From Candidatus Heimdallarchaeota archaeon (GTDB lineage: Archaea > Asgardarchaeota > Heimdallarchaeia > Heimdallarchaeales > Heimdallarchaeaceae), in the NCBI GenBank assembly GCA_016839945.1, contig JAEOTE010000007.1, positions 115,799-179,798 of the forward strand: DNA of 64,000 bases, in the 5' to 3' direction. The translations under genes and the position numbers were made by a program. Below the pieces are notes generated by a model that saw only the letters and a list, made by a program, of their open reading frames with translations, had not been told where the DNA came from and made no database searches. Each line of letters opens with the position of its first letter. Position 1 is the first letter of the stretch. Of the stretch, positions 1-64,000 are shown piece after piece.

Positions 1-3000
1 TTTGTGCAAAAATATCCCAAAGTGTATGAATATTGTTCTTATGAAGTTCAGCTACACTTTGTGGATTGTCACTAATTATATCACTTAGATAATAAAATGG
101 TAAATCTAGATTTCGTTTTATCCTTGAAACCTGAATACTATTCAACTTTGAGGTTTTCACAATCAGTTCTTCGGAAACATTCAAATGTGCTATAGTTGTA
201 TATCCCGATTTGATTAACAGTTTTCTAATATTAGCATCAAATAATCCTATTTTCTTGACACTGTAACTCTTACTCTTCAATGTTTCATTGACTAACTGGC
301 TATTCATCTTATCTTGAAGAGACTTTACAATTGCTTGCTCTTGTTCAGTTAGACTTACGCTTATCGCTTTTCTTATATCTGGAATTGAAACAAAATCAAT
401 AACTTGGATTATACCTTCGTTATGGAATTTTTCCAAAAGTCTTGGTTGATTAATGAATATAAGCATTGGAGCTCTTAACTTCTCGATAATTTTCACAATT
501 TCAGAAGAATAGTCTTTAGGATCTTTGCTTTCAATATATTCAAGTAAAATTCCTATAGTTCGAATATCTTCTTTGCGTAGGAATGATAGTATTTCTTTGT
601 CCTTTATGAACGAACTAAGTCTCTTCTGTTCAGAAGACATCATCCTTTCCACTCTTGTAGAGGAAAGTTTAGGTAGAAGAGATGTACATGTTGTTTCATA
701 TTCTATTTCACTTAATGATTTACAGTAAATTAAGAAATCAAAAACAGTCTGAAGCTTCATCTTATTCATTAAGTCATAAATCTTCTTATTTTCTCTAACA
801 GGTGGAAGAGAAAAAAGATCAGTTTCTACCATGTTCTTTAATGAATCTGAGGTCTTCCAAACACTGCTTGTTTTTGATTTAGCTTGTTTATTGAATACAA
901 GCGCTTCTTCAACTGATAGGATAAAACCTTTCTTAAGGATGGAAATATTGCTTCCTGAAAGTAAATCTTTAGGTATGCTTGTTAGGCTTCCTTCCAACTC
1001 CTTCAAAGTAATTAATGAGATATTCCTTAGATTTCTTAGGAAAACTGGATCAGGGATTTGGCTCTTAATCTTATTATAATCCTCTAACAATAATTCGTCT
1101 ATACTCCTATAGGGAAGTTTTGAGATGATATCAACTTTCAACCTGTTTGGTTGAAGTAGGATTATTGTTCTTTTTAGATGATATGAGAGTTCATTATACT
1201 TCTTGCTTATCTTAGAATGAAGCTTTGAAATTGTTTTATTATAGAGTTCTTTTTCATGTTTTTGCAATAACAAAAGGTATTCTATTGAGGAATCTGACAT
1301 ATCAAGTTTTTGATCTTTTGATTCAAGATTTAATACTTGCATCAGAGTTATACCTTTATTGAAAATAGAATTAATGGCATTTTGAATATCTTCTCTTTGT
1401 TTTTTGGTTACACTTATCTTATTGAGATTCATTGATAAATATGCTAAATCTAGTAGATTGAGAGAATATTCAGTTTTTGATACTAAATCCTTAAGCACTA
1501 ACTTTTCAAATACTTTTATTTTATCAAGTAAATAATTAGGAATCTTATCTAATGATACTTCTTCATCAAAAAGATCGGAGTAATACTTGATACTTCTCTG
1601 ATTTAGAATCGCTATATCCTTTGCAGAGAATATCTTACTTTCTTTTATCACTGGATGGCTTCCAAAATTACTGCTTGTTAAAGAGTATCTTATTTTTTCA
1701 ACTTCTGCTTGTTTTAATAAGAGAATTGAAGCAAGTTCTTTGTTAGTTAATAGATAAAATTCTTCTAAATTCTTAACATAGTTCTGTATGTTTTTCCAAC
1801 TCTTAATTGTAACATCAGGAAGGAGTAAAAGCTCAATGGGTAGTTTTAGAATTCTCTTTATTTTGTTTGCCAGAGATTTGGAAAATGTGAACGTTTCTTT
1901 GTTTAAAGCAAAAATCAAATCATCCATTGTTGAATAATGTTTCTGAATTTCTTTCTTTGTTTCAGAATCGAAAATTTTCACTCTGCTTAACTGTACTTTC
2001 TTCTTAACATCTGTTTCAATTTTCTTGTAAGTTAGTGAAGAGGTAATTTCTAGGATTTTATCTTTCAATTTAGCAGGGGACAATATCATCCAAGAAGAGA
2101 TGGGTTTTATTATGAGATCTCCTATAGTGTAAATACTCTTATCTTCTAAAATCTGTAGATCTGCCTTTGTTAGAACAGCGAGTGAGGAAATGGGTTTGGA
2201 GAATGTTTGTTCAATTTTGAGACCCAAATCCGATAGTGAATCCTCTTTTTGATATAGTGTTGTTATTAAATCCAATATACTCTTAATTTTTGTTGTTTTT
2301 GTTTTCTTTGTGAACAATTCTTTAACATCGCTTTCCTCTATGTATTGATCTTTGGATATATAATTAGCTATTATACCTTCTTTTGATGCTAAGTAGTCTC
2401 CTAAGAATCCAACAATATTTGCTTTTTCTGTAGCATCACTTGTTTTCATTAAATCTCGAAAAGTTACTATTCCAGAATCTAAATAGTTGCTTTTTATTTC
2501 ATTTAGATTCTTTTGATTGATTTTTGGATAATAAAGGACAGAAGTGTTATAGACTTCTTCTGCTTTATTTTGAATTTGTTTAATCTTTTTCTCTGAAACT
2601 AACCAGTCGTAAATTGTGTTATTCATTAAATCCTCGAGATTGTAAATTCCTATAGATTTCAGATAATTTCTGTCTTGAGCTGATAGGAAGAAAATTTCTT
2701 TCAAGTTTTGTTCTGCAACGGAATCTATTCGTTGAACAATCGAATCTACTTTGAAATTCTTAATAGTATTTTGAATAGTTGTGACTTTTACTTTTGAAGT
2801 AGTTGCAATAACTTTAGGAGATAGATAGAAGATATCTGCAATAATATTAACACCTGCAGATTTCATTTTCTCTAAATCTTTAGGATCAAAATCTAGAAAG
2901 CGTAGATTCGCCAATAAATATGGAGTAATTTTCTTGAAAATGACTTCATCATCTTTGAATGTAGGTGATGTCAATATTGATTTGTATGAAGAATATCCTT

Positions 3001-6000
3001 TGTTTGATAAATCAACTTCTAATTCGGATAATGGTTCTTTAAATCCCTCTTCTTTTATACCTTTTATTAACGAGAGAGAGAGAATAATTTCATCTTGAAT
3101 ATTCTTTGGTAATTTATTAAGGAATATCAAATGCTCAATGATGGTTGTGAACCCTTTTTCATAACAATAATCTAGTGACTCTTTTGTTATTGAGGATAAA
3201 TAGCTGATATTATTGGATAATTGACTTCTGTAGTCATCAACTTCTTTTCCTTTTACTTTACTATTAGTTACGATATGACTAACAGGAACGAAGAAAAGAT
3301 GCTCAACTGTTGTTATACCTATTTGAAGGAGAGAAGTTGCTGTCTTCTTTGGTAATCCCAACATTTCAATTGAGATACCAAACTTATCAATTTTCTTCAG
3401 GTTTTTAACAAGATAATCTGGTTCTTCTTTCTGTTTTGTAATAAGCTTACTAAAACTTGCTGGCCAATTCTTCTGAGGTATAGCTAACAAATCGTTATAT
3501 GTTGTTATATTACTATTTAACAAGTCTTTAATTTCTGTATCTTTCAGCTTTAATGATTTTCCAATTAACGTTATTGGGGTTAATAAAATAGAGATGAGTT
3601 TTACAAGATTTTTCTTTTCCTCAATAGGTATTGGTATTAAATCAAGATTAAGCTCTGATGCTTGAACTAGAGATACACAACCATACTCGGAAAGAATGGT
3701 TTTGGTTTCCTTTGTTATTTCAGAGAATAGGCTTAAATCAAGACCTATTAATTTTACATTTTCTTCTAATGATTTAATATCAATAGTTGTTTTAATGGTC
3801 CTTATTTTTTCTTCTGCAACATTGATTAGTTTGGCTAAGAGTGGAGCTGGAATGAGAAGGAATTGGTAAAGGTTTCGAATGCCATTGTGTTTTAGTTTTT
3901 CTATTTGTTTGGAAGTTAGGTTACCTATATAGGATAATGGAATACTTTTTAGTGATAGAAGTAGAGGGCAAACTTCTGAGAGTAATTCTCTTTTTTCTAC
4001 AATCTTACTATCTAGTGATAAAAGCTCATCTAGATAGAGTATTTTTTCATCCTTTAATCTCTTAATAAGAGCTGAATCTGAAACAATCTTAATATCAGAG
4101 AGTTTGATCGCCCATTCTGGAGGGCTTATCTGTATAACTATACTATTAAGAACCTCTACTATTTTAGAATGCAGATCATGATTTTCCTCTTTCTCTGATA
4201 AACATAATAATCCTGATACAATGTTGTTACAATCGCTTTGAGACAAAATATTCAATTGTGCAATGTTAAGCTCAACGTTAGAAATGAGCCATGAAATTGG
4301 CTTAAACATATTTGAAGTGATTATTCTGATTAATGATTTCTCGATATCTCCAAAATCAAAAACTGGGTGAGGTATGAAATCTACTAATAATAGAGCACTT
4401 GATAATCCATATTTCATAAATTGTTCTTCTGCTTTATTTGGAAAGGAGAGAGCATGATCAATATAGTATGAAAATGTTTCTGACATTCTTGTACTCAAAT
4501 TAAATTCTCTTTGGAATATTCTTATTTGCTTTGCTACAGCTTTTGGTATACCAATTATTGTGTTGACATTTGTTGAGAGAAGTTCAATAACATGTTTAAT
4601 ACCATTATTCCATAGAACTCCTTTAGAAGAAATATCAAAACCTGGTAATGCAAGAACATTCAAACACAGAAAGCTAACTAATTGTTCAATAAATGCTATG
4701 CTTGAGATTTTTTCTATTCTTTCAGATTCTGATAGTTGTAGCAGTGCATCTGGGATAAAACCAAATATATCTTCTACAGCTTTTTTTGTTGGATCGAATT
4801 CAAGAGATTTAAGCAAGTTGATTATAGGTTCGTTAAGGGTTAATGTTCTACCTTTTGAAAGTGTGAAAGTGCCTTTCCTAGCTGAACTTATGGTTTTTGG
4901 AATTGAACCATTCAAGGCTCGTTTCAAATCCTTATCTGAACAATTAAAGAGATCAATCAACCTCAGAATTCCTTCACTAGTTAAGTTTAGTTTCTCCTCT
5001 GAAGATAACTCTGAAATTCGGTAAATTGAGATGTGACACGCGTTTAGAAAATCTCTCATATAGTCCCCAGAGACACTCAATGTAGGATATGCTTGATAAT
5101 TTGAACTATACAAATCTTGAACATGTATTTTTCCAGATTTAAGTAGAGAATTAATTTTTCCCTTTGATAAAACAAAGAAGTTTACTAACTCGACACCTTT
5201 TCGTTTAACTTCTTTCATCAAATTAGAAGGAGTGATTTTGTCCAAGTATGTTTGCACTTTTTTCTCTGACATGTTTAGTAAAAGAGAGATTGTAGAAACA
5301 TCCTCTGTAATAAAGGAGAGGATATCACCTACACCTGAATATATAAGCTTCATTACATGATGATTATCTAAACCAATAAAAGCTACAGAAGAGCGATATA
5401 GTTGCACTTCTCTAAAGATATCTAATCGAACTAGAGCAGGACGAGATTCTCTTATTTCTTCCATTCTTGATATAAAGTCTTGTACGGAGTTGATACCTAT
5501 ATCTAGTAGTTTTTCGAGATAATCTTCCTCAATTGAAGGACAAACAGTAAGAGGTATAGCAGAACTAATTCTTCTTTCTGATAACTCATCGAATGATATG
5601 AGATCTAGTGCATGAAACTCTTTGTATATTGGATTTTGCGTAATTGTAAATAACTCATCTCTATTCAATAAAGCAAGATCTATAACGGAATTTATTTCAT
5701 GATACTCCAGACGTTTAATTTCATCATAAGATAGAAAGCCTATGAATCGGATTGAGCCAGATAAGAGTTCTTTTGCTTTCTTATATACGTCAACTTGAAG
5801 TATTTCAGAGATACCTAACAAAGATGCTGAATAGAAGAGAGTTTCAATATCTGTAATCCCTAAATCTTTTAGCTCATCTAGTTTTTTCTCTGGTATTAGT
5901 TCTGATGGTCTTATTAAGTGAGATTGTGATAAACGGAAGGACACAATATCGGTGTAGGTTAGACCTTCTTTTATTTCTCTTATTTGTTTCTGGGAAAAAC

Positions 6001-9000
6001 CAGAGATTTCTGAGAGTTGCTTTTCTGGAAGTGAGAAGAAATCAATCAATGTATTAATTGAAGATTTGCTCAACTTGAGAGTAAGTTCTCTTGGAAGCCC
6101 CATGGAAGCTATTGGGATTGCTAATTCCATTATTAGTTTATTAAGAGAGTCAGTCTCCATTAAACTTGAGAAGAAAGGCGAGAGGGCAGAATGTTCCTCC
6201 AGATTTATTTCAAATACATCACCAATTATGACGTTTTTGTATTCTTCTCTACGAGCTTTTCTGATCTTAGTGAAGAAGGGTGTGATTCTAAGAGGTAACT
6301 CTAAAATTGATCGAATTAATGTTAGATTATAATGATCTGTAAGGTATTGTTTGTCTTTACCAGTTAAGTCTTTTATAACTTTTGGATCAGTAATAACATC
6401 TGATAACGTTTTATTTTCTACTTCTTGAATAACCCTGTTGAAATATGATGAATTATATACAGATGCAGGTAGTTTAGCGAAGTAATGGAAAGCTTGCATT
6501 ACTATTATTTTTGAAGAATATGTAGAAACAACTCTGTAAAGCACTGGGTCTTTAAGATCTATATCAGGAATGAAAAGTAATTGGTAAACATAATGGATAT
6601 CATTTTGTTCTAAAACCTCTAATGAAAATTCTGAAATCTCTGTAAAAATCTTCAAAGGTAAGGTGAGGTATTTCTTAACAGCTGATATCTTTATCCACAA
6701 TTCTGGATTAGAGAAATAATACTGTTCTTCTATAGTATAGAATATTTCTTGAATTGTTTGGAATCTTTCAAAGTGGAATATTGAATCTTTACTCAATAAT
6801 CTTTGTTCAAGTTTATCAAACAATTGAGTTTCAAAAGCAAAAATACCCTTTTGTTCATACATTGCTTGAATGCTTGAGGATGTCAGAGAAGTTATTATAC
6901 TTTCAGCATCCTTTGGAGAGATTTTTATGAGTTTGCTTAGTTTTTGAGATGATGCAAGAATAAACTCAGATATTGTTTTTATTCCATTTTCTCTTAGAAT
7001 TTCTGTTTGACTAAATGAGAGCGATGGTAAGAAATAAACAGGTAGTGAGAAGTAGCCAAATATATCTGAAAAGTCTAAAGCACTTTTTATTGTTTCAAAT
7101 CTTTCATCTGGTATTCCTGTTTTTTCCATCAGAACTTCAGGAGAGGATAACATAAAACCAAGTAAAGTCCTTATTTTTGCTTTTTCTAATAGTTCTATGA
7201 TTTCAGGATCTAGCATATCAGAAATATGATCCAAAGATAGATTCAAGATAGCTTTAAAGGATTCAATAACATCCCATGGTAAAATTTCCTCATTCCACTT
7301 ATCTTTTGAAGTTGAGAAGTATAAATCCTCAATTGTCATTATGTTATTTTCATCCAACACTCTGACAATTCTAGGTTCTAATATTCCTAATTCAGAAAGG
7401 TCAATTCCAGTATCACTTATTCTAACATTCCTTTGAAGAAGTATAGCTTCTTCATTATCTACTCCTAAGAAAGAAGCAATATCTTCAGATTTACTTACTA
7501 GTAAATCAATAATTTTAGTGATTCCATTATTTCTCAAAATGTTGAGTTGTTGGGTTGTCAAGGTTCTAGTTTGGACCTCTTCTATTTCTTGTGTTTCTTC
7601 GGATTCTTCAACTTGAACAGTTTTCTTGATGATTTTCTCCCATGTTACTAGTGTTAAAGGAGACCTCAGTAGCTTTCTGAACTTATCAATGACATTCCAG
7701 TTAACTACTGCTGAAGAAAAAGTGAGAGGGTGGGCTAAGTAAAAAATCTTATCCACTGTATCATAGCCAGAAAGTATTAGTGATACAATTTCGTGTGAAG
7801 AAAATCTCTCTGATTCTTCGTATTCAAATGATATTAGAGAAGTATATTTATTTCCTGATTTTTCAAAGAAATGAGTACCTTTTTTCTCAATTGCGAAAAC
7901 ATCTATTAATTGCTGGGTTTCTTGAGTAGACCTTACTAAAGTAGCTGCTAACTCATCAATAGTATATTCAAATAATTGATGAATAGCTGTTATCCCTCTG
8001 TTCCTTAATTTATCAAAATCTTCAAGAGTTAACTTACTTATTCTAGAAATTGGTAAACCTAGAGTTTGAACGAATTCATCATATTCACTAATTAGTAAGA
8101 TTTCCTTACTAAATTGATCAGTTTCTGAAAATGTTCTATTCTTGATATTATTGTGAAGCTCAATAACAAGTTTTCTTTCTTTAGCAGTGTTTAACTCAGA
8201 TTCAATAATTTCTGGAATAAGATCTAAAAATTGTCTTACTGTTACAATATTTCTTAATTTCAAACGAAGAAGAGCTTCTGTAAGCAGAGATAAATCCTTG
8301 AATTTGTCTGGATATAGTTGAGTAAGTTCGATTATTTCCATATTCGCTAATTGATTTAAATGTCGAATATTTTCCCAAAAACCTGTATTCAATGTTGGTT
8401 TTTCAGTAGGGTAAACACTGTATAGATCTTGGATTGTTAGGTTATGTTTTTCTATGAATTGAACTAATCTTGGATATTGGTTACTAAGTAAACTCAAACT
8501 CTTTCCAAATTCTGTTCTATTCTTTTTTACTTCTTCTTCACTTATTGATTGTTTTAAATCCTTTACCCTTTCTTCTGATATGTTTAATACATCAGATAAA
8601 TCAGAATTAGACCAGATTGAGAACCTGCCAATACAGTTTATTCCTATTTCTTGCAATAAATATGATTGCCTTCTTAATGAAGGAAATGCAAAAGATATAG
8701 GAGTTAATAAAAGATTTGCAGTTTCTAGATATGTTCTTTTTGCTTCTCCTGTTAGATTGTAAGCTTCAGGAGGATTGTAAAAAATTTCCTCAATAGATAC
8801 TATTCCTGCAGTTTTTAGTGTTTCTTGATGTTTTATCCATTTGAATATTGGAGTTCCAAGACTCTTTTTTATTCTCTCAACATCTTTTTTTCTCAAACCT
8901 AACTTTCTTAATTGAGGTGATGGAAATGCTAAGAATGCAGTAGTTGTAAAAATTTGAAGATTAACTAATTGTTGCTCAATATCCTTTGGTATTACTTTAA

Positions 9001-10110
9001 CGTGAGACAAATCTTTATCTTTCTTTGACTCTCGAATGTGAGATATTAATTTGTGTTTTGATTCCTTGAGTAGTAGATCACCTATCAATTTGTAATCTCT
9101 TTTCAAAATTGATGCTGTGGGTAAAGAGATTAGGTTAGTAAGAGTCTTTATACCTTTTTGAGATAGAACCTTTATGGCTTCTGTTTCCTCTTCCCTAAGT
9201 ATTTCATCAGAAATTAACTCAAATTTAGATAGTTCAATAGATTCTGAGGATTTGACTAGAGTATCTAGAAAGGTATTGTACAAATTCCTCTCTAGTTCCT
9301 TTATTACAACAAGATCATCTAGTTTAGCATTAATTAAATCCTCAATTGTTTTTATTTTTCTTCTATGAAAAGCGTTCTTAGTATAAGCATCTGTCCAATC
9401 AGGTTTCATCTTAGTTACATTGGTCTTAGAAAATGTAGGAAACTTATCACATAGTTGAGAAAAAATATTTTGCAGGTAATTAACTAAAACAGCTGTTACT
9501 TCTGTTTGATAGTTTACTGAATATGGTAATTTTGTTTGGTAAAGAAATTCTTCAATGGTTGTATCTTGAGATATCAAACCTTTAGAATTATCTTTTAGAT
9601 ACTCAAAAGTTGGAAATAGTGTATCTATTTTTATGTCATCAACTTTGGTGAGTGAAGCCAGAAGTTGTTTTCTTTTTTCTGATTTAGCTTTACTTGTTTT
9701 ATCCTTGGTTAGTAAGTACTGATGAAGGAGCTGTTCTTTTTTATTTTCGAAAAGTTTCTCTAGTAATCCAGTAACTGTTTGTAGTTTGTTAAAATCTGTA
9801 GCGAAATAATGGTAACTGTTTTGTATCCATCTTCGATATAAAGCCTCTTTTAATGTGATTATAGTTTTTTCATTTTGAGTAAATCTTCTTTCTATAGTTC
9901 TACTTACAAAGAGTTTAGGATCAAAACTAGGGCTCATTCCCTCTCTATCAAGTTCAGATATCGTTCTAAGTTTGATATTGTAGATATCTTGTTTAGTAAG
10001 TTCTAACAGTTTTGCTATATTATCAGATGGTGTTATGAGAAAATCAGAAATAGATTCAATATTGTTTGTTCGAAGAACTGATTGAATTCTTGATGGACAC
10101 CATACATTAG
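1..10110 (-). repeat. Protein-level tandem array of HhH-like units (about 65-75 aa each, about 45-50 by eye) in the extension of the Top6B-like gene
   Basis: Recurring pattern L..xGIxTIxDLL....xxLxxxxxISxxxVxxIKxxL, e.g. LRNNGITKIIDLLVSKSEDIASFLGVDNEEAILLQ, LRENGIKTISEFILASSQKLSKLIKISPKDAESIITSL, LLQIGITTVEHLFFVPVSHIVTNSKVKGKEVDDY. Left boundary open. Confidence 0.75.
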
Positions 10111-11812
10111 CACCAAATAATCTTCTTCCCAAAGGCATGAAGAGCTTAACTTTTTTTGTTGCACCATGAGCCAAGGCCGCAGCAATTCTGTCAGTTTCTA
10201 ACCTAAAATCAGTATAATTAACTGCTTCATCTTCTAAAATTTTTGTTAGATTATCTATGATTATTGGTGCAGATCTTACAAAGCGTGATAATCTTGCATG
10301 CTCTCTTCTTCTTCTTTTAGCTCTGCTTAAAAATGTCTTTAGTCTTCTCCCCAACTGCATTAATGCTAATCGTATCTCTTCCTCAATCTCAGGAACAATG
10401 GATATATATTCTTTACTTGTTTCTGGAAAAGGAATCTTAGTACTTACTACTGATACAGCTACAGCTAGAGGATCAGATTGCCTTGTTAACCCATATTCAT
10501 TCCATCTTATTGAAGAAACAGTATGAGAAATAACATCGTTCCCTGCTCCAAATATGAGTGGGATACGATTTGCGTACCTATAAATTATTTTATTATCTTG
10601 AACGGTAGCTCCCTTTACTTGCGAAGCTTCATTTACTCCCCCTCCATAACCTATTGCTACTTCTACAACAAAGGGATGACCAGAATAAGCTTTAGGAGCT
10701 CTTGTTACAGCTTCTACAAATTTAGGTTCCAGTTCTTTTTCTAAACCCCTCCTTAATCTATTCGATCCTAATGGTGATAAAGCAGTACCTTTTGGATCAT
10801 CAAACTGAAATATTCTATCTCTTTTTCTTTTAACATCTTTCGCTTCTTGGTAAGCTTTTACAAAACCTTCATGAACTATTCTTCTGATTTCGTGAGAGGT
10901 AATATCTTTTGGAGATTTGTTTGGATCAATCTCTAAAAGTTGGAAGAAACCTTCTGCTATTTCCTCATTTACTCCCATGAATTGTGTTGCTAGAAATTGC
11001 TTGAGTGTTTTGCTTTGACTTGCAGTTAATTCTGCCTTGAACTGAGTAATATCACACCCCCATGGATGAATTTTAACTGGTTGAGGAGGGGGAGGCATAT
11101 CATCTACAACACTAAGAAAGTCCAGATCTTCATATTCACCTTCTTTATCTGCAGGAACTTTGATTTTAAAACTGGAATAAGGGGTAATAATTGCTAATTG
11201 CTTAAAATATTCTTTTACGCTATTCTTAGCAAGCCTCCATGCTCCTGTAAAAGTGATTGATATTTCTGTTCCAGGTTCTTCAAGATAGTTTGGATCTCCT
11301 GGTAGGTACTCACGTTGTTCCATGATTACAGGTTCGTTCTTTTCAAGATTTATCATTAAATGAAGCTCATGGGTAATATCATCCATAAAGTATCTGCTTC
11401 GTATTTTTGCAGGTAAGTCAACAGATGACATAGAGTATAGCAAACACATTTTTGCTCCTAAACCAAAACGACCTCGTGTTTGAATTACTCCGTATTTTGT
11501 TCCAGTCAATACTCTCCCAAAAAGTTCAGCAATCTGGTGTCCAGGAACTCCTATCCCATTATCTTTACAGGTTAGTTGTAGAAAATCTAGATGCTTTTCT
11601 AATTTTCTGTATTGCGTAACATCAAGCAATTCATTTATTTCTCTGCTGGAAAGTTTTCTTAAGTCTAAATCAATAACAGGATTAATTCCTCTTTTTTCTG
11701 CTGCATCTAGTCCATTCTCAACTAACTCTCTGATACTTGTGAAAACAGCTCTCATTGAATTACCAAAACCAGCAATGGCTCTGTTTTCATTAAAGAAAGC
11801 AGCAGCTGACAT
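1..11812 (-). CDS. Giant topoisomerase VI subunit B-like protein (GHKL ATPase, H2TH and transducer regions) with a very long C-terminal helix-hairpin-helix repeat array; 3' end lies outside the window
   Basis: Reverse-complement translation from ATG at 11812 gives MSAAAFFNENRAIAGFGNSMRAVFTSIRELVENGLDAAEKRG...CKDNGIGVP...TRGRFGLGAKMCLLYSM...GHPFVVEVAIGYGG...RYANRIPLIF...STKIPFPETSKEYISIVPEIEEEIRLALMQLGRRLKTFLSR, matching Top6B motifs. The frame is still open at base 2 (...SVAELHKNNIHTLWDIFAQ). No minus-strand ORF is listed in 1-11812, consistent with one frame open to the edge. An in-frame GTG at 11839 is an alternative start. Confidence 0.93.
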   Translation of the reverse strand, partial: MSAAAFFNENRAIAGFGNSMRAVFTSIRELVENGLDAAEKRGINPVIDLDLRKLSSREINELLDVTQYRKLEKHLDFLQLTCKDNGIGVPGHQIAELFGRVLTGTKYGVIQTRGRFGLGAKMCLLYSMSSVDLPAKIRSRYFMDDITHELHLMINLEKNEPVIMEQREYLPGDPNYLEEPGTEISITFTGAWRLAKNSVKEYFKQLAIITPYSSFKIKVPADKEGEYEDLDFLSVVDDMPPPPQPVKIHPWGCDITQFKAELTASQSKTLKQFLATQFMGVNEEIAEGFFQLLEIDPNKSPKDITSHEIRRIVHEGFVKAYQEAKDVKRKRDRIFQFDDPKGTALSPLGSNRLRRGLEKELEPKFVEAVTRAPKAYSGHPFVVEVAIGYGGGVNEASQVKGATVQDNKIIYRYANRIPLIFGAGNDVISHTVSSIRWNEYGLTRQSDPLAVAVSVVSTKIPFPETSKEYISIVPEIEEEIRLALMQLGRRLKTFLSRAKRRRREHARLSRFVRSAPIIIDNLTKILEDEAVNYTDFRLETDRIAAALAHGATKKVKLFMPLGRRLFGANVWCPSRIQSVLRTNNIESISDFLITPSDNIAKLLELTKQDIYNIKLRTISELDREGMSPSFDPKLFVSRTIERRFTQNEKTIITLKEALYRRWIQNSYHYFATDFNKLQTVTGLLEKLFENKKEQLLHQYLLTKDKTSKAKSEKRKQLLASLTKVDDIKIDTLFPTFEYLKDNSKGLISQDTTIEEFLYQTKLPYSVNYQTEVTAVLVNYLQNIFSQLCDKFPTFSKTNVTKMKPDWTDAYTKNAFHRRKIKTIEDLINAKLDDLVVIKELERNLYNTFLDTLVKSSESIELSKFELISDEILREEETEAIKVLSQKGIKTLTNLISLPTASILKRDYKLIGDLLLKESKHKLISHIRESKKDKDLSHVKVIPKDIEQQLVNLQIFTTTAFLAFPSPQLRKLGLRKKDVERIKKSLGTPIFKWIKHQETLKTAGIVSIEEIFYNPPEAYNLTGEAKRTYLETANLLLTPISFAFPSLRRQSYLLQEIGINCIGRFSIWSNSDLSDVLNISEERVKDLKQSISEEEVKKNRTEFGKSLSLLSNQYPRLVQFIEKHNLTIQDLYSVYPTEKPTLNTGFWENIRHLNQLANMEIIELTQLYPDKFKDLSLLTEALLRLKLRNIVTVRQFLDLIPEIIESELNTAKERKLVIELHNNIKNRTFSETDQFSKEILLISEYDEFVQTLGLPISRISKLTLEDFDKLRNRGITAIHQLFEYTIDELAATLVRSTQETQQLIDVFAIEKKGTHFFEKSGNKYTSLISFEYEESERFSSHEIVSLILSGYDTVDKIFYLAHPLTFSSAVVNWNVIDKFRKLLRSPLTLVTWEKIIKKTVQVEESEETQEIEEVQTRTLTTQQLNILRNNGITKIIDLLVSKSEDIASFLGVDNEEAILLQRNVRISDTGIDLSELGILEPRIVRVLDENNIMTIEDLYFSTSKDKWNEEILPWDVIESFKAILNLSLDHISDMLDPEIIELLEKAKIRTLLGFMLSSPEVLMEKTGIPDERFETIKSALDFSDIFGYFSLPVYFLPSLSFSQTEILRENGIKTISEFILASSQKLSKLIKISPKDAESIITSLTSSSIQAMYEQKGIFAFETQLFDKLEQRLLSKDSIFHFERFQTIQEIFYTIEEQYYFSNPELWIKISAVKKYLTLPLKIFTEISEFSLEVLEQNDIHYVYQLLFIPDIDLKDPVLYRVVSTYSSKIIVMQAFHYFAKLPASVYNSSYFNRVIQEVENKTLSDVITDPKVIKDLTGKDKQYLTDHYNLTLIRSILELPLRITPFFTKIRKARREEYKNVIIGDVFEINLEEHSALSPFFSSLMETDSLNKLIMELAIPIASMGLPRELTLKLSKSSINTLIDFFSLPEKQLSEISGFSQKQIREIKEGLTYTDIVSFRLSQSHLIRPSELIPEKKLDELKDLGITDIETLFYSASLLGISEILQVDVYKKAKELLSGSIRFIGFLSYDEIKRLEYHEINSVIDLALLNRDELFTITQNPIYKEFHALDLISFDELSERRISSAIPLTVCPSIEEDYLEKLLDIGINSVQDFISRMEEIRESRPALVRLDIFREVQLYRSSVAFIGLDNHHVMKLIYSGVGDILSFITEDVSTISLLLNMSEKKVQTYLDKITPSNLMKEVKRKGVELVNFFVLSKGKINSLLKSGKIHVQDLYSSNYQAYPTLSVSGDYMRDFLNACHISIYRISELSSEEKLNLTSEGILRLIDLFNCSDKDLKRALNGSIPKTISSARKGTFTLSKGRTLTLNEPIINLLKSLEFDPTKKAVEDIFGFIPDALLQLSESERIEKISSIAFIEQLVSFLCLNVLALPGFDISSKGVLWNNGIKHVIELLSTNVNTIIGIPKAVAKQIRIFQREFNLSTRMSETFSYYIDHALSFPNKAEEQFMKYGLSSALLLVDFIPHPVFDFGDIEKSLIRIITSNMFKPISWLISNVELNIAQLNILSQSDCNNIVSGLLCLSEKEENHDLHSKIVEVLNSIVIQISPPEWAIKLSDIKIVSDSALIKRLKDEKILYLDELLSLDSKIVEKRELLSEVCPLLLSLKSIPLSYIGNLTSKQIEKLKHNGIRNLYQFLLIPAPLLAKLINVAEEKIRTIKTTIDIKSLEENVKLIGLDLSLFSEITKETKTILSEYGCVSLVQASELNLDLIPIPIEEKKNLVKLISILLTPITLIGKSLKLKDTEIKDLLNSNITTYNDLLAIPQKNWPASFSKLITKQKEEPDYLVKNLKKIDKFGISIEMLGLPKKTATSLLQIGITTVEHLFFVPVSHIVTNSKVKGKEVDDYRSQLSNNISYLSSITKESLDYCYEKGFTTIIEHLIFLNKLPKNIQDEIILSLSLIKGIKEEGFKEPLSELEVDLSNKGYSSYKSILTSPTFKDDEVIFKKITPYLLANLRFLDFDPKDLEKMKSAGVNIIADIFYLSPKVIATTSKVKVTTIQNTIKNFKVDSIVQRIDSVAEQNLKEIFFLSAQDRNYLKSIGIYNLEDLMNNTIYDWLVSEKKIKQIQNKAEEVYNTSVLYYPKINQKNLNEIKSNYLDSGIVTFRDLMKTSDATEKANIVGFLGDYLASKEGIIANYISKDQYIEESDVKELFTKKTKTTKIKSILDLITTLYQKEDSLSDLGLKIEQTFSKPISSLAVLTKADLQILEDKSIYTIGDLIIKPISSWMILSPAKLKDKILEITSSLTYKKIETDVKKKVQLSRVKIFDSETKKEIQKHYSTMDDLIFALNKETFTFSKSLANKIKRILKLPIELLLLPDVTIKSWKNIQNYVKNLEEFYLLTNKELASILLLKQAEVEKIRYSLTSSNFGSHPVIKESKIFSAKDIAILNQRSIKYYSDLFDEEVSLDKIPNYLLDKIKVFEKLVLKDLVSKTEYSLNLLDLAYLSMNLNKISVTKKQREDIQNAINSIFNKGITLMQVLNLESKDQKLDMSDSSIEYLLLLQKHEKELYNKTISKLHSKISKKYNELSYHLKRTIILLQPNRLKVDIISKLPYRSIDELLLEDYNKIKSQIPDPVFLRNLRNISLITLKELEGSLTSIPKDLLSGSNISILKKGFILSVEEALVFNKQAKSKTSSVWKTSDSLKNMVETDLFSLPPVRENKKIYDLMNKMKLQTVFDFLIYCKSLSEIEYETTCTSLLPKLSSTRVERMMSSEQKRLSSFIKDKEILSFLRKEDIRTIGILLEYIESKDPKDYSSEIVKIIEKLRAPMLIFINQPRLLEKFHNEGIIQVIDFVSIPDIRKAISVSLTEQEQAIVKSLQDKMNSQLVNETLKSKSYSVKKIGLFDANIRKLLIKSGYTTIAHLNVSEELIVKTSKLNSIQVSRIKRNLDLPFYYLSDIISDNPQSVAELHKNNIHTLWDIFAQ

Positions 11813-12003
11813 TTTTTTTGTAACTGTATCTTCTGACACGATTGCTACACCTTACATTAAACCTTAAATTAGTTTCTACTATTTTATGATATATGTTATT
11901 TATAACTAGTATGTTTATATTAAACGTATTAGTATTTAAAGATAAATTTTACCGGCAAAAACTCTGAAAAGGAGGAAAGAGGTAAAAAGAAAAATAGAAA
12001 AAG

Positions 12004-15000
12004 TTATTTCTTTTTCAATTTAAATTCTGGAGAAGTTCTATGAAGTACAACTGAAGTTATAGCAAAACCTATTGTAACAAAGAATAATGCACCAAAAGCT
12101 CCTATAGTTCTTGAAGTATCAACTTTATCTATTTCATCCAAGAATTGACCTTTTATGTCATCATAATATACTTCAGTAGCTATAGTTCTGTCATACTGCC
12201 AGAATAGACTACTCATGTCACCAGCAAAACCTGGATTTCCTTGATGCCATGTAGGATATTGATGAACTTTATCAACATGCATTGGATTACTGCCATATTT
12301 TGATGGATTTAGGAGTGAGAACATTTCTACGTGTTGTTCAGCTCTAGAGTTATAGTCTAATCTGTCCTTTCTATCAACAACAGTTCCAGTTTCTCCTTCT
12401 ACTAGCATTTCAAGCTTGTGTTGAGGATCAGTAGTTCTTCCAGGTAAGGAGTTTGTTAAATGCACATCAGAAGGTTTCAAACCCATATTATGCATTTGAT
12501 CCCAAATACCTGTGTAGATAAAGGTTGTATTAATAAAATTAGCTGCGGTCATCCAATAGGTTTGTTCATTGTATGTTTCTTTTACTGGAAAATCAGATTG
12601 ACAGAAGTAATAAAACACTACTTCATCATAGTACAAAGCGTAATCGTTTGCTAGATAAACAAAAGGTCTAAAGAAAGATTCAAACCATTGATTTCGTTCT
12701 CCTCCTTCTATTTGAGGATAACCTATGAATGAATCATATGTTGAATTGTAAACTGCTTCTTCTTGTAAATAAGGCCAATATTCAAATTGAACTTTCGAAT
12801 GGGCATACCAACATTCTAAGTATGTATGAAGCTCATCTTTATTTTCGAGAGTGAATGTTTCTGATACTGGTTCTATTTGGTAGTGGATTAAACCTTCAGA
12901 ATAATCTGCTAGGTAAAGTTCATTTCCATCTGCATAAACTCCATAAGCTTTTCCTAGGTGATCAGATCCATTAAGTCGATAAAGCTCCGATGGAGAGCTT
13001 TTTGATGACACATTAACTACTGTGAGCCCATCTTCTCCTTGTGTTAGGAAAACTTTGGTTGAATCAATGTAGAGATTATTGTAATATGATTCACTTGGAT
13101 CGAAACCATACTTCCCTTCTAGTGTAAGGTCAGCTCCAATACTGAATATAAGTAATCCTTCTACTTCATCAAGTACATAGAGATATGAACCTTCAACCTT
13201 TAAATCAAGGATATTATTAAGTTCAGTGAAGTTTGCTGAATCATAATGCTGATACAGTTCATCAGGTTCGAAAGTCAGGCTGTCTAATCGGACGATATCT
13301 ATTCCATCAGTCCCCAAACCAACATAAGCATTTGTTCCACTTACAGCAATAGATAATGCATCTCCTGAAGTTTCATTAAATGTAGAAAATGTGTTACTTA
13401 GCGTACCATCATCTGAAATCCCTACAGATGTAATACCATACTCCCCATTGGCAATATAAAGATAATAAGTAGGACTAGTGGTGCCAAATAAACCATAATC
13501 AATATCGTGCATATCAGCTCTTCCATAGTTAGTCCATTGTTCCAATTCTTCGATGAATACAGGTTCAGTTGCATTCAGGACTTCTAAACCTCGTTCTCCT
13601 TCAGTTGCATAAATAATAGAGTCAATAACTGTAAGTGAAGTTACTTCTCCTGAATAGTCTCCATATTGTCCTACTGCTAAGAAAAGTGGATGAGTTGTAT
13701 TTACAATTTTAATATCATTTTTACCTTCAATTACATATGCCATTCCGTCTTTAACAAAAACATCCATTGATTTTGATCTCTCAAAAGAAGGAATATTGCC
13801 AATTGCCAAGATTTTACCTACATCTTGAATATTATTTACTCCAGTTCTATGAGCATAATAAAGATCGTTGTTCCAATCGACATCTGTTGATTCAAGAGTT
13901 TGATTAACAATCAGTGGAAACTTTTTATTTCCTAGAAGGACATCTTCAACACCAGTTAACCATTCTAGTGTTGTTCTTCTACAAACGTATGAGATTTGAT
14001 TTTCAAATAACCAGTTGAGTGAAGGTTTTCCTAAGAGGAAATTCATATATTCAGCAAATGATTTTGCATGAGTTTTTTCAATTTCAGTGTCAATACCATA
14101 TATATCTGTTAATAATTGCTCTACATCAACTATTAAATCATCAACAGCTGTATAATCCAACCCTCTAACTAGATCTAAGAAGAATTTAGCAGATCCTTTA
14201 TCACCAGTTAAAATTGAATAATCTTTACCATTATATGTAGCATTGTATAAGATCCTGTAACTTGTTGCTCTGTCAAAATCTAAATCTGGAAAAGCAGGAC
14301 GAACACTAATCCAATTGTGTGGTATGTAAGTTCCTATATCTATTAAATTTTCTTCGTTTGCAAAGGTTTGGTTTAATACAATAGAAGCTAAATCTTGATC
14401 GCTATAACCAAAACTATCTTTAAAACCAAGTAGTTCTTGTTGCAGAAGATAAGAAGCAACATAAGCTTGGAAACCGTATTCGGTTCCATTTCCAAGATGT
14501 TCTAGATAATAAGGCCACATATAATTGAAATTTAAAACATATTCGTTTCCAGTTAATTCTGATGAATCTTGGTTTAAGATATATTGTTTTCTTTTAGTAA
14601 AAACAACATAATCATCTTGTCCCTCTACTGAACTAAATTCTTTAACGGTTTTGTTAATAATAACATCGAATGTTAAATCTCCTTGAACCGTTATGTATCC
14701 TATACGAGCATTATAGTCTACAAATGCTTCCCTATCACTCACATTATAAAAAGTAAAAGTAGCTGTATTATAATATCTTGATTCATTGTTTTGAACTCCC
14801 ATATACATCCAATCTGAAAAATCGTCGGATCCTGTATAGGGTACAATATCATCTTCACTAATTATTCCATAAGCAAAAATTCTTTCAGTAATCTCTGCCA
14901 TGCTGATTTTTGATCTTAAAGGTAGTAAGATACCCATTGCTATTGAAGATCCTAATGTTACAATAATAATCATTGCTCCTAATGCGGTTCTTAATCTAGC

Positions 15001-15006
15001 TTGCAT
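12004..15006 (-). CDS. Secreted/membrane-anchored protein with LVIVD-like beta-propeller repeats, N-terminal TM and C-terminal TM plus basic tail
   Basis: 1000 aa; hydrophobic N-terminus; repeats such as IKIVNTTHPLFLAVGQYGDYSGEVTSLTVIDSIIYATEGERGLEVLNATEP; C-terminal TM followed by HRTSPEFKLKKK. Confidence 0.75.
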   Translation of the reverse strand: MQARLRTALGAMIIIVTLGSSIAMGILLPLRSKISMAEITERIFAYGIISEDDIVPYTGSDDFSDWMYMGVQNNESRYYNTATFTFYNVSDREAFVDYNARIGYITVQGDLTFDVIINKTVKEFSSVEGQDDYVVFTKRKQYILNQDSSELTGNEYVLNFNYMWPYYLEHLGNGTEYGFQAYVASYLLQQELLGFKDSFGYSDQDLASIVLNQTFANEENLIDIGTYIPHNWISVRPAFPDLDFDRATSYRILYNATYNGKDYSILTGDKGSAKFFLDLVRGLDYTAVDDLIVDVEQLLTDIYGIDTEIEKTHAKSFAEYMNFLLGKPSLNWLFENQISYVCRRTTLEWLTGVEDVLLGNKKFPLIVNQTLESTDVDWNNDLYYAHRTGVNNIQDVGKILAIGNIPSFERSKSMDVFVKDGMAYVIEGKNDIKIVNTTHPLFLAVGQYGDYSGEVTSLTVIDSIIYATEGERGLEVLNATEPVFIEELEQWTNYGRADMHDIDYGLFGTTSPTYYLYIANGEYGITSVGISDDGTLSNTFSTFNETSGDALSIAVSGTNAYVGLGTDGIDIVRLDSLTFEPDELYQHYDSANFTELNNILDLKVEGSYLYVLDEVEGLLIFSIGADLTLEGKYGFDPSESYYNNLYIDSTKVFLTQGEDGLTVVNVSSKSSPSELYRLNGSDHLGKAYGVYADGNELYLADYSEGLIHYQIEPVSETFTLENKDELHTYLECWYAHSKVQFEYWPYLQEEAVYNSTYDSFIGYPQIEGGERNQWFESFFRPFVYLANDYALYYDEVVFYYFCQSDFPVKETYNEQTYWMTAANFINTTFIYTGIWDQMHNMGLKPSDVHLTNSLPGRTTDPQHKLEMLVEGETGTVVDRKDRLDYNSRAEQHVEMFSLLNPSKYGSNPMHVDKVHQYPTWHQGNPGFAGDMSSLFWQYDRTIATEVYYDDIKGQFLDEIDKVDTSRTIGAFGALFFVTIGFAITSVVLHRTSPEFKLKKK

Positions 15007-15138
15007 ACTTTATCACGATATCGTCTAATTTATTGTTTCGTCTCACAAGATATATTTAAAGGTAATGACTAGAGCATTACTTCTGAGACTGAATTGAAAG
15101 AAGGAAGATTTGTGCTATTATATATTTTGTGCAATGTA

Positions 15139-16395
15139 TTAATTTTCGCTATTTTCTGCTCTTACTTTAATAAGATAGTTAGGTTTTTCCCATATAACAT
15201 CCAAATCTGAAAGGTCTATGGTTCCCATACTCTCCTCATTTTCACCATAAATTTCTACAAAAATCTTCGAAAACAAATCATATTTACCCAAGATTTGATT
15301 TGGTAACATGTTACTTGTGAAAATTCCTCTAATAAGCGCACCATTTGTTCTCTTAGGAAGGATTGAGAACATTACATCAAGGTTCGAGTAATTTCTTCTA
15401 ATCTTCTGATATTCCTTTGTAATTAATCCTTGGTTACCTGGCTGGATTACTAGGAAACCTCTAGTGGATTGATCCTCTGTTATGAAGTTCCAAGCAAGTT
15501 TATTATTTTCTATTAACTTCGATAATACAGGATTATTGTCATAAACATCGACTGAATATATTAAGCAAGGTCCTTTTGTTTCGTTGAAGATTCTTAGAAA
15601 ATTACTTAAATCTATATGGTAGAACTCTGAGGGTGTTTGTGATGCAATAAGAAGATCTGAAATAATATGAGCCTCTCTATCATATAGTTTAGATTTCAAG
15701 ATATCTAAATCTACATTCGTATTGGCTTTTATTAAGCTATTTTCATCATACAAAATAAAGGGTACATCAATATCTGTTGATTCTTTCATTAACCTATGAA
15801 TGGTTGTAAGAACATTGAATTCTTGGATTATCTCTATCTCATGTGGTGGAATATGAAAAGACAAGATAGGCTGAAGGTTTTTTTCTTTTAGGTATTCAAC
15901 TATTTTAGTTATTAACCCAATAGTAAAAGCATCGTTTTCTACAAATATGAAAATAAGAGAGGTATCTTTAAATTGTTTGTTTAATTCTTGTGTTACTTTT
16001 TCTTTATTCTCCTCAAACCATGCAATTCCTCTTGAAAAAGTATTTTCCAACAATTTCAATGTAGGAGTCTCAAGAAAAGGAATGTTAGCACCTAAATCTT
16101 GTGATAGGTTTGAACGAGAAATCAAAAGTGAGGACGGAAACTTATCTTTAATTTGATTATTCATCGCTTTAAGAATCTCAAACCCATAATTTTCAGTAAA
16201 TATTAAACCAGAGGAGATTTTATTAATCTCAGCTTCTACAAAAAGTGTGTCTGATGATTCGCTTCCAGATAATTGTTTATCTGTCGTTTTGCTTTGTTTT
16301 ATTATTGATTCAAAATTAAAACTATAAAGTGCATTATATTTTTCAGGAGGATCTCCCTCTATTTTTTTTCCTTTTTTTCTGAATAGCGCTTTCAT
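15139..16395 (-). CDS. Divergent protein, candidate degenerate FtsZ/tubulin-superfamily fold
   Basis: 418 aa; the order DTSLIFIFVENDAFTIGLITKIVEYLKEKNLQPILSFHIPPHE...ILYDENSLIKAN...FYHIDLSNFLRIFNETKGPCLIYSV resembles the FtsZ core (glycine-loop region, N-D-L motif, T7 loop) but lacks GGGTGTG. Confidence 0.5.
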   Translation of the reverse strand: MKALFRKKGKKIEGDPPEKYNALYSFNFESIIKQSKTTDKQLSGSESSDTLFVEAEINKISSGLIFTENYGFEILKAMNNQIKDKFPSSLLISRSNLSQDLGANIPFLETPTLKLLENTFSRGIAWFEENKEKVTQELNKQFKDTSLIFIFVENDAFTIGLITKIVEYLKEKNLQPILSFHIPPHEIEIIQEFNVLTTIHRLMKESTDIDVPFILYDENSLIKANTNVDLDILKSKLYDREAHIISDLLIASQTPSEFYHIDLSNFLRIFNETKGPCLIYSVDVYDNNPVLSKLIENNKLAWNFITEDQSTRGFLVIQPGNQGLITKEYQKIRRNYSNLDVMFSILPKRTNGALIRGIFTSNMLPNQILGKYDLFSKIFVEIYGENEESMGTIDLSDLDVIWEKPNYLIKVRAENSEN

Positions 16396-16482
16396 TTTAC
16401 ATCACTTTTTCAAATACAGATATTTCACCTTTCTTTTAAGACTTTTTCATTGATGATTTGGATAAATTGTTTATTCATTAAA

Positions 16483-17907
16483 TTAATGTTTCCCAGCTAA
16501 TGTTTCTTGAACATTGAGAATTTGTATAGTGTTAGTTTTACCAGCTAAACCAACTATGGAACCTGCAACAAGAACAACATTATCTTCAGGATTAATTAAT
16601 TCTTCAGATTGAAGTTTGTGAATAGAGCTATATACAAGTTGTTCATATTCAGTTTCATAATGATGCAAGATAGGCTTAACTCCCCATAATAACCTTGTAG
16701 ATCTCAAAGTTGTTTGAGCTGGAGTTACTACATATATTGGAATTGGAATTCTATTTCTTGAAACCATTCTTGCTGAATAACCTGTTTGAGTTAGTGCGAT
16801 TATTGCTTTGGCAGACATTCTCTTTCCTAAATTCACAGCAGCTTGGCCTGTTTCAAAACCAATTGGATTCTCTTCACTTATCAAATCTGGAACTGTACAA
16901 TTGAAGTTCTTTTCTGCTTCATTAATAATATCTTTCATTACTCTTACTACTTGAAGAGGGTATTTTCCTGTTGCCGTTTCTGAAGACAGCATGAGAGCAT
17001 CAGCTCCATCAAAGACAGCATGTGCAACATCACTAGCTTCTGCTCTTGTTGGTATTGATTCTTTGGTCATAGATTCAAGCATCTGAGTAGCAACTATTAC
17101 AGGTTTGGCATAAGACATTCCTAGATTAATCAGATTTTTCTGAACAACAGGAACTTTAGCAGGACCAACCTCAATAGCTAAATCACCTCGAGCCACCATT
17201 AATCCATTACTATATTTTAAGATCTCTTTGATATTTGTCAATGCATCTTGATGTTCAATTTTTGCAATAAGTGGAATTGGTTTCTTTAATGATGTTTCAA
17301 CAATTTCATTCACTTTCTTCAAGTCATCAATACATCGTACAAAAGAAACAAAAAGGAAATCAGTTTCCAAACTGCATGCTTTTTCTATATCTAAGAGATC
17401 TTTTTCAGTTGGTACATGAATAGATAAATCAGCATCGGGAACGTTAATTCCCTTATGAGAAGAAATTTCCCCACCATCAATAACAACACAATCGATTAGA
17501 TTATTTTCTATTGATTGGACTTTTAGTTTTATAAAACCATCATTTATGAAGATGAATGAACCTTTCTTAACCTCTTCTGGAAGTGATGGATAATTAACTG
17601 GAAGAAGTGTTTTTGTACCAACAATTTTATCTGAAGTTAGTTGAATTCTATCATTTTCAACAAGGTCAAATTTTTCTTCTAATTTACCAAGACGGATTTT
17701 GGGACCACTTATATCAATAGCTATAGCTAAAGAATCACTTAGTTCTCTTAATTTGTTAAAAACTGTTTCATGAGTATTATGGTCACCATGCGAGAAATTT
17801 AATCTTGCAATATCCATCCCCTCAGAAATCAATTGCTGAAGTGTATCTTCTGAACTAGAAGAAGGCCCTATTGTGCAAACTATTTTTGTTAATCTCAAAT
17901 CTATCAA
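16483..17907 (-). CDS. pyk: Pyruvate kinase
   Basis: 474 aa; TKIVCTIGPSS, ARLNFSHGDH, MVARGDLAIEVG, PVIVATQMLESM, PTRAEASDVAHAVFDGADALMLSSETATG. Confidence 0.97.
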   Translation of the reverse strand: MIDLRLTKIVCTIGPSSSSEDTLQQLISEGMDIARLNFSHGDHNTHETVFNKLRELSDSLAIAIDISGPKIRLGKLEEKFDLVENDRIQLTSDKIVGTKTLLPVNYPSLPEEVKKGSFIFINDGFIKLKVQSIENNLIDCVVIDGGEISSHKGINVPDADLSIHVPTEKDLLDIEKACSLETDFLFVSFVRCIDDLKKVNEIVETSLKKPIPLIAKIEHQDALTNIKEILKYSNGLMVARGDLAIEVGPAKVPVVQKNLINLGMSYAKPVIVATQMLESMTKESIPTRAEASDVAHAVFDGADALMLSSETATGKYPLQVVRVMKDIINEAEKNFNCTVPDLISEENPIGFETGQAAVNLGKRMSAKAIIALTQTGYSARMVSRNRIPIPIYVVTPAQTTLRSTRLLWGVKPILHHYETEYEQLVYSSIHKLQSEELINPEDNVVLVAGSIVGLAGKTNTIQILNVQETLAGKH

Positions 17908-17972
17908 AATAAAGTTCTCAATTAGTAATAAAATTCTTCCGCAAAAAGATAGAAAGCATTAAAAATAAGCGA

Positions 17973-19343
17973 GTGCTATATTTTTTTGTTATGGACTCCA
18001 ATTCTTCAAAACCTGTTTCTGTTAAAGCAAATTATGTTGTTCCAGATGACGTTGAACTCCCCAATTTTGATTTCGAGAACCTTATAATAGAGCACTATAA
18101 GAAATATCCTAGAACAGCTGCTCTAGTGGAGAATCCCACATATGTTAAAGCTATAATGCAACCTTTTAGAAAGTTTTACTTGGTCCCTTTAGCTTTATTT
18201 AAACTAAAACTAAACACAATTCTTTCCTTGAGATGGAAAGAATATCTCAAGTTATGGATATATGTTGTAATAATGTTTATACCAACATTACTTTTTACAA
18301 TCATACCTTTAGAAAAAGCTTTTGAAGGTTTTTCAACAAGTAGATGGATTGCTGATATACTTTTTAATGTAGGAATACCTATACTTATTGCTATTCTACT
18401 CTCATTGTTTTATTTGAAATACACACATGATGGATTTTTGGGATTAACTTTGGCAAAAAGAATTGAATGGCTAGAGAAACCTGTAAGGGAATATTATACA
18501 AAATATTATGATCGAAAACTTCCTAAGAACCCATTTATTATTTTAGCATCTCTTGCTACAGGAATTGGAATACAAATTCCATTGATACAGTTTTCAAATG
18601 CAAATGGGTATAATGCAGCTGCGGCTTTTGGAATCATTGCTTGTATCTTTAACCCTGTACTATTCTATATTTTCTTCGTAGCCTCTTATTATATGATTAT
18701 CAACACAAGATTGTATTCAAAAGTTCTCAAACCTATTAAGGATAGAATTAAAACATATATGAAAGAATATGGAACTCTATTGAACAGAGAAAATTATGAC
18801 ATTATTTGGTCTTTGGGAGACAAATGGAGTAAAGGTCGTTCAATTCGTCAACTAGAAAACATTCCAACAGCAGGTATTCTATCTACTTTGATAATAATAA
18901 TAGCTATGGGGATGGGTAATGCAAATGAACTAATTTATGCCTTAGCTGGTGAAATGCCTTTAGTTAATTTTGAATTTCTTTTCATCCATGTGGGGCAACC
19001 TGTAACAGTACTAGTAGTAACGATTTCAGCGCTTGTAGCTGCATTAATGGTATTAGTCGTTTTGTTACCTCTAATTATATTTCATTCTAGAATGAAGAAA
19101 TTCAAAATCAAAGCTTTAATGGAACTTGATAATTATATTTTCGCAAATGTTGTTGAGTTTGAAATAAGGTATGCTGAAGTGGCTAAGCAAGAAAATGTAA
19201 CAATGTTTCAGCTTCGTGAATACATAGCTTCAATGCGAACGTTTCCTATTTCAACTTCAAAGTTGTTTAGAACAATAATGGCGGTAATTATCTGGATCTT
19301 GAATATGTTGAAGATTATCAGATCAGTAGGAGGAGGATTATAG
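17973..19343 (+). CDS. Multi-spanning membrane protein of unknown function, directly upstream of an FtsZ-like gene
   Basis: About 7 hydrophobic segments; stop TAG at 19341-19343 is followed immediately by the ATG of the next gene; ATG at 17991 is a plausible alternative start. Confidence 0.85.
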   Translation: MLYFFVMDSNSSKPVSVKANYVVPDDVELPNFDFENLIIEHYKKYPRTAALVENPTYVKAIMQPFRKFYLVPLALFKLKLNTILSLRWKEYLKLWIYVVIMFIPTLLFTIIPLEKAFEGFSTSRWIADILFNVGIPILIAILLSLFYLKYTHDGFLGLTLAKRIEWLEKPVREYYTKYYDRKLPKNPFIILASLATGIGIQIPLIQFSNANGYNAAAAFGIIACIFNPVLFYIFFVASYYMIINTRLYSKVLKPIKDRIKTYMKEYGTLLNRENYDIIWSLGDKWSKGRSIRQLENIPTAGILSTLIIIIAMGMGNANELIYALAGEMPLVNFEFLFIHVGQPVTVLVVTISALVAALMVLVVLLPLIIFHSRMKKFKIKALMELDNYIFANVVEFEIRYAEVAKQENVTMFQLREYIASMRTFPISTSKLFRTIMAVIIWILNMLKIIRSVGGGL

Positions 19344-20483
19344 ATGTCTTGGTTAAAACGCAAACTTTTCAAGAAGAAGATTTCTGTAGCTATTATTGGA
19401 GTAGGTAATGCTGGATGTAGAATAGGAGAACAAATTATTCATCACCTTAGGGAGAGCAAAATCACAGTAAAATCATTAGCTATAAATCATGAAGATAATT
19501 TTCATCCAAAAATCAATAATTATTCAGATGAATTCTGGTTTGGATCAAAGAAGAATCTATCATCAAACTATGAGTTAGAAGATGCAATGAGTGATTTGAA
19601 GAAAAAGGAAATAGATTTACGAGACAAACTTGAGAAAGTTGTTTTTTACAAACGAGATGATAGAAGAAGTGATGATGATTTAGCTTTGCATCTTATTGTA
19701 GGAAGTGGAGGAGGTACTGGTAGTGCAGGATCTATGATTGCTAGTAATCTAATTACTGATATAGTAGGTGATCCCCCCACTGTAATCTTTGTAGTTCCTG
19801 AAAAAGATGAACCATCACTAGTTCAATATAACGCTGCAAAAGCTCTCTTCCACTTAGGATTCGACTTAAAAGGTCCTTATTGCCCAGTAATTCTCTTTGA
19901 TAATGAAAAACTATTGAATTTTTATTCAGATGAACAGATTGAGCAAGCTCTTGAAAAGAGTAATGAAATACTAGCAGAGACTTTAACAACTACAATTCTT
20001 GCTGCTTTACAAGAAAGCACTCATGAAGAGTATAATGCTAATCTCAAAGATTTCTTTAGCTCCTTCACAAGAGAAGCTAGAGGATTAGGAGTGATTGTTT
20101 CTCTTGACAAAGAATTTGAAACTTTAGAAATAGCTCAAAATATCAGATTTTCTGATCTTTTCTTCGGTGAATTAGATGAAAATTCAAGCTTGACAGCTGA
20201 TGTAACAAGGGCAAAACTTGGATATTTAACAATTTCAACACCAACAACTTATCAATCAACGTTCGAAACAAGAAAAATAGTAAAGAAATTTGAAAGAGGA
20301 GATATTAAAGCAGCTCTCAACTCGATAGATGAACCATTTCTTACAATTAGAGGAATCTTAACAGGTATTCATCCGGATTATGTTGATCGGTTCTGGGAAA
20401 TACTGGAAAAGGGAAGAGATAGCAGAAAAAATATTCTAGAAATTGAATCAAAAATAAGAGAATCCTATATAAGTTTAACATAG
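19344..20483 (+). CDS. Divergent FtsZ/tubulin-superfamily GTPase
   Basis: 379 aa; T1-like VAIIGVGNAGCRIGEQI, G-box GSGGGTGSAGS (about 19701-19733), T7-like NANLKDFF (about 20034-20057). Confidence 0.88.
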   Translation: MSWLKRKLFKKKISVAIIGVGNAGCRIGEQIIHHLRESKITVKSLAINHEDNFHPKINNYSDEFWFGSKKNLSSNYELEDAMSDLKKKEIDLRDKLEKVVFYKRDDRRSDDDLALHLIVGSGGGTGSAGSMIASNLITDIVGDPPTVIFVVPEKDEPSLVQYNAAKALFHLGFDLKGPYCPVILFDNEKLLNFYSDEQIEQALEKSNEILAETLTTTILAALQESTHEEYNANLKDFFSSFTREARGLGVIVSLDKEFETLEIAQNIRFSDLFFGELDENSSLTADVTRAKLGYLTISTPTTYQSTFETRKIVKKFERGDIKAALNSIDEPFLTIRGILTGIHPDYVDRFWEILEKGRDSRKNILEIESKIRESYISLT

Positions 20484-20525
20484 ACGAAAAGGAAATCTCT
20501 TATAAACCACTTTGATGATAGAAAA

Positions 20526-21509
20526 TTGAACATAATGAGTGATAAGAGTATTTGCCCTAGTTGTAATAGGGAAATTAAACCTACATCAAAATTTTGTAAA
20601 TTCTGTGGAGTAACACTGAAATCTTGCCCTTCATGTAATGAGTTTAATAAGGTGGAAGATGCTTTTTGTGGGTCATGTGGAGAAGATATTAGCAAATTGA
20701 TTATACCCATACCTCATAGAAAGGAAAGTGAAGATTCAGCTTATGCGCCAATAATTGAAGAAATAGAAGAAGGTGAAAAAAGACCAAAATTAGTAGTTTG
20801 GCCACCACAATATGCAGAGGCTAGACCACAAATACAACCAAAACCTACTCCTGAATTATTTGAAGAGGGAACCCAATATGAACCTACAAAAGTTCAATAT
20901 CAGTATAGTAAAGTTAAACCAATTGGATTTTTAGGAGGACCATTACCAACTTCGAATGTTCTAAGTGTAACACTTGAAGCTTTTGGACTAGCGTTAGCTC
21001 TTGTGGCAGCTGGAATTGTGATTGTAAGCATTGGTTTTGCATTCTTCGAGTATCTAGTGTTTCCAGTAATAACTGGAATTTTGGGAGGAGCTCTACTCTT
21101 ATCCGCACCATTTTTTGGAATCTATTATGTGAGTTCTAACTGGCTTTACAAAGCTTTTCAAATCAAGAGACCTGTAAAAATAAGAACAGTAATCCTGAAT
21201 TATACATTAGGAACATTGTTATTTGCCATATTTGGTATGATGTTAGCACCAATCTTTATACAAGGAGGAGCACTAGCTATTACTTTTTCAGTAGTAGGTG
21301 GAATAGTATATCTTATGGGATTAATAGTAATTCCATTAAAAGCATATCTTGCTGATTTGGTTTATGTTAAAGCTGCAATGAAGCATAGAGATAAAGAAGA
21401 GGAAGATAAAGCACAAGAAGAAAAAGACGTTGAAGAAATAGAGAAAAAAGAAGAGAAGGGAAAAAAGGAAGTTAAAACTTCTAAGAAGAAAAAGGAGAAG
21501 AAAAAGTAG
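20526..21509 (+). CDS. Double zinc-ribbon membrane protein with Lys/Glu-rich C-terminus
   Basis: CPSCNREIKPTSKFCKFCG and CPSCNEFNKVEDAFCGSCG; 3-4 TM segments; charged tail; possible start at 20535. Confidence 0.85.
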   Translation: MNIMSDKSICPSCNREIKPTSKFCKFCGVTLKSCPSCNEFNKVEDAFCGSCGEDISKLIIPIPHRKESEDSAYAPIIEEIEEGEKRPKLVVWPPQYAEARPQIQPKPTPELFEEGTQYEPTKVQYQYSKVKPIGFLGGPLPTSNVLSVTLEAFGLALALVAAGIVIVSIGFAFFEYLVFPVITGILGGALLLSAPFFGIYYVSSNWLYKAFQIKRPVKIRTVILNYTLGTLLFAIFGMMLAPIFIQGGALAITFSVVGGIVYLMGLIVIPLKAYLADLVYVKAAMKHRDKEEEDKAQEEKDVEEIEKKEEKGKKEVKTSKKKKEKKK

Positions 21510-21576
21510 AATATCATAATAGTCATATTCATCGAAAAAAATAAATAGGTTTTACCTTTGAATGGAGTGAGTAAAA

Positions 21577-22146
21577 ATGAGTGAAAACACTTCTGATGCA
21601 ATTTATAAAATAATTAAAGAAAGAAGAAGTATTAGATCCTTTAAGGATCAAGAAATTCCTGAAAGTAACATCAAAAAAATCTTAGAAGCGGGTTGGATGG
21701 CTCCTAGTGCAGGAAATAGACAACCTGTGGAATTAATTATTGTGAAAGATAAAGCAACAAAACAAAAATTATCAGCACAAAGATTTGTAGATGAATCTCC
21801 TTTACTAATTGCTGTAGTTGTTAATCTGGAACGAACAAAGTCTAGATATGGTGAAAGAGGACAAAGGATGTATATTTATCATGATTCAGGAGCTGCAATT
21901 CAGAACATGTTACTTATGAGTAAATCATTAGGTTTAGGATCATGTTGGATAGGAGCTTTTAATGACGAAAGAGTATCAAGGTTTCTTGAATTACCTGAAC
22001 ATGTTTTACCTATGGCCTTGATTACTATTGGTTATCCAAACGAAGATCCAGATCTTCCTAGAAAGATACCTTTAGACAAAATAACACATGAAGAAAAATA
22101 TGAGGAGCAAAAAATCAAAGATTATCTAATGTCTCTTGTTGATTAG
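21577..22146 (+). CDS. Nitroreductase family protein
   Basis: RRSIRSFKDQEIPESNIKKILEAGWMAPSAGNRQPVELIIV...LGLGSCWIGAF. Confidence 0.93.
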   Translation: MSENTSDAIYKIIKERRSIRSFKDQEIPESNIKKILEAGWMAPSAGNRQPVELIIVKDKATKQKLSAQRFVDESPLLIAVVVNLERTKSRYGERGQRMYIYHDSGAAIQNMLLMSKSLGLGSCWIGAFNDERVSRFLELPEHVLPMALITIGYPNEDPDLPRKIPLDKITHEEKYEEQKIKDYLMSLVD

Positions 22147-22158
22147 CTTTGAGTTTTT

Positions 22159-22743
22159 TTACCCTATTTTTTGCAAAAGTTTTACTTTCTGAGCGGAATC
22201 ATCAGTTTCCACAATTCCATTATTGCGTAAATCATGCAAAGCTCTGATGATAGCTGCAGGGGTAAAACCTGTTGTTTTAACTAGTTCATCTCGTGTCCAT
22301 TCTTCTTTATCAGCAACACCTTGAAGGAGAAGGAGAATTTTAGTATGAGGATTTGCAGCAAAAACTTTCTCAAATAGAATTGTATAAATTGCTAATAACT
22401 CTTGGAGATCTATTTCTTGTGCTCTTTCTTGAGTCATTTCTTCATACATTTTTCTAAGACCTGACATCTGCTCTTCAACGCTTTGTAGCTGTGCTTTATA
22501 TTCTGCTGCTTCTTTTTGTAACCCTGTTACTTTACCGTCTTTTGAATTGTATTCATCTTGAAGTTGTGTAAACTTATTATCGATTTCCTTTAGTCTATTT
22601 TTTAAATCAGCATTTTCTTTTACTATGTCGTCAGAGAAATTTGATAGTTTTGAGAGAACTGAAGGTAATTTTTCAAACTTATCTTTGATTTGTGAATAAA
22701 GCTCAATGAATTCTTCTAGAGGAGTTTTACCAGTTGCTTCCAT
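22159..22743 (-). CDS. Coiled-coil protein with C-terminal winged-helix-like domain
   Basis: Heptad-rich middle region; C-terminus TRDELVKTTGFTPAAIIRALHDLRNNGIVETDD. Confidence 0.7.
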   Translation of the reverse strand: MEATGKTPLEEFIELYSQIKDKFEKLPSVLSKLSNFSDDIVKENADLKNRLKEIDNKFTQLQDEYNSKDGKVTGLQKEAAEYKAQLQSVEEQMSGLRKMYEEMTQERAQEIDLQELLAIYTILFEKVFAANPHTKILLLLQGVADKEEWTRDELVKTTGFTPAAIIRALHDLRNNGIVETDDSAQKVKLLQKIG

Positions 22744-22844
22744 AATGGTTACTTATTTCATAAAACACTATTTTAACTTTATGTCCGTTTAATGGATTCT
22801 CACATGCGAAAATTTATTATAGAATCTTTTTTAGCAGTTGAGAT

Positions 22845-23549
22845 ATGGATACAATTATTCTTTGTGGGGGTCTAGGCACACGAATCAGAACTATAACAAA
22901 AGATAGTCTACCTAAAGCTATGATTCAATTATCAGGTAAAACGATTTTAGAATGGGAACTCAATTGGCTGAGAAAGAATAATATTCAGCATGCAATTTTA
23001 GCTGTTAGGCACCTTGCTGCATATATAGAAGAGCAATTTGGTAGAGTATATGAAACTGAATATGGTGAGATAGAGATTAGTTATAGTATAGAAAGGGAGA
23101 AATTGGGATCAGGAGGAGCAGTTCTTTTAGCTAATCAATTTGTCTCAAGCAAAAATGCAATCATAATGAATGGAGATATAATTACAAATTTTGATCTTTC
23201 TGAGATGATAACGATGCACATTACTAGTGAAATTGAAGGAACTATTGCAGTTGTAAAAATGCGAAGTCCTTATGGCATCGTTGAAATAGAAGATAAGAAA
23301 AAAATATCGGAATTTAGAGAAAAGCCTATTCTTGATCATTGGATTCATGCAGGGGTGGATGTTTTTGCCAAAGATGTTCTTGAATCATTCCCAGAGAAAG
23401 GTCAAATGGAAGAGACTATTTTTGTAGAAATGGCTGAAAAGAAGGAACTTATTGCTTATAGAGTAAACCCAGAATATTATTGGAGAAGTATAGATAATCC
23501 AAAAGATCTGCAAGAAGCAGAGAAAGAGTGGAAAGGATTAGATGGATAA
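22845..23549 (+). CDS. Nucleotidyltransferase family protein (sugar-phosphate NTP transferase)
   Basis: DTIILCGGLGTRIRTITKDSLPKAMIQLSGKTILEW...IIMNGDIITNFD. Confidence 0.93.
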   Translation: MDTIILCGGLGTRIRTITKDSLPKAMIQLSGKTILEWELNWLRKNNIQHAILAVRHLAAYIEEQFGRVYETEYGEIEISYSIEREKLGSGGAVLLANQFVSSKNAIIMNGDIITNFDLSEMITMHITSEIEGTIAVVKMRSPYGIVEIEDKKKISEFREKPILDHWIHAGVDVFAKDVLESFPEKGQMEETIFVEMAEKKELIAYRVNPEYYWRSIDNPKDLQEAEKEWKGLDG

Positions 23550-24371
23550 TAACGGACTATTTTGAGATGGATCCCAATCAAACCTTTTTTGATAAAAAGA
23601 GTTCTTAAATCCTAAATTTTGATAGAGTTTTTCAGCTCCACTTCCCCTTTGAACCTGCAAACAGAAATTTGCTGAAGGATTATCATCTATTACTGATTTC
23701 ATATAGTTGGACATCATAATCTTAGCATACCCTCTTCTACGATAGCGGTGTCTAGTACCAACACCATAAAAACCGTGAAATGGGAGATTTTTATGTGTAC
23801 AAAAGCATCCAACATCTTTTCCATCAACATATCCTATGTAGAATTCTACTTGGTTTTCAATTTGAGTTGTAACCATTTGCGAAATATATTTTCGAAGATG
23901 TTTTGGATAACTAAAAGAATCAAAAAAAACATCAACCCATTTACTCAATTTCTTGGAAGAGAGTAATTCTAATTCCAACAGATTATTAGGGATTAGGAAT
24001 GAATTCTCATCACTTTTCCAAGTCATCAGAGAGATGTCTTGATAAAACGCTATGAATTTTTTCTGACGAAGTATCTTCGAATTAGTCTGAAATAAATCAT
24101 CAACATAGTGCTTAATTATAAAATATTCCTTACCATCAGAAAAGAATGAAAAAGAGAAATTAAGGAATTCTGAGAAGTTCTTTTCTCCATATAATGTAGG
24201 AGTTACATAACTGTAAGTTTCAATTGATTTATTCTTGATAAAATAGCCTAATTCATTTTTTACACTTTCAGAGTCTGGCATGAAGTAATAGAACTCATAT
24301 TCATTTAAATCAAGAAACATCCTATCTTCATTTAAGTTTTCATTATTTTTCATTCTTCTAATCTTTATCAT
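23538..24371 (-). CDS. GNAT family N-acetyltransferase
   Basis: C-terminal GVGTRHRYRRRGYAKIMMSNYMKSVIDDNPSANFCLQVQRGSGAEKLYQNLGFKNS. Confidence 0.88.
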   Translation of the reverse strand: MIKIRRMKNNENLNEDRMFLDLNEYEFYYFMPDSESVKNELGYFIKNKSIETYSYVTPTLYGEKNFSEFLNFSFSFFSDGKEYFIIKHYVDDLFQTNSKILRQKKFIAFYQDISLMTWKSDENSFLIPNNLLELELLSSKKLSKWVDVFFDSFSYPKHLRKYISQMVTTQIENQVEFYIGYVDGKDVGCFCTHKNLPFHGFYGVGTRHRYRRRGYAKIMMSNYMKSVIDDNPSANFCLQVQRGSGAEKLYQNLGFKNSFYQKRFDWDPSQNSPLLSI

Positions 24372-24471
24372 TTTCTGGAAAAATAAATGTATCCTTTCAT
24401 TTCAAATTAGAAGTTTTTTTCATTTAGCAAAAAACATTTAAAGCAACAAATTCTTTGCAGTTTGAAATCGT

Positions 24472-24771
24472 ATGAGTTCTAAATGGAAAGAAGAAACCAG
24501 AAAGGATTTCATTAAAAACACTGTTCGTGGTGTCATAGGAGTTTTAATTCTAGTTATTCTATTGGTTATTAAATTAACTTGGGAAGGAATATATAATTGG
24601 TTTTATACAAAAGTAGCTCCAGGTGCAAACACATCAGGGGGAATGTGGCAAGATCCACTCTTATTATTTAGTCTATTACTACTTATTCCTGTTTTAGCCT
24701 GTGGAGTGGCTTTAACTATAAGTGGAGGATGGAAGGCATATAGATTAGCTGTTCCACCAAAAGAAGAATAA
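24472..24771 (+). CDS. Small two-TM membrane protein
   Basis: 99 aa with two hydrophobic helices in an otherwise unoccupied interval. Confidence 0.65.
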   Translation: MSSKWKEETRKDFIKNTVRGVIGVLILVILLVIKLTWEGIYNWFYTKVAPGANTSGGMWQDPLLLFSLLLLIPVLACGVALTISGGWKAYRLAVPPKEE

Positions 24772-24838
24772 ACTTACTTTAGGTTTTAAATCTATTTCAT
24801 ACAGAAAAGTAATTATTTTTGATTTTTTAGCATCAAGT

Positions 24839-25288
24839 ATGGAAAGAATAGATAAGAATCTGGAGTATAATGAATTCTGCTTTGGTTGCGGAGAAGACAA
24901 CCCAATAGGTGCAAAACTTGATTTTTTCAAAATTTCTGATGATAGTGTAAAATCTAATTTTCTTGTTCCAGATACTTGGTGTGGTTGGGGAAAAATTATT
25001 CACGGTGGTTTACAGACCGTCTTACTAGACGAAGTATCTGCATGGGTTATTGTAGCATTACTTAAAGAACAAGGATTAACAATTAAGGCTCAAATAGAGT
25101 TTTTCAAACCTTTATATGTGGAAGAAGAAGTGGAAATTCTAGGTAAGGTTGAAAAAGTAGATGAGCGAGACATAACAATAACTAGTGTATTAAAAAACAA
25201 AACTGGAGAAACATGTACTAAAGGGACATTTGTTTATAGAAAAGTTGAGATGGATAAAATCAAAAAAGTTGCTAAGATCCCGCTTTAG
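24839..25288 (+). CDS. PaaI/4HBT-like hotdog thioesterase
   Basis: CFGCGEDNPIGAKLDFF...IIHGGLQTVLLDEVSAWV hotdog pattern. Confidence 0.88.
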   Translation: MERIDKNLEYNEFCFGCGEDNPIGAKLDFFKISDDSVKSNFLVPDTWCGWGKIIHGGLQTVLLDEVSAWVIVALLKEQGLTIKAQIEFFKPLYVEEEVEILGKVEKVDERDITITSVLKNKTGETCTKGTFVYRKVEMDKIKKVAKIPL

Positions 25289-25497
25289 CAACTATCATGA
25301 AATATAGCTACAGTTGGACAGGATGTTACACATGCGCAACATTCTATACAATCATCTACGTTATCTGCATAGGATTTACCATCCTTAATAACAAATACAT
25401 CTGAAGGACAAACATCCACACAATCAGCAGCTCCTGTGCATTTATCAAAATCGATTTTTATTACCCAATCATCTGAAACAAATTCTTTAACTGACAT
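25285..25497 (-). CDS. 4Fe-4S dicluster ferredoxin
   Basis: CTGAADCVDVCP and CIECCACVTSCP. Confidence 0.92.
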   Translation of the reverse strand: MSVKEFVSDDWVIKIDFDKCTGAADCVDVCPSDVFVIKDGKSYADNVDDCIECCACVTSCPTVAIFHDSC

Positions 25498-25557
25498 AAT
25501 TATCAGAATGTGTTCTGTTTCCTTGCTTTTATATTTTCCTCCATGTCGTATAGATTT

Positions 25558-25977
25558 CTAGCAAAGACCGCAAGGAACTAGTGTAGGTACTGTTGCTGCA
25601 AGAATGGTGAAAATTATCTGTAGAATAGAAATTACAAGTAAACTGTAAAGCAAAATCTTAGAAATAGGTAAAGTGAATTCTTCATTTCCTTTCTTAATAA
25701 AATATGTATGTATTGAAAAAGCGAATATACCTCCTAGTGATAAAACAAAGGAGAATATTGCACCAATTACACTTGCTAGATAGAATTCTATCATTCCATA
25801 TAAGATCAAAGCAAGCATTGGAATGTGGATAATAACAAAGAGAGTAATTCCTCCTTTCATTTTGAATAATTCCCACTCTTTCCAATATGCTGATTCAATC
25901 TCATGACAGATTAATAATATTGCATTAACGAAATATAACCAAAAAGCAATTATCAGGGCAATTTCTGAAAAAACCAT
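25558..25977 (-). CDS. Small multi-TM protein
   Basis: 139 aa, about 4 hydrophobic helices, C-terminal PCGLC. Confidence 0.65.
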   Translation of the reverse strand: MVFSEIALIIAFWLYFVNAILLICHEIESAYWKEWELFKMKGGITLFVIIHIPMLALILYGMIEFYLASVIGAIFSFVLSLGGIFAFSIHTYFIKKGNEEFTLPISKILLYSLLVISILQIIFTILAATVPTLVPCGLC

Positions 25978-26059
25978 AATATAAGATAACTTTACTAAAA
26001 AATAAGTTTTACTTAAAAATGCGCAAAGTATTTGATATCATACATAATATGTTATATTT

Positions 26060-26812
26060 ATGAGATTTGAAGATAAAAAAGTAATAATAACTGGGGCTAG
26101 TTCAGGAATAGGAAGAGCAACAGCAATCAAATTTAGGAAAGAAGGTGCAGAAGTTCTCCTAGTTGCAAGATCAGAAGATGTATTGAAGGATTTAGCATCA
26201 GAGTTAAATTCTATGTCTCTAGCAATGGATCTTACAGCAAACAAAGCCGCGGAATTGATTATTGGTGAAGCAACTCTCCTTTGGGGTAAAATTGATGTTT
26301 TAGTTAATGCTGCAGGAATTATTAAATCTGGAACAATTCTTGATACAACCATTGAAGATTTTGACTATATGATGAATTTAAATCTCCGTTCAATTTTCCA
26401 TTTAATGCAAACTGCTATCCCTTTTCTTAAAGAAACAAAGGGGAATATTGTGAATATATCTAGTGTAACTGGAATCAGAGCTTTTCCAAACATATTAGCT
26501 TACTGTGTTAGTAAAGCCGCTTTAGATCATCTTACAAGATGTTCAGCATTAGAACTAGCTCAGTTTGGAGTCAGAGTTAATGCAGTAAATCCTGGAGTTG
26601 TAATAACTAATTTGCACAAAGCAAGTGGAATGTCTGTAGAAGATTATGCGAAATTTTTAGTACATAGTGAAACAACCCACCCACTTGGAAGAGCAGGGAC
26701 AGCTGAAGAAATAGCAGATTTGATTCTGTTTTTAGCATCAAATAAGGCTAGTTGGATTACTGGAGAAACAGTTAGTATAGATGGAGGAAGATTCCTTACT
26801 TGTTTACGTTAG
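26060..26812 (+). CDS. SDR family oxidoreductase
   Basis: VIITGASSGIGRATAIKF; NAAG; YCVSKAALDHLTR; NPGVV. Confidence 0.96.
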   Translation: MRFEDKKVIITGASSGIGRATAIKFRKEGAEVLLVARSEDVLKDLASELNSMSLAMDLTANKAAELIIGEATLLWGKIDVLVNAAGIIKSGTILDTTIEDFDYMMNLNLRSIFHLMQTAIPFLKETKGNIVNISSVTGIRAFPNILAYCVSKAALDHLTRCSALELAQFGVRVNAVNPGVVITNLHKASGMSVEDYAKFLVHSETTHPLGRAGTAEEIADLILFLASNKASWITGETVSIDGGRFLTCLR

Positions 26813-28260
26813 CTTAAACTAAACTTTACTCCTAAGCCTTTTTGTATTACATCAGAATGAAATGAATTGAATTCATCAGGCTTTTCAGTATGTATAGGCA
26901 TAACATATTTAGGATTAATTTTCTGAATCATTTCCTTAATATCATAACCAGAAGCATGTCCTGAACAATGAACTTGTTCATAAGGATGCATTCCAAAGAA
27001 CATCAACCAGTTTATAGCTTTTTTAAGGTCTAACTCCATTTCTTCATCGACAGGTTCAGTTACAGATCGAATGAAAATGGATCCTTCTTGAGGATTAATG
27101 TCAAACAAATTTTTTAATTCAAAGAAATCACATCTATATACGAAATCCTTAGGATTTTTACTTATATCATCAGCTGTGACACTATTTGTTCTATCAATAA
27201 GCTTATTTTCCCAATACAGGTAATCTCTCATTTGTATCTCTACAGGATAATTAATATCGTTTAGAATACCCCATCTCTTTTTAGGTATAAAGATACTAAT
27301 TTCATCAATAGTTGGCATATTTTTTACACCATTCTCCTCAAGAACTCCTAATGTGTAAGCTTGTTTTAGATTAACAACTAAGGATCTATCAGCATGTTTA
27401 GCTGCTTCAATAAATGAACGCATACGATCCATATCTCGAACAGGAAAATTGACTGTTATTAATCCAGGAACATTTTCCACTAATGAAAATAGTTTTTGTT
27501 GAAGATCCATTTCACCGAAAGAAGTTGGTTCTTCAATATTAGTTCCTTCACTAATGATTAGAACAGGATCAAAGGATTTAGCTTTTTCTACAAAAAAGTC
27601 ACTTTCAGTACCTCTACGTCCATGAAAACGGATATCCCCTGTATAAACAATAGCTCCTTCACTGGTTTCAATAATAAAAGAATTAGCTCCAGGTACAGAA
27701 TGATCAACAGGATAAGTATGAATAGTAAAATCATCAATTTTTGTCGTTGTTTCAAGGATATTAAATTCCCTTTTTATCCTAGAATCTTTATCTTTAACTA
27801 GTTTCGAAGAATCTCTTTTACTAGGTCTGAGTTTGAAAGCTTCTTTGATAAAAGTATATTCATGAAAACCAAAAGCAGTTTCCTCAAGTGCTTGAAGAAT
27901 AGCTTTACAGCCTATAGAACAGAAAACAGGAATATCAGGTCTGATGAATGATAGAAAACCTGCATGATCTAAATGAGGATGCGAAAGAACAATTCCATCA
28001 AATTTAGGTTCTTTTGAACTTTCTCGCAAACGTCTTTCATAGTCTGGCCGATATAAACCATCTAAATCAGGTAACAAACCTAATTTTAGAAAATCACTAA
28101 TATAATTCCATTTTCGTGGTTGAAGATAGGGTGTAAAAAAATCTCCCCATCGTCCAAAACTTAAACCAAAATCAAAGAAGATTCTGGTATCTCCATCTTC
28201 TATTAGAATCTTATTTCCACCAATTTCTCCTACTGCACCATGAAGTGTTATTTGTGTCAT
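26809..28260 (-). CDS. RNase J-like metallo-beta-lactamase/beta-CASP protein
   Basis: MTQITLHGAVGEIGGNKILIEDGDTRIFFDFG...LSHPHLDHAG...VYTGDIRFHG...SGHASGYDIKEMIQKINPKYVMPIHTE. The listed ORF extends to 28422 but the homologous-looking start is ATG at 28260. Confidence 0.88.
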   Translation of the reverse strand: MTQITLHGAVGEIGGNKILIEDGDTRIFFDFGLSFGRWGDFFTPYLQPRKWNYISDFLKLGLLPDLDGLYRPDYERRLRESSKEPKFDGIVLSHPHLDHAGFLSFIRPDIPVFCSIGCKAILQALEETAFGFHEYTFIKEAFKLRPSKRDSSKLVKDKDSRIKREFNILETTTKIDDFTIHTYPVDHSVPGANSFIIETSEGAIVYTGDIRFHGRRGTESDFFVEKAKSFDPVLIISEGTNIEEPTSFGEMDLQQKLFSLVENVPGLITVNFPVRDMDRMRSFIEAAKHADRSLVVNLKQAYTLGVLEENGVKNMPTIDEISIFIPKKRWGILNDINYPVEIQMRDYLYWENKLIDRTNSVTADDISKNPKDFVYRCDFFELKNLFDINPQEGSIFIRSVTEPVDEEMELDLKKAINWLMFFGMHPYEQVHCSGHASGYDIKEMIQKINPKYVMPIHTEKPDEFNSFHSDVIQKGLGVKFSLS

Positions 28261-28351
28261 CAGTAATATATAAATTAAGTAAATATAAAAAATATAGCTA
28301 GAAGAAGGATTCCAAAAAGTTCTAATATAATCCATACTTAAAAGGACTAGA

Positions 28352-28600
28352 ATGAAAGGAAGAAAAAAATCTATTGAAGATTTTTGGAAAAGAAATAGAA
28401 AACATATTGTTATGGCATTCATAATCCTTCTAGGTATTATGCTCAGTCTTTCAATTTTTGGTATTATTTTTACAATTACAAGAAGGCATGAACTCTCTGA
28501 TATTGATGTTATAGCAAATTTGGTGATTTATACAGGGAATGCAATTGTAATGAGTATTCTTCTCTTTGCAACCTTCAGATTTAGAATTCGTGGAATATAA
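28352..28600 (+). CDS. Small membrane protein
   Basis: 82 aa, two TM helices, basic N-terminus. Confidence 0.55.
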   Translation: MKGRKKSIEDFWKRNRKHIVMAFIILLGIMLSLSIFGIIFTITRRHELSDIDVIANLVIYTGNAIVMSILLFATFRFRIRGI

Positions 28601-28659
28601 AATTATCTAGATTTTTGGAAATTCTCAAAATTTTAATAGACTAAAACAAGTGTTTTCAT

Positions 28660-28947
28660 ATGAGAATGCTAAAATGTCCAAATTGTAATACTTTGCTTGA
28701 TATATATGTTGGAGCACTTCGACCTATGGAAGCAGTAGCTGCAGAAATGTTACAGAAAGGTGTAATACTTCATTGTCCTAGTTGTCATTCACGTAATTTT
28801 GATATTTCAGAGATAGCATGTCCTCAATGCAATGAAAATAAACTTCAATCTTCTATGTTAGAACAAACTGTTACTGCACAAATTCCTCAAAAATTAGAAG
28901 GAAGAATCCACTGCACTAACTGTGAGTTTAAGATACATGTTTGGTAA
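28660..28947 (+). CDS. Zinc-ribbon protein
   Basis: Four CxxC motifs: CPNCNT, CPSCHS, CPQCNE, CTNCEF. Confidence 0.75.
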   Translation: MRMLKCPNCNTLLDIYVGALRPMEAVAAEMLQKGVILHCPSCHSRNFDISEIACPQCNENKLQSSMLEQTVTAQIPQKLEGRIHCTNCEFKIHVW

Positions 28948-28992
28948 AAAAAATCAATCCTGAAAAAGGATTGAAATCTGAATTTTTTACTG

Positions 28993-29976
28993 CTATCTTT
29001 TTTCAACAATGATTTCTACAACATCAGTATCATTAAGTTCATGATCTAAGCCAACTTGTTGTCCTTCAAATTCAGCGGAAGGTCCCCAAACTCGGGCATA
29101 TTTGAATCTTTCAACAAAACTACTATGAATTTTCCTTGTAACATCTAATACAGTTGAACCTTCTGCTAGAACAAAAGGTTGTTCAAGATCAGCTTTTTGT
29201 CCAGGTTTCTTTGTGTAAACCCGAACCATCTCAAGTTGTTCAACAAGTGCTTTTTTAAGATTTTCCAGTGAGTCTACATGCATAATCGATATAGGGATTA
29301 TTGGAAAAGGGCTAATTTCCTGAACTATCTTGAAATTCTCTTCAGTCCCAGGTAAATCTCCTTTAGTAGCGATAATCACAAACTTATATTGAGACTCACC
29401 ATCTACAAGTAATTTGGAATCTTCAAGTTGCTTGATAAGAAAATCATACTGCCTTTGAATATCCATAGATAAATCTATGACTAGCATTATAGCATCACTA
29501 GTTCTGGCTACTCGAACAATTTGTCGATTGATATTCCAATCTTCTCTCCAGTCAAGAAATCCAGGGACATCAACTATCTGTATTCTCAAATCTTCATACT
29601 CAAGTGTGCCAGCATGAGCAATGCGAGTTGTGTGGAGATATGCACCTACTTTGACATCTGTATTTGTTATAGCATTCATCAGAGTACTTTTACCAACATT
29701 AGATAAACCAAAAAGTGCGATTCGACCATCTCCAGAGGAGGGAATGTGAAATGGATCATATATCCTGCCTTTTTGTTTAGGTTTCTCTTTAATTTCAGCA
29801 ATCATTCCTTCTAGTTCTCGAAGTTGAAGTTTGAATACACCCATCTTGTCTAATTTCTTATTGTAAATATCTTCGATAATGTCCTCTAATTCAGCAATGA
29901 GAGCTTCTCCTTCAAGATTCCTTATCCTTCTGGCTATATTGAATCTATACCACTTTATTTTGGTGTAATTACTCAT
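28993..29976 (-). CDS. DRG/Obg-type GTPase with C-terminal TGS domain
   Basis: ALFGLSNVGKSTLMNAITN, DVPGF, ATKGD; TGS-like tail VLDVTRKIHSSFVERFKYARVWGPSAEFEGQQVGLDHELNDTDVVEIIV. Confidence 0.92.
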   Translation of the reverse strand: MSNYTKIKWYRFNIARRIRNLEGEALIAELEDIIEDIYNKKLDKMGVFKLQLRELEGMIAEIKEKPKQKGRIYDPFHIPSSGDGRIALFGLSNVGKSTLMNAITNTDVKVGAYLHTTRIAHAGTLEYEDLRIQIVDVPGFLDWREDWNINRQIVRVARTSDAIMLVIDLSMDIQRQYDFLIKQLEDSKLLVDGESQYKFVIIATKGDLPGTEENFKIVQEISPFPIIPISIMHVDSLENLKKALVEQLEMVRVYTKKPGQKADLEQPFVLAEGSTVLDVTRKIHSSFVERFKYARVWGPSAEFEGQQVGLDHELNDTDVVEIIVEKR

Positions 29977-30127
29977 TATACCACCTCATATTTTCTTTTT
30001 TTATTACTTCAATTTTACGCAAATCAGCGATTCATTTTTTGATTACGATATATTTTCGAAAACTAGCAGCAAGTTTGTTAAAATGAATTTAATAGAAAGA
30101 AATTAAGACTTTCTCGAAAAATCATCA

Positions 30128-30232
30128 ATAACAATGTAGACTACTCGCTACTAATCTTAGTACAAACATGATTAGAGCGCGAGATCCCCTCGCATGAAGT
30201 CATACACAAAGTACAGGGATTGACATTGTTAT
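30128..30232. ncRNA. Candidate structured RNA/regulatory element (orientation unresolved)
   Basis: Perfect 10-bp complementary ends ATAACAATGT (30128-30137) and ACATTGTTAT (30223-30232) enclose hairpins CTAATC/GATTAG (30151-30156/30170-30175) and GCGAG/CTCGC (30179-30183/30189-30193); higher GC than flanks; no ORF. Confidence 0.4.
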
Positions 30233-30362
30233 CAGGATAGGATAAATTAATACAATTAAAAAACTTTTGACATGAAATAGTGTTTGAAAAATTATTTAAA
30301 ATTTAAAAATGCTAAAATGTATTTTAAGGATTTAGATATAGAAATTGAAGAAAAAGAGAGAA

Positions 30363-30596
30363 TTATTGATCTACACAGATCATTGTCATTGTAGAACGAA
30401 CTTTCTCCAACACTCTGAGGTTTTCAGTAACGATTTTCTTCAAAGAATCAGTATCTTCAGCTTCAATTTTGGCTATCAAATCGTAAACACCATAAACGAT
30501 GTGAACCTCTACTACATTGGGCATGGTTTTAAGTTGTTCCATAACGCTGCTTTCCTCTCCAATCTCACAATTTATTAAAATGTAAGCTGATGCCAC
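30363..30596 (-). CDS. Stand-alone Lrp/AsnC ligand-binding (RAM) domain protein
   Basis: 77 aa ASAYILINCEIGEESSVMEQLKTMPNVVEVHIVYGVYDLIAKIEAEDTDSLKKIV; no HTH. Confidence 0.9.
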   Translation of the reverse strand: MASAYILINCEIGEESSVMEQLKTMPNVVEVHIVYGVYDLIAKIEAEDTDSLKKIVTENLRVLEKVRSTMTMICVDQ

Positions 30597-30703
30597 TTTT
30601 ATTTCACCGGGCTGAAAATGATTAAAGGTTTATAAAAAGATTCCGCATTTTGTTTAGTTTAAAGAGATTTGTTATCATACAGAAGAAATAAGGTGTGTAT
30701 AGA

Positions 30704-31420
30704 CTATTTTTCTACAAGTTCCTTTAGTTTTTTAGCTGATTTGATATTATGTTCTAAATCACTAGGATTAGGAACCATTCCATCCCAACCAGATTTTTCT
30801 ACAAACGTTTCGAAATGTTCATACAATTCTTCAGCAGTAAATTTTGCTATCTTTGTTGGAGTGTCAAAACCAGCAGAATGGTATAATTTAGCCAATTTTG
30901 ATTTTACATATCCAATTCTAGTGATATCTGAAAGTTCTACCAATTCTAAAATACCTTTTTCTGGAATATCTAATTGTTTTGCTAGCTCTTTTCTTTGTTT
31001 TATTGTTTTTCCTACTTCAAGCATTTGTTCTACATTTTTAATACCAATACTTGCTAGTTTTCTAACATATTCCAGGTTTACTTGATAGAAATTTTTGAGA
31101 GGAAAAATCCTTCTGGATTTCTTAGTTCTTACTTCTCTAAGTTTTGCGGTATGACTCAATAGTTCTCTGTTTTCAATAAATTTGAAATAATTCATTAAAA
31201 CATATAAAGATCCTTTCGCTGAAGTTTTCAGGACTTTTTCAATTTTCTCTACATATAAATCGATATCAGTTTTGTTTATATCAACTAGTCCCTTTTCCAT
31301 TTCTTCCTTCAGGAAATTTGCGAATTTATTAACAGCTGCAACATTCCTGTCAATAACTTCATCCTTTTTTCCTTTCCTCTTAAGAAATTTCCTAAACTCC
31401 GCTTCATTCAATAAAAGCAC
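30704..31420 (-). CDS. DUF4332-like helix-hairpin-helix protein with N-terminal integrase core-binding-like helical domain
   Basis: VRKLASIGIKNVEQMLEVGKTIKQRKELAKQLDIPEKGILELVELSDITRIGYVKSKLAKLYHSAGFDTPTKIAKFTAEELYEHF. Confidence 0.7.
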   Translation of the reverse strand: MLLLNEAEFRKFLKRKGKKDEVIDRNVAAVNKFANFLKEEMEKGLVDINKTDIDLYVEKIEKVLKTSAKGSLYVLMNYFKFIENRELLSHTAKLREVRTKKSRRIFPLKNFYQVNLEYVRKLASIGIKNVEQMLEVGKTIKQRKELAKQLDIPEKGILELVELSDITRIGYVKSKLAKLYHSAGFDTPTKIAKFTAEELYEHFETFVEKSGWDGMVPNPSDLEHNIKSAKKLKELVEK

Positions 31421-31432
31421 CCTATTCTTTAT

Positions 31433-32332
31433 TTACTGCTTTTTCTTCAAAAATCTATGCCATCGAGTTATTTCATTTTCCAACCAATTACCTTCAGGTC
31501 TGCAACTGAAGGACCAATTTGTAGAGCCAATATCAAAATACTTAGGTAAATCTTCATCTTTCAATATTTTACTAATCGATATTTTTTGTTTGATTTTTGT
31601 TTTCAAAAAGCTGATTAAAGAATCATAATATAATCTGACAGATTGTATATAGTCTTTCTTAACTGGATTACCATGACCAGGGATGAACAGATCAATATCC
31701 ATATTTTCCCAAGTTTTGTACATTTCTGGAGTATCATAGGAAGTTCGTGTTAGTTGTGGATATGTTACAAGTAGATTATCCCCAGTGCACATTATTTTTT
31801 CTCCGGGAATAAGAACAATAGCTGATTCAGCTGTATGATTACCTATAACTTTGAATATAATTTTACGTTCTTCTTCTCCAATTTCTAATTCATCTTTTAC
31901 GGTGATATTGGGGATAAACAAATCTGCGTTTTCTATATCTTCTGCTATCTCAGAATCTTCTTCCCTATAGTCTTTTGCTCTTTCCTTTCTTTCCTTTGTG
32001 CTTAAATAACCCGAATAGCTTCTTTTTAGACCTGTTATTCCCCTCTTAGCAATCACAACATCCACATCTTTGAAAACTTTCATAGCTAGAATATGATCCC
32101 AATGGATGTGTGTTAGCAATAGATAACTAGTTTTTCTTTGAAAATGCTCTTCCATTTGTTTTCGGAATTCCATAATAGCTTTACTATATACTCCGCAATC
32201 AACAAAAATGAGCTGATCTGGTAAAGCGATACAAGTAATAGTAACTGTTTGAGGAGCGTCATTTACTATGCTTCTTTTTTTGTCTAAGAAATTAGCAATG
32301 AAGATGTTGTCAGTTATTTTCTGAACTTGCAT
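31433..32332 (-). CDS. MBL-fold metallo-hydrolase
   Basis: LLTHIHWDHILAMKVF; NHTAESAIVLIPGEKIMCTGDNLL; FIPGHGNPV. Confidence 0.93.
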   Translation of the reverse strand: MQVQKITDNIFIANFLDKKRSIVNDAPQTVTITCIALPDQLIFVDCGVYSKAIMEFRKQMEEHFQRKTSYLLLTHIHWDHILAMKVFKDVDVVIAKRGITGLKRSYSGYLSTKERKERAKDYREEDSEIAEDIENADLFIPNITVKDELEIGEEERKIIFKVIGNHTAESAIVLIPGEKIMCTGDNLLVTYPQLTRTSYDTPEMYKTWENMDIDLFIPGHGNPVKKDYIQSVRLYYDSLISFLKTKIKQKISISKILKDEDLPKYFDIGSTNWSFSCRPEGNWLENEITRWHRFLKKKQ

Positions 32333-32422
32333 AGTAGATACAAGTAATAAGAACTAATAAGCATTAGGTCTAGAAGTTCAAAACTACGAAACAAAAATAA
32401 AGGGTTAATTCGAAAAGAAGAT

Positions 32423-33601
32423 ATGGTAGAATTCTCTCTTAATCATGTTAATCAATTCATTCTTAGAAAACAGCATTTTACCAATGAAACGAAAACAGAC
32501 GATATATTAGCTATAGCTAAGGACATTGGTGGATTACATAGCACCAGTCAAACTTCACCTTACCTATCTTTGTACAGCCGGACTAATAATTTTACAAAAA
32601 ACCAATTAGATGAAGAAGCATACAAAAAGAAGAATCTGGGAAAGGTTCGATGCGTAAGAAAAACTATATTCATACTACACAAAGATGTTTTGCCATGGGT
32701 AATTAATGCAACAAAAAAACAGCATGCTAAACGTCATATAGACTATCTAGCAAATCTTGGAGTAAAAGAGGAGAAATATCAGAAGATAGTTGATGATATG
32801 CTAAACGTTCTCAAAGGAAGAAATCTATCGGTTTCTGAAATAAAGGAAGAGCTCAATAGTCAAGAAAATATCTCTGCTATGGTGAACCTTGCGTGTGATA
32901 AATTTCAGATTATTAGAAACAAACCCATCAAAAGTTGGAGAGATAGAAGACACACTTACTCATCTTTTGAAGAGTATTTTCCAAATATGAATCTAAAACA
33001 ATATAGTGAAGAGGAAAGCAGAAAATTACTTGTTAAGTACTATCTAGAAAGTTTTGGTCCTGTAACAGAAAACGATATTGTTTGGTGGACTGGTTTTAAT
33101 AAAACTGAAACAAGAAAAGCTTTAGCAGAATTAGAAGGAAGTATTACTGAAATCTCTATATCAAATGATGATAAAGTGTATATTATACTTCAATCCAATC
33201 TAGAGAAATTACAAAAAATGAGTGTAACAGATGAACTAACCCTAAGCATTCTACCTGATTTAGATCCTTATACTATGGGATACAAAGATAGAGACAGATA
33301 CATCGATGAAAATTATTATGATTATATTTATGATCGTTCTGGAAATGCAACGACAACAATATTAGCAGATGGTAAAGTTATAGGAGTTTGGGATTTCGTA
33401 GGAACAAAAATACCAATGATTAAGTTTCACTTTTTTGAACAACAAAAGAAAGAAACCTATGAGAAAATAAAATCACAATTAAAAAAAGTTGGATCTTTTA
33501 TTTTCGATACAGAAGTTCCTCTAAAGGAGTGTAAGGAAATGGATCCATTGAAAACTAGAACTCCAGGTGAAGTACAAACTCCTCTTAAACACTGTAAATA
33601 G
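32423..33601 (+). CDS. Winged-helix DNA-binding/AlkZ-like (HTH_42) protein
   Basis: IGGLHSTSQTSPYLSLYSR, YYLESFGPVTENDIVWWTGFNKTETRKAL, LPDLDPYTMGYKDRDRY. Confidence 0.85.
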   Translation: MVEFSLNHVNQFILRKQHFTNETKTDDILAIAKDIGGLHSTSQTSPYLSLYSRTNNFTKNQLDEEAYKKKNLGKVRCVRKTIFILHKDVLPWVINATKKQHAKRHIDYLANLGVKEEKYQKIVDDMLNVLKGRNLSVSEIKEELNSQENISAMVNLACDKFQIIRNKPIKSWRDRRHTYSSFEEYFPNMNLKQYSEEESRKLLVKYYLESFGPVTENDIVWWTGFNKTETRKALAELEGSITEISISNDDKVYIILQSNLEKLQKMSVTDELTLSILPDLDPYTMGYKDRDRYIDENYYDYIYDRSGNATTTILADGKVIGVWDFVGTKIPMIKFHFFEQQKKETYEKIKSQLKKVGSFIFDTEVPLKECKEMDPLKTRTPGEVQTPLKHCK

Positions 33602-33637
33602 ATCCAGAATATTGAGAACTCTTCCAAAAAAATAAAT

Positions 33638-34630
33638 ATGTTAAACTCCCTTATAGTTATTGAAGTCTTTCAGCACAATGGTGAAGGGGTTATGAAAAAA
33701 AAGACAATATATTTTGGATTTACAATAGTTGTTTTTATTTTGTTAACAAACACAGTCTCTAGAGCTGGTTCGCTACAATATGTAGGCGTAAAAGTTGGGG
33801 ACACGTTCAAATACAAGATCACGGATGGACATATTTTAACAAAATTTAATGATACTGTTTATCTAAATGACAGTGATTTAAACATTCAGGGAAAGAAAGT
33901 GGACATTCGAATTACAGCAATAGGTGAGATTCTATTAGAATCATTCTTTGGGTACCCAATGGAAGAAATAATAGTAAATGTAACAGAAACAATTGATGGA
34001 GAAGAATATGAAGGTTATACACTCTTAGATGAATGGTATCAGATGTTCTCAGTAATTTTCTTATCTTATATTGGAATTACTCTTTCTTTTGATCCTGAAT
34101 ACTATGAATTTCATCCTCCAGATTCCAGTACAACAGATGTTGAGGAGTTCTTGATGTTACCCATTTTCGCTACAACTAATTCAAGTTTTTATCAAGAATT
34201 GGTAGATCAAGGAGGAATCTCAACTGCACCTCTTCAACCTCAAGGGGGAGCTCCATCAAAAATGGTTTTAGAAGGAATTCAAATAACATTTGACGGAGAA
34301 AGCAAATTTACGTTAAACGCAACAATGGAAGACTCGACATCAGGAACAATAAACGTAGATGTTGAGTGGAACACAAGTGCAATACTAGAATTTTATGTGT
34401 TCATAGATACTCAGAATGGAGTGGTAAAGGAATTTTATCTTAATTTCGAAAATGATATCATAATTGGACCTAATACTACAATTAATGAGATTACATATGG
34501 GTTTAAAGAAGAAAAAACTTCAGGGAATGGAAATACTTTTACCCTAGATTACTCCTTAATGTTATCAATTTATGTTAGTGCAAGTCTCTTAGTAGTTTTT
34601 GTAATTGTAAAGAGAAAAAGAAATAAGTAA
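33638..34630 (+). CDS. Secreted/membrane-anchored protein with C-terminal TM and basic tail
   Basis: Signal-like KKKTIYFGFTIVVFILLTNTVSRAG; C-terminal LMLSIYVSASLLVVFVIVKRKRNK. Confidence 0.75.
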   Translation: MLNSLIVIEVFQHNGEGVMKKKTIYFGFTIVVFILLTNTVSRAGSLQYVGVKVGDTFKYKITDGHILTKFNDTVYLNDSDLNIQGKKVDIRITAIGEILLESFFGYPMEEIIVNVTETIDGEEYEGYTLLDEWYQMFSVIFLSYIGITLSFDPEYYEFHPPDSSTTDVEEFLMLPIFATTNSSFYQELVDQGGISTAPLQPQGGAPSKMVLEGIQITFDGESKFTLNATMEDSTSGTINVDVEWNTSAILEFYVFIDTQNGVVKEFYLNFENDIIIGPNTTINEITYGFKEEKTSGNGNTFTLDYSLMLSIYVSASLLVVFVIVKRKRNK

Positions 34631-34646
34631 TTTTTCTCTTCTTTAT

Positions 34647-35399
34647 CTATTTTTTCGCAATAATCATAAAGCGTGAATCTCTAACTTCTATGAATCCTTT
34701 AACCATGATTATCTCATGGAGTTCGAAAAGCTTTTCCTTATATTTCTCGATGGAAAAATCTGGAATTGCCCAAGGTATGATTTTACAATAATAAGCAATA
34801 GCACCTACATCAAAAAATCGAACAATTGGAAAGGCTTCATACTTCTCTAATACAGTGAACCCAAATTCTTCTAACTCTTGAGATGCAAACTCCAAATGCC
34901 AATCATTTTCCTCAAAATGAGCTCCTAAAAGATCTGCAAGATCCTTGTCATTCTCTCCACCAACTTGCTTATTCACAAATTCTCCATCTTTCTTTAGAAT
35001 TCGAAAAACTTCCTTTGGATCATAAGATTCATGCTGATTTATTATTAACTCAAATTCTTCATCTTTGAATGGTAAATTGCTCTCATCTTCTATTTGAAAA
35101 ACTTTAACTCCTAAAGGCTCGAGTCTTTGCTTAGCTACAGGAACGTTAGGCAAATATGCTTCTGTAGCACAAGTATGCTTTGGAAAAGGTTGAAAGTTTG
35201 TTGCTAGAAATTCTCCTCCTCCGGTACCCATGTCAAGGAGAGATTTAACTCTTCTAATCCTTGGTAAAATCTTGCTAGGATAGCTCCAAGGCAAAGGGGA
35301 CGATACCATTCTATCTCTGATATGAGAAAAATCCCAGCCCGTAAATGGGTGTTCATATTCATGAATCATGAATTCCATTAATTCATCTTTTGAAAACAT
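34647..35399 (-). CDS. Class I SAM-dependent methyltransferase
   Basis: SLLDMGTGGGEFLA, LPFKDEEFELIINQHESYDPKEVFRILKKDGEFV. Confidence 0.9.
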   Translation of the reverse strand: MFSKDELMEFMIHEYEHPFTGWDFSHIRDRMVSSPLPWSYPSKILPRIRRVKSLLDMGTGGGEFLATNFQPFPKHTCATEAYLPNVPVAKQRLEPLGVKVFQIEDESNLPFKDEEFELIINQHESYDPKEVFRILKKDGEFVNKQVGGENDKDLADLLGAHFEENDWHLEFASQELEEFGFTVLEKYEAFPIVRFFDVGAIAYYCKIIPWAIPDFSIEKYKEKLFELHEIIMVKGFIEVRDSRFMIIAKK

Positions 35400-35479
35400 T
35401 AAAGCAACCTAATGATATGTAAAAATAACCATTATTTATTTTTTTCATTATCCTTTCTTTTGGGTAAATTTATTAAGAT

Positions 35480-36676
35480 ATGACTTTTACTCTATTCTGC
35501 AAGCGAGATGTAAAGATGAGTGGATTAAAGTCTTATATCATGAAAAACAAACAAATGTTTACTTTTCTTGTAGCTGTTCTACTTTGTGCAGCAATTCTCA
35601 TACCAATTATAGTCAAACAGACCTCAAAAGACAAGACAATTATTATAAGATCTAATAGAGATTTTAGGAAGTATAATTTACCAGGTTCTGGTACATCAAT
35701 TGATCCATATATCATTGAAAATAACACAATTAAGACCTCAAATGATTATGCCATTCTTATTGCAGATGTAACAGAATACTTCATTGTAAGAAACAATAAT
35801 CTACAAGCAGCAACCGCAAGTATTTCCATTTCTTTGGTTGCATCTAATAGAACTCAACTTATTAATAACACTTGTACAAATAGCAACATAGGGATTTATA
35901 TCTCAAATTCTCCTGGATGCTACATTTTTGGAAATAATTGTAGTAACAATTTTATTGATGGAATTCAAGTAGAGTCTTCTGGATATGAAGATACCTCAAG
36001 TTACTGTACTATAGCAAACAATACTTGTATAAATAATGTTGAAAATTCCATTGTTATTTGGGAAACACCATATACTTTACTAGAGAACAATACATGTATA
36101 ATGCCAAATAAAAATGTGATACAAATATATCACAAATGTGGAATAGTTCTTTTTAAATCAGGTAATGCTATTGTTCGCAATAATGTAATTATAAACACCG
36201 GAATTCAATTCGGTAATCATCCTGTTTATCTGATAACTTCTATAATTGAAGATAACTTAATTAATGGAAAGGAATTTGGTCTTTTTTATAATACAAAGAA
36301 TTTAACTATAGATTCATCTAATTATGGACAACTGTACTTCTTTAATTGTTCAGACATTGAAATCAGAGATCAGAATATTATAGACAACTATACTCCTCTA
36401 GAATTAGAAAATTGTACAAACATACAAATAGTAAATAGCTCTTTCAATTATAATTACAAGTATGGTATTGTTCTTAGAGGATGTCACGATATTCTGATTG
36501 AAAATACAGAGAGCAGCTATAATTACATGGGTGCATATGTATGGTATTCTACAAATGTTACAATTGATTCCTGTATCTTTACTAATAATTATCTAGGGTG
36601 CTTTGTCGATCAATCTACCTATACATTGACAGATAACATCTTTAGTGACAACGAAGAAGATTTTATAGAAGTTTAA
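35480..36676 (+). CDS. Secreted right-handed beta-helix (NosD/pectate-lyase-like) protein
   Basis: N-terminal TM plus repeated N-rich rungs (NNTCTNSNIGIYISNSPGCYIFGNNCSNNFIDGIQV). Confidence 0.85.
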   Translation: MTFTLFCKRDVKMSGLKSYIMKNKQMFTFLVAVLLCAAILIPIIVKQTSKDKTIIIRSNRDFRKYNLPGSGTSIDPYIIENNTIKTSNDYAILIADVTEYFIVRNNNLQAATASISISLVASNRTQLINNTCTNSNIGIYISNSPGCYIFGNNCSNNFIDGIQVESSGYEDTSSYCTIANNTCINNVENSIVIWETPYTLLENNTCIMPNKNVIQIYHKCGIVLFKSGNAIVRNNVIINTGIQFGNHPVYLITSIIEDNLINGKEFGLFYNTKNLTIDSSNYGQLYFFNCSDIEIRDQNIIDNYTPLELENCTNIQIVNSSFNYNYKYGIVLRGCHDILIENTESSYNYMGAYVWYSTNVTIDSCIFTNNYLGCFVDQSTYTLTDNIFSDNEEDFIEV

Positions 36677-36705
36677 TAACTAAATTTCTCTCTTAAAACT
36701 AGAAA

Positions 36706-37245
36706 CTATTTATTCATTCTTTCATAGAATTTTTGTATCATTTTAGCGGTTTTGTGTGGGGACTTAACATCTTCTGTGGTTTCATTAAAGCAGTAGAGTT
36801 TAATGATTATTCTATCACCGTATGAAGTAGTTATTTCACATCTAATTGAACCTAATTCTTTAGCATAAAGTCCTTTAATTTTAAACTTAGAGATCTGTTC
36901 CCATGCAATACTTTTTTCTGTATTATCTTTAGCTACAATTTTCAAACCTTTATTAGTAAATATGTATGTATTTTTATCTCTTGAAATTCTTTTACGATCA
37001 TAACCAAAGATAGTAAGACCTACTAAGAGAAAGAAACCTTCTACCATCATTAAAATAATGGAGCCTATACCAAAATAGAATACAATAGTAAGAATAATAG
37101 TTGTTGTGGAAGGAAAACAAAGAATTATTGGCCATTTTGTTACTTTGCCTAATGTTTGTGGTTCTAATTTGATAACATCCAGTTTATCTTCTGTAACTTT
37201 AGAGAATGTTGAAAAATTATCATTAGTAGCTTCGTTACCAGTCAT
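36706..37245 (-). CDS. Two-TM protein with PH-like domain
   Basis: TM hairpin then NTYIFTNKGLKIVAKDNTEKSIAWEQISKFKI. Confidence 0.6.
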   Translation of the reverse strand: MTGNEATNDNFSTFSKVTEDKLDVIKLEPQTLGKVTKWPIILCFPSTTTIILTIVFYFGIGSIILMMVEGFFLLVGLTIFGYDRKRISRDKNTYIFTNKGLKIVAKDNTEKSIAWEQISKFKIKGLYAKELGSIRCEITTSYGDRIIIKLYCFNETTEDVKSPHKTAKMIQKFYERMNK

Positions 37246-37314
37246 TATTTATTGCAGATATTATTCAACATTTAAATCTAATGCAAAAGATGAGAGTTGG
37301 AAATTAAGAATTAT

Positions 37315-37758
37315 CTAAGAACATTCTGGTTGAAATTTTTTATTAATAACATCATACAATGCAGGGACAATTTTAACAAGCATATCCTTAGTTAAATTAC
37401 CTTTGGATTCGAATTTTTTCAATATTTTTTGTATCATCTTATAGTAGGGAATAGGGTTTGTATCTTTTGGAATCAATAATCCCAGAGATGCATAGGTTTT
37501 ATCTCTGAAAGTATTTTTTTCAAAATTGGGAATTAAACGTGTTACACAAACTGCCTGGAGATTGCCAATATGAGTGACTAACATATCTCCATCTTCACAA
37601 GCCATAGGCATGCTCTTTAAACAGATATCTCGATTGACTGTTTCACCTATTTTTACTTCAGGGTAAAAGTGCAATAGTTCGTTACCTATGTCTGTCATTC
37701 CAGTTAGAAAAACAGCTCTAGTCTGAAAATCCTTTGAATCGCTTGACTTTGGCTTCAA
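37315..37758 (-). CDS. Small soluble protein, possible longin-like domain
   Basis: 147 aa: RAVFLTGMTDIGNELLHFYPEVKIG...YASLGLLIPKDTNPIPYYKMIQKILKKF; strand/helix pattern compatible with longin-like fold. Confidence 0.4.
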   Translation of the reverse strand: MKPKSSDSKDFQTRAVFLTGMTDIGNELLHFYPEVKIGETVNRDICLKSMPMACEDGDMLVTHIGNLQAVCVTRLIPNFEKNTFRDKTYASLGLLIPKDTNPIPYYKMIQKILKKFESKGNLTKDMLVKIVPALYDVINKKFQPECS

Positions 37759-37894
37759 TTTCGAACCCCCAAGTTCTATAACATTTTTGTTGATGAGCTT
37801 TAATAAAGGTTACTCACATAGCTTTTCTAAAAAAACTGAATTACTATTATAAAAAATGATGAGATAAAGAAAAAAAAGAGTTCAGGAATTACTC

Positions 37895-38467
37895 TTATTC
37901 TTCACTAATTTCTCTCCTGTCTGCTTCTTTTTTAATAACGATAACTTCTGCTAGAAAAGCTAAGAAAAAGATTAACGTAACAATAGCTGGAACAAAACAA
38001 AGCAAACCTATATAGAACAGATTTAAAACAAGCCAGAGCCAAAAACCTCCAAACATCAAACTTACTGTTACAACAAAAAGGAGAGCTGTTAAGATAATTA
38101 TTCTTCTATTGGATACATCAATTTGTGTATCAGTAAGACCTTTAATCTGTTCTTCAATTTTCCTTTCACCTGTTTTTTCCCTAATTAAAAGTACTACTTT
38201 TCTGAAATAAGGAACTATGAAATAAAGTAACACAAACAGTGCAGAAAGTGTTAGTATTGTAAAAGGAATACCTAATGCTAGAAAGACGCTATCACTGTTC
38301 TTCACAGTGTAATAATAACCCATGATTGAAGTAATAACAAAAATCAGAAAATGAATTATCCATACAAATACAAGGAGTGTAAGTCGATTTCTTCTTTCAA
38401 TTAGAATGAATGGAGAATAATCTTCCAACCACCAGAATCTCTTTGTCATTTTTGAAATATTAATCAC
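37895..38467 (-). CDS. 4-TM membrane protein
   Basis: 190 aa; two hydrophobic lobes separated by IEEQIKGLTDTQIDVSNRRII. Confidence 0.75.
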   Translation of the reverse strand: MINISKMTKRFWWLEDYSPFILIERRNRLTLLVFVWIIHFLIFVITSIMGYYYTVKNSDSVFLALGIPFTILTLSALFVLLYFIVPYFRKVVLLIREKTGERKIEEQIKGLTDTQIDVSNRRIIILTALLFVVTVSLMFGGFWLWLVLNLFYIGLLCFVPAIVTLIFFLAFLAEVIVIKKEADRREISEE

Positions 38468-38544
38468 CTTTTCCTAAACATAACCTTATCGTTTTTTAAC
38501 ATTTATATTTTTTGGGGAGAGGATTTACGTATTGTTTTGTTTGT

Positions 38545-39123
38545 TTAATTTGGAGATTTCCTCTTCTTACTTTCTCTTTGTGCTGCAAGAAAATATGGAA
38601 GACCATAATATCCGATAACGAAAGGTAAGAAGGAACTTAGAGCAGAACTAATTACTGCAATATTTAATGACAGAACACTCATAGTGATAGTATTGTTCCA
38701 CCAAGCCCATATTGCTGCAGCCAATAATAAATCGTAGAAGATACTCGCTAATAGCAGTAGTAGTCTGCTTCTTTTTAGTTCGGACAATAGAAGATCATCA
38801 GTGAACTCTTTTAATCTATCATATCTAGTAAATATCGTGTCTGAATCTGTTCTTCTTCTATATCTTTCCTTAGAAAGAAGTCTAAAGTAAGGTAAAAAGA
38901 GAAACATAAAGAGAAATGAAAAAATTTCGAAGGCTAGAGCACAAACTCCTGGGAGAATAATATAGCCATCACCTACAAAATAGGCCATAAAAGCGAAGAT
39001 AGTGACAAAGAATAAAGCTATAAGACCTATACCTATCATAGAATAGGAAACACTAAGGACAGAGAATCGAGTTTTTAACTCTTCATCAGTTAAATTTCTT
39101 ATCTTTTCATATCTAACTGCCAT
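38545..39123 (-). CDS. 4-TM membrane protein with internally duplicated LTDEEL/FTDDLL plus two-TM unit
   Basis: EKIRNLTDEELKTRFSVLSV... and DRLKEFTDDLLLSELKRSRLLL... Confidence 0.75.
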   Translation of the reverse strand: MAVRYEKIRNLTDEELKTRFSVLSVSYSMIGIGLIALFFVTIFAFMAYFVGDGYIILPGVCALAFEIFSFLFMFLFLPYFRLLSKERYRRRTDSDTIFTRYDRLKEFTDDLLLSELKRSRLLLLLASIFYDLLLAAAIWAWWNNTITMSVLSLNIAVISSALSSFLPFVIGYYGLPYFLAAQRESKKRKSPN

Positions 39124-39254
39124 TAAAGTACACCTTGCACTTAAATAAATATTAGAGTGTTCAGATATTTATTATTTCTGTATTATTTCGCAATAAAATA
39201 TGAACCCTTTTAGAAATGAATTCTTGGAAAATTATAATAAAAAAAATTAATCAT

Positions 39255-42200
39255 TCATTTTGCTTCTTCGATTGCAGCTAGAATGATTTGAGCTGTTCTT
39301 TGACGGATAGCATATATTTGTTCCTTAATTTCAGCCAAAGATTTTTGTGATTTTAGTTTAGAAATAAGCTCATCAATTTCATTATAAATAAACTCGCTGT
39401 AACTTAAAAGATAATTACCAAAATCAGCTTGAGTAAGCATAATAATTGATAAATTTTCATACCCTCCTCTTGCAGTTTCTTTCTCAATTTGAATAGCATG
39501 AACAAAACCAATAAGGCCTTCATTAGGAAGATTCATAGCACTAATTTTCCTTCCTTGATGAACATCCTCAAAACCTAAGGCAGAATAAGATTGATCACAT
39601 ATTTTAAGTAAGAAATTCTCTGTTCCTACATTGAACATCCCTCCATAATCGTACTCAAAAGAATGATCACTAATCAAAGGAATTGGACCTTTTTTCTGTT
39701 CAAAGATACTTAAAACTACTCCAGGACAAATTTCATTTAATCTCCTTATAAGGTCCTGTGATTCCACTTTTTCAAGATATTTTTCAAATGGTTTTCTCTT
39801 TGTAGCTTTATAGACTATAAACGATACTAAAGCAAGAAGAAGAATACTTGCACCAATCATAGAATAGAGTAAAACAGGGGATAATCCAGCTTTTATTGTT
39901 TTAACAATTTCTTCATATTCAAAATGTACATCCCCCAATATTTCTGAACCTTCGAAAGTTGCAGAAATTGCTATCTGTTCGATTTCTTCAGATAAAAGAA
40001 AGTCAACTGATGCTATTCCATCTGAACTTGTTATATCAGATTTAGTAACAAATTCATCGTATCCTTCTATAAGTGCATTCACAGTTCCTCTATCAGATTT
40101 ATAGAAGATAAAAATGATAAAGGAAACTTCAAAACCAGCAACAGGGGTACCATTGAGAAATGTTAGATTTCCAGTAATAACAACTGAGCTACCAACAACT
40201 ATTTCTAAATTGGAAACAGAGATAGATAATTCTAAAGGAATTGGATTAATAGTTATTTCATAGCTTTGACTCTTATTTGTACGACCAAAATAGAAGGCAG
40301 ATTCAGCTTCAATAAGTAGAGTGAAATTCCCTTTGTAATCAACAAGAGTTGAAGGAAAACAAAACTGATAAATGAAATCACTTAGCTTTTGGAAATACAT
40401 CAATGTTCCATTTGCGATTATTTTTGTTACTTCAAGTTCATTCATTAATTCATCTAACAAATTTATAGTAATAGTGATATTTTCTCCATAAATACATGAA
40501 TTTTCACTAGCTTCTAGTACAGTTAGACTTCCTTCTTTCTTAATTGTAAATGAAAGAACAAGCTCAATCTCATTTGGTGAAGTTCCTTCGCCTGTATTGT
40601 CTCTTAGAATGATTGTTAGATTGTATAATCCAACTAAAGCTGGAACTTGAATTAGCCAAGGATCGTTCAAAATCTGTCCTGTATCATTATTCCAATAATA
40701 AATAAATAATGATAAATCAAGGGTAGTTGTATTATCATACCAGAGTTCTGATCCAGCTTCAAGATAGTTAAAAGTTGAAGCATCAACATATTCTCCTAAA
40801 TCATCATCGAAAACGTAAAGAGTTGATTCAGGAGGAGTAAAATCAACCTCAAAATTAAAGAGATAGGTATTATTGTTTCCAACTACATCTTCAGCAAAGA
40901 TTGCTAAGATTGCAATCTCACCTGTTGAATAAAGTGGCATAAGGTTTACTTCAAAATCACCACTACTATCAATAATAACCTCAAGTGGGAATCCAGGGAG
41001 AGCATCCCAATAAAATTGAATAAATTCTATAGTTTGTTTTGAAACATCAGCAGCATTGAAAAGAAGGCTTGTATCATCGTTAATTGAAGAGTATTCAAAT
41101 GGGAAGGTGAGTGTGATTTCTGGTGCTTGGCTATCGATTGTTAGCTCATAAATTATAATTTCTTCATTACCTAATGAATCACTTGCGTTTATGATAAGTA
41201 CACCATACCCATCACTATAATCTAAAATTATTGTATCAGTAAATATCAAATACCCAGATCCAGCCCAAGAGTATGTTGACATAACACTAGAATCATCATC
41301 TGTTATAGAAAATTGAATAGTAGAATTGTACGAAACAAATATAGAACCACTAGGTAGAGTTACTAATCCTTCGAAGCTGATAATTGTTATAACTGGAGCA
41401 TTTGAATCAACTAAGAAATAGATAAACTGGATTGCACTATTTCCTGCTATATCAAATACATAAAGTGTGAAATTGTGATATCCATCTAACAAAGAAGATA
41501 GAACAATTTCAAATGGGGAAACAAGAGTAATATTATCCTGTCCATCAATAGAAACTAAAACATATAAGTTCTCAACTAAAGTAGCATTATCAGAGAGAAT
41601 AAGATTAAGCACATCTGAATTCTTAAAACGCCCACCATCATAATCCAGAATTGAAGAGTCTATTACAGGATTTTCTTGATCTATTCTAAACTCAAAGACA
41701 AAAATATATTCTTGATGATCTATAGAACCAACAATAATAGTAAGGTAGTGAATTCTGCTAGAATCAGTTGGAAGAGCATTTATACCATCCAATGTAAGAA
41801 TTTGTCCTCCAACAAGATATGGATTGCCATTTTGAAAAGAGTCTTCATTCCATTTGAAAAGTAGAGTACCATTTGTGCCACTTATTGTCACTTCAACTTC
41901 ATTCCCCCCTTGATACCATGATTCATTCAGCATATCTCTCAACTCTACAAGAAGAGTACCGCTACTAACATTGAATCTATAAAATTGGGAAGAGAAGTTA
42001 TTAAACACATCTTCAGCTGTAACTGTAAGATTATGATATCCTTCAGTTTCAGGTAAGTATGTTCGGTAGATGGTTTCTTCGCTAGGAGACCAAGGTAAGA
42101 AGATATTATCATCCCATTTATAATAAACATCTAAACTTTGAGAAAAATCTGTGATATTTACTTCTATCAGCTTTCCAGCTGCTTGAACAGTATCATTTAG

Positions 42201-43676
42201 AACATTATCAAGAGAGATAATTGGAGAATTAGAATCAATACCAAAATAATAGAAATAATATTCTGTAATAAAGGTGTCATTCATGCAAATAGAGAGCTCA
42301 TGATAACCTTCATCAAAGGGAACAGACAAATTATTACCAGGTAGTGCAAGTAAGTCAATTATTGTTCCATTGTTATCCCATTCTGCCGTAAGATTATTTG
42401 CTCCAAATACTGTGAAATCAAGAAATGAGGTTGATTCTATAATTGTATCATTAGAAGGATTATTTAGTATAAGATAGCTTTCTGTTGGATCATAACCTAT
42501 GTCATATACTTCAATTGCAGTATTATTATAATCATCATTCGCTCTTACTTCGAGATAATGCCAACCTTCTGTTGTAGGTAAGGTTGTATTACATGTATCA
42601 GTAAATGGTGTGTAACTATCTAAATCCCATCTATAAGAGCTACTTGTTGCTCCAGAGACAGTTATTTGGATATCTCTTTCTTCATAATAATAAGAGGAAT
42701 TTGTTATGCCTATAACTTCAATCTCAGGGTAAGTAGCACTCTTATGATAAATCTGCATTCCTAAAATTCTATCATATGCGCTAAAACTATAACTATTAGA
42801 ATACACACCATCGATAATATCCCAAGAATATTGTCCGCCTGATTTGTGGCTAGAAGTTAATCCTACTTCTGCCCAAGCACTTAAATCTGAAACTTTCCCT
42901 TCAAACGTAAGTTTTAATCTATTTCCAGAAGGTATTATGTATGTATCATTGAGTGTTAGTTCAAAGACTTTCTTATTTGCCATTGACATCCCATGAGGAA
43001 GAATTTCTTCATGCGATGCGATTTCTGTAATATTACCAATAGTTGGGTTGAATATAGATACCCTCACTCTAATAGTAAAATCAACAGTATCATAATAATA
43101 AGTAGATATATGAGAAAGGACATGTATCTTTCCTTTTATATTTGTAGATTCAGAGAAAACAGGTGAAAACATACTAGAGTTAATGTAAGGGGAAGTTTCT
43201 TCAGTAAGAGGATAATAGGTGTCAACTTGATCTGGCCAAGTTTGAGGTTCTGTTTCATCCATAAGGAAAGTAGTAGTGAGTGTTGAAGGAGCATTATTTC
43301 TCATAGTTTCATATTTTTCGAGAACATAGACAGATCCATCGTTGTCTAAATCCACAAATTCGTTATGAGTAAAAAAACCATTGAGAATATAATCTCCTTC
43401 AATAAATGTACTTGATAGTACACCTGGAGGTTTACCTTTATATCCAGTTTTAATTGAATCCACATTACTGATAGGATTTGATGATACAATCTGGTCATCT
43501 TGAACTATTGATATTTCATCTAGTTCAGGAAAAGATAGTTCATAGTAAACTAATGAGTTAAAAAAAGAAAAAATGATAATAAAAGCAATAATTGTGTTTA
43601 AATTCCTCTGCATTCTTGAACGCCTAAATTGTGGCTTTATCCCCAGTTCCTTTGTCATAAAGAAAAGGTAATACAA
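39255..43676 (-). CDS. Giant surface protein: N-terminal TM, multiple Ig-like beta-sandwich domains, TM, cytosolic longin-like domain
   Basis: 1473 aa; repeated ...IDSNSPIISLDNVLNDTVQAAGKLIEVNITD... units; TM LYSMIGASILLLALVSFIVYKATKRK then CPGVVLSIFEQKKGPIPLISDHSFEYDYGG...; start may be at 43658. Confidence 0.8.
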   Translation of the reverse strand: MYYLFFMTKELGIKPQFRRSRMQRNLNTIIAFIIIFSFFNSLVYYELSFPELDEISIVQDDQIVSSNPISNVDSIKTGYKGKPPGVLSSTFIEGDYILNGFFTHNEFVDLDNDGSVYVLEKYETMRNNAPSTLTTTFLMDETEPQTWPDQVDTYYPLTEETSPYINSSMFSPVFSESTNIKGKIHVLSHISTYYYDTVDFTIRVRVSIFNPTIGNITEIASHEEILPHGMSMANKKVFELTLNDTYIIPSGNRLKLTFEGKVSDLSAWAEVGLTSSHKSGGQYSWDIIDGVYSNSYSFSAYDRILGMQIYHKSATYPEIEVIGITNSSYYYEERDIQITVSGATSSSYRWDLDSYTPFTDTCNTTLPTTEGWHYLEVRANDDYNNTAIEVYDIGYDPTESYLILNNPSNDTIIESTSFLDFTVFGANNLTAEWDNNGTIIDLLALPGNNLSVPFDEGYHELSICMNDTFITEYYFYYFGIDSNSPIISLDNVLNDTVQAAGKLIEVNITDFSQSLDVYYKWDDNIFLPWSPSEETIYRTYLPETEGYHNLTVTAEDVFNNFSSQFYRFNVSSGTLLVELRDMLNESWYQGGNEVEVTISGTNGTLLFKWNEDSFQNGNPYLVGGQILTLDGINALPTDSSRIHYLTIIVGSIDHQEYIFVFEFRIDQENPVIDSSILDYDGGRFKNSDVLNLILSDNATLVENLYVLVSIDGQDNITLVSPFEIVLSSLLDGYHNFTLYVFDIAGNSAIQFIYFLVDSNAPVITIISFEGLVTLPSGSIFVSYNSTIQFSITDDDSSVMSTYSWAGSGYLIFTDTIILDYSDGYGVLIINASDSLGNEEIIIYELTIDSQAPEITLTFPFEYSSINDDTSLLFNAADVSKQTIEFIQFYWDALPGFPLEVIIDSSGDFEVNLMPLYSTGEIAILAIFAEDVVGNNNTYLFNFEVDFTPPESTLYVFDDDLGEYVDASTFNYLEAGSELWYDNTTTLDLSLFIYYWNNDTGQILNDPWLIQVPALVGLYNLTIILRDNTGEGTSPNEIELVLSFTIKKEGSLTVLEASENSCIYGENITITINLLDELMNELEVTKIIANGTLMYFQKLSDFIYQFCFPSTLVDYKGNFTLLIEAESAFYFGRTNKSQSYEITINPIPLELSISVSNLEIVVGSSVVITGNLTFLNGTPVAGFEVSFIIFIFYKSDRGTVNALIEGYDEFVTKSDITSSDGIASVDFLLSEEIEQIAISATFEGSEILGDVHFEYEEIVKTIKAGLSPVLLYSMIGASILLLALVSFIVYKATKRKPFEKYLEKVESQDLIRRLNEICPGVVLSIFEQKKGPIPLISDHSFEYDYGGMFNVGTENFLLKICDQSYSALGFEDVHQGRKISAMNLPNEGLIGFVHAIQIEKETARGGYENLSIIMLTQADFGNYLLSYSEFIYNEIDELISKLKSQKSLAEIKEQIYAIRQRTAQIILAAIEEAK

Positions 43677-43748
43677 TTTTAACTATAGACTCATAGATAA
43701 TTTAAGTAATATTATAATTGCAACTAGAAAAATAGAATACAATAAATA

Positions 43749-45800
43749 TCAAACTAGCTTTCTTCGATATGAACGAGACCATTGTTGTTTAAATTTCTCA
43801 ACATCATCTACACTTACAAAAAGATCATAACTTATGAGAAAATCCTTATCATTACTCTCAAGTTTTGCTTTAGTTAGAGCTCGAGCCTTTGAATTCTCTT
43901 TAATAACTTGCATATCTTTTTTAGATTTTAATTCTGCTTTTGCTGGATTTTTATTTGATACCATAAATACAGAATCTTCATTGAAAACAACTTCTACACC
44001 ATCTTCAGGTATTCCCCCCACTTCTCCTTTACTGAATTCGAGTGTTGTTAAGTCTTCTAATTGATTATAAATTAAGCGTGATTTAGTAGGCTTTGGTTTA
44101 CTTGTATATCTGTCCATCGGCATTTCTATATCACCAAAGATAGGTGCAGCTTTAGGGTCACTTTCTGGTACAACGGGCAATATCAAACATGATTCGTGTT
44201 CTTCTCCCCACCATATCGTGTTTTCAGCAGGAGAAGGTGAAGGCCATATGTTAGGAAAATCAGAACCAGCAAAAACTAACTTCAAACAATGTCCTGGTTT
44301 AAATATCCATGAAGTAGTGTCAAGCTCAATATCTAACTTTACTTGTTTTCCAGGAGTTAGAGGTTTGGGTTCTGTATGTGATTCACGATGAGTAACATTA
44401 AGTACACCCCAAGTAATCAAATCTGAAGAACCATCAGGAGCAAGGTCGAATAATTTCGTAACTATATTTACGACTGGTGCTGTAGCACTGAAAGTTAATC
44501 GTACTTGAGGTCTCCCCATAATTTCTATCCTCTCTGTTAAAGGATCTGTAATGTAAGCTAGAGATTTAGTATCGTCAAAATCACGAGCATAATCACCACC
44601 AAAAGCGATAGTTTTATTCCAACTAGGATACCCCATTCCTACCGATGCAAAATAGGTATAATTATCACAACCACTTCCCTCAAACTCTTTCTTCAATGTT
44701 TTTTTAGAACATAAGTAGAAGTTTTCCTTGCGAGAATCTTTTATAGGCCATGTAGGAATATTTCTCCAATAACCAGAAGAAATTTGAGGAATTGATTCTC
44801 GACCACTTGTTTCCCTCATATATGCTATGAAATTTGGTTCTTCTAAGATCCCTGTATCTATTCTTTTTAACCAATGATCAAACCAACGTACTGCTTGTGG
44901 CATGAAATTTATTGCTGGACCAGGATAACCCCAATCTGGAAATACATGTCCCCAAGGACCCATAAGTAATTTCTTGGGGGCCTTTAAATTTTCGAACATC
45001 CTAATAGCACAGTTACGATACATATCTAACCAAGCTCCAATGATGAAAACAGGACATTCTATCAAATCATAATTTGGACGTAGAGAAGCTGGTCTCCAAT
45101 AAGGTTCATCATGTTGGTATTCTAACCAATTTAACTGATAGGGAGAATTACCTGCAAGATGTTCATCCCAGATTTTCTCAAAACTCTCACCAATATATTC
45201 AGGAGGAGGTAGAGCATTCATAGAAACCATCATAGTTGCCCATCCTGCTAAATCATCAATCGCACTTAAAGCTCCCCCAACATAATGTACATCATCTGTG
45301 TAACGATCATCAGTTCCATAGAGTGGTATAATTGTTTTCAGATGAGGTGGACGGTGCATTGCTACTTGAGTAGCAGTGAAAGCTGCGTAAGAAGTACCCA
45401 TCATCCCTACGTTTCCATTACACCAAGGTTGAGCTGATACCCATTCAACAGCATCATAACCATCTTCTTGTTCCTGCAAAGGATATTCATCAGTTACTGT
45501 ACCTTCTGAACCATCAGTTCCACGAACACCAAGATGTATGAAGACATAACCATGTCTAGCAAGATAATGAAAAAAGTTACCTCGCCAGATTGTACGGAAA
45601 TCAGAAGAACGATAGGGATCATAGTTGATAACAGCAGGAAAAGGACCTTCTCCCTCTGGATACCAAGCTTTAGCAAATAGACGAATTCCATCTCGCATTG
45701 GAATTTGCCAATTCTTCACCTTAAGATCATAAATTGGTTTAGAATGAGGTTTAGGTAAATGATTCATCCATGAATTGGGATTGTCTTTCATTTTAATCAA
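43749..45800 (-). CDS. CocE/NonD family (X-Pro dipeptidyl-peptidase S15-like) hydrolase
   Basis: IPMRDGIRLFAKAWYPEGEGPFPAVINYDPYR, GNVGMMGTSYAAFTATQVA, PLYGTDDRYTDDVHYVGG. Confidence 0.93.
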   Translation of the reverse strand: MIKMKDNPNSWMNHLPKPHSKPIYDLKVKNWQIPMRDGIRLFAKAWYPEGEGPFPAVINYDPYRSSDFRTIWRGNFFHYLARHGYVFIHLGVRGTDGSEGTVTDEYPLQEQEDGYDAVEWVSAQPWCNGNVGMMGTSYAAFTATQVAMHRPPHLKTIIPLYGTDDRYTDDVHYVGGALSAIDDLAGWATMMVSMNALPPPEYIGESFEKIWDEHLAGNSPYQLNWLEYQHDEPYWRPASLRPNYDLIECPVFIIGAWLDMYRNCAIRMFENLKAPKKLLMGPWGHVFPDWGYPGPAINFMPQAVRWFDHWLKRIDTGILEEPNFIAYMRETSGRESIPQISSGYWRNIPTWPIKDSRKENFYLCSKKTLKKEFEGSGCDNYTYFASVGMGYPSWNKTIAFGGDYARDFDDTKSLAYITDPLTERIEIMGRPQVRLTFSATAPVVNIVTKLFDLAPDGSSDLITWGVLNVTHRESHTEPKPLTPGKQVKLDIELDTTSWIFKPGHCLKLVFAGSDFPNIWPSPSPAENTIWWGEEHESCLILPVVPESDPKAAPIFGDIEMPMDRYTSKPKPTKSRLIYNQLEDLTTLEFSKGEVGGIPEDGVEVVFNEDSVFMVSNKNPAKAELKSKKDMQVIKENSKARALTKAKLESNDKDFLISYDLFVSVDDVEKFKQQWSRSYRRKLV

Positions 45801-45928
45801 TCATTTTGAATAACCATCGAAATAATTTAAAGATTTACTCTAATATCGTTGAACTAAATCCGTAAAATGTATATAAGTGAGACTTGAGATTTAGTAGATT
45901 AATTTTTTAATTTCGATATATCACAATT

Positions 45929-45940
45929 TTTATATATAAC
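45929..45940 (+). promoter_or_regulatory. Candidate TATA box for the padR-ABC operon
   Basis: TTTATATATAAC centred about 24 nt upstream of ATG 45959, which would imply a short leader or leaderless mRNA. Confidence 0.4.
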
Positions 45941-45958
45941 AATAATTTCATATTCGTC

Positions 45959-46516
45959 ATGAAACCGATTTTTTCACCAACCAAAATGCTTGATTCTTTA
46001 ATTTTAATGCAGATAGTGATTGAAGGACCTCAGCATGGTTATGCTCTAGCATTATCAATTGAAGAGGATTTTGGATGGAAACCTAGTCAAACTGCAGTCT
46101 ACAACTCATTGAAATCAATGGAGAGCGAAGAGTTGGTAATGGTAGAAGAAAAAATAGAAAGTGGGCGTGTTCAAAGAATTTATTCAGTTACAAAAAAAGG
46201 TCGAGAAGTTTTCAGAGAGACTGGAAGACGTATGAGGGAGCATATGATTAGAAACATGTCACATTTTTATTCGTTTATGCAAAAGGTAGGTAGTATTGAA
46301 AACTTGGAAGAATCGGAAGCACTTCAAAGAAAAATTCATGCCATGTTTGGAAATTTAAGAAGAATCTCTCATTTGACTTTAATGTTACAAAGAGAGGCTC
46401 CTAAAGAAACTCAAGAAGTTATTGAGAATACACTTACATCTCTCGAAAAAATTGCTAAGAAATTTGATATTGAATGTCCTGATATGGAGGAATTGAAGAA
46501 AGAAACTAAGGAGTAA
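45959..46516 (+). CDS. PadR family transcriptional regulator
   Basis: LILMQIVIEGPQHGYALALSIEEDFGWKPSQTAVYNSLKSMESEELV...YSVTKKGREVF. Confidence 0.92.
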   Translation: MKPIFSPTKMLDSLILMQIVIEGPQHGYALALSIEEDFGWKPSQTAVYNSLKSMESEELVMVEEKIESGRVQRIYSVTKKGREVFRETGRRMREHMIRNMSHFYSFMQKVGSIENLEESEALQRKIHAMFGNLRRISHLTLMLQREAPKETQEVIENTLTSLEKIAKKFDIECPDMEELKKETKE

Positions 46517-46522
46517 AAAACA

Positions 46523-48760
46523 ATGTTAAAATTACTAAAATTTTCAAAACCTTACTTATTATTAATTGTATTTTCAGTTGGTTTGTTATTTGCACAAGCT
46601 AACTTGGAATTAGCATTACCTGATTATCTATCCAATATTGTTGACACTGGAATCCAACAAGGGGGAGTAGATAGTTCAGTTCCTGAAGCTATTCGCGAGA
46701 CTGAAATGGGAAGGATACTTATCTTCATGAGTTCTGAAAACCAATCGATTTTATTAGAAGATTATACTCTAATCAACGATACTTCTTCTGATTATGATAC
46801 GTATCTAGAGAACTATCCGATATTGGAAAATGAATCAGTTTATGTCCTCAATGATCTAAAGAAAGCTGAAATAGAAGAATTAGAATCTATAATAATAAAA
46901 CCTATAGTGGCAGTTTTCACAATCGAACAACTTGTAGCTACAGGTAATGTAACACTAATTAACGAAACTCTTGGAGTAGATCTTTCTTTATATCCTCCTG
47001 GAACAGATGTTTTTGATATCTTGAGTGTTTATCCAGTTGAAATCATAGATATAATCCTTGATGGTATCACTCTTAACTTTGAAGCAATTGGAGAAACGAT
47101 GCTTGATCAAGTTGCAGTTGTAGCTGTTAAGAGGGAGTATGAAATCATTGGTATGAATACGGATAGAATACAGAACAGGTTTATCTACAAATCTGGAGCT
47201 TTGATGATACTGATGACATTGCTAGCAGTAATCTGTACAATTTCAGTCAGTTTTTTGGCATCTAGAACAGCTGCAGGGATGGCACGTGATATACGAAGTG
47301 ATTTGTTTAGGAAAGTTGAAAGTTTCTCCAGTATTGAATTTGATAGTTTCTCTACTGCATCTCTAATTACTCGTTCAACCAATGATGTTACTCAAGTGCA
47401 AGGTGCTATTTACATGATAGTGCGTCTTGTTGCTTATGCACCTATACTAGGTATAGGAGGGATTATTCGAGCTCTCCAGAAAAGCAGATCTATGTGGTGG
47501 TTAATTGGTGTTGCAGTTCTTGTGCTGATAGTGCTTATAGGTATTGTTTTTGTTTTAACTCTTCCAAAGTTCAAAATTATGCAAAAACTAACAGATCGTC
47601 TCAATCTTGTTGCCCGAGAGAGTCTTTCTGGTATGCTAGTTATCAGAGCATTCAATATGGAGAAATATGAAGAAAACAGATTTGATAAAGCTAATATAGA
47701 TTTAACATCTGTTAGTCTATTTGTTACTAGAGTTTTTGTAATCATGATGCCTTTTATGATGCTTATTATGAATGGTCTTGTGGTAGGTATCATCTGGGTC
47801 GGATCACATAAAGTTTCTGAAGCAGCTATGCAAGTTGGTGACATGATGGCCTTCATGCAATATGCTATGCAAATAGTATTTGCTTTCCTTATGCTAACCA
47901 TGATGTTTATTATGATTCCTCGTGCATTTGTAGCAGGTAATCGTATCCAAGAAGTATTAGCAACAGAACCAGTAATCAAAGATCCTCAAGAACCTGAAGA
48001 ATTTGATAAACCATTCAAAGGTAAAGTGGAATTCCGCAATGTATCTTTCCGTTATCCAGGAGCAAAGAAAAATGTTCTTCAAGATATTAGTTTTACTGCT
48101 GAATCTGGTCAAACTACAGCTTTCATCGGTGCAACGGGCTCAGGAAAATCAACAGTAATCAATCTGGTTCCAAGGTTTTACGAAGTGACGGAAGGTTCCA
48201 TATTAATTGATGGTGTGGACATAAGAGATGTAACGCAACATGATCTTCGAGAAGTGGTTGGTTATGTACCACAAAAGAGCTTCCTTTTCTCTGGTACGAT
48301 TGAAAGCAACTTACGATTTGCTGATGAAGATGCGAGTGATGAAGCTCTTCATTCATCAATAGATGTTGCTCAAGCTGCAGAATTTGTATACTCAGAGGAT
48401 GTAGGTATAGAAAGTGAAATTGCTCAAGGTGGTATGAATGTCTCTGGTGGTCAAAAACAGAGACTTTCAATAGCTAGAGCATTAGTTAAGAAACCACCAA
48501 TCTACATATTCGATGATAGTTTTTCACAATTAGATTTTAAGACTGATGCAAACTTACGAAAAGCTCTAAGAAAACAAATGGGAGATAGCACACTCTTAAT
48601 CGTTACACAAAGAGTTTCAACTGTTAAAAATGCTGAACAAATCATTGTATTAGATGATGGTAAAATTGTTGGCAAAGGGACACACGAAGAGTTGCTTGAA
48701 ATAAATGATATTTACCGAGAAATTGCCACATCACAACTTGAACTGGAGGATCAATCATGA
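46523..48760 (+). CDS. ABC exporter half-transporter with large extracellular insertion between TM1 and TM2
   Basis: GATGSGKSTVINLVPRFY, NVSGGQKQRLSIARALVKKPPIYIFDDSFSQLD. Confidence 0.96.
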   Translation: MLKLLKFSKPYLLLIVFSVGLLFAQANLELALPDYLSNIVDTGIQQGGVDSSVPEAIRETEMGRILIFMSSENQSILLEDYTLINDTSSDYDTYLENYPILENESVYVLNDLKKAEIEELESIIIKPIVAVFTIEQLVATGNVTLINETLGVDLSLYPPGTDVFDILSVYPVEIIDIILDGITLNFEAIGETMLDQVAVVAVKREYEIIGMNTDRIQNRFIYKSGALMILMTLLAVICTISVSFLASRTAAGMARDIRSDLFRKVESFSSIEFDSFSTASLITRSTNDVTQVQGAIYMIVRLVAYAPILGIGGIIRALQKSRSMWWLIGVAVLVLIVLIGIVFVLTLPKFKIMQKLTDRLNLVARESLSGMLVIRAFNMEKYEENRFDKANIDLTSVSLFVTRVFVIMMPFMMLIMNGLVVGIIWVGSHKVSEAAMQVGDMMAFMQYAMQIVFAFLMLTMMFIMIPRAFVAGNRIQEVLATEPVIKDPQEPEEFDKPFKGKVEFRNVSFRYPGAKKNVLQDISFTAESGQTTAFIGATGSGKSTVINLVPRFYEVTEGSILIDGVDIRDVTQHDLREVVGYVPQKSFLFSGTIESNLRFADEDASDEALHSSIDVAQAAEFVYSEDVGIESEIAQGGMNVSGGQKQRLSIARALVKKPPIYIFDDSFSQLDFKTDANLRKALRKQMGDSTLLIVTQRVSTVKNAEQIIVLDDGKIVGKGTHEELLEINDIYREIATSQLELEDQS

Positions 48761-50655
48761 CTCACGGACCAGGACCTGCAGGAAGAAGACCAAGAAGAGG
48801 AGGACCCGGTCGAGGTGGACCAGTAGTTGGAATGATGAAAGGAGACAAAGCAAGTGATTTCAAAGGAACGATGCGTAAGCTAATCAGATATCTTGGCAGA
48901 TATAAGGTAGTGATACTTATTGCAATTTTTATTGCAGCAGTATCCACAGCAGCGAGTATCTTTGGTCCAAAAATCCTTGGTCGAGCTACAACTACATTGT
49001 TTGAAGGTTTAATCGAAACAGTGAGAGGAACAGGTGAGATTGATTTTGATGCTATCAAGATGTTCATTTTCATCACACTAGCACTATACATTGGATCAGG
49101 TATATTCGCTTATATTCAAGGTTGGATAATGGCTAGAGTCTCAACAAGTATTGCTTATCGATTTCGAAGAGATATTTCTTTGAAAATTAACAAAATGAAA
49201 CTCAAATATTATGATAAGACCACACAAGGTGAAATTCTTTCTCGTATCACAAATGATGTGGACACAATCAATCAAACTTTGAGTCAGAGTATCTCACAGA
49301 TAATCACTTCTGCTGTAACAGTTGTAGGAGTACTAGTAATGATGTTTACTATCAGCTGGATGATGACATTAGTAGCAATAGTAATCATTCCTATATCTGG
49401 ATTGGTAGTTGCGTTTATTGTAAAGAAATCTCAAAAGCATTTTGACAAACAACAAGAATACATTGGACATGTAAATAGTCATGTAGAAGAGATGTATGGT
49501 GGACACGTTGTAATGAAAGCCTTTAATGGAGAGGAAAAAAGTCAAGAAAAGTTTGAAAAATTCAACACCACACTTCATAAATCTGCATGGAAATCACAAT
49601 TCTTCTCAGGATTAATGATGCCTGTAATGAACTTTGTTGGTAATCTAGGTTATGTAGGAATTGCCATTATGGGAGGATGGTTAGCTATTCAAGATGTAAT
49701 TGGTGTAGGAGATATTCAAGCTTTCATACAATATGTACGTTCATTTACAAGACCAATTGCTCAACTAGCTAATGTATCCAATGTTCTACAACAAACAGCT
49801 GCAGCTGCAGAAAGAGTATTTGAATTTATAGAAGAACCTGAAGAAGTAGCAGAAACAACAGAACCAGTTAAACTAGAAGAAGTAAAAGGTCTAGTGGAAT
49901 TCCGCAATGTGAACTTTGGTTATTCTCTAGAAAAAACTGTCATTCACGACTTTTCAGCCATAGCAAAACCAGGACAAAAAGTTGCAATCGTTGGTCCAAC
50001 CGGTGCAGGAAAAACTACAATGGTTAAACTGCTTATGCGCTTCTATGATATCAATGATGGTGCAATCCTTGTAGATGGTTCAAACATCTATGATTTCACT
50101 CGTTTAGATTTACGTAATATGTTTGGTATGGTCCTTCAAGATACTTGGTTATTTAATGGAACTATACTAGAAAATATCCGTTATGGACGTCCAGATGCAA
50201 CAGATGCAGAAGTCGTAGCAGCAGCTGAAGCAGCTCATGTTGATCAGTTTGTTCATACACTAGCAGGAGGTTACCATATGGAGCTTAACGAAGAGGTGAC
50301 AAATGTGTCTGAAGGGCAGAAACAGCTTCTAACAATTGCAAGAGCAGTGTTAGCTGATCCTCCTGTCCTTATTCTTGATGAAGCTACTAGTTCAGTTGAC
50401 ACCAGAACAGAAATACTAATTCAACGAGCAATGGATGAGTTGATGAAGAACAGAACAAGCTTTGTTATCGCTCATAGATTATCAACTATTAGAAATGCAG
50501 ACTTAATACTTGTAATGAATGAAGGAGATATTGTAGAACAGGGCACACATGAGGAATTACTTGCAAAATGTGGATTCTATGCTGAACTGCATAATAGCCA
50601 ATTTGAAGTTACTGAGGAATTACCTGAATTTGCACAAATAGAAGCATGTGATTAA
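48757..50655 (+). CDS. ABC exporter half-transporter, partner of the upstream gene
   Basis: GPTGAGKTTMVKLLMRFYDI, NVSEGQKQLLTIARAVLADPPVLILDEATSSVD; 4-nt ATGA overlap with upstream gene. Confidence 0.97.
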   Translation: MTHGPGPAGRRPRRGGPGRGGPVVGMMKGDKASDFKGTMRKLIRYLGRYKVVILIAIFIAAVSTAASIFGPKILGRATTTLFEGLIETVRGTGEIDFDAIKMFIFITLALYIGSGIFAYIQGWIMARVSTSIAYRFRRDISLKINKMKLKYYDKTTQGEILSRITNDVDTINQTLSQSISQIITSAVTVVGVLVMMFTISWMMTLVAIVIIPISGLVVAFIVKKSQKHFDKQQEYIGHVNSHVEEMYGGHVVMKAFNGEEKSQEKFEKFNTTLHKSAWKSQFFSGLMMPVMNFVGNLGYVGIAIMGGWLAIQDVIGVGDIQAFIQYVRSFTRPIAQLANVSNVLQQTAAAAERVFEFIEEPEEVAETTEPVKLEEVKGLVEFRNVNFGYSLEKTVIHDFSAIAKPGQKVAIVGPTGAGKTTMVKLLMRFYDINDGAILVDGSNIYDFTRLDLRNMFGMVLQDTWLFNGTILENIRYGRPDATDAEVVAAAEAAHVDQFVHTLAGGYHMELNEEVTNVSEGQKQLLTIARAVLADPPVLILDEATSSVDTRTEILIQRAMDELMKNRTSFVIAHRLSTIRNADLILVMNEGDIVEQGTHEELLAKCGFYAELHNSQFEVTEELPEFAQIEACD

Positions 50656-50658
50656 AAC

Positions 50659-51363
50659 TTATTGAATATACTTGAGGATATCAGAGAATTCTCTAACTAT
50701 TATGATATCCTCAAAGTTATGTTGCTCTAACGGATCAAAGAGGATTGGAACCATTCCAACTCTCTGAGCCATCTTTACATCTAATTCGTAGTCATCACCA
50801 ATGTGAACAATTTTCTCTGGATGTTCTGTTTTCATTTTTTCTAATGCAATTTCATATATCTCAATCTTATTTTTGTGGTAACCTACTTCTCTCGTGTGGA
50901 CAAATATGTCAAAGAATTCCAATATTTCCAATCTCTTCATTACAGATAAGAACAAATCTGGAGAAGCATGAGTTAATAATCCCATCTTAATTCTTTGAGT
51001 ATAAATATGCTTTAGAGTTTCTTTGCATTCAGGATATAATCGAAAGGTTGAGCCAGTACTGAACTCTTGATCAAATTCTTCACGAACTACATCTTGAGAA
51101 CCTTCAGGATCAATTCCTATTGTTATAAGTACTTGAGAGTTTAGCCTGTGTCTATCAGCATCTGATAAATCAATAAAAAATTTATTTATCTTATCATACT
51201 CTCTGTTTTGTCTAAGCATTCCTTCCCATATCCTTGGATCATCATGGGAGATTTCTACTCCTAACCTTTTAGCAATTTTTGACCAGATATTAGTTAATGC
51301 ATAACGTGAATCTATTAATGTTCCAAAGAAATCAAAATAAACACCTTTAATTTTTTTTGACAT
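50659..51363 (-). CDS. HAD superfamily hydrolase
   Basis: VYFDFFGTLIDSR, GLLTHASPDLF, HIGDDYELDVKMAQRVGM. Confidence 0.94.
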   Translation of the reverse strand: MSKKIKGVYFDFFGTLIDSRYALTNIWSKIAKRLGVEISHDDPRIWEGMLRQNREYDKINKFFIDLSDADRHRLNSQVLITIGIDPEGSQDVVREEFDQEFSTGSTFRLYPECKETLKHIYTQRIKMGLLTHASPDLFLSVMKRLEILEFFDIFVHTREVGYHKNKIEIYEIALEKMKTEHPEKIVHIGDDYELDVKMAQRVGMVPILFDPLEQHNFEDIIIVREFSDILKYIQ

Positions 51364-51382
51364 TTAGTTCACTCTGTCTGAA

Positions 51383-52102
51383 TTATTCTTCTTGAATAAC
51401 AAAATCATCTCTTTCTTCAGGGGGCCATCCTCTAGGAGTCGAACCTCCTTTTCTGAAACGAAAGTCACAGTAAGGACCTCCGCCAGCAATAGTCTGTGTT
51501 CGTTTAAATTCTACATTCTTCAGAACATTAAATGGAGCATAATCTGTCATGCAGATATATGGGAGTAACTCTTCTCCTCCATGTTTACTGAAGAACTTTT
51601 GTACAGCACATTCATGGAAATTAACTCCCCAGTCAAATTCTTCTCCATCTCCATCAACAAATACCATTTTCCAATTCTCTGGATATGCTTTTTTTATCAT
51701 CAAATCGATTTTCTTCTTATAGCTGTTCTTAATATAGGAAGAGAATAATAATTTAGATGTTAAGAATTTCATAAGTTTAGATTGTTTGAAAGATTGCCTT
51801 TCTCTTATTTCATACATTATTTGAGCAATATTTCTAACAGAAGATCCTTTCCTTCTTAATACTTTAAATAATGCTAAGATCATAATTGAATCAAAAAAAT
51901 CGTTTAGAGAAAAATTTTCTTTTCCACCAATGTAAGGGACATGAGTTAGAAGAGTCTCTACTTCTTTGATAGTCTCTAAAATAATTGAATCGATTTCACT
52001 AGCTGAATAATAATTGGAAAGAATTTTAGTAACAATCTTAGATGATTTGTTAAATCTTCTAAATAACTTCTTTTTTTTGTAGCTATATTGAGTTTCAGAC
52101 AT
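51383..52102 (-). CDS. L-2-amino-thiazoline-4-carboxylic acid hydrolase family protein
   Basis: DWGVNFHECAVQKFFSKHGGEELLPYICMTDYAPFNVLKNVEFKRTQTIAGGGPYCDFRF. Confidence 0.8.
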   Translation of the reverse strand: MSETQYSYKKKKLFRRFNKSSKIVTKILSNYYSASEIDSIILETIKEVETLLTHVPYIGGKENFSLNDFFDSIMILALFKVLRRKGSSVRNIAQIMYEIRERQSFKQSKLMKFLTSKLLFSSYIKNSYKKKIDLMIKKAYPENWKMVFVDGDGEEFDWGVNFHECAVQKFFSKHGGEELLPYICMTDYAPFNVLKNVEFKRTQTIAGGGPYCDFRFRKGGSTPRGWPPEERDDFVIQEE

Positions 52103-52185
52103 AATTGGTATATAGAATCATTCAGTATAATATATTTTTGCCTTAAAGTAATAGAATCTTGAGCTAAATAGGTGATTTACTAAAT

Positions 52186-53190
52186 ATGATCCTCAATTTT
52201 GTGCGGAGACTTTTTAAGGAAACATTACCTACCCTTTTTTTGATACAAATGAACAGAATCAATAAAGTTTTGGTAATTATATTGATAACAATCCTATTTA
52301 CATCCAGTAATGTAAGGAGTGCCACAGCACCAAATCTGCTCGAAGTATATACAGGAATAAGTATAACTGGAGACCTTAAACAACAGGCTATTCTTGGAAC
52401 TATGGAGTTTAGTATAGGCAAGGTTTGGTATGATCCTTATACTGATGAAAATCTTGTAGAAATGGCTAGAAATATGACAGATTCAACACCAGACCCACCC
52501 TATAATGTCACGAAACAAATAGCAACTTCTTGGATTGTGGAAGATAATAGAACAGTACTCTTACCAGCTATCAGTTTATACACAGAGACCGTAGAAGACG
52601 CAGTATTAGTTTTCTTAAACATAACGGATTTAACGAACGTTCAAGAAGAAGATTTAATAGTCACATATCATGGAGTGAATTACACTTACATGGACATAGA
52701 TACTATGTCACAGCTTTATGCAAATGTTAGTTTTTTCGTTCTAAGTTTTCTACTTGGAAATGCTCTTGAACTGCAATTAATGCCTTTGTCTAGATATGCA
52801 ATTTCACCTCAAGCAACAATAGGTCAGGAGATTGACTATGGCAATTATACAGGAGAAGTTATGGGATTCAAGGATTTTTATATCAGTGAGACAGAAAAAT
52901 ATGAAGTTATTGAGGTGCATCATGAAGAAGAAACTGTATGGGTTGACTTTGGAGGGATTCCTGAACCATACATATTGGGTGAAACAACTTTCCTTTATGA
53001 AAAACAAACGGGTATTGTCATGTATTGGCTTGAATATAATTCTTCAGCAGATATTTACTATTATTTCAATGCGACAAAAGTTGTTGGAATCGCTCCAGTT
53101 GTATCAGAATTTACAACATCATCCTTAATCTTTCTTAGTACTATTCTAATTGCTATACCAATTATCATATACAGAAAAAAGAAAAAATAA
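52186..53190 (+). CDS. Secreted/membrane-anchored protein with C-terminal TM and basic tail
   Basis: Signal-like KVLVIILITILFTSSNVRSA; C-terminal SSLIFLSTILIAIPIIIYRKKKK. Confidence 0.75.
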   Translation: MILNFVRRLFKETLPTLFLIQMNRINKVLVIILITILFTSSNVRSATAPNLLEVYTGISITGDLKQQAILGTMEFSIGKVWYDPYTDENLVEMARNMTDSTPDPPYNVTKQIATSWIVEDNRTVLLPAISLYTETVEDAVLVFLNITDLTNVQEEDLIVTYHGVNYTYMDIDTMSQLYANVSFFVLSFLLGNALELQLMPLSRYAISPQATIGQEIDYGNYTGEVMGFKDFYISETEKYEVIEVHHEEETVWVDFGGIPEPYILGETTFLYEKQTGIVMYWLEYNSSADIYYYFNATKVVGIAPVVSEFTTSSLIFLSTILIAIPIIIYRKKKK

Positions 53191-54774
53191 TCATTTTTCT
53201 ATTTCTTTTTTTTTTCTTATTAAAATCACTTCTAAACTTATGAGTGATGAAAAAATAATCAATGTACTAGTTAAACTATATTCCACCGATTTCGTTGTTG
53301 TTTCAAAAGTTTCATCTGAAAACTCTATTTCATATATAACATATTTCAATTGATCTTCAGCTAAGTTTATCGGCATATAAGGAGCAGGTTCTCCAGCCAT
53401 AACATCATCTTCCGAAAGTACATTTATGCCACTAACATAACCTTGTGGACTTACAGGAGTTAAGAAATGTATTGGATCACCATCTTCTTCTGATCCAAAA
53501 ATAGGTAAGAGTATTTCAACAGATACAGCTGAAGTTGAATTAGCAAAGGGACTACATTCGATTTCATATAAATCAAAATGACCAGAAGCATCATCCCAAT
53601 GGGATATGTTGAAGAAGATTATATCACTGGGATCTTCAGTGGGATTTATACCTGCACGAGTTATATTAGCTCTAATGGTTGAAAACACCACATGAGTTCC
53701 AAAGGGGTTAACCCTGCAAACTAACATCTCAGATGTAGCACTTTGTAAGCTGTTTGCTTCCTTCCCGAGAATTAAGATTAAATCACTTATATGAGTATCC
53801 CCCTCTTCTTGTTGAATTTCTAAATGTATTAGCAAATCATCTCTGTCATTAGCAAAAGAACAAGTTACTGTTTTTGTTTTAGGATCTGCAGAATTTAGTA
53901 AGGATCCAGCAGCTGTTTTACAAATGAGTACAGTAGGGACAGGATAGGAAGGTACACTATCCCAAAAATACTCTTCTTTCTTACCATCAAGAACATATTC
54001 AAGTTTAGATGTGAAATGAGATTTCAAGATTACTTCAGATAATTGAGTCATATCACCAGGATACACTAACTCAATTGGCACTCCAGTATCATGATTGATA
54101 GATAATCTGAGATAATTGAAATTATTAACAACAGTGCTGAAATTAGGTCGATTAGTCAAATCTTTGACTTTGTTGCCCCACACTTGGAAAACAACAGCTA
54201 CTGAATCACCATCATCGAATTCCCATTCTGAATCTAAGTCACTCTCAGGATATCGAATATCATCAACGATCACATAAAACTCATCTTCTCCCACATCAGT
54301 TTGTTGCACATTTACATCTTCATAACCACCAAGATCAGTATCAAAAGCAACATGAGTGATATTAACATAAGCAACATCCCTAGCTTCACGAAGAGATGAA
54401 TCTACAATTATACCATCGAAGATACCATTGTTTCCAATGAAGATTATCTCTAGCCCATAAACAACAATATCCTGTTTGGGGATATAGATCCCGATGTATA
54501 GTTTTGAATCATTATAAGCAAAATAAGCAAGTAGTACAATAGTCTCACCAGTTCTATCCATATTATCAAGAGTAATAGTTATTGGTGTAAGATCAGACCA
54601 TTGAGAAAAACCACCATCTAAGGTAAGATAATCAATCTCTGGTGCAACATACTCCCACTTCGATGCTAATCCACTACTAACTTCTATTCTCATAACAAAC
54701 AATGTTGTTACTAAAGCTAGAATTAGGAAGATAGAAAAGAAATATTTGTTCGATGATTTCATTCTTATCACCAA
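53191..54774 (-). CDS. Secreted protein with DOMON/CBM9-like N-terminal region and C-terminal TM
   Basis: Signal peptide; YLTLDGGFSQWSDLTPITITLDN...LYIGIYIPKQDIVVYG; C-terminal TM with RKKKEIEK. Confidence 0.65.
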   Translation of the reverse strand: MVIRMKSSNKYFFSIFLILALVTTLFVMRIEVSSGLASKWEYVAPEIDYLTLDGGFSQWSDLTPITITLDNMDRTGETIVLLAYFAYNDSKLYIGIYIPKQDIVVYGLEIIFIGNNGIFDGIIVDSSLREARDVAYVNITHVAFDTDLGGYEDVNVQQTDVGEDEFYVIVDDIRYPESDLDSEWEFDDGDSVAVVFQVWGNKVKDLTNRPNFSTVVNNFNYLRLSINHDTGVPIELVYPGDMTQLSEVILKSHFTSKLEYVLDGKKEEYFWDSVPSYPVPTVLICKTAAGSLLNSADPKTKTVTCSFANDRDDLLIHLEIQQEEGDTHISDLILILGKEANSLQSATSEMLVCRVNPFGTHVVFSTIRANITRAGINPTEDPSDIIFFNISHWDDASGHFDLYEIECSPFANSTSAVSVEILLPIFGSEEDGDPIHFLTPVSPQGYVSGINVLSEDDVMAGEPAPYMPINLAEDQLKYVIYEIEFSDETFETTTKSVEYSLTSTLIIFSSLISLEVILIRKKKEIEK

Positions 54775-54918
54775 CAGTCTTATCTAGATACTTATACATT
54801 GGGACATTTAAATCATTGGTGAAAAATAAGAATTCATAGAAAATTTATAAGTGTTTTAAAATGCCTTTAAATGTTAAAATCATTTAATAACAAAATTAAC
54901 TTTTAAGGAAGTAAAAAA

Positions 54919-55227
54919 ATGGCACATGATGTAAAAATAACAGTTGTAAAGCAGTTTGGACCAAAGGATATCATAGGAGAAGAATTCATTCGTGAATCAG
55001 GGAGACCAATAACAAAATGCTATATGAAGGAAGGCAGAGAATTTCAAGTAAAAGAAACAGGTGACATGCCAGATGATTTCTGTCATCACGCTTGGTATGG
55101 CATATACAAGAATGTTAATCTGCTTAGATATGGGGCAAAGTTTGAAGATTGGACTGGTGAAGATACAATCTATGGAGTTTGTCCAGATGGAATAAGACCT
55201 GTGATTTTTAAGATAGAAAGAATCTGA
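54919..55227 (+). CDS. TIGR04076 family protein
   Basis: 102 aa: KCYMKEGREFQVKETGDMPDDFCHHAWYGIYKNVNLLRYGAKF...GVCPDGIRPVIFKIE. Confidence 0.8.
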   Translation: MAHDVKITVVKQFGPKDIIGEEFIRESGRPITKCYMKEGREFQVKETGDMPDDFCHHAWYGIYKNVNLLRYGAKFEDWTGEDTIYGVCPDGIRPVIFKIERI

Positions 55228-55228
55228 G

Positions 55229-57181
55229 CTAAGCGTAGAATGAACCTAAAATATTCCAATGGATCATCCACCAAACGAACACGATGGATATAGCAGCTAT
55301 TATCGAAGCGTTTATTCTGATATTAATAGATCCTTGTTTTTTTATCCAAAGGAACATAATTAATCCAATTAAGACTAGAAGACTAAATGCTAAAATATAA
55401 GGTATAACAAGAAGTACTCGCGTAATTGGGAAGACAGCTTCTGTTACCAGCAGAATTCCAGAAAAACCACCATACAAGACTATAAAACCTATGAATCCCC
55501 ATCCAGTAATTAATGTTGCAAGTTTTGTGAATCTCTCAATTTTTGTTTCTGGTAAATATTTCTCTTCTTTCATGATTTTCCTTCTTATTGGTAAATATGC
55601 CAAAGAGATCAGTATAGTTAGAACTATAACCGAACAAATACTCCAAGCAATTGGAGGATTATCAGCACCACTTAATCTTTCTAATGCATTCGCTGGAACA
55701 TGACTATAAAACATGTGAGTTATCTTTCCTTCAGTATCTTCTTTAAACGCTAAGTAGAAACCATACTCTGGTTCTCTAAATAGCAACTCACCTACCTGTA
55801 CATATTGAATTCCAGAAACAACTAGATATCCATCTTTATCTATAGTTACATGTTTGTATTCGATAAGATAATTTATCACAGCAGGAGTACTATAAGGACC
55901 ACGTGTCCATCTGTAGTTTCCAATGAATTTCTTGCCAGTTTGTTTAAAATTGGGATCAGGTTCTAATTCTGAAATTGGTTCAGCAGGATAAAAATAGTCC
56001 ATAAATTCGTAAACCACATCCCAAATTGGATCGATATGATATGCATTATAACTTACAAAAAATCCAATCTGCTCTTCGGGTATTAGTACTAACTCAGATC
56101 GGGTGTAGGAAACAGAACCTCCATGATTTAGTATTCTTTTTCCATTTATTGTCAATTCAAAAAATCCATGGGCGAATCCATCAAGATTAGGATGGTGAGA
56201 GAAATGACGTGTATGCATTTCTTGAGTAGTTGCTTCTTCTAGAATACGGTTAGAATTGAAACTACCATTATTGAGATGAGCTCGCATAAAATAACTAATA
56301 TCTAGAGCTGTTGTTTTTAATGATCCTGCTGGATCATATCCCATACCATATGGATCAATGACTAAAGGGTGTAGATTAGAGTTTTTATCTATTGAATACT
56401 CTGTTACAAGATCTTCTTCTAAACCAGCAGATAAATAATTCCAAAATGTTGAACGTTTCATTCCAAGGGGAGTTAGTATTTTTTCTTCTACATATGGGGG
56501 AAAAGGTTTTCCTGCTATTTCTCCGACAATGTAACCTGCTAAAGAAGCACCATAATTGGAATAAGCTGATACTTCTCCCGGCGGTCGAACGCATTTAGGC
56601 ATATACTCTATGAGAAAATCTTCTAATGAGAGATAAATATCTTTGTTAAATGACCCAGTATAAAAGAAATAGTCTTCAAAACCCAGACTATGACTCATAA
56701 GATCATACATAGTTATGGGACCATAAGGCATTGGAATTTTGAACGCTGTAAGATAGTTATTAATATCTACATCAAGATCTAGAAGACCTTGTTCATAGAG
56801 TTGCATGACAGCTGTCCAAGTGAATAGTTTAGAAACTGATGCTATTCGAAATATAGTTGAATTTGGAGAAACAGCTTTAGATTCCTCTATGTTTGCATAA
56901 CCATATCCTTTGAGATACAATATATCGGTTGCATTAACAACTGATAAAGTAACACCAGGAAGAGTATAATCAATTATTTGATTCTCTAAAAGGTTATCAA
57001 AAAACAGTTGTAGTTCTGTTTCATTGTTGGGATCTTTGACGAGTGTTGGTTGATGGTTGTTATTTTTAAAACTTAAATCATTAAGAGATGAGTTATTATA
57101 GTATTCAGCATTTGTATTGGAAAGGAATGGAATGGAAATTATACTAAGAATAAAAAAGCAAATGAAGATTATTTTTTTCAT
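55229..57181 (-). CDS. Serine hydrolase (class C beta-lactamase-like) with C-terminal TM region
   Basis: FRIASVSKLFTWTAVMQL (SxxK), AYSNYGASLAGYIV (YxN), HGGSVSYTRSELVLIPEEQIG; C-terminal TMs. Confidence 0.93.
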   Translation of the reverse strand: MKKIIFICFFILSIISIPFLSNTNAEYYNNSSLNDLSFKNNNHQPTLVKDPNNETELQLFFDNLLENQIIDYTLPGVTLSVVNATDILYLKGYGYANIEESKAVSPNSTIFRIASVSKLFTWTAVMQLYEQGLLDLDVDINNYLTAFKIPMPYGPITMYDLMSHSLGFEDYFFYTGSFNKDIYLSLEDFLIEYMPKCVRPPGEVSAYSNYGASLAGYIVGEIAGKPFPPYVEEKILTPLGMKRSTFWNYLSAGLEEDLVTEYSIDKNSNLHPLVIDPYGMGYDPAGSLKTTALDISYFMRAHLNNGSFNSNRILEEATTQEMHTRHFSHHPNLDGFAHGFFELTINGKRILNHGGSVSYTRSELVLIPEEQIGFFVSYNAYHIDPIWDVVYEFMDYFYPAEPISELEPDPNFKQTGKKFIGNYRWTRGPYSTPAVINYLIEYKHVTIDKDGYLVVSGIQYVQVGELLFREPEYGFYLAFKEDTEGKITHMFYSHVPANALERLSGADNPPIAWSICSVIVLTILISLAYLPIRRKIMKEEKYLPETKIERFTKLATLITGWGFIGFIVLYGGFSGILLVTEAVFPITRVLLVIPYILAFSLLVLIGLIMFLWIKKQGSINIRINASIIAAISIVFVWWMIHWNILGSFYA

Positions 57182-57399
57182 TTTTACACCAATACAGAAA
57201 ATCAGCCACTTACATTTATAAAATTTTGCAAAAACAGTATAAACTTCAAAATAGAAAGGTAGCTTAATAAGTGCTCAAGAGTGATTGAGAAAGATTAAGA
57301 TTAAAATTTATTCTTAACTTTTATAGGAGTTAAAGAAGTCTATTTATTGTGTATGATTAAACATAGAAGGGTGTATATTCAGAAAAGGAGTAAGTAATC

Positions 57400-58197
57400 A
57401 TGAATGATGATTTAAAAAATCAGAGAATAAAATTGATTGAAGACAACATTTCTGCCCTTTTAGCGAATTGGAAAGATTTAGAAGGTGCTGAATTTATTCA
57501 TGATTCTACAAAAATTCAACTTGTTACAGGTATGCCCTTCGCTTTCCTAAATTCAATTGCAAATACAAATTTTACTGGGAGTAATATTGAAAAGCAAATA
57601 GAAGATACGTTAGTTCCATATAGAACAAAAAAAGTTCCTGTCCTTTGGTGGATTGGACCAAATTCAAAGCCTGATGATTTAGATATTTATCTTGAAGATT
57701 TAAATTTCAAAAAAGGAGATGAACCACCGGGCATGTATATGAATCTAAAAAAATTAGACTTATCCTATAAGAGAATACCTGAACTTAGAGTAGAACTGGT
57801 CCAAAATGAAAAACATGTAGAAGATTGGGTTTCAGCATTCATTGCAGGTTTAGGTGGTACAGAAAATCAAAAGAAACATTTCTTTAAATCAGAAATGGCT
57901 TTACTTCAAAAAAGTGATTATGTCAGATTTATTGGTTATTGGAATGAGGAACCAGTAACAACATCTGCTTTAATTCTTGATGAAAATGTTGCAGGGGTAT
58001 ATTTAGTTGTTACTAAGCCTGACCATAGAGGTAAAGGATTAGGTACTGCTATAACAATTGCTGCTCTTAAAAACGTATATGAGAGAGGTTATCAAGAAGC
58101 AATATTACAGAGTTCTCAAATGGGGTATAACATATACAGAAGGATAGGATTTGAAGAATACTGCAAATTCAAATGGTATTTCTACAGATTTGAATAG
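57400..58197 (+). CDS. GNAT family N-acetyltransferase
   Basis: VAGVYLVVTKPDHRGKGLGTAITIAALKNVYERGYQEAILQSSQMGYNIYRRIGFEEYCKF. Confidence 0.93.
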   Translation: MNDDLKNQRIKLIEDNISALLANWKDLEGAEFIHDSTKIQLVTGMPFAFLNSIANTNFTGSNIEKQIEDTLVPYRTKKVPVLWWIGPNSKPDDLDIYLEDLNFKKGDEPPGMYMNLKKLDLSYKRIPELRVELVQNEKHVEDWVSAFIAGLGGTENQKKHFFKSEMALLQKSDYVRFIGYWNEEPVTTSALILDENVAGVYLVVTKPDHRGKGLGTAITIAALKNVYERGYQEAILQSSQMGYNIYRRIGFEEYCKFKWYFYRFE

Positions 58198-58404
58198 TAG
58201 ATGTTTTGTTAATCTTGGTTGAAAAAAGAGAAAAAAGAGAATTTCTAATAGAAGATAAAACCTAGCCAATTCCAATATCAGTGTTAAGAATTGAATTTCT
58301 AGTAATTATTGCATCATTTAGTAAAATGATCTGTTTATCAAAGAGGATTAAAACATAAAGAGAGAAACAGTACTAACTCTGAAAAGGTATAAATAGAAGG
58401 TAAA

Positions 58405-59367
58405 GTGAATATCAAGTTGATAACCTTGTTGAAAAAGAAATTATTTCTAGATATTATTTTATGCGGATTATTAGTAACTATATTATTAGGATCCTATTTT
58501 GTTAGTTCTGAAACAACACAAGGTGACCAATGTTGGGGTACTATAAAAGATACTTACACGTACATGCATGATTTCGATTATTATAACTATAAAAAAGATA
58601 ATCCATTGACTAAAATCAGGGAGGAAATAACTTTCTGGGATGTTAAGAGTGAAGGGAATAACATATCATTTCGAACAGACTTAAAGGAAATTTTCTTAGG
58701 TATAGTAAACTGTGAGAGTGAAGAATGCTATGATGAATATCGAGAAGCATGGAAGTATGATAGCGTAACAGATAGTTTTGAAGTTACTTATAGATATGAT
58801 AATATATCTCAGAAATTAGGATTTGTAGACCCACTCAATAACGAATCAGATTTCTTGGAATTAAATGTAGATATACCTCTGAATCCTGTCGAACTTGGTA
58901 TTTACCTCATAAATTATTGGGGTGGTTTGGGATTTACTTTCCTTCCTGTATCACATTATAATTTTTCTTTTATGCCGGATTTTAGTATTTATGAAGAAGC
59001 TTATTCTGATTTTGAGATTAGTTTTAGTGAAATATTCAAATTTAAAAGAAAGAAATTTGAAGGATATAGTTATGAGTTTTCTTATACCTATGAAGATCAA
59101 ATCTATGAAGGACTTAATTTCAAGCAAGAATTGTACACTAAATTTTCTTACAATATCCAAGGAGTTCTTTATCATTTTTATCATCATGATAAGTATTTTG
59201 AAGGAAGTTCTTCATCATATGAATTGACAAGAGAAAGTTTTTTGGATTATTCAATTGAAACTTATGATGATAGTTTGGTTATTGCTACTTTTTCTGCTGT
59301 ATATGGAATAAGTGGAATCTTAGTATTTGTTATTGTTCTTATTGGCAGGAAAAAAAAACAAACTTGA
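58405..59367 (+). CDS. Secreted/membrane-anchored protein with C-terminal TM and basic tail
   Basis: N-terminal TM LFLDIILCGLLVTILLGSYFV; C-terminal ISGILVFVIVLIGRKKKQT. Confidence 0.7.
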   Translation: MNIKLITLLKKKLFLDIILCGLLVTILLGSYFVSSETTQGDQCWGTIKDTYTYMHDFDYYNYKKDNPLTKIREEITFWDVKSEGNNISFRTDLKEIFLGIVNCESEECYDEYREAWKYDSVTDSFEVTYRYDNISQKLGFVDPLNNESDFLELNVDIPLNPVELGIYLINYWGGLGFTFLPVSHYNFSFMPDFSIYEEAYSDFEISFSEIFKFKRKKFEGYSYEFSYTYEDQIYEGLNFKQELYTKFSYNIQGVLYHFYHHDKYFEGSSSSYELTRESFLDYSIETYDDSLVIATFSAVYGISGILVFVIVLIGRKKKQT

Positions 59368-59390
59368 ACCGCAATTGAATTTCTCAAAAA

Positions 59391-60224
59391 TTGTTTATTT
59401 TGAAGGAAGATTTAATAGATAAACAAGATTCTGTTTTATTTATGCCGTTTGTAGATAATAAAGGAATAAAAATACATTATCAAGTTGAAGGAAAAGGTTA
59501 TCCAATAATATTAATAACAGGTTTTCAAGGATCAATTGAAGACTGGTATAAATCCAATTATGTTGTTTCACTAAAGCAAAAATATCAACTTATACTGATT
59601 GATAAAAGAGGACATGGGAAAAGTGACAAACCTCACAATCCTGAGGACTATATACAAGAGAAACTTGCATCAGATATTATAGCAGTTATGGATGAGTTAG
59701 AAATTGAGAAAGCACATTTCTGGGGATATTCGTTTGGAGGATATATTGGGATAATTCTAGCTAAATATAATCCGGAAAGGTTTCACACATTTATATTTGG
59801 AGGAGTTTCTCCTCAAGAAATACAAGAAGAACAGCAAGAAAGAATGAATATGTTCTTTAATTCTATGAAAGAAGGTCTTAAAGGATATATTGACTTTCAT
59901 GATAAACATGGAATTGAAATAACTCCTGAATATAGAAAAGAGATAGAGAGTTGGGACTTTGATGCACTAAATGCAGCAACTAGGAGTGAAGATATATTTC
60001 AAAACATGGAGCCACAATTACTGCAACTAGATGCACCTGTTTTATTCTATGCGGGAGAAAATGATGAATGGTATCATCATCCAAGACAAGTAGAATTTAG
60101 CAAGAAAATGAAAAATGCTAAAGTAGTTGGAATTCCTGACCATGGTCATGGAGTTAATAGAGAAAAAGATTTAGTTCTACCGCGCGTACTAGAGTTTCTG
60201 GAAAATGTAGAAGAAAATATGTGA
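59391..60224 (+). CDS. Alpha/beta hydrolase (tandem copy 1)
   Basis: MPFVDNKGIKIHYQVEGKGYPIILITGFQGS...DKRGHGKSDKP...HFWGYSFGGYIG; start may be 59442. Confidence 0.93.
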   Translation: MFILKEDLIDKQDSVLFMPFVDNKGIKIHYQVEGKGYPIILITGFQGSIEDWYKSNYVVSLKQKYQLILIDKRGHGKSDKPHNPEDYIQEKLASDIIAVMDELEIEKAHFWGYSFGGYIGIILAKYNPERFHTFIFGGVSPQEIQEEQQERMNMFFNSMKEGLKGYIDFHDKHGIEITPEYRKEIESWDFDALNAATRSEDIFQNMEPQLLQLDAPVLFYAGENDEWYHHPRQVEFSKKMKNAKVVGIPDHGHGVNREKDLVLPRVLEFLENVEENM

Positions 60225-60315
60225 GTTTACAAAAAAATAAATTGAATAAAAACCTGATAGAAAAACTTTCATTTAAAAAAATACATTTAAGAAGGTTTAT
60301 GCTACTTATCATTTT

Positions 60316-61098
60316 ATGCCGTTTGTAGAAAATGAGGGAGTAAAAATCCACTATGTTGTTGAGGGACAAGGAGCACCATTAGTAATGCTACATGGAGGAC
60401 CTGGTAGTCACCAAGAATGGTATGCATGTAATCACGTACATACTCTAATGAACCAATATCAACTCATTCTTCCTGATCTCAGGGGGAACGGGCAGAGTGA
60501 CAAACCTCATGATTCGGAATCATATTCAACGAAGCATTATACCTCTGATATTATTGCAATTTTAGATAATTTGAACATAGACAAAGCTCATTGTTGGGGA
60601 TATTCACTTGGAGGATACTTAGCTTTTTGTCTATCTAGAGATTATCCAGAACGGTTCCTCAGTTACATTATAGGAGGAGCTCAACCTATGGGATTAAGTG
60701 CGGAAGTAAAGGAATACCAAAATTCTATCAGAGAAAAACTCAAGAGAGGAGCAGAAGGTTTAATAGAGCATCTCAAGGAGAGAGGAGATACTATTTCACC
60801 AGAAACTGAGAAACACTTTAGAACTTGGGACTTTGTAGCAATTAACGCATGGTCAGATAATGAAGATATATTTAGCAAAGTAGATGAACATCTCCCAGAA
60901 CTTGATGAACCATTTCTGCTTTATGCAGGAGAATTAGACGAATGGAATCCTTATCCCCATCTTGTAGAAATTAGCAAGAAAATGAAAAATGCAAAAACAA
61001 TCCTCTTTGAAGCAAAAGGACATACAGTACAATTCATTCCAGGAGTTGTTCTTCCTCATGTACTAGAATTTCTTGAAGGAATAGAAAAAAAGGAATAA
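60316..61098 (+). CDS. Alpha/beta hydrolase (tandem copy 2)
   Basis: MPFVENEGVKIHYVVEGQGAPLVMLHGGPGS...DLRGNGQSDKP...HCWGYSLGGYLA. Confidence 0.95.
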   Translation: MPFVENEGVKIHYVVEGQGAPLVMLHGGPGSHQEWYACNHVHTLMNQYQLILPDLRGNGQSDKPHDSESYSTKHYTSDIIAILDNLNIDKAHCWGYSLGGYLAFCLSRDYPERFLSYIIGGAQPMGLSAEVKEYQNSIREKLKRGAEGLIEHLKERGDTISPETEKHFRTWDFVAINAWSDNEDIFSKVDEHLPELDEPFLLYAGELDEWNPYPHLVEISKKMKNAKTILFEAKGHTVQFIPGVVLPHVLEFLEGIEKKE

Positions 61099-61145
61099 TG
61101 TTGCTTAGTTCTATTATTAATATTGTAAAACTGAAATCCAATCAT

Positions 61146-61694
61146 TTACATGCTTTTTGTACTTCTATTATCTAGTTCAGATTTAAATTTCTGTATTTGT
61201 TTATATTCGATAATTAGAAAAACTCCTGGAAAAATTCCAGGAACCATCCAAATTAAGAAGTAAAGAGCGAGTAATTCTCCTGATGACATTGATATTGATG
61301 TTAATACTATAGAAAGAATCACGAAAAACATAGTTATAACTAATAATATTATTGAAAGAATTCTTTTTTTCTTAATTTTCTCTGATAATTCTTCATCTGC
61401 AAGCTTTGTTAAATCTTTGATACTTCTCTTCTTAGTACTATCTCTTCTCGAGTAAACAAATCTAAATAATGTAAATGAAAAAGCCAATATGAAGACTATT
61501 GTGCAAGGAATAGCTAAGAGAGCAAACCATTCATCAATAAATCCCCACATAAAATATCCTGCAAAAGAACCTATTAACCCCCCAGATAAAGAGATAACTA
61601 AGATTATTTTAGCTTTAGTATTATCAGTTTTAGAATAAATCTTAGACAACTTATCAACAGAATCAGGCGTTTCTTCAGTTGGAACTTGTGTCAT
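61146..61694 (-). CDS. 4-TM membrane protein of the same two-lobed type as 37895-39123
   Basis: IKDLTKLADEELSEKIKKKRILSIILLVITMFFVILS after a first TM pair. Confidence 0.7.
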   Translation of the reverse strand: MTQVPTEETPDSVDKLSKIYSKTDNTKAKIILVISLSGGLIGSFAGYFMWGFIDEWFALLAIPCTIVFILAFSFTLFRFVYSRRDSTKKRSIKDLTKLADEELSEKIKKKRILSIILLVITMFFVILSIVLTSISMSSGELLALYFLIWMVPGIFPGVFLIIEYKQIQKFKSELDNRSTKSM

Positions 61695-61836
61695 AACAAA
61701 AAAAATTGATTAGTTTTCTATTTAAAAGTTGTTACAGAATTTAGAAAGAAAATTAAAACGCAAAAGAGATTGGAATTCTAGACTTTGGTAATGATGTTGT
61801 CGATTAAAAAGATTTAAACTAGGTAAAGGTAAAGAA

Positions 61837-63432
61837 TTAAGCCATACTCAGTATAGCTCTACTTCTTAGTTTGAAGATCCAATGACTGATAAAGGGGAAT
61901 AACACTCTTAGGGTTCTCTTACTTGCACTGAATCTATTGATTATGTGCTTAGCAGTATTCATACCTGAATAGAAACAAGGAGGTAATCCTCCACTTACTA
62001 TATTTGCACCAGCAAAGAACAATCTTCTTATTGGAGTTTTTCTACCTATTCTTCCTGAACCTTCTCTTGCTCCATACCAAGCTCCTTCAGTATTCAGAGT
62101 ATATCTTTCAAAAGTTAAAGGTGTTGCAATAAGTTTTGAGGTAATATGCTTAGACAAATCAGGGATCATATTCTCTGCTAGCTTAATGAGTTTATCAGCA
62201 TAATACTTCTTTATTCTATTGTACTCTTTACGATTTTCAAACTTCCATTTATTTCTCCAATTATAAGGAGCAAATGTGAACAATATAACTGAAGATTTAC
62301 CCTTGTTTAGCAATCCTCGATCGATTTTAGTTGGAATTCTAAGTAAAACTTCTTTTGGGTTGAAATCGTTTTCAAGGTATCCTCTAACACATTCTTCTGG
62401 ATCTAAGTTATAGACTAGATGTGATGGATAGTCTTTAAGTTCCTTATCTAATCCTAAGAACACTGAAAAACCTGAAATAGATTGATTTAGTTTGGCTATT
62501 TTAACCAAGTATCTATTGGGTATTTTCTTGTAATCCACATACTCAAATATGGTTCTTTTTAGGTCAGCATTAGAGATAATCCATTTTCCTTTAATAAAAG
62601 TCCCGTCTGATAGTTCTACCCCTATTGCTGTTCTTCTCTTTGTTATTATTCTTGATACTTTGCTTTTATATCGAATCTCTCCACCTTTGTTCTCGTATGT
62701 ATTTACCATGCTTTCTGCGAAATTTAGCATTCCACCTCTAGGGTAAAAATACCCATCGAAAACAGGAGAGAAAAACATTATAGCTGCTGCTGTTGCTTTT
62801 ATTGAAGCTGATGGTATTCCATACCACAGAATATAGACTGAGAGTACTTTTTTCAGCTGTTCATTGGATATGAATTTGGTAAGGAAATCTTTGTATGACA
62901 TAAAAGCATATTTTCTCATCTGAGGACATTTCAATCCTATTTTCAGGATATCCTTAAATGATGGATCTACTCCTTCTTTTACAGCATTGTTAAATTCATT
63001 ATGTATCTTCCTAAGTACTTTGAAAAGTTTCTTGATTTCATCTTCATTCTCTGGAAATTTCTCAATGAGTTCTTCTTCATACTTAATAGGATCTGCATAC
63101 ATTGTAACAGTCTTATCTGGAAAATGTAAAACTTCTAAGGGATCAACTCTGATATATTCAGGATTAATACCCAAACTAGCTATCGATTGTCGGAAGTTTT
63201 GATTTTCTCCGCACATAACTAAGCCTTCGGCTCCAGAATCAAAGTAGTAACCATTGTGTCTAAATCCACTTATGTATCCACCTGGTGCATTATGTTGTTC
63301 TAAAATCAGTGATTTCATCTCGGGTTTTAATGTCTGCAAAGTAAGACCTGCAGAGAGACCACCAATTCCTGAACCAATGATTATAACATCGTAAGTTGCT
63401 ACTTGTTTTGGCATACTATCATCGAGATTCAC
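61837..63432 (-). CDS. FAD-dependent oxidoreductase, phytoene desaturase/carotenoid isomerase-like
   Basis: VIIGSGIGGLSAGLTLQ...LEQHNAPGGYISGFRHNGYYFDSGAEGL; C-terminal FAGANIVSGGLPPCFYSGMNTAKHII. Confidence 0.92.
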   Translation of the reverse strand: MNLDDSMPKQVATYDVIIIGSGIGGLSAGLTLQTLKPEMKSLILEQHNAPGGYISGFRHNGYYFDSGAEGLVMCGENQNFRQSIASLGINPEYIRVDPLEVLHFPDKTVTMYADPIKYEEELIEKFPENEDEIKKLFKVLRKIHNEFNNAVKEGVDPSFKDILKIGLKCPQMRKYAFMSYKDFLTKFISNEQLKKVLSVYILWYGIPSASIKATAAAIMFFSPVFDGYFYPRGGMLNFAESMVNTYENKGGEIRYKSKVSRIITKRRTAIGVELSDGTFIKGKWIISNADLKRTIFEYVDYKKIPNRYLVKIAKLNQSISGFSVFLGLDKELKDYPSHLVYNLDPEECVRGYLENDFNPKEVLLRIPTKIDRGLLNKGKSSVILFTFAPYNWRNKWKFENRKEYNRIKKYYADKLIKLAENMIPDLSKHITSKLIATPLTFERYTLNTEGAWYGAREGSGRIGRKTPIRRLFFAGANIVSGGLPPCFYSGMNTAKHIINRFSASKRTLRVLFPFISHWIFKLRSRAILSMA

Positions 63433-63491
63433 TAGGAGTCATTCATAAAGTACTGCTTTCAACAAAAATCATTATATGCAGATAAATTAGG

Positions 63492-63629
63492 TTAGAGAGG
63501 TTTTAGTTGCATTTTAGAAATTGACTCGTGAAATTTGACACTATCACTACTGAGACTAGCTTGAATATTTACTTGGCTAAATATCAAGATAAAGAGGAAT
63601 AGAACGAAATAGAAAGGTTTCATTTTCAT
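63492..63629 (-). CDS. Short ORF (45 aa) with signal-peptide-like N-terminus, below the ORF-track cutoff
   Basis: Reverse-complement translation MKMKPFYFVLFLFILIFSQVNIQASLSSDSVKFHESISKMQLKPL*. Confidence 0.35.
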   Translation of the reverse strand: MKMKPFYFVLFLFILIFSQVNIQASLSSDSVKFHESISKMQLKPL

Positions 63630-64000
63630 ATGTATCCTATAACGGTTTATAATCTCAAAAGTAAATTTTGTCCTTCCATTTTAAATAAGAGTTCTTTTTT
63701 CACCTTGTAAGAAGATATCTAAGTCTATTTTTAAGCCTTCTATTTCCTTTTTAGAAACTGAACACCTTTTTGGAAGATATGTCTGGAAGACAATAAGATA
63801 GGTTATTAGAAAAACCTTCTTATGAGAATAGCTGTTTTAAATTGATATCAATGACAATATATAGTTAATCAAGTACAATTACTTATTTGTAGAATTAACG
63901 ATTCATTATACTTTGCATCTTTCATCTAAAAGAAAGGAAAATGAGAGACTTAATACAGCTCTGGCATCGTTAGAATTAATTTCCTCATTCTTTGCATGTG

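Follow-up and report, generated by a model that had tools for sequence, protein, structure and literature searches.

A topoisomerase VI B subunit with a giant (HhH)2 arm in Heimdallarchaeia

Topoisomerase VI (topo VI) is present in nearly all archaea. Spo11 descends from its A subunit, and its B subunit, Top6B, has so far been seen as an ATPase clamp of compact size. In the 64,000-nucleotide stretch of Candidatus Heimdallarchaeota DNA analysed here (the window), one minus-strand frame begins with Top6B motifs and continues through helix-hairpin-helix (HhH) repeats to the window edge. Is this frame genuine, is its product still a topoisomerase subunit, and what might such an arm do? An earlier note on the sequence had proposed a DNA-tracking or chromosome-organising machine, or else a Top6B paralog independent of Top6A.

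The frame is a single uninterrupted minus-strand ORF from ATG 11812, with GTG 11839 as a possible alternative start. The contig, from a 3.0-Mb assembly of 186 contigs (genome 88% complete), extends 115 kb leftward of the window, and the giant top6B frame is therefore complete. Leftward extension, as the earlier note had suggested, places the stop 673 bp outside the window with top6A directly adjoining, so that the frame seen open at the edge extends to 4,161 aa. The features are as follows.

Positions 1 to 11812, running on to window position -673 (L002:7126-19611), minus strand: giant top6B gene, 4,161 aa in total.
Positions 10223 to 11812, minus strand: canonical Top6B head, residues 1-530 (GHKL ATPase, H2TH region and transducer), from PF09239, NF003218, TIGR01052 and 2zbk_B.
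Positions 10280 to 10348, minus strand: extra-basic end of the transducer stalk, residues 489-511 (RRLKTFLSRAKRRRREHARLSRF), from the sequence and conserved in giants.
Positions 2 to 10195, minus strand: (HhH)2 arm, in-window residues 540-3937; the arm extends to about residue 4085 beyond the window.
Positions 6593 to 7825, minus strand: best conserved arm stretch, residues 1330-1740, with a beta-hairpin insertion, from the ortholog alignment.
Positions 5954 to 6097, minus strand: strongest single (HhH)2 unit, residues 1906-1953 (iE 6e-14), with a PF03118 alpha-CTD match.

Orthologs of 4,120-4,304 aa are found in 15 Heimdallarchaeaceae assemblies including the source (two are cut by a contig edge); one of the 15 is the complete genome of Ca. 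Heimdallarchaeum endolithica PR6 (CP084167). Purifying selection acts on the arm: in close pairs, dN/dS is 0.03-0.05 in the head and mostly 0.06-0.17 in arm blocks; one low-divergence pair is higher, with 0.12 for its head and arm values reaching 0.30. An assembly artefact, an untranslated readthrough or a decaying frame is thus extremely improbable. Some relatives are contig-cut, one is frameshifted and two are broken near N runs, which would fit such an explanation, but full or near-full frames of near-identical length in 15 assemblies, the complete genome among them, arm-block dN/dS well below 1 and a confidently predicted fold (see below) rule it out, and the continuity from the Top6B part into the repeats holds. 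The frameshifted relative, G028, is a MAG of the same order in which a single frameshift splits the gene into a 625-aa Top6B and a 2,996-aa HhH array, followed by Top6A (L069:2970-12001, L102:4969-15809); the split is either a sequencing error or natural. In the single-contig Heimdall MAGs bin272 and bin76 (L047, L048), the gene is broken with N runs nearby, and these MAGs look like concatenated contigs.

By sequence comparison, residues 1-530 are a complete, canonical Top6B. Residues 2-525 align end to end with solved Top6B structures (2zbk_B, E 2.6e-82; M. mazei 2q2e_B, 1.2e-59), PF09239 matches at 2e-54 (184 bits against a cut-off of 24), and the NCBIfam equivalog cut-offs are exceeded for both NF003218 (447 bits against 274) and TIGR01052 (385.6 against 380.7). 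The Top6B motifs that had been recognised in the first ~520 aa are thereby confirmed. In particular, the N, G1 and G2 boxes are kept in the giants (ELVEN with E29 and N33; DNGIG, residues 84-88; GRFGLGAKM, residues 114-122), as is the transducer switch lysine K459 (in STKIP), aligned with 2zbk_B. Heads within Heimdallarchaeaceae share 98-77% identity. Pfam, structure-sequence and NCBIfam searches of the giant Top6B found no topo V catalytic domain; the head is that of Top6B.

Top6A (469 aa, L002:5715-7124) lies directly downstream on the same strand, with Top6B ending at L002:7126 and Top6A starting at L002:7124. In alignments with 2zbk_A and 1d3y_A, its Tyr210 falls on their active-site Tyr, and the Toprim domain is retained. 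Since the ATPase boxes, the transducer lysine, and the catalytic tyrosine and Toprim of Top6A are all present, strand passage is the activity to be expected of the pair from their families. The genome yields one Top6B match, one Top6A match and one gyrase B; the second, normal-length topo VI that the earlier note had proposed to look for was not found in this 88%-complete genome. An intact Top6A with the catalytic Tyr lies directly downstream in every relative with sufficient assembly, except two broken MAG joins. The notion of a Top6B derivative that works without Top6A is contradicted by these observations and has hardly any likelihood left: nothing was found to support it, whereas the sole Top6B found in the genome abuts the only Top6A found there, and the two genes are co-inherited. 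The Top6A partners of Top6B proteins of at least 2,190 aa measure 463-472 aa and carry an N-terminal extension of ~100 aa that is missing from the 363-387-aa forms. The region farther downstream of top6A (L002:403-3353) encodes a Ras-family GTPase and a HEAT-repeat protein of 785 aa that weakly matches condensin Cnd1.

Beyond the head, residues ~540-4085 form a solenoid of about 50 (HhH)2 units, according to Pfam, a unit HMM and AlphaFold tiles. The arm adds ~3,600 aa and makes the subunit ~8 times as long as a usual Top6B. Pfam matches in the tail, all above cut-off, include RAD51D_N (95 bits), HHH_5 (43) and RNA_pol_A_CTD (39). The unit HMM built in this analysis (consensus LSPEEIEKLKKNGITTIEDLLLTPSEELAKILGLSEKEIEKIKKSLNL) finds about 36-40 units at iE<1 in the giant Top6B and, over all relatives, 788 domains at iE<0.05 compared with 1 in shuffled tails; of the control ORFs taken from these loci, the G028 tail that is split off alone reaches such scores. 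AlphaFold2 tiles modelled with ortholog alignments consist of repeated HhH units, with mean pLDDT 86.5 and pTM 0.71 for residues 1250-2210 and mean pLDDT 87.3 and pTM 0.60 for residues 3000-4090, and in these tiles 29 first hairpins are counted over 2,052 aa, one every 63-72 aa. This spacing gives about 50 units for the whole arm, in agreement with the 45-50 HhH-like units estimated previously, and the pLDDT of 86-87 makes the HhH fold a confident one. Foldseek pairs single units with the N-terminal domain of RAD51C (prob 0.97) and with the RNAP alpha-CTD. Fragments of topo V are among the top matches, without being significant, and no structural homolog of the whole array was found in the PDB at E<=0.001.

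Units are at most 37% identical to one another within one protein, which rules out a recent tandem expansion, and many are 40-68% identical to the unit at the same position in PR6. The array is therefore ancient and position-specific. Residues 1330-1740 are kept in giants from Hodarchaeales and Borrarchaeum to Heimdallarchaeaceae. A phylum-wide search with this conserved arm module gave strong matches only in the armed clade, and weaker ones in other families; no free-standing copy was found, in that no match at E<1e-50 fell outside the Top6B frame or its contig-cut fragments.

Among the Asgard and TACK Top6B proteins examined, the arm is limited to one clade, Heimdallarchaeia plus Borrarchaeum/Sifarchaeum. 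Armed Top6B measures ~4,200 aa in families f1 and f2, 3,569 aa in f3, 3,470 and 2,190 aa in f4 (the latter from the 1.4-Mb RS678 genome), ~2,315 aa in f5, 1,115 aa in f7, and 2,289-2,294 aa in Borrarchaeum and Sifarchaeum marinoarchaea. Up to about residue 2,250, the arm runs colinear with the proteins of ~2,300 aa from Hodarchaeales (B3_Heim, Hodarchaeota bins) and Borrarchaeum, and the longer forms carry additional distal units. No HhH units occur in the other Asgard Top6B examined (Loki-type, 1,000-1,250 aa; others, ~500-830 aa) or in TACK; the extra length of the Loki-type proteins (L168, L169, L172) lies in an N-terminal extension and in internal insertions, and a candidate from family f15 (L054) proved to contain no units.

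In the Top6B tree, the tailed heads form one clade (100/99) whose sister is the tailless, 543-aa protein of Sifarchaeum subterraneum, and the tail trait changes once. A nesting of the long Sifarchaeum and Borrarchaeum copies within Heimdallarchaeia, which would point to transfer, is not upheld: vertical monophyly is not rejected (AU p 0.057). Borrarchaeum and Sifarchaeum marinoarchaea each have a pair of complete topo VI operons lying side by side in ~14 kb (L104:4169-18413, L115:663-14876); the Top6B of one operon is ~560 aa long, that of the other is HhH-armed and ~2,290 aa long. Family f7 also has a ~500-aa Top6B copy, and in the Hodarchaeales genomes searched, the giant is the only Top6B found. 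We infer that the gene was duplicated, that one copy grew the arm, and that Heimdallarchaeales and Hodarchaeales lost the short copy.

With the last 110 aa removed, the array has a pI of 5-7 in most relatives. Its net charge is -115 to -40 in several families, and some Heimdallarchaeaceae arms are mildly basic; these figures are whole-array charges, compatible with a basic inner face of the solenoid. In the giant Top6B, the middle of the array is acidic, and the basic regions are the stalk root (residues 489-511) and the tip. Unit positions 4 and 37, which we take from our own alignment to correspond to DNA contacts of the alpha-CTD, hold K or R in 26% and 33% of units against D or E in 40% and 30%, respectively. 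Subject to that alignment, alpha-CTD-type contacts are not conserved across the units. Gly is present in the first hairpin of 52% of units, and K or R at unit position 43 in 73%.

A lysine-rich tail of low complexity makes up the last ~80 residues. Within it, just beyond the window (L002:7126-7359), lies a KQxTLxD-type motif, and all 13 complete Heimdallarchaeaceae Top6B proteins have such a [KR]QxTLxx motif (KQTTLLDM-like) in the otherwise variable tip; among armed relatives outside Heimdallarchaeaceae, the KQxTLxD-type motif is absent. In this genome, canonical PIP boxes close the sequences of FEN1 (QKSLDSFF) and PolB (QKSLDTWF). The motif of Top6B has the Q and L of a PIP box but no aromatic pair (positions 7-8). 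It resembles a degenerate PIP peptide, and PCNA binding is a lead only.

The giant Top6B shares its head motifs, and its Top6A partner the Tyr and Toprim, with the archaeal topo VI of S. shibatae (2ZBK) and M. mazei (2Q2E). However, solved Top6B chains have ~470-620 aa and lack the 3,600-aa arm, and the Top6A of solved topo VI has 369-389 aa compared with 469 aa, N-terminal extension included, at this locus. The nearest structural precedent for the array is, as the earlier note had indicated, Methanopyrus kandleri topo V, in which a topoisomerase domain is likewise followed by tandem (HhH)2 repeats. Topo V is an unrelated type IC enzyme with 12 repeats that form a positively charged track (PMC9489208) and with AP-lyase sites, whereas the giant is a type IIB ATPase subunit with ~50 mostly neutral or acidic repeats. 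Single arm units have the fold and sequence pattern of the (HhH)2 domains of the RNAP alpha-CTD and the RAD51 N-terminus. Those domains occur once per protein, and the arm units do not as a rule keep their DNA-contact residues.

C-terminal domains of Top6B have been tied to the presence of gyrase by Villain et al. 2022 (PMC9348778), where the domains in gyrase-encoding archaea are Ig-like in Euryarchaeota II and of other kinds in Asgard and DPANN. Like the giant arm they follow the transducer, but they are single domains (~100 residues in Euryarchaeota II), and the passages of that main text consulted do not mention a giant HhH arm. In our set, gyrase B is present alongside the long arms of families f1-f6, while f7, Borrarchaeum and RS678 also have an armed Top6B but their genomes gave no gyrase match. 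A simple link to gyrase is therefore disfavoured, and the arm is not a general gyrase adaptation. In Hodarchaeales, the genes form a gyrB-gyrA-giant top6B-top6A cluster in which gyrA and top6B overlap by 4 bp (L139:2946-15865). Searches of the open-licence literature found no description of an HhH-armed Top6B, and within that literature the claim that no such architecture had been described stands. The Top6B head with its ~50-unit arm is a bona fide topo VI whose arm is unprecedented in that literature.

We tentatively favour, at somewhat less than an even chance, an intact topo VI with two long scaffold or tether arms that are mostly non-DNA-binding and contact DNA mainly at their basic ends. 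The giant Top6B and the adjacent Top6A would form an ordinary A2B2 strand-passing enzyme, as the complete motifs and the gene pairing suggest, and each B subunit would extend beyond the transducer stalk as a ~50-unit (HhH)2 solenoid and then a lysine-rich disordered end. The stalk of M. mazei topo VI touches the G-segment and terminates in a helical hairpin that lies on the winged helix of Top6A; the C-terminal domain follows this hairpin (PMC5922973, PMC13040014). The giant arm begins just past the extra-basic stalk end, apparently where M. mazei Top6B has that Ig-like C-terminal domain, which would root two very long scaffold arms beside the G-segment. The arms may keep the enzyme in place and draw remote DNA or partner proteins towards it; DNA would probably be contacted mainly at the basic root of the stalk and at the lysine-rich tip. 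As a point against, total Top6B length differs between families, from 1,115 to 4,304 aa, and a fixed arm length is therefore not required.

The arm could instead be a DNA track or clamp as in topo V, serving processivity, salt resistance or the organisation of long DNA. The unit fold is that of the topo V repeats, and topo V fragments are among the top, insignificant Foldseek matches; the first-hairpin Gly and the basic residue at unit position 43 are also in keeping with DNA binding. Moreover, only some repeats of topo V touch DNA, and the interior of its HhH cavity is only slightly positive (PMC9489208). On the other hand, an array that is neutral to acidic, strongly negative in several families, and does not conserve the contact positions 4 and 37 of our alignment differs from the topo V track, so that continuous tracking is possible but not favoured. 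We regard this explanation as unlikely, and the DNA-tracking machine of the earlier note as doubtful; the chromosome-organising role that the note also suggested stands as a possible candidate. Alternatively, the arm may be chiefly a hub where proteins dock (gyrase, SMC/condensin, replication or cytoskeletal factors), or it may fold back on the enzyme as a regulatory sleeve, in neither case acting directly on DNA. The acidic mid-array, the individually conserved units with a hotspot at residues 1330-1740 and its beta-hairpin insertion, and the Hodarchaeales gyrase-topo VI cluster would suit docking. Yet the arms without a gyrase match in three lineages indicate that gyrase is not the general partner, and the lysine-rich tip suggests some DNA contact; this proposal, too, is more doubtful than promising.

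The preferred reading of scaffold arms on an intact topo VI can be carried one step further. Arms of up to ~50 (HhH)2 units could provide a built-in chromosome scaffold or long-range tether for decatenation in Heimdallarchaeia, anchored at the stalk next to the cleaved segment and at a basic, possibly clamp-binding tip, a proposal with a real but minority chance of being right. In Heimdallarchaeaceae, the PIP-like tip might tether topo VI to the replication machinery for decatenation.

Heimdallarchaeia are the Asgard group proposed to be closest to eukaryotes, and Hodarchaeales have been proposed as the sister of eukaryotes. The extension is kept under selection across Heimdallarchaeia, Hodarchaeales included. 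Top6B proteins of 543, 1,115, ~2,300, ~3,500 and ~4,200 aa make up a natural length series for testing what a long arm gives a topoisomerase, which also bears on whether the arm links untangling to chromosome organisation or to replication. If the scaffold reading is true, a lineage close to eukaryotes would possess a topoisomerase that carries its long-range tether as part of the same protein.
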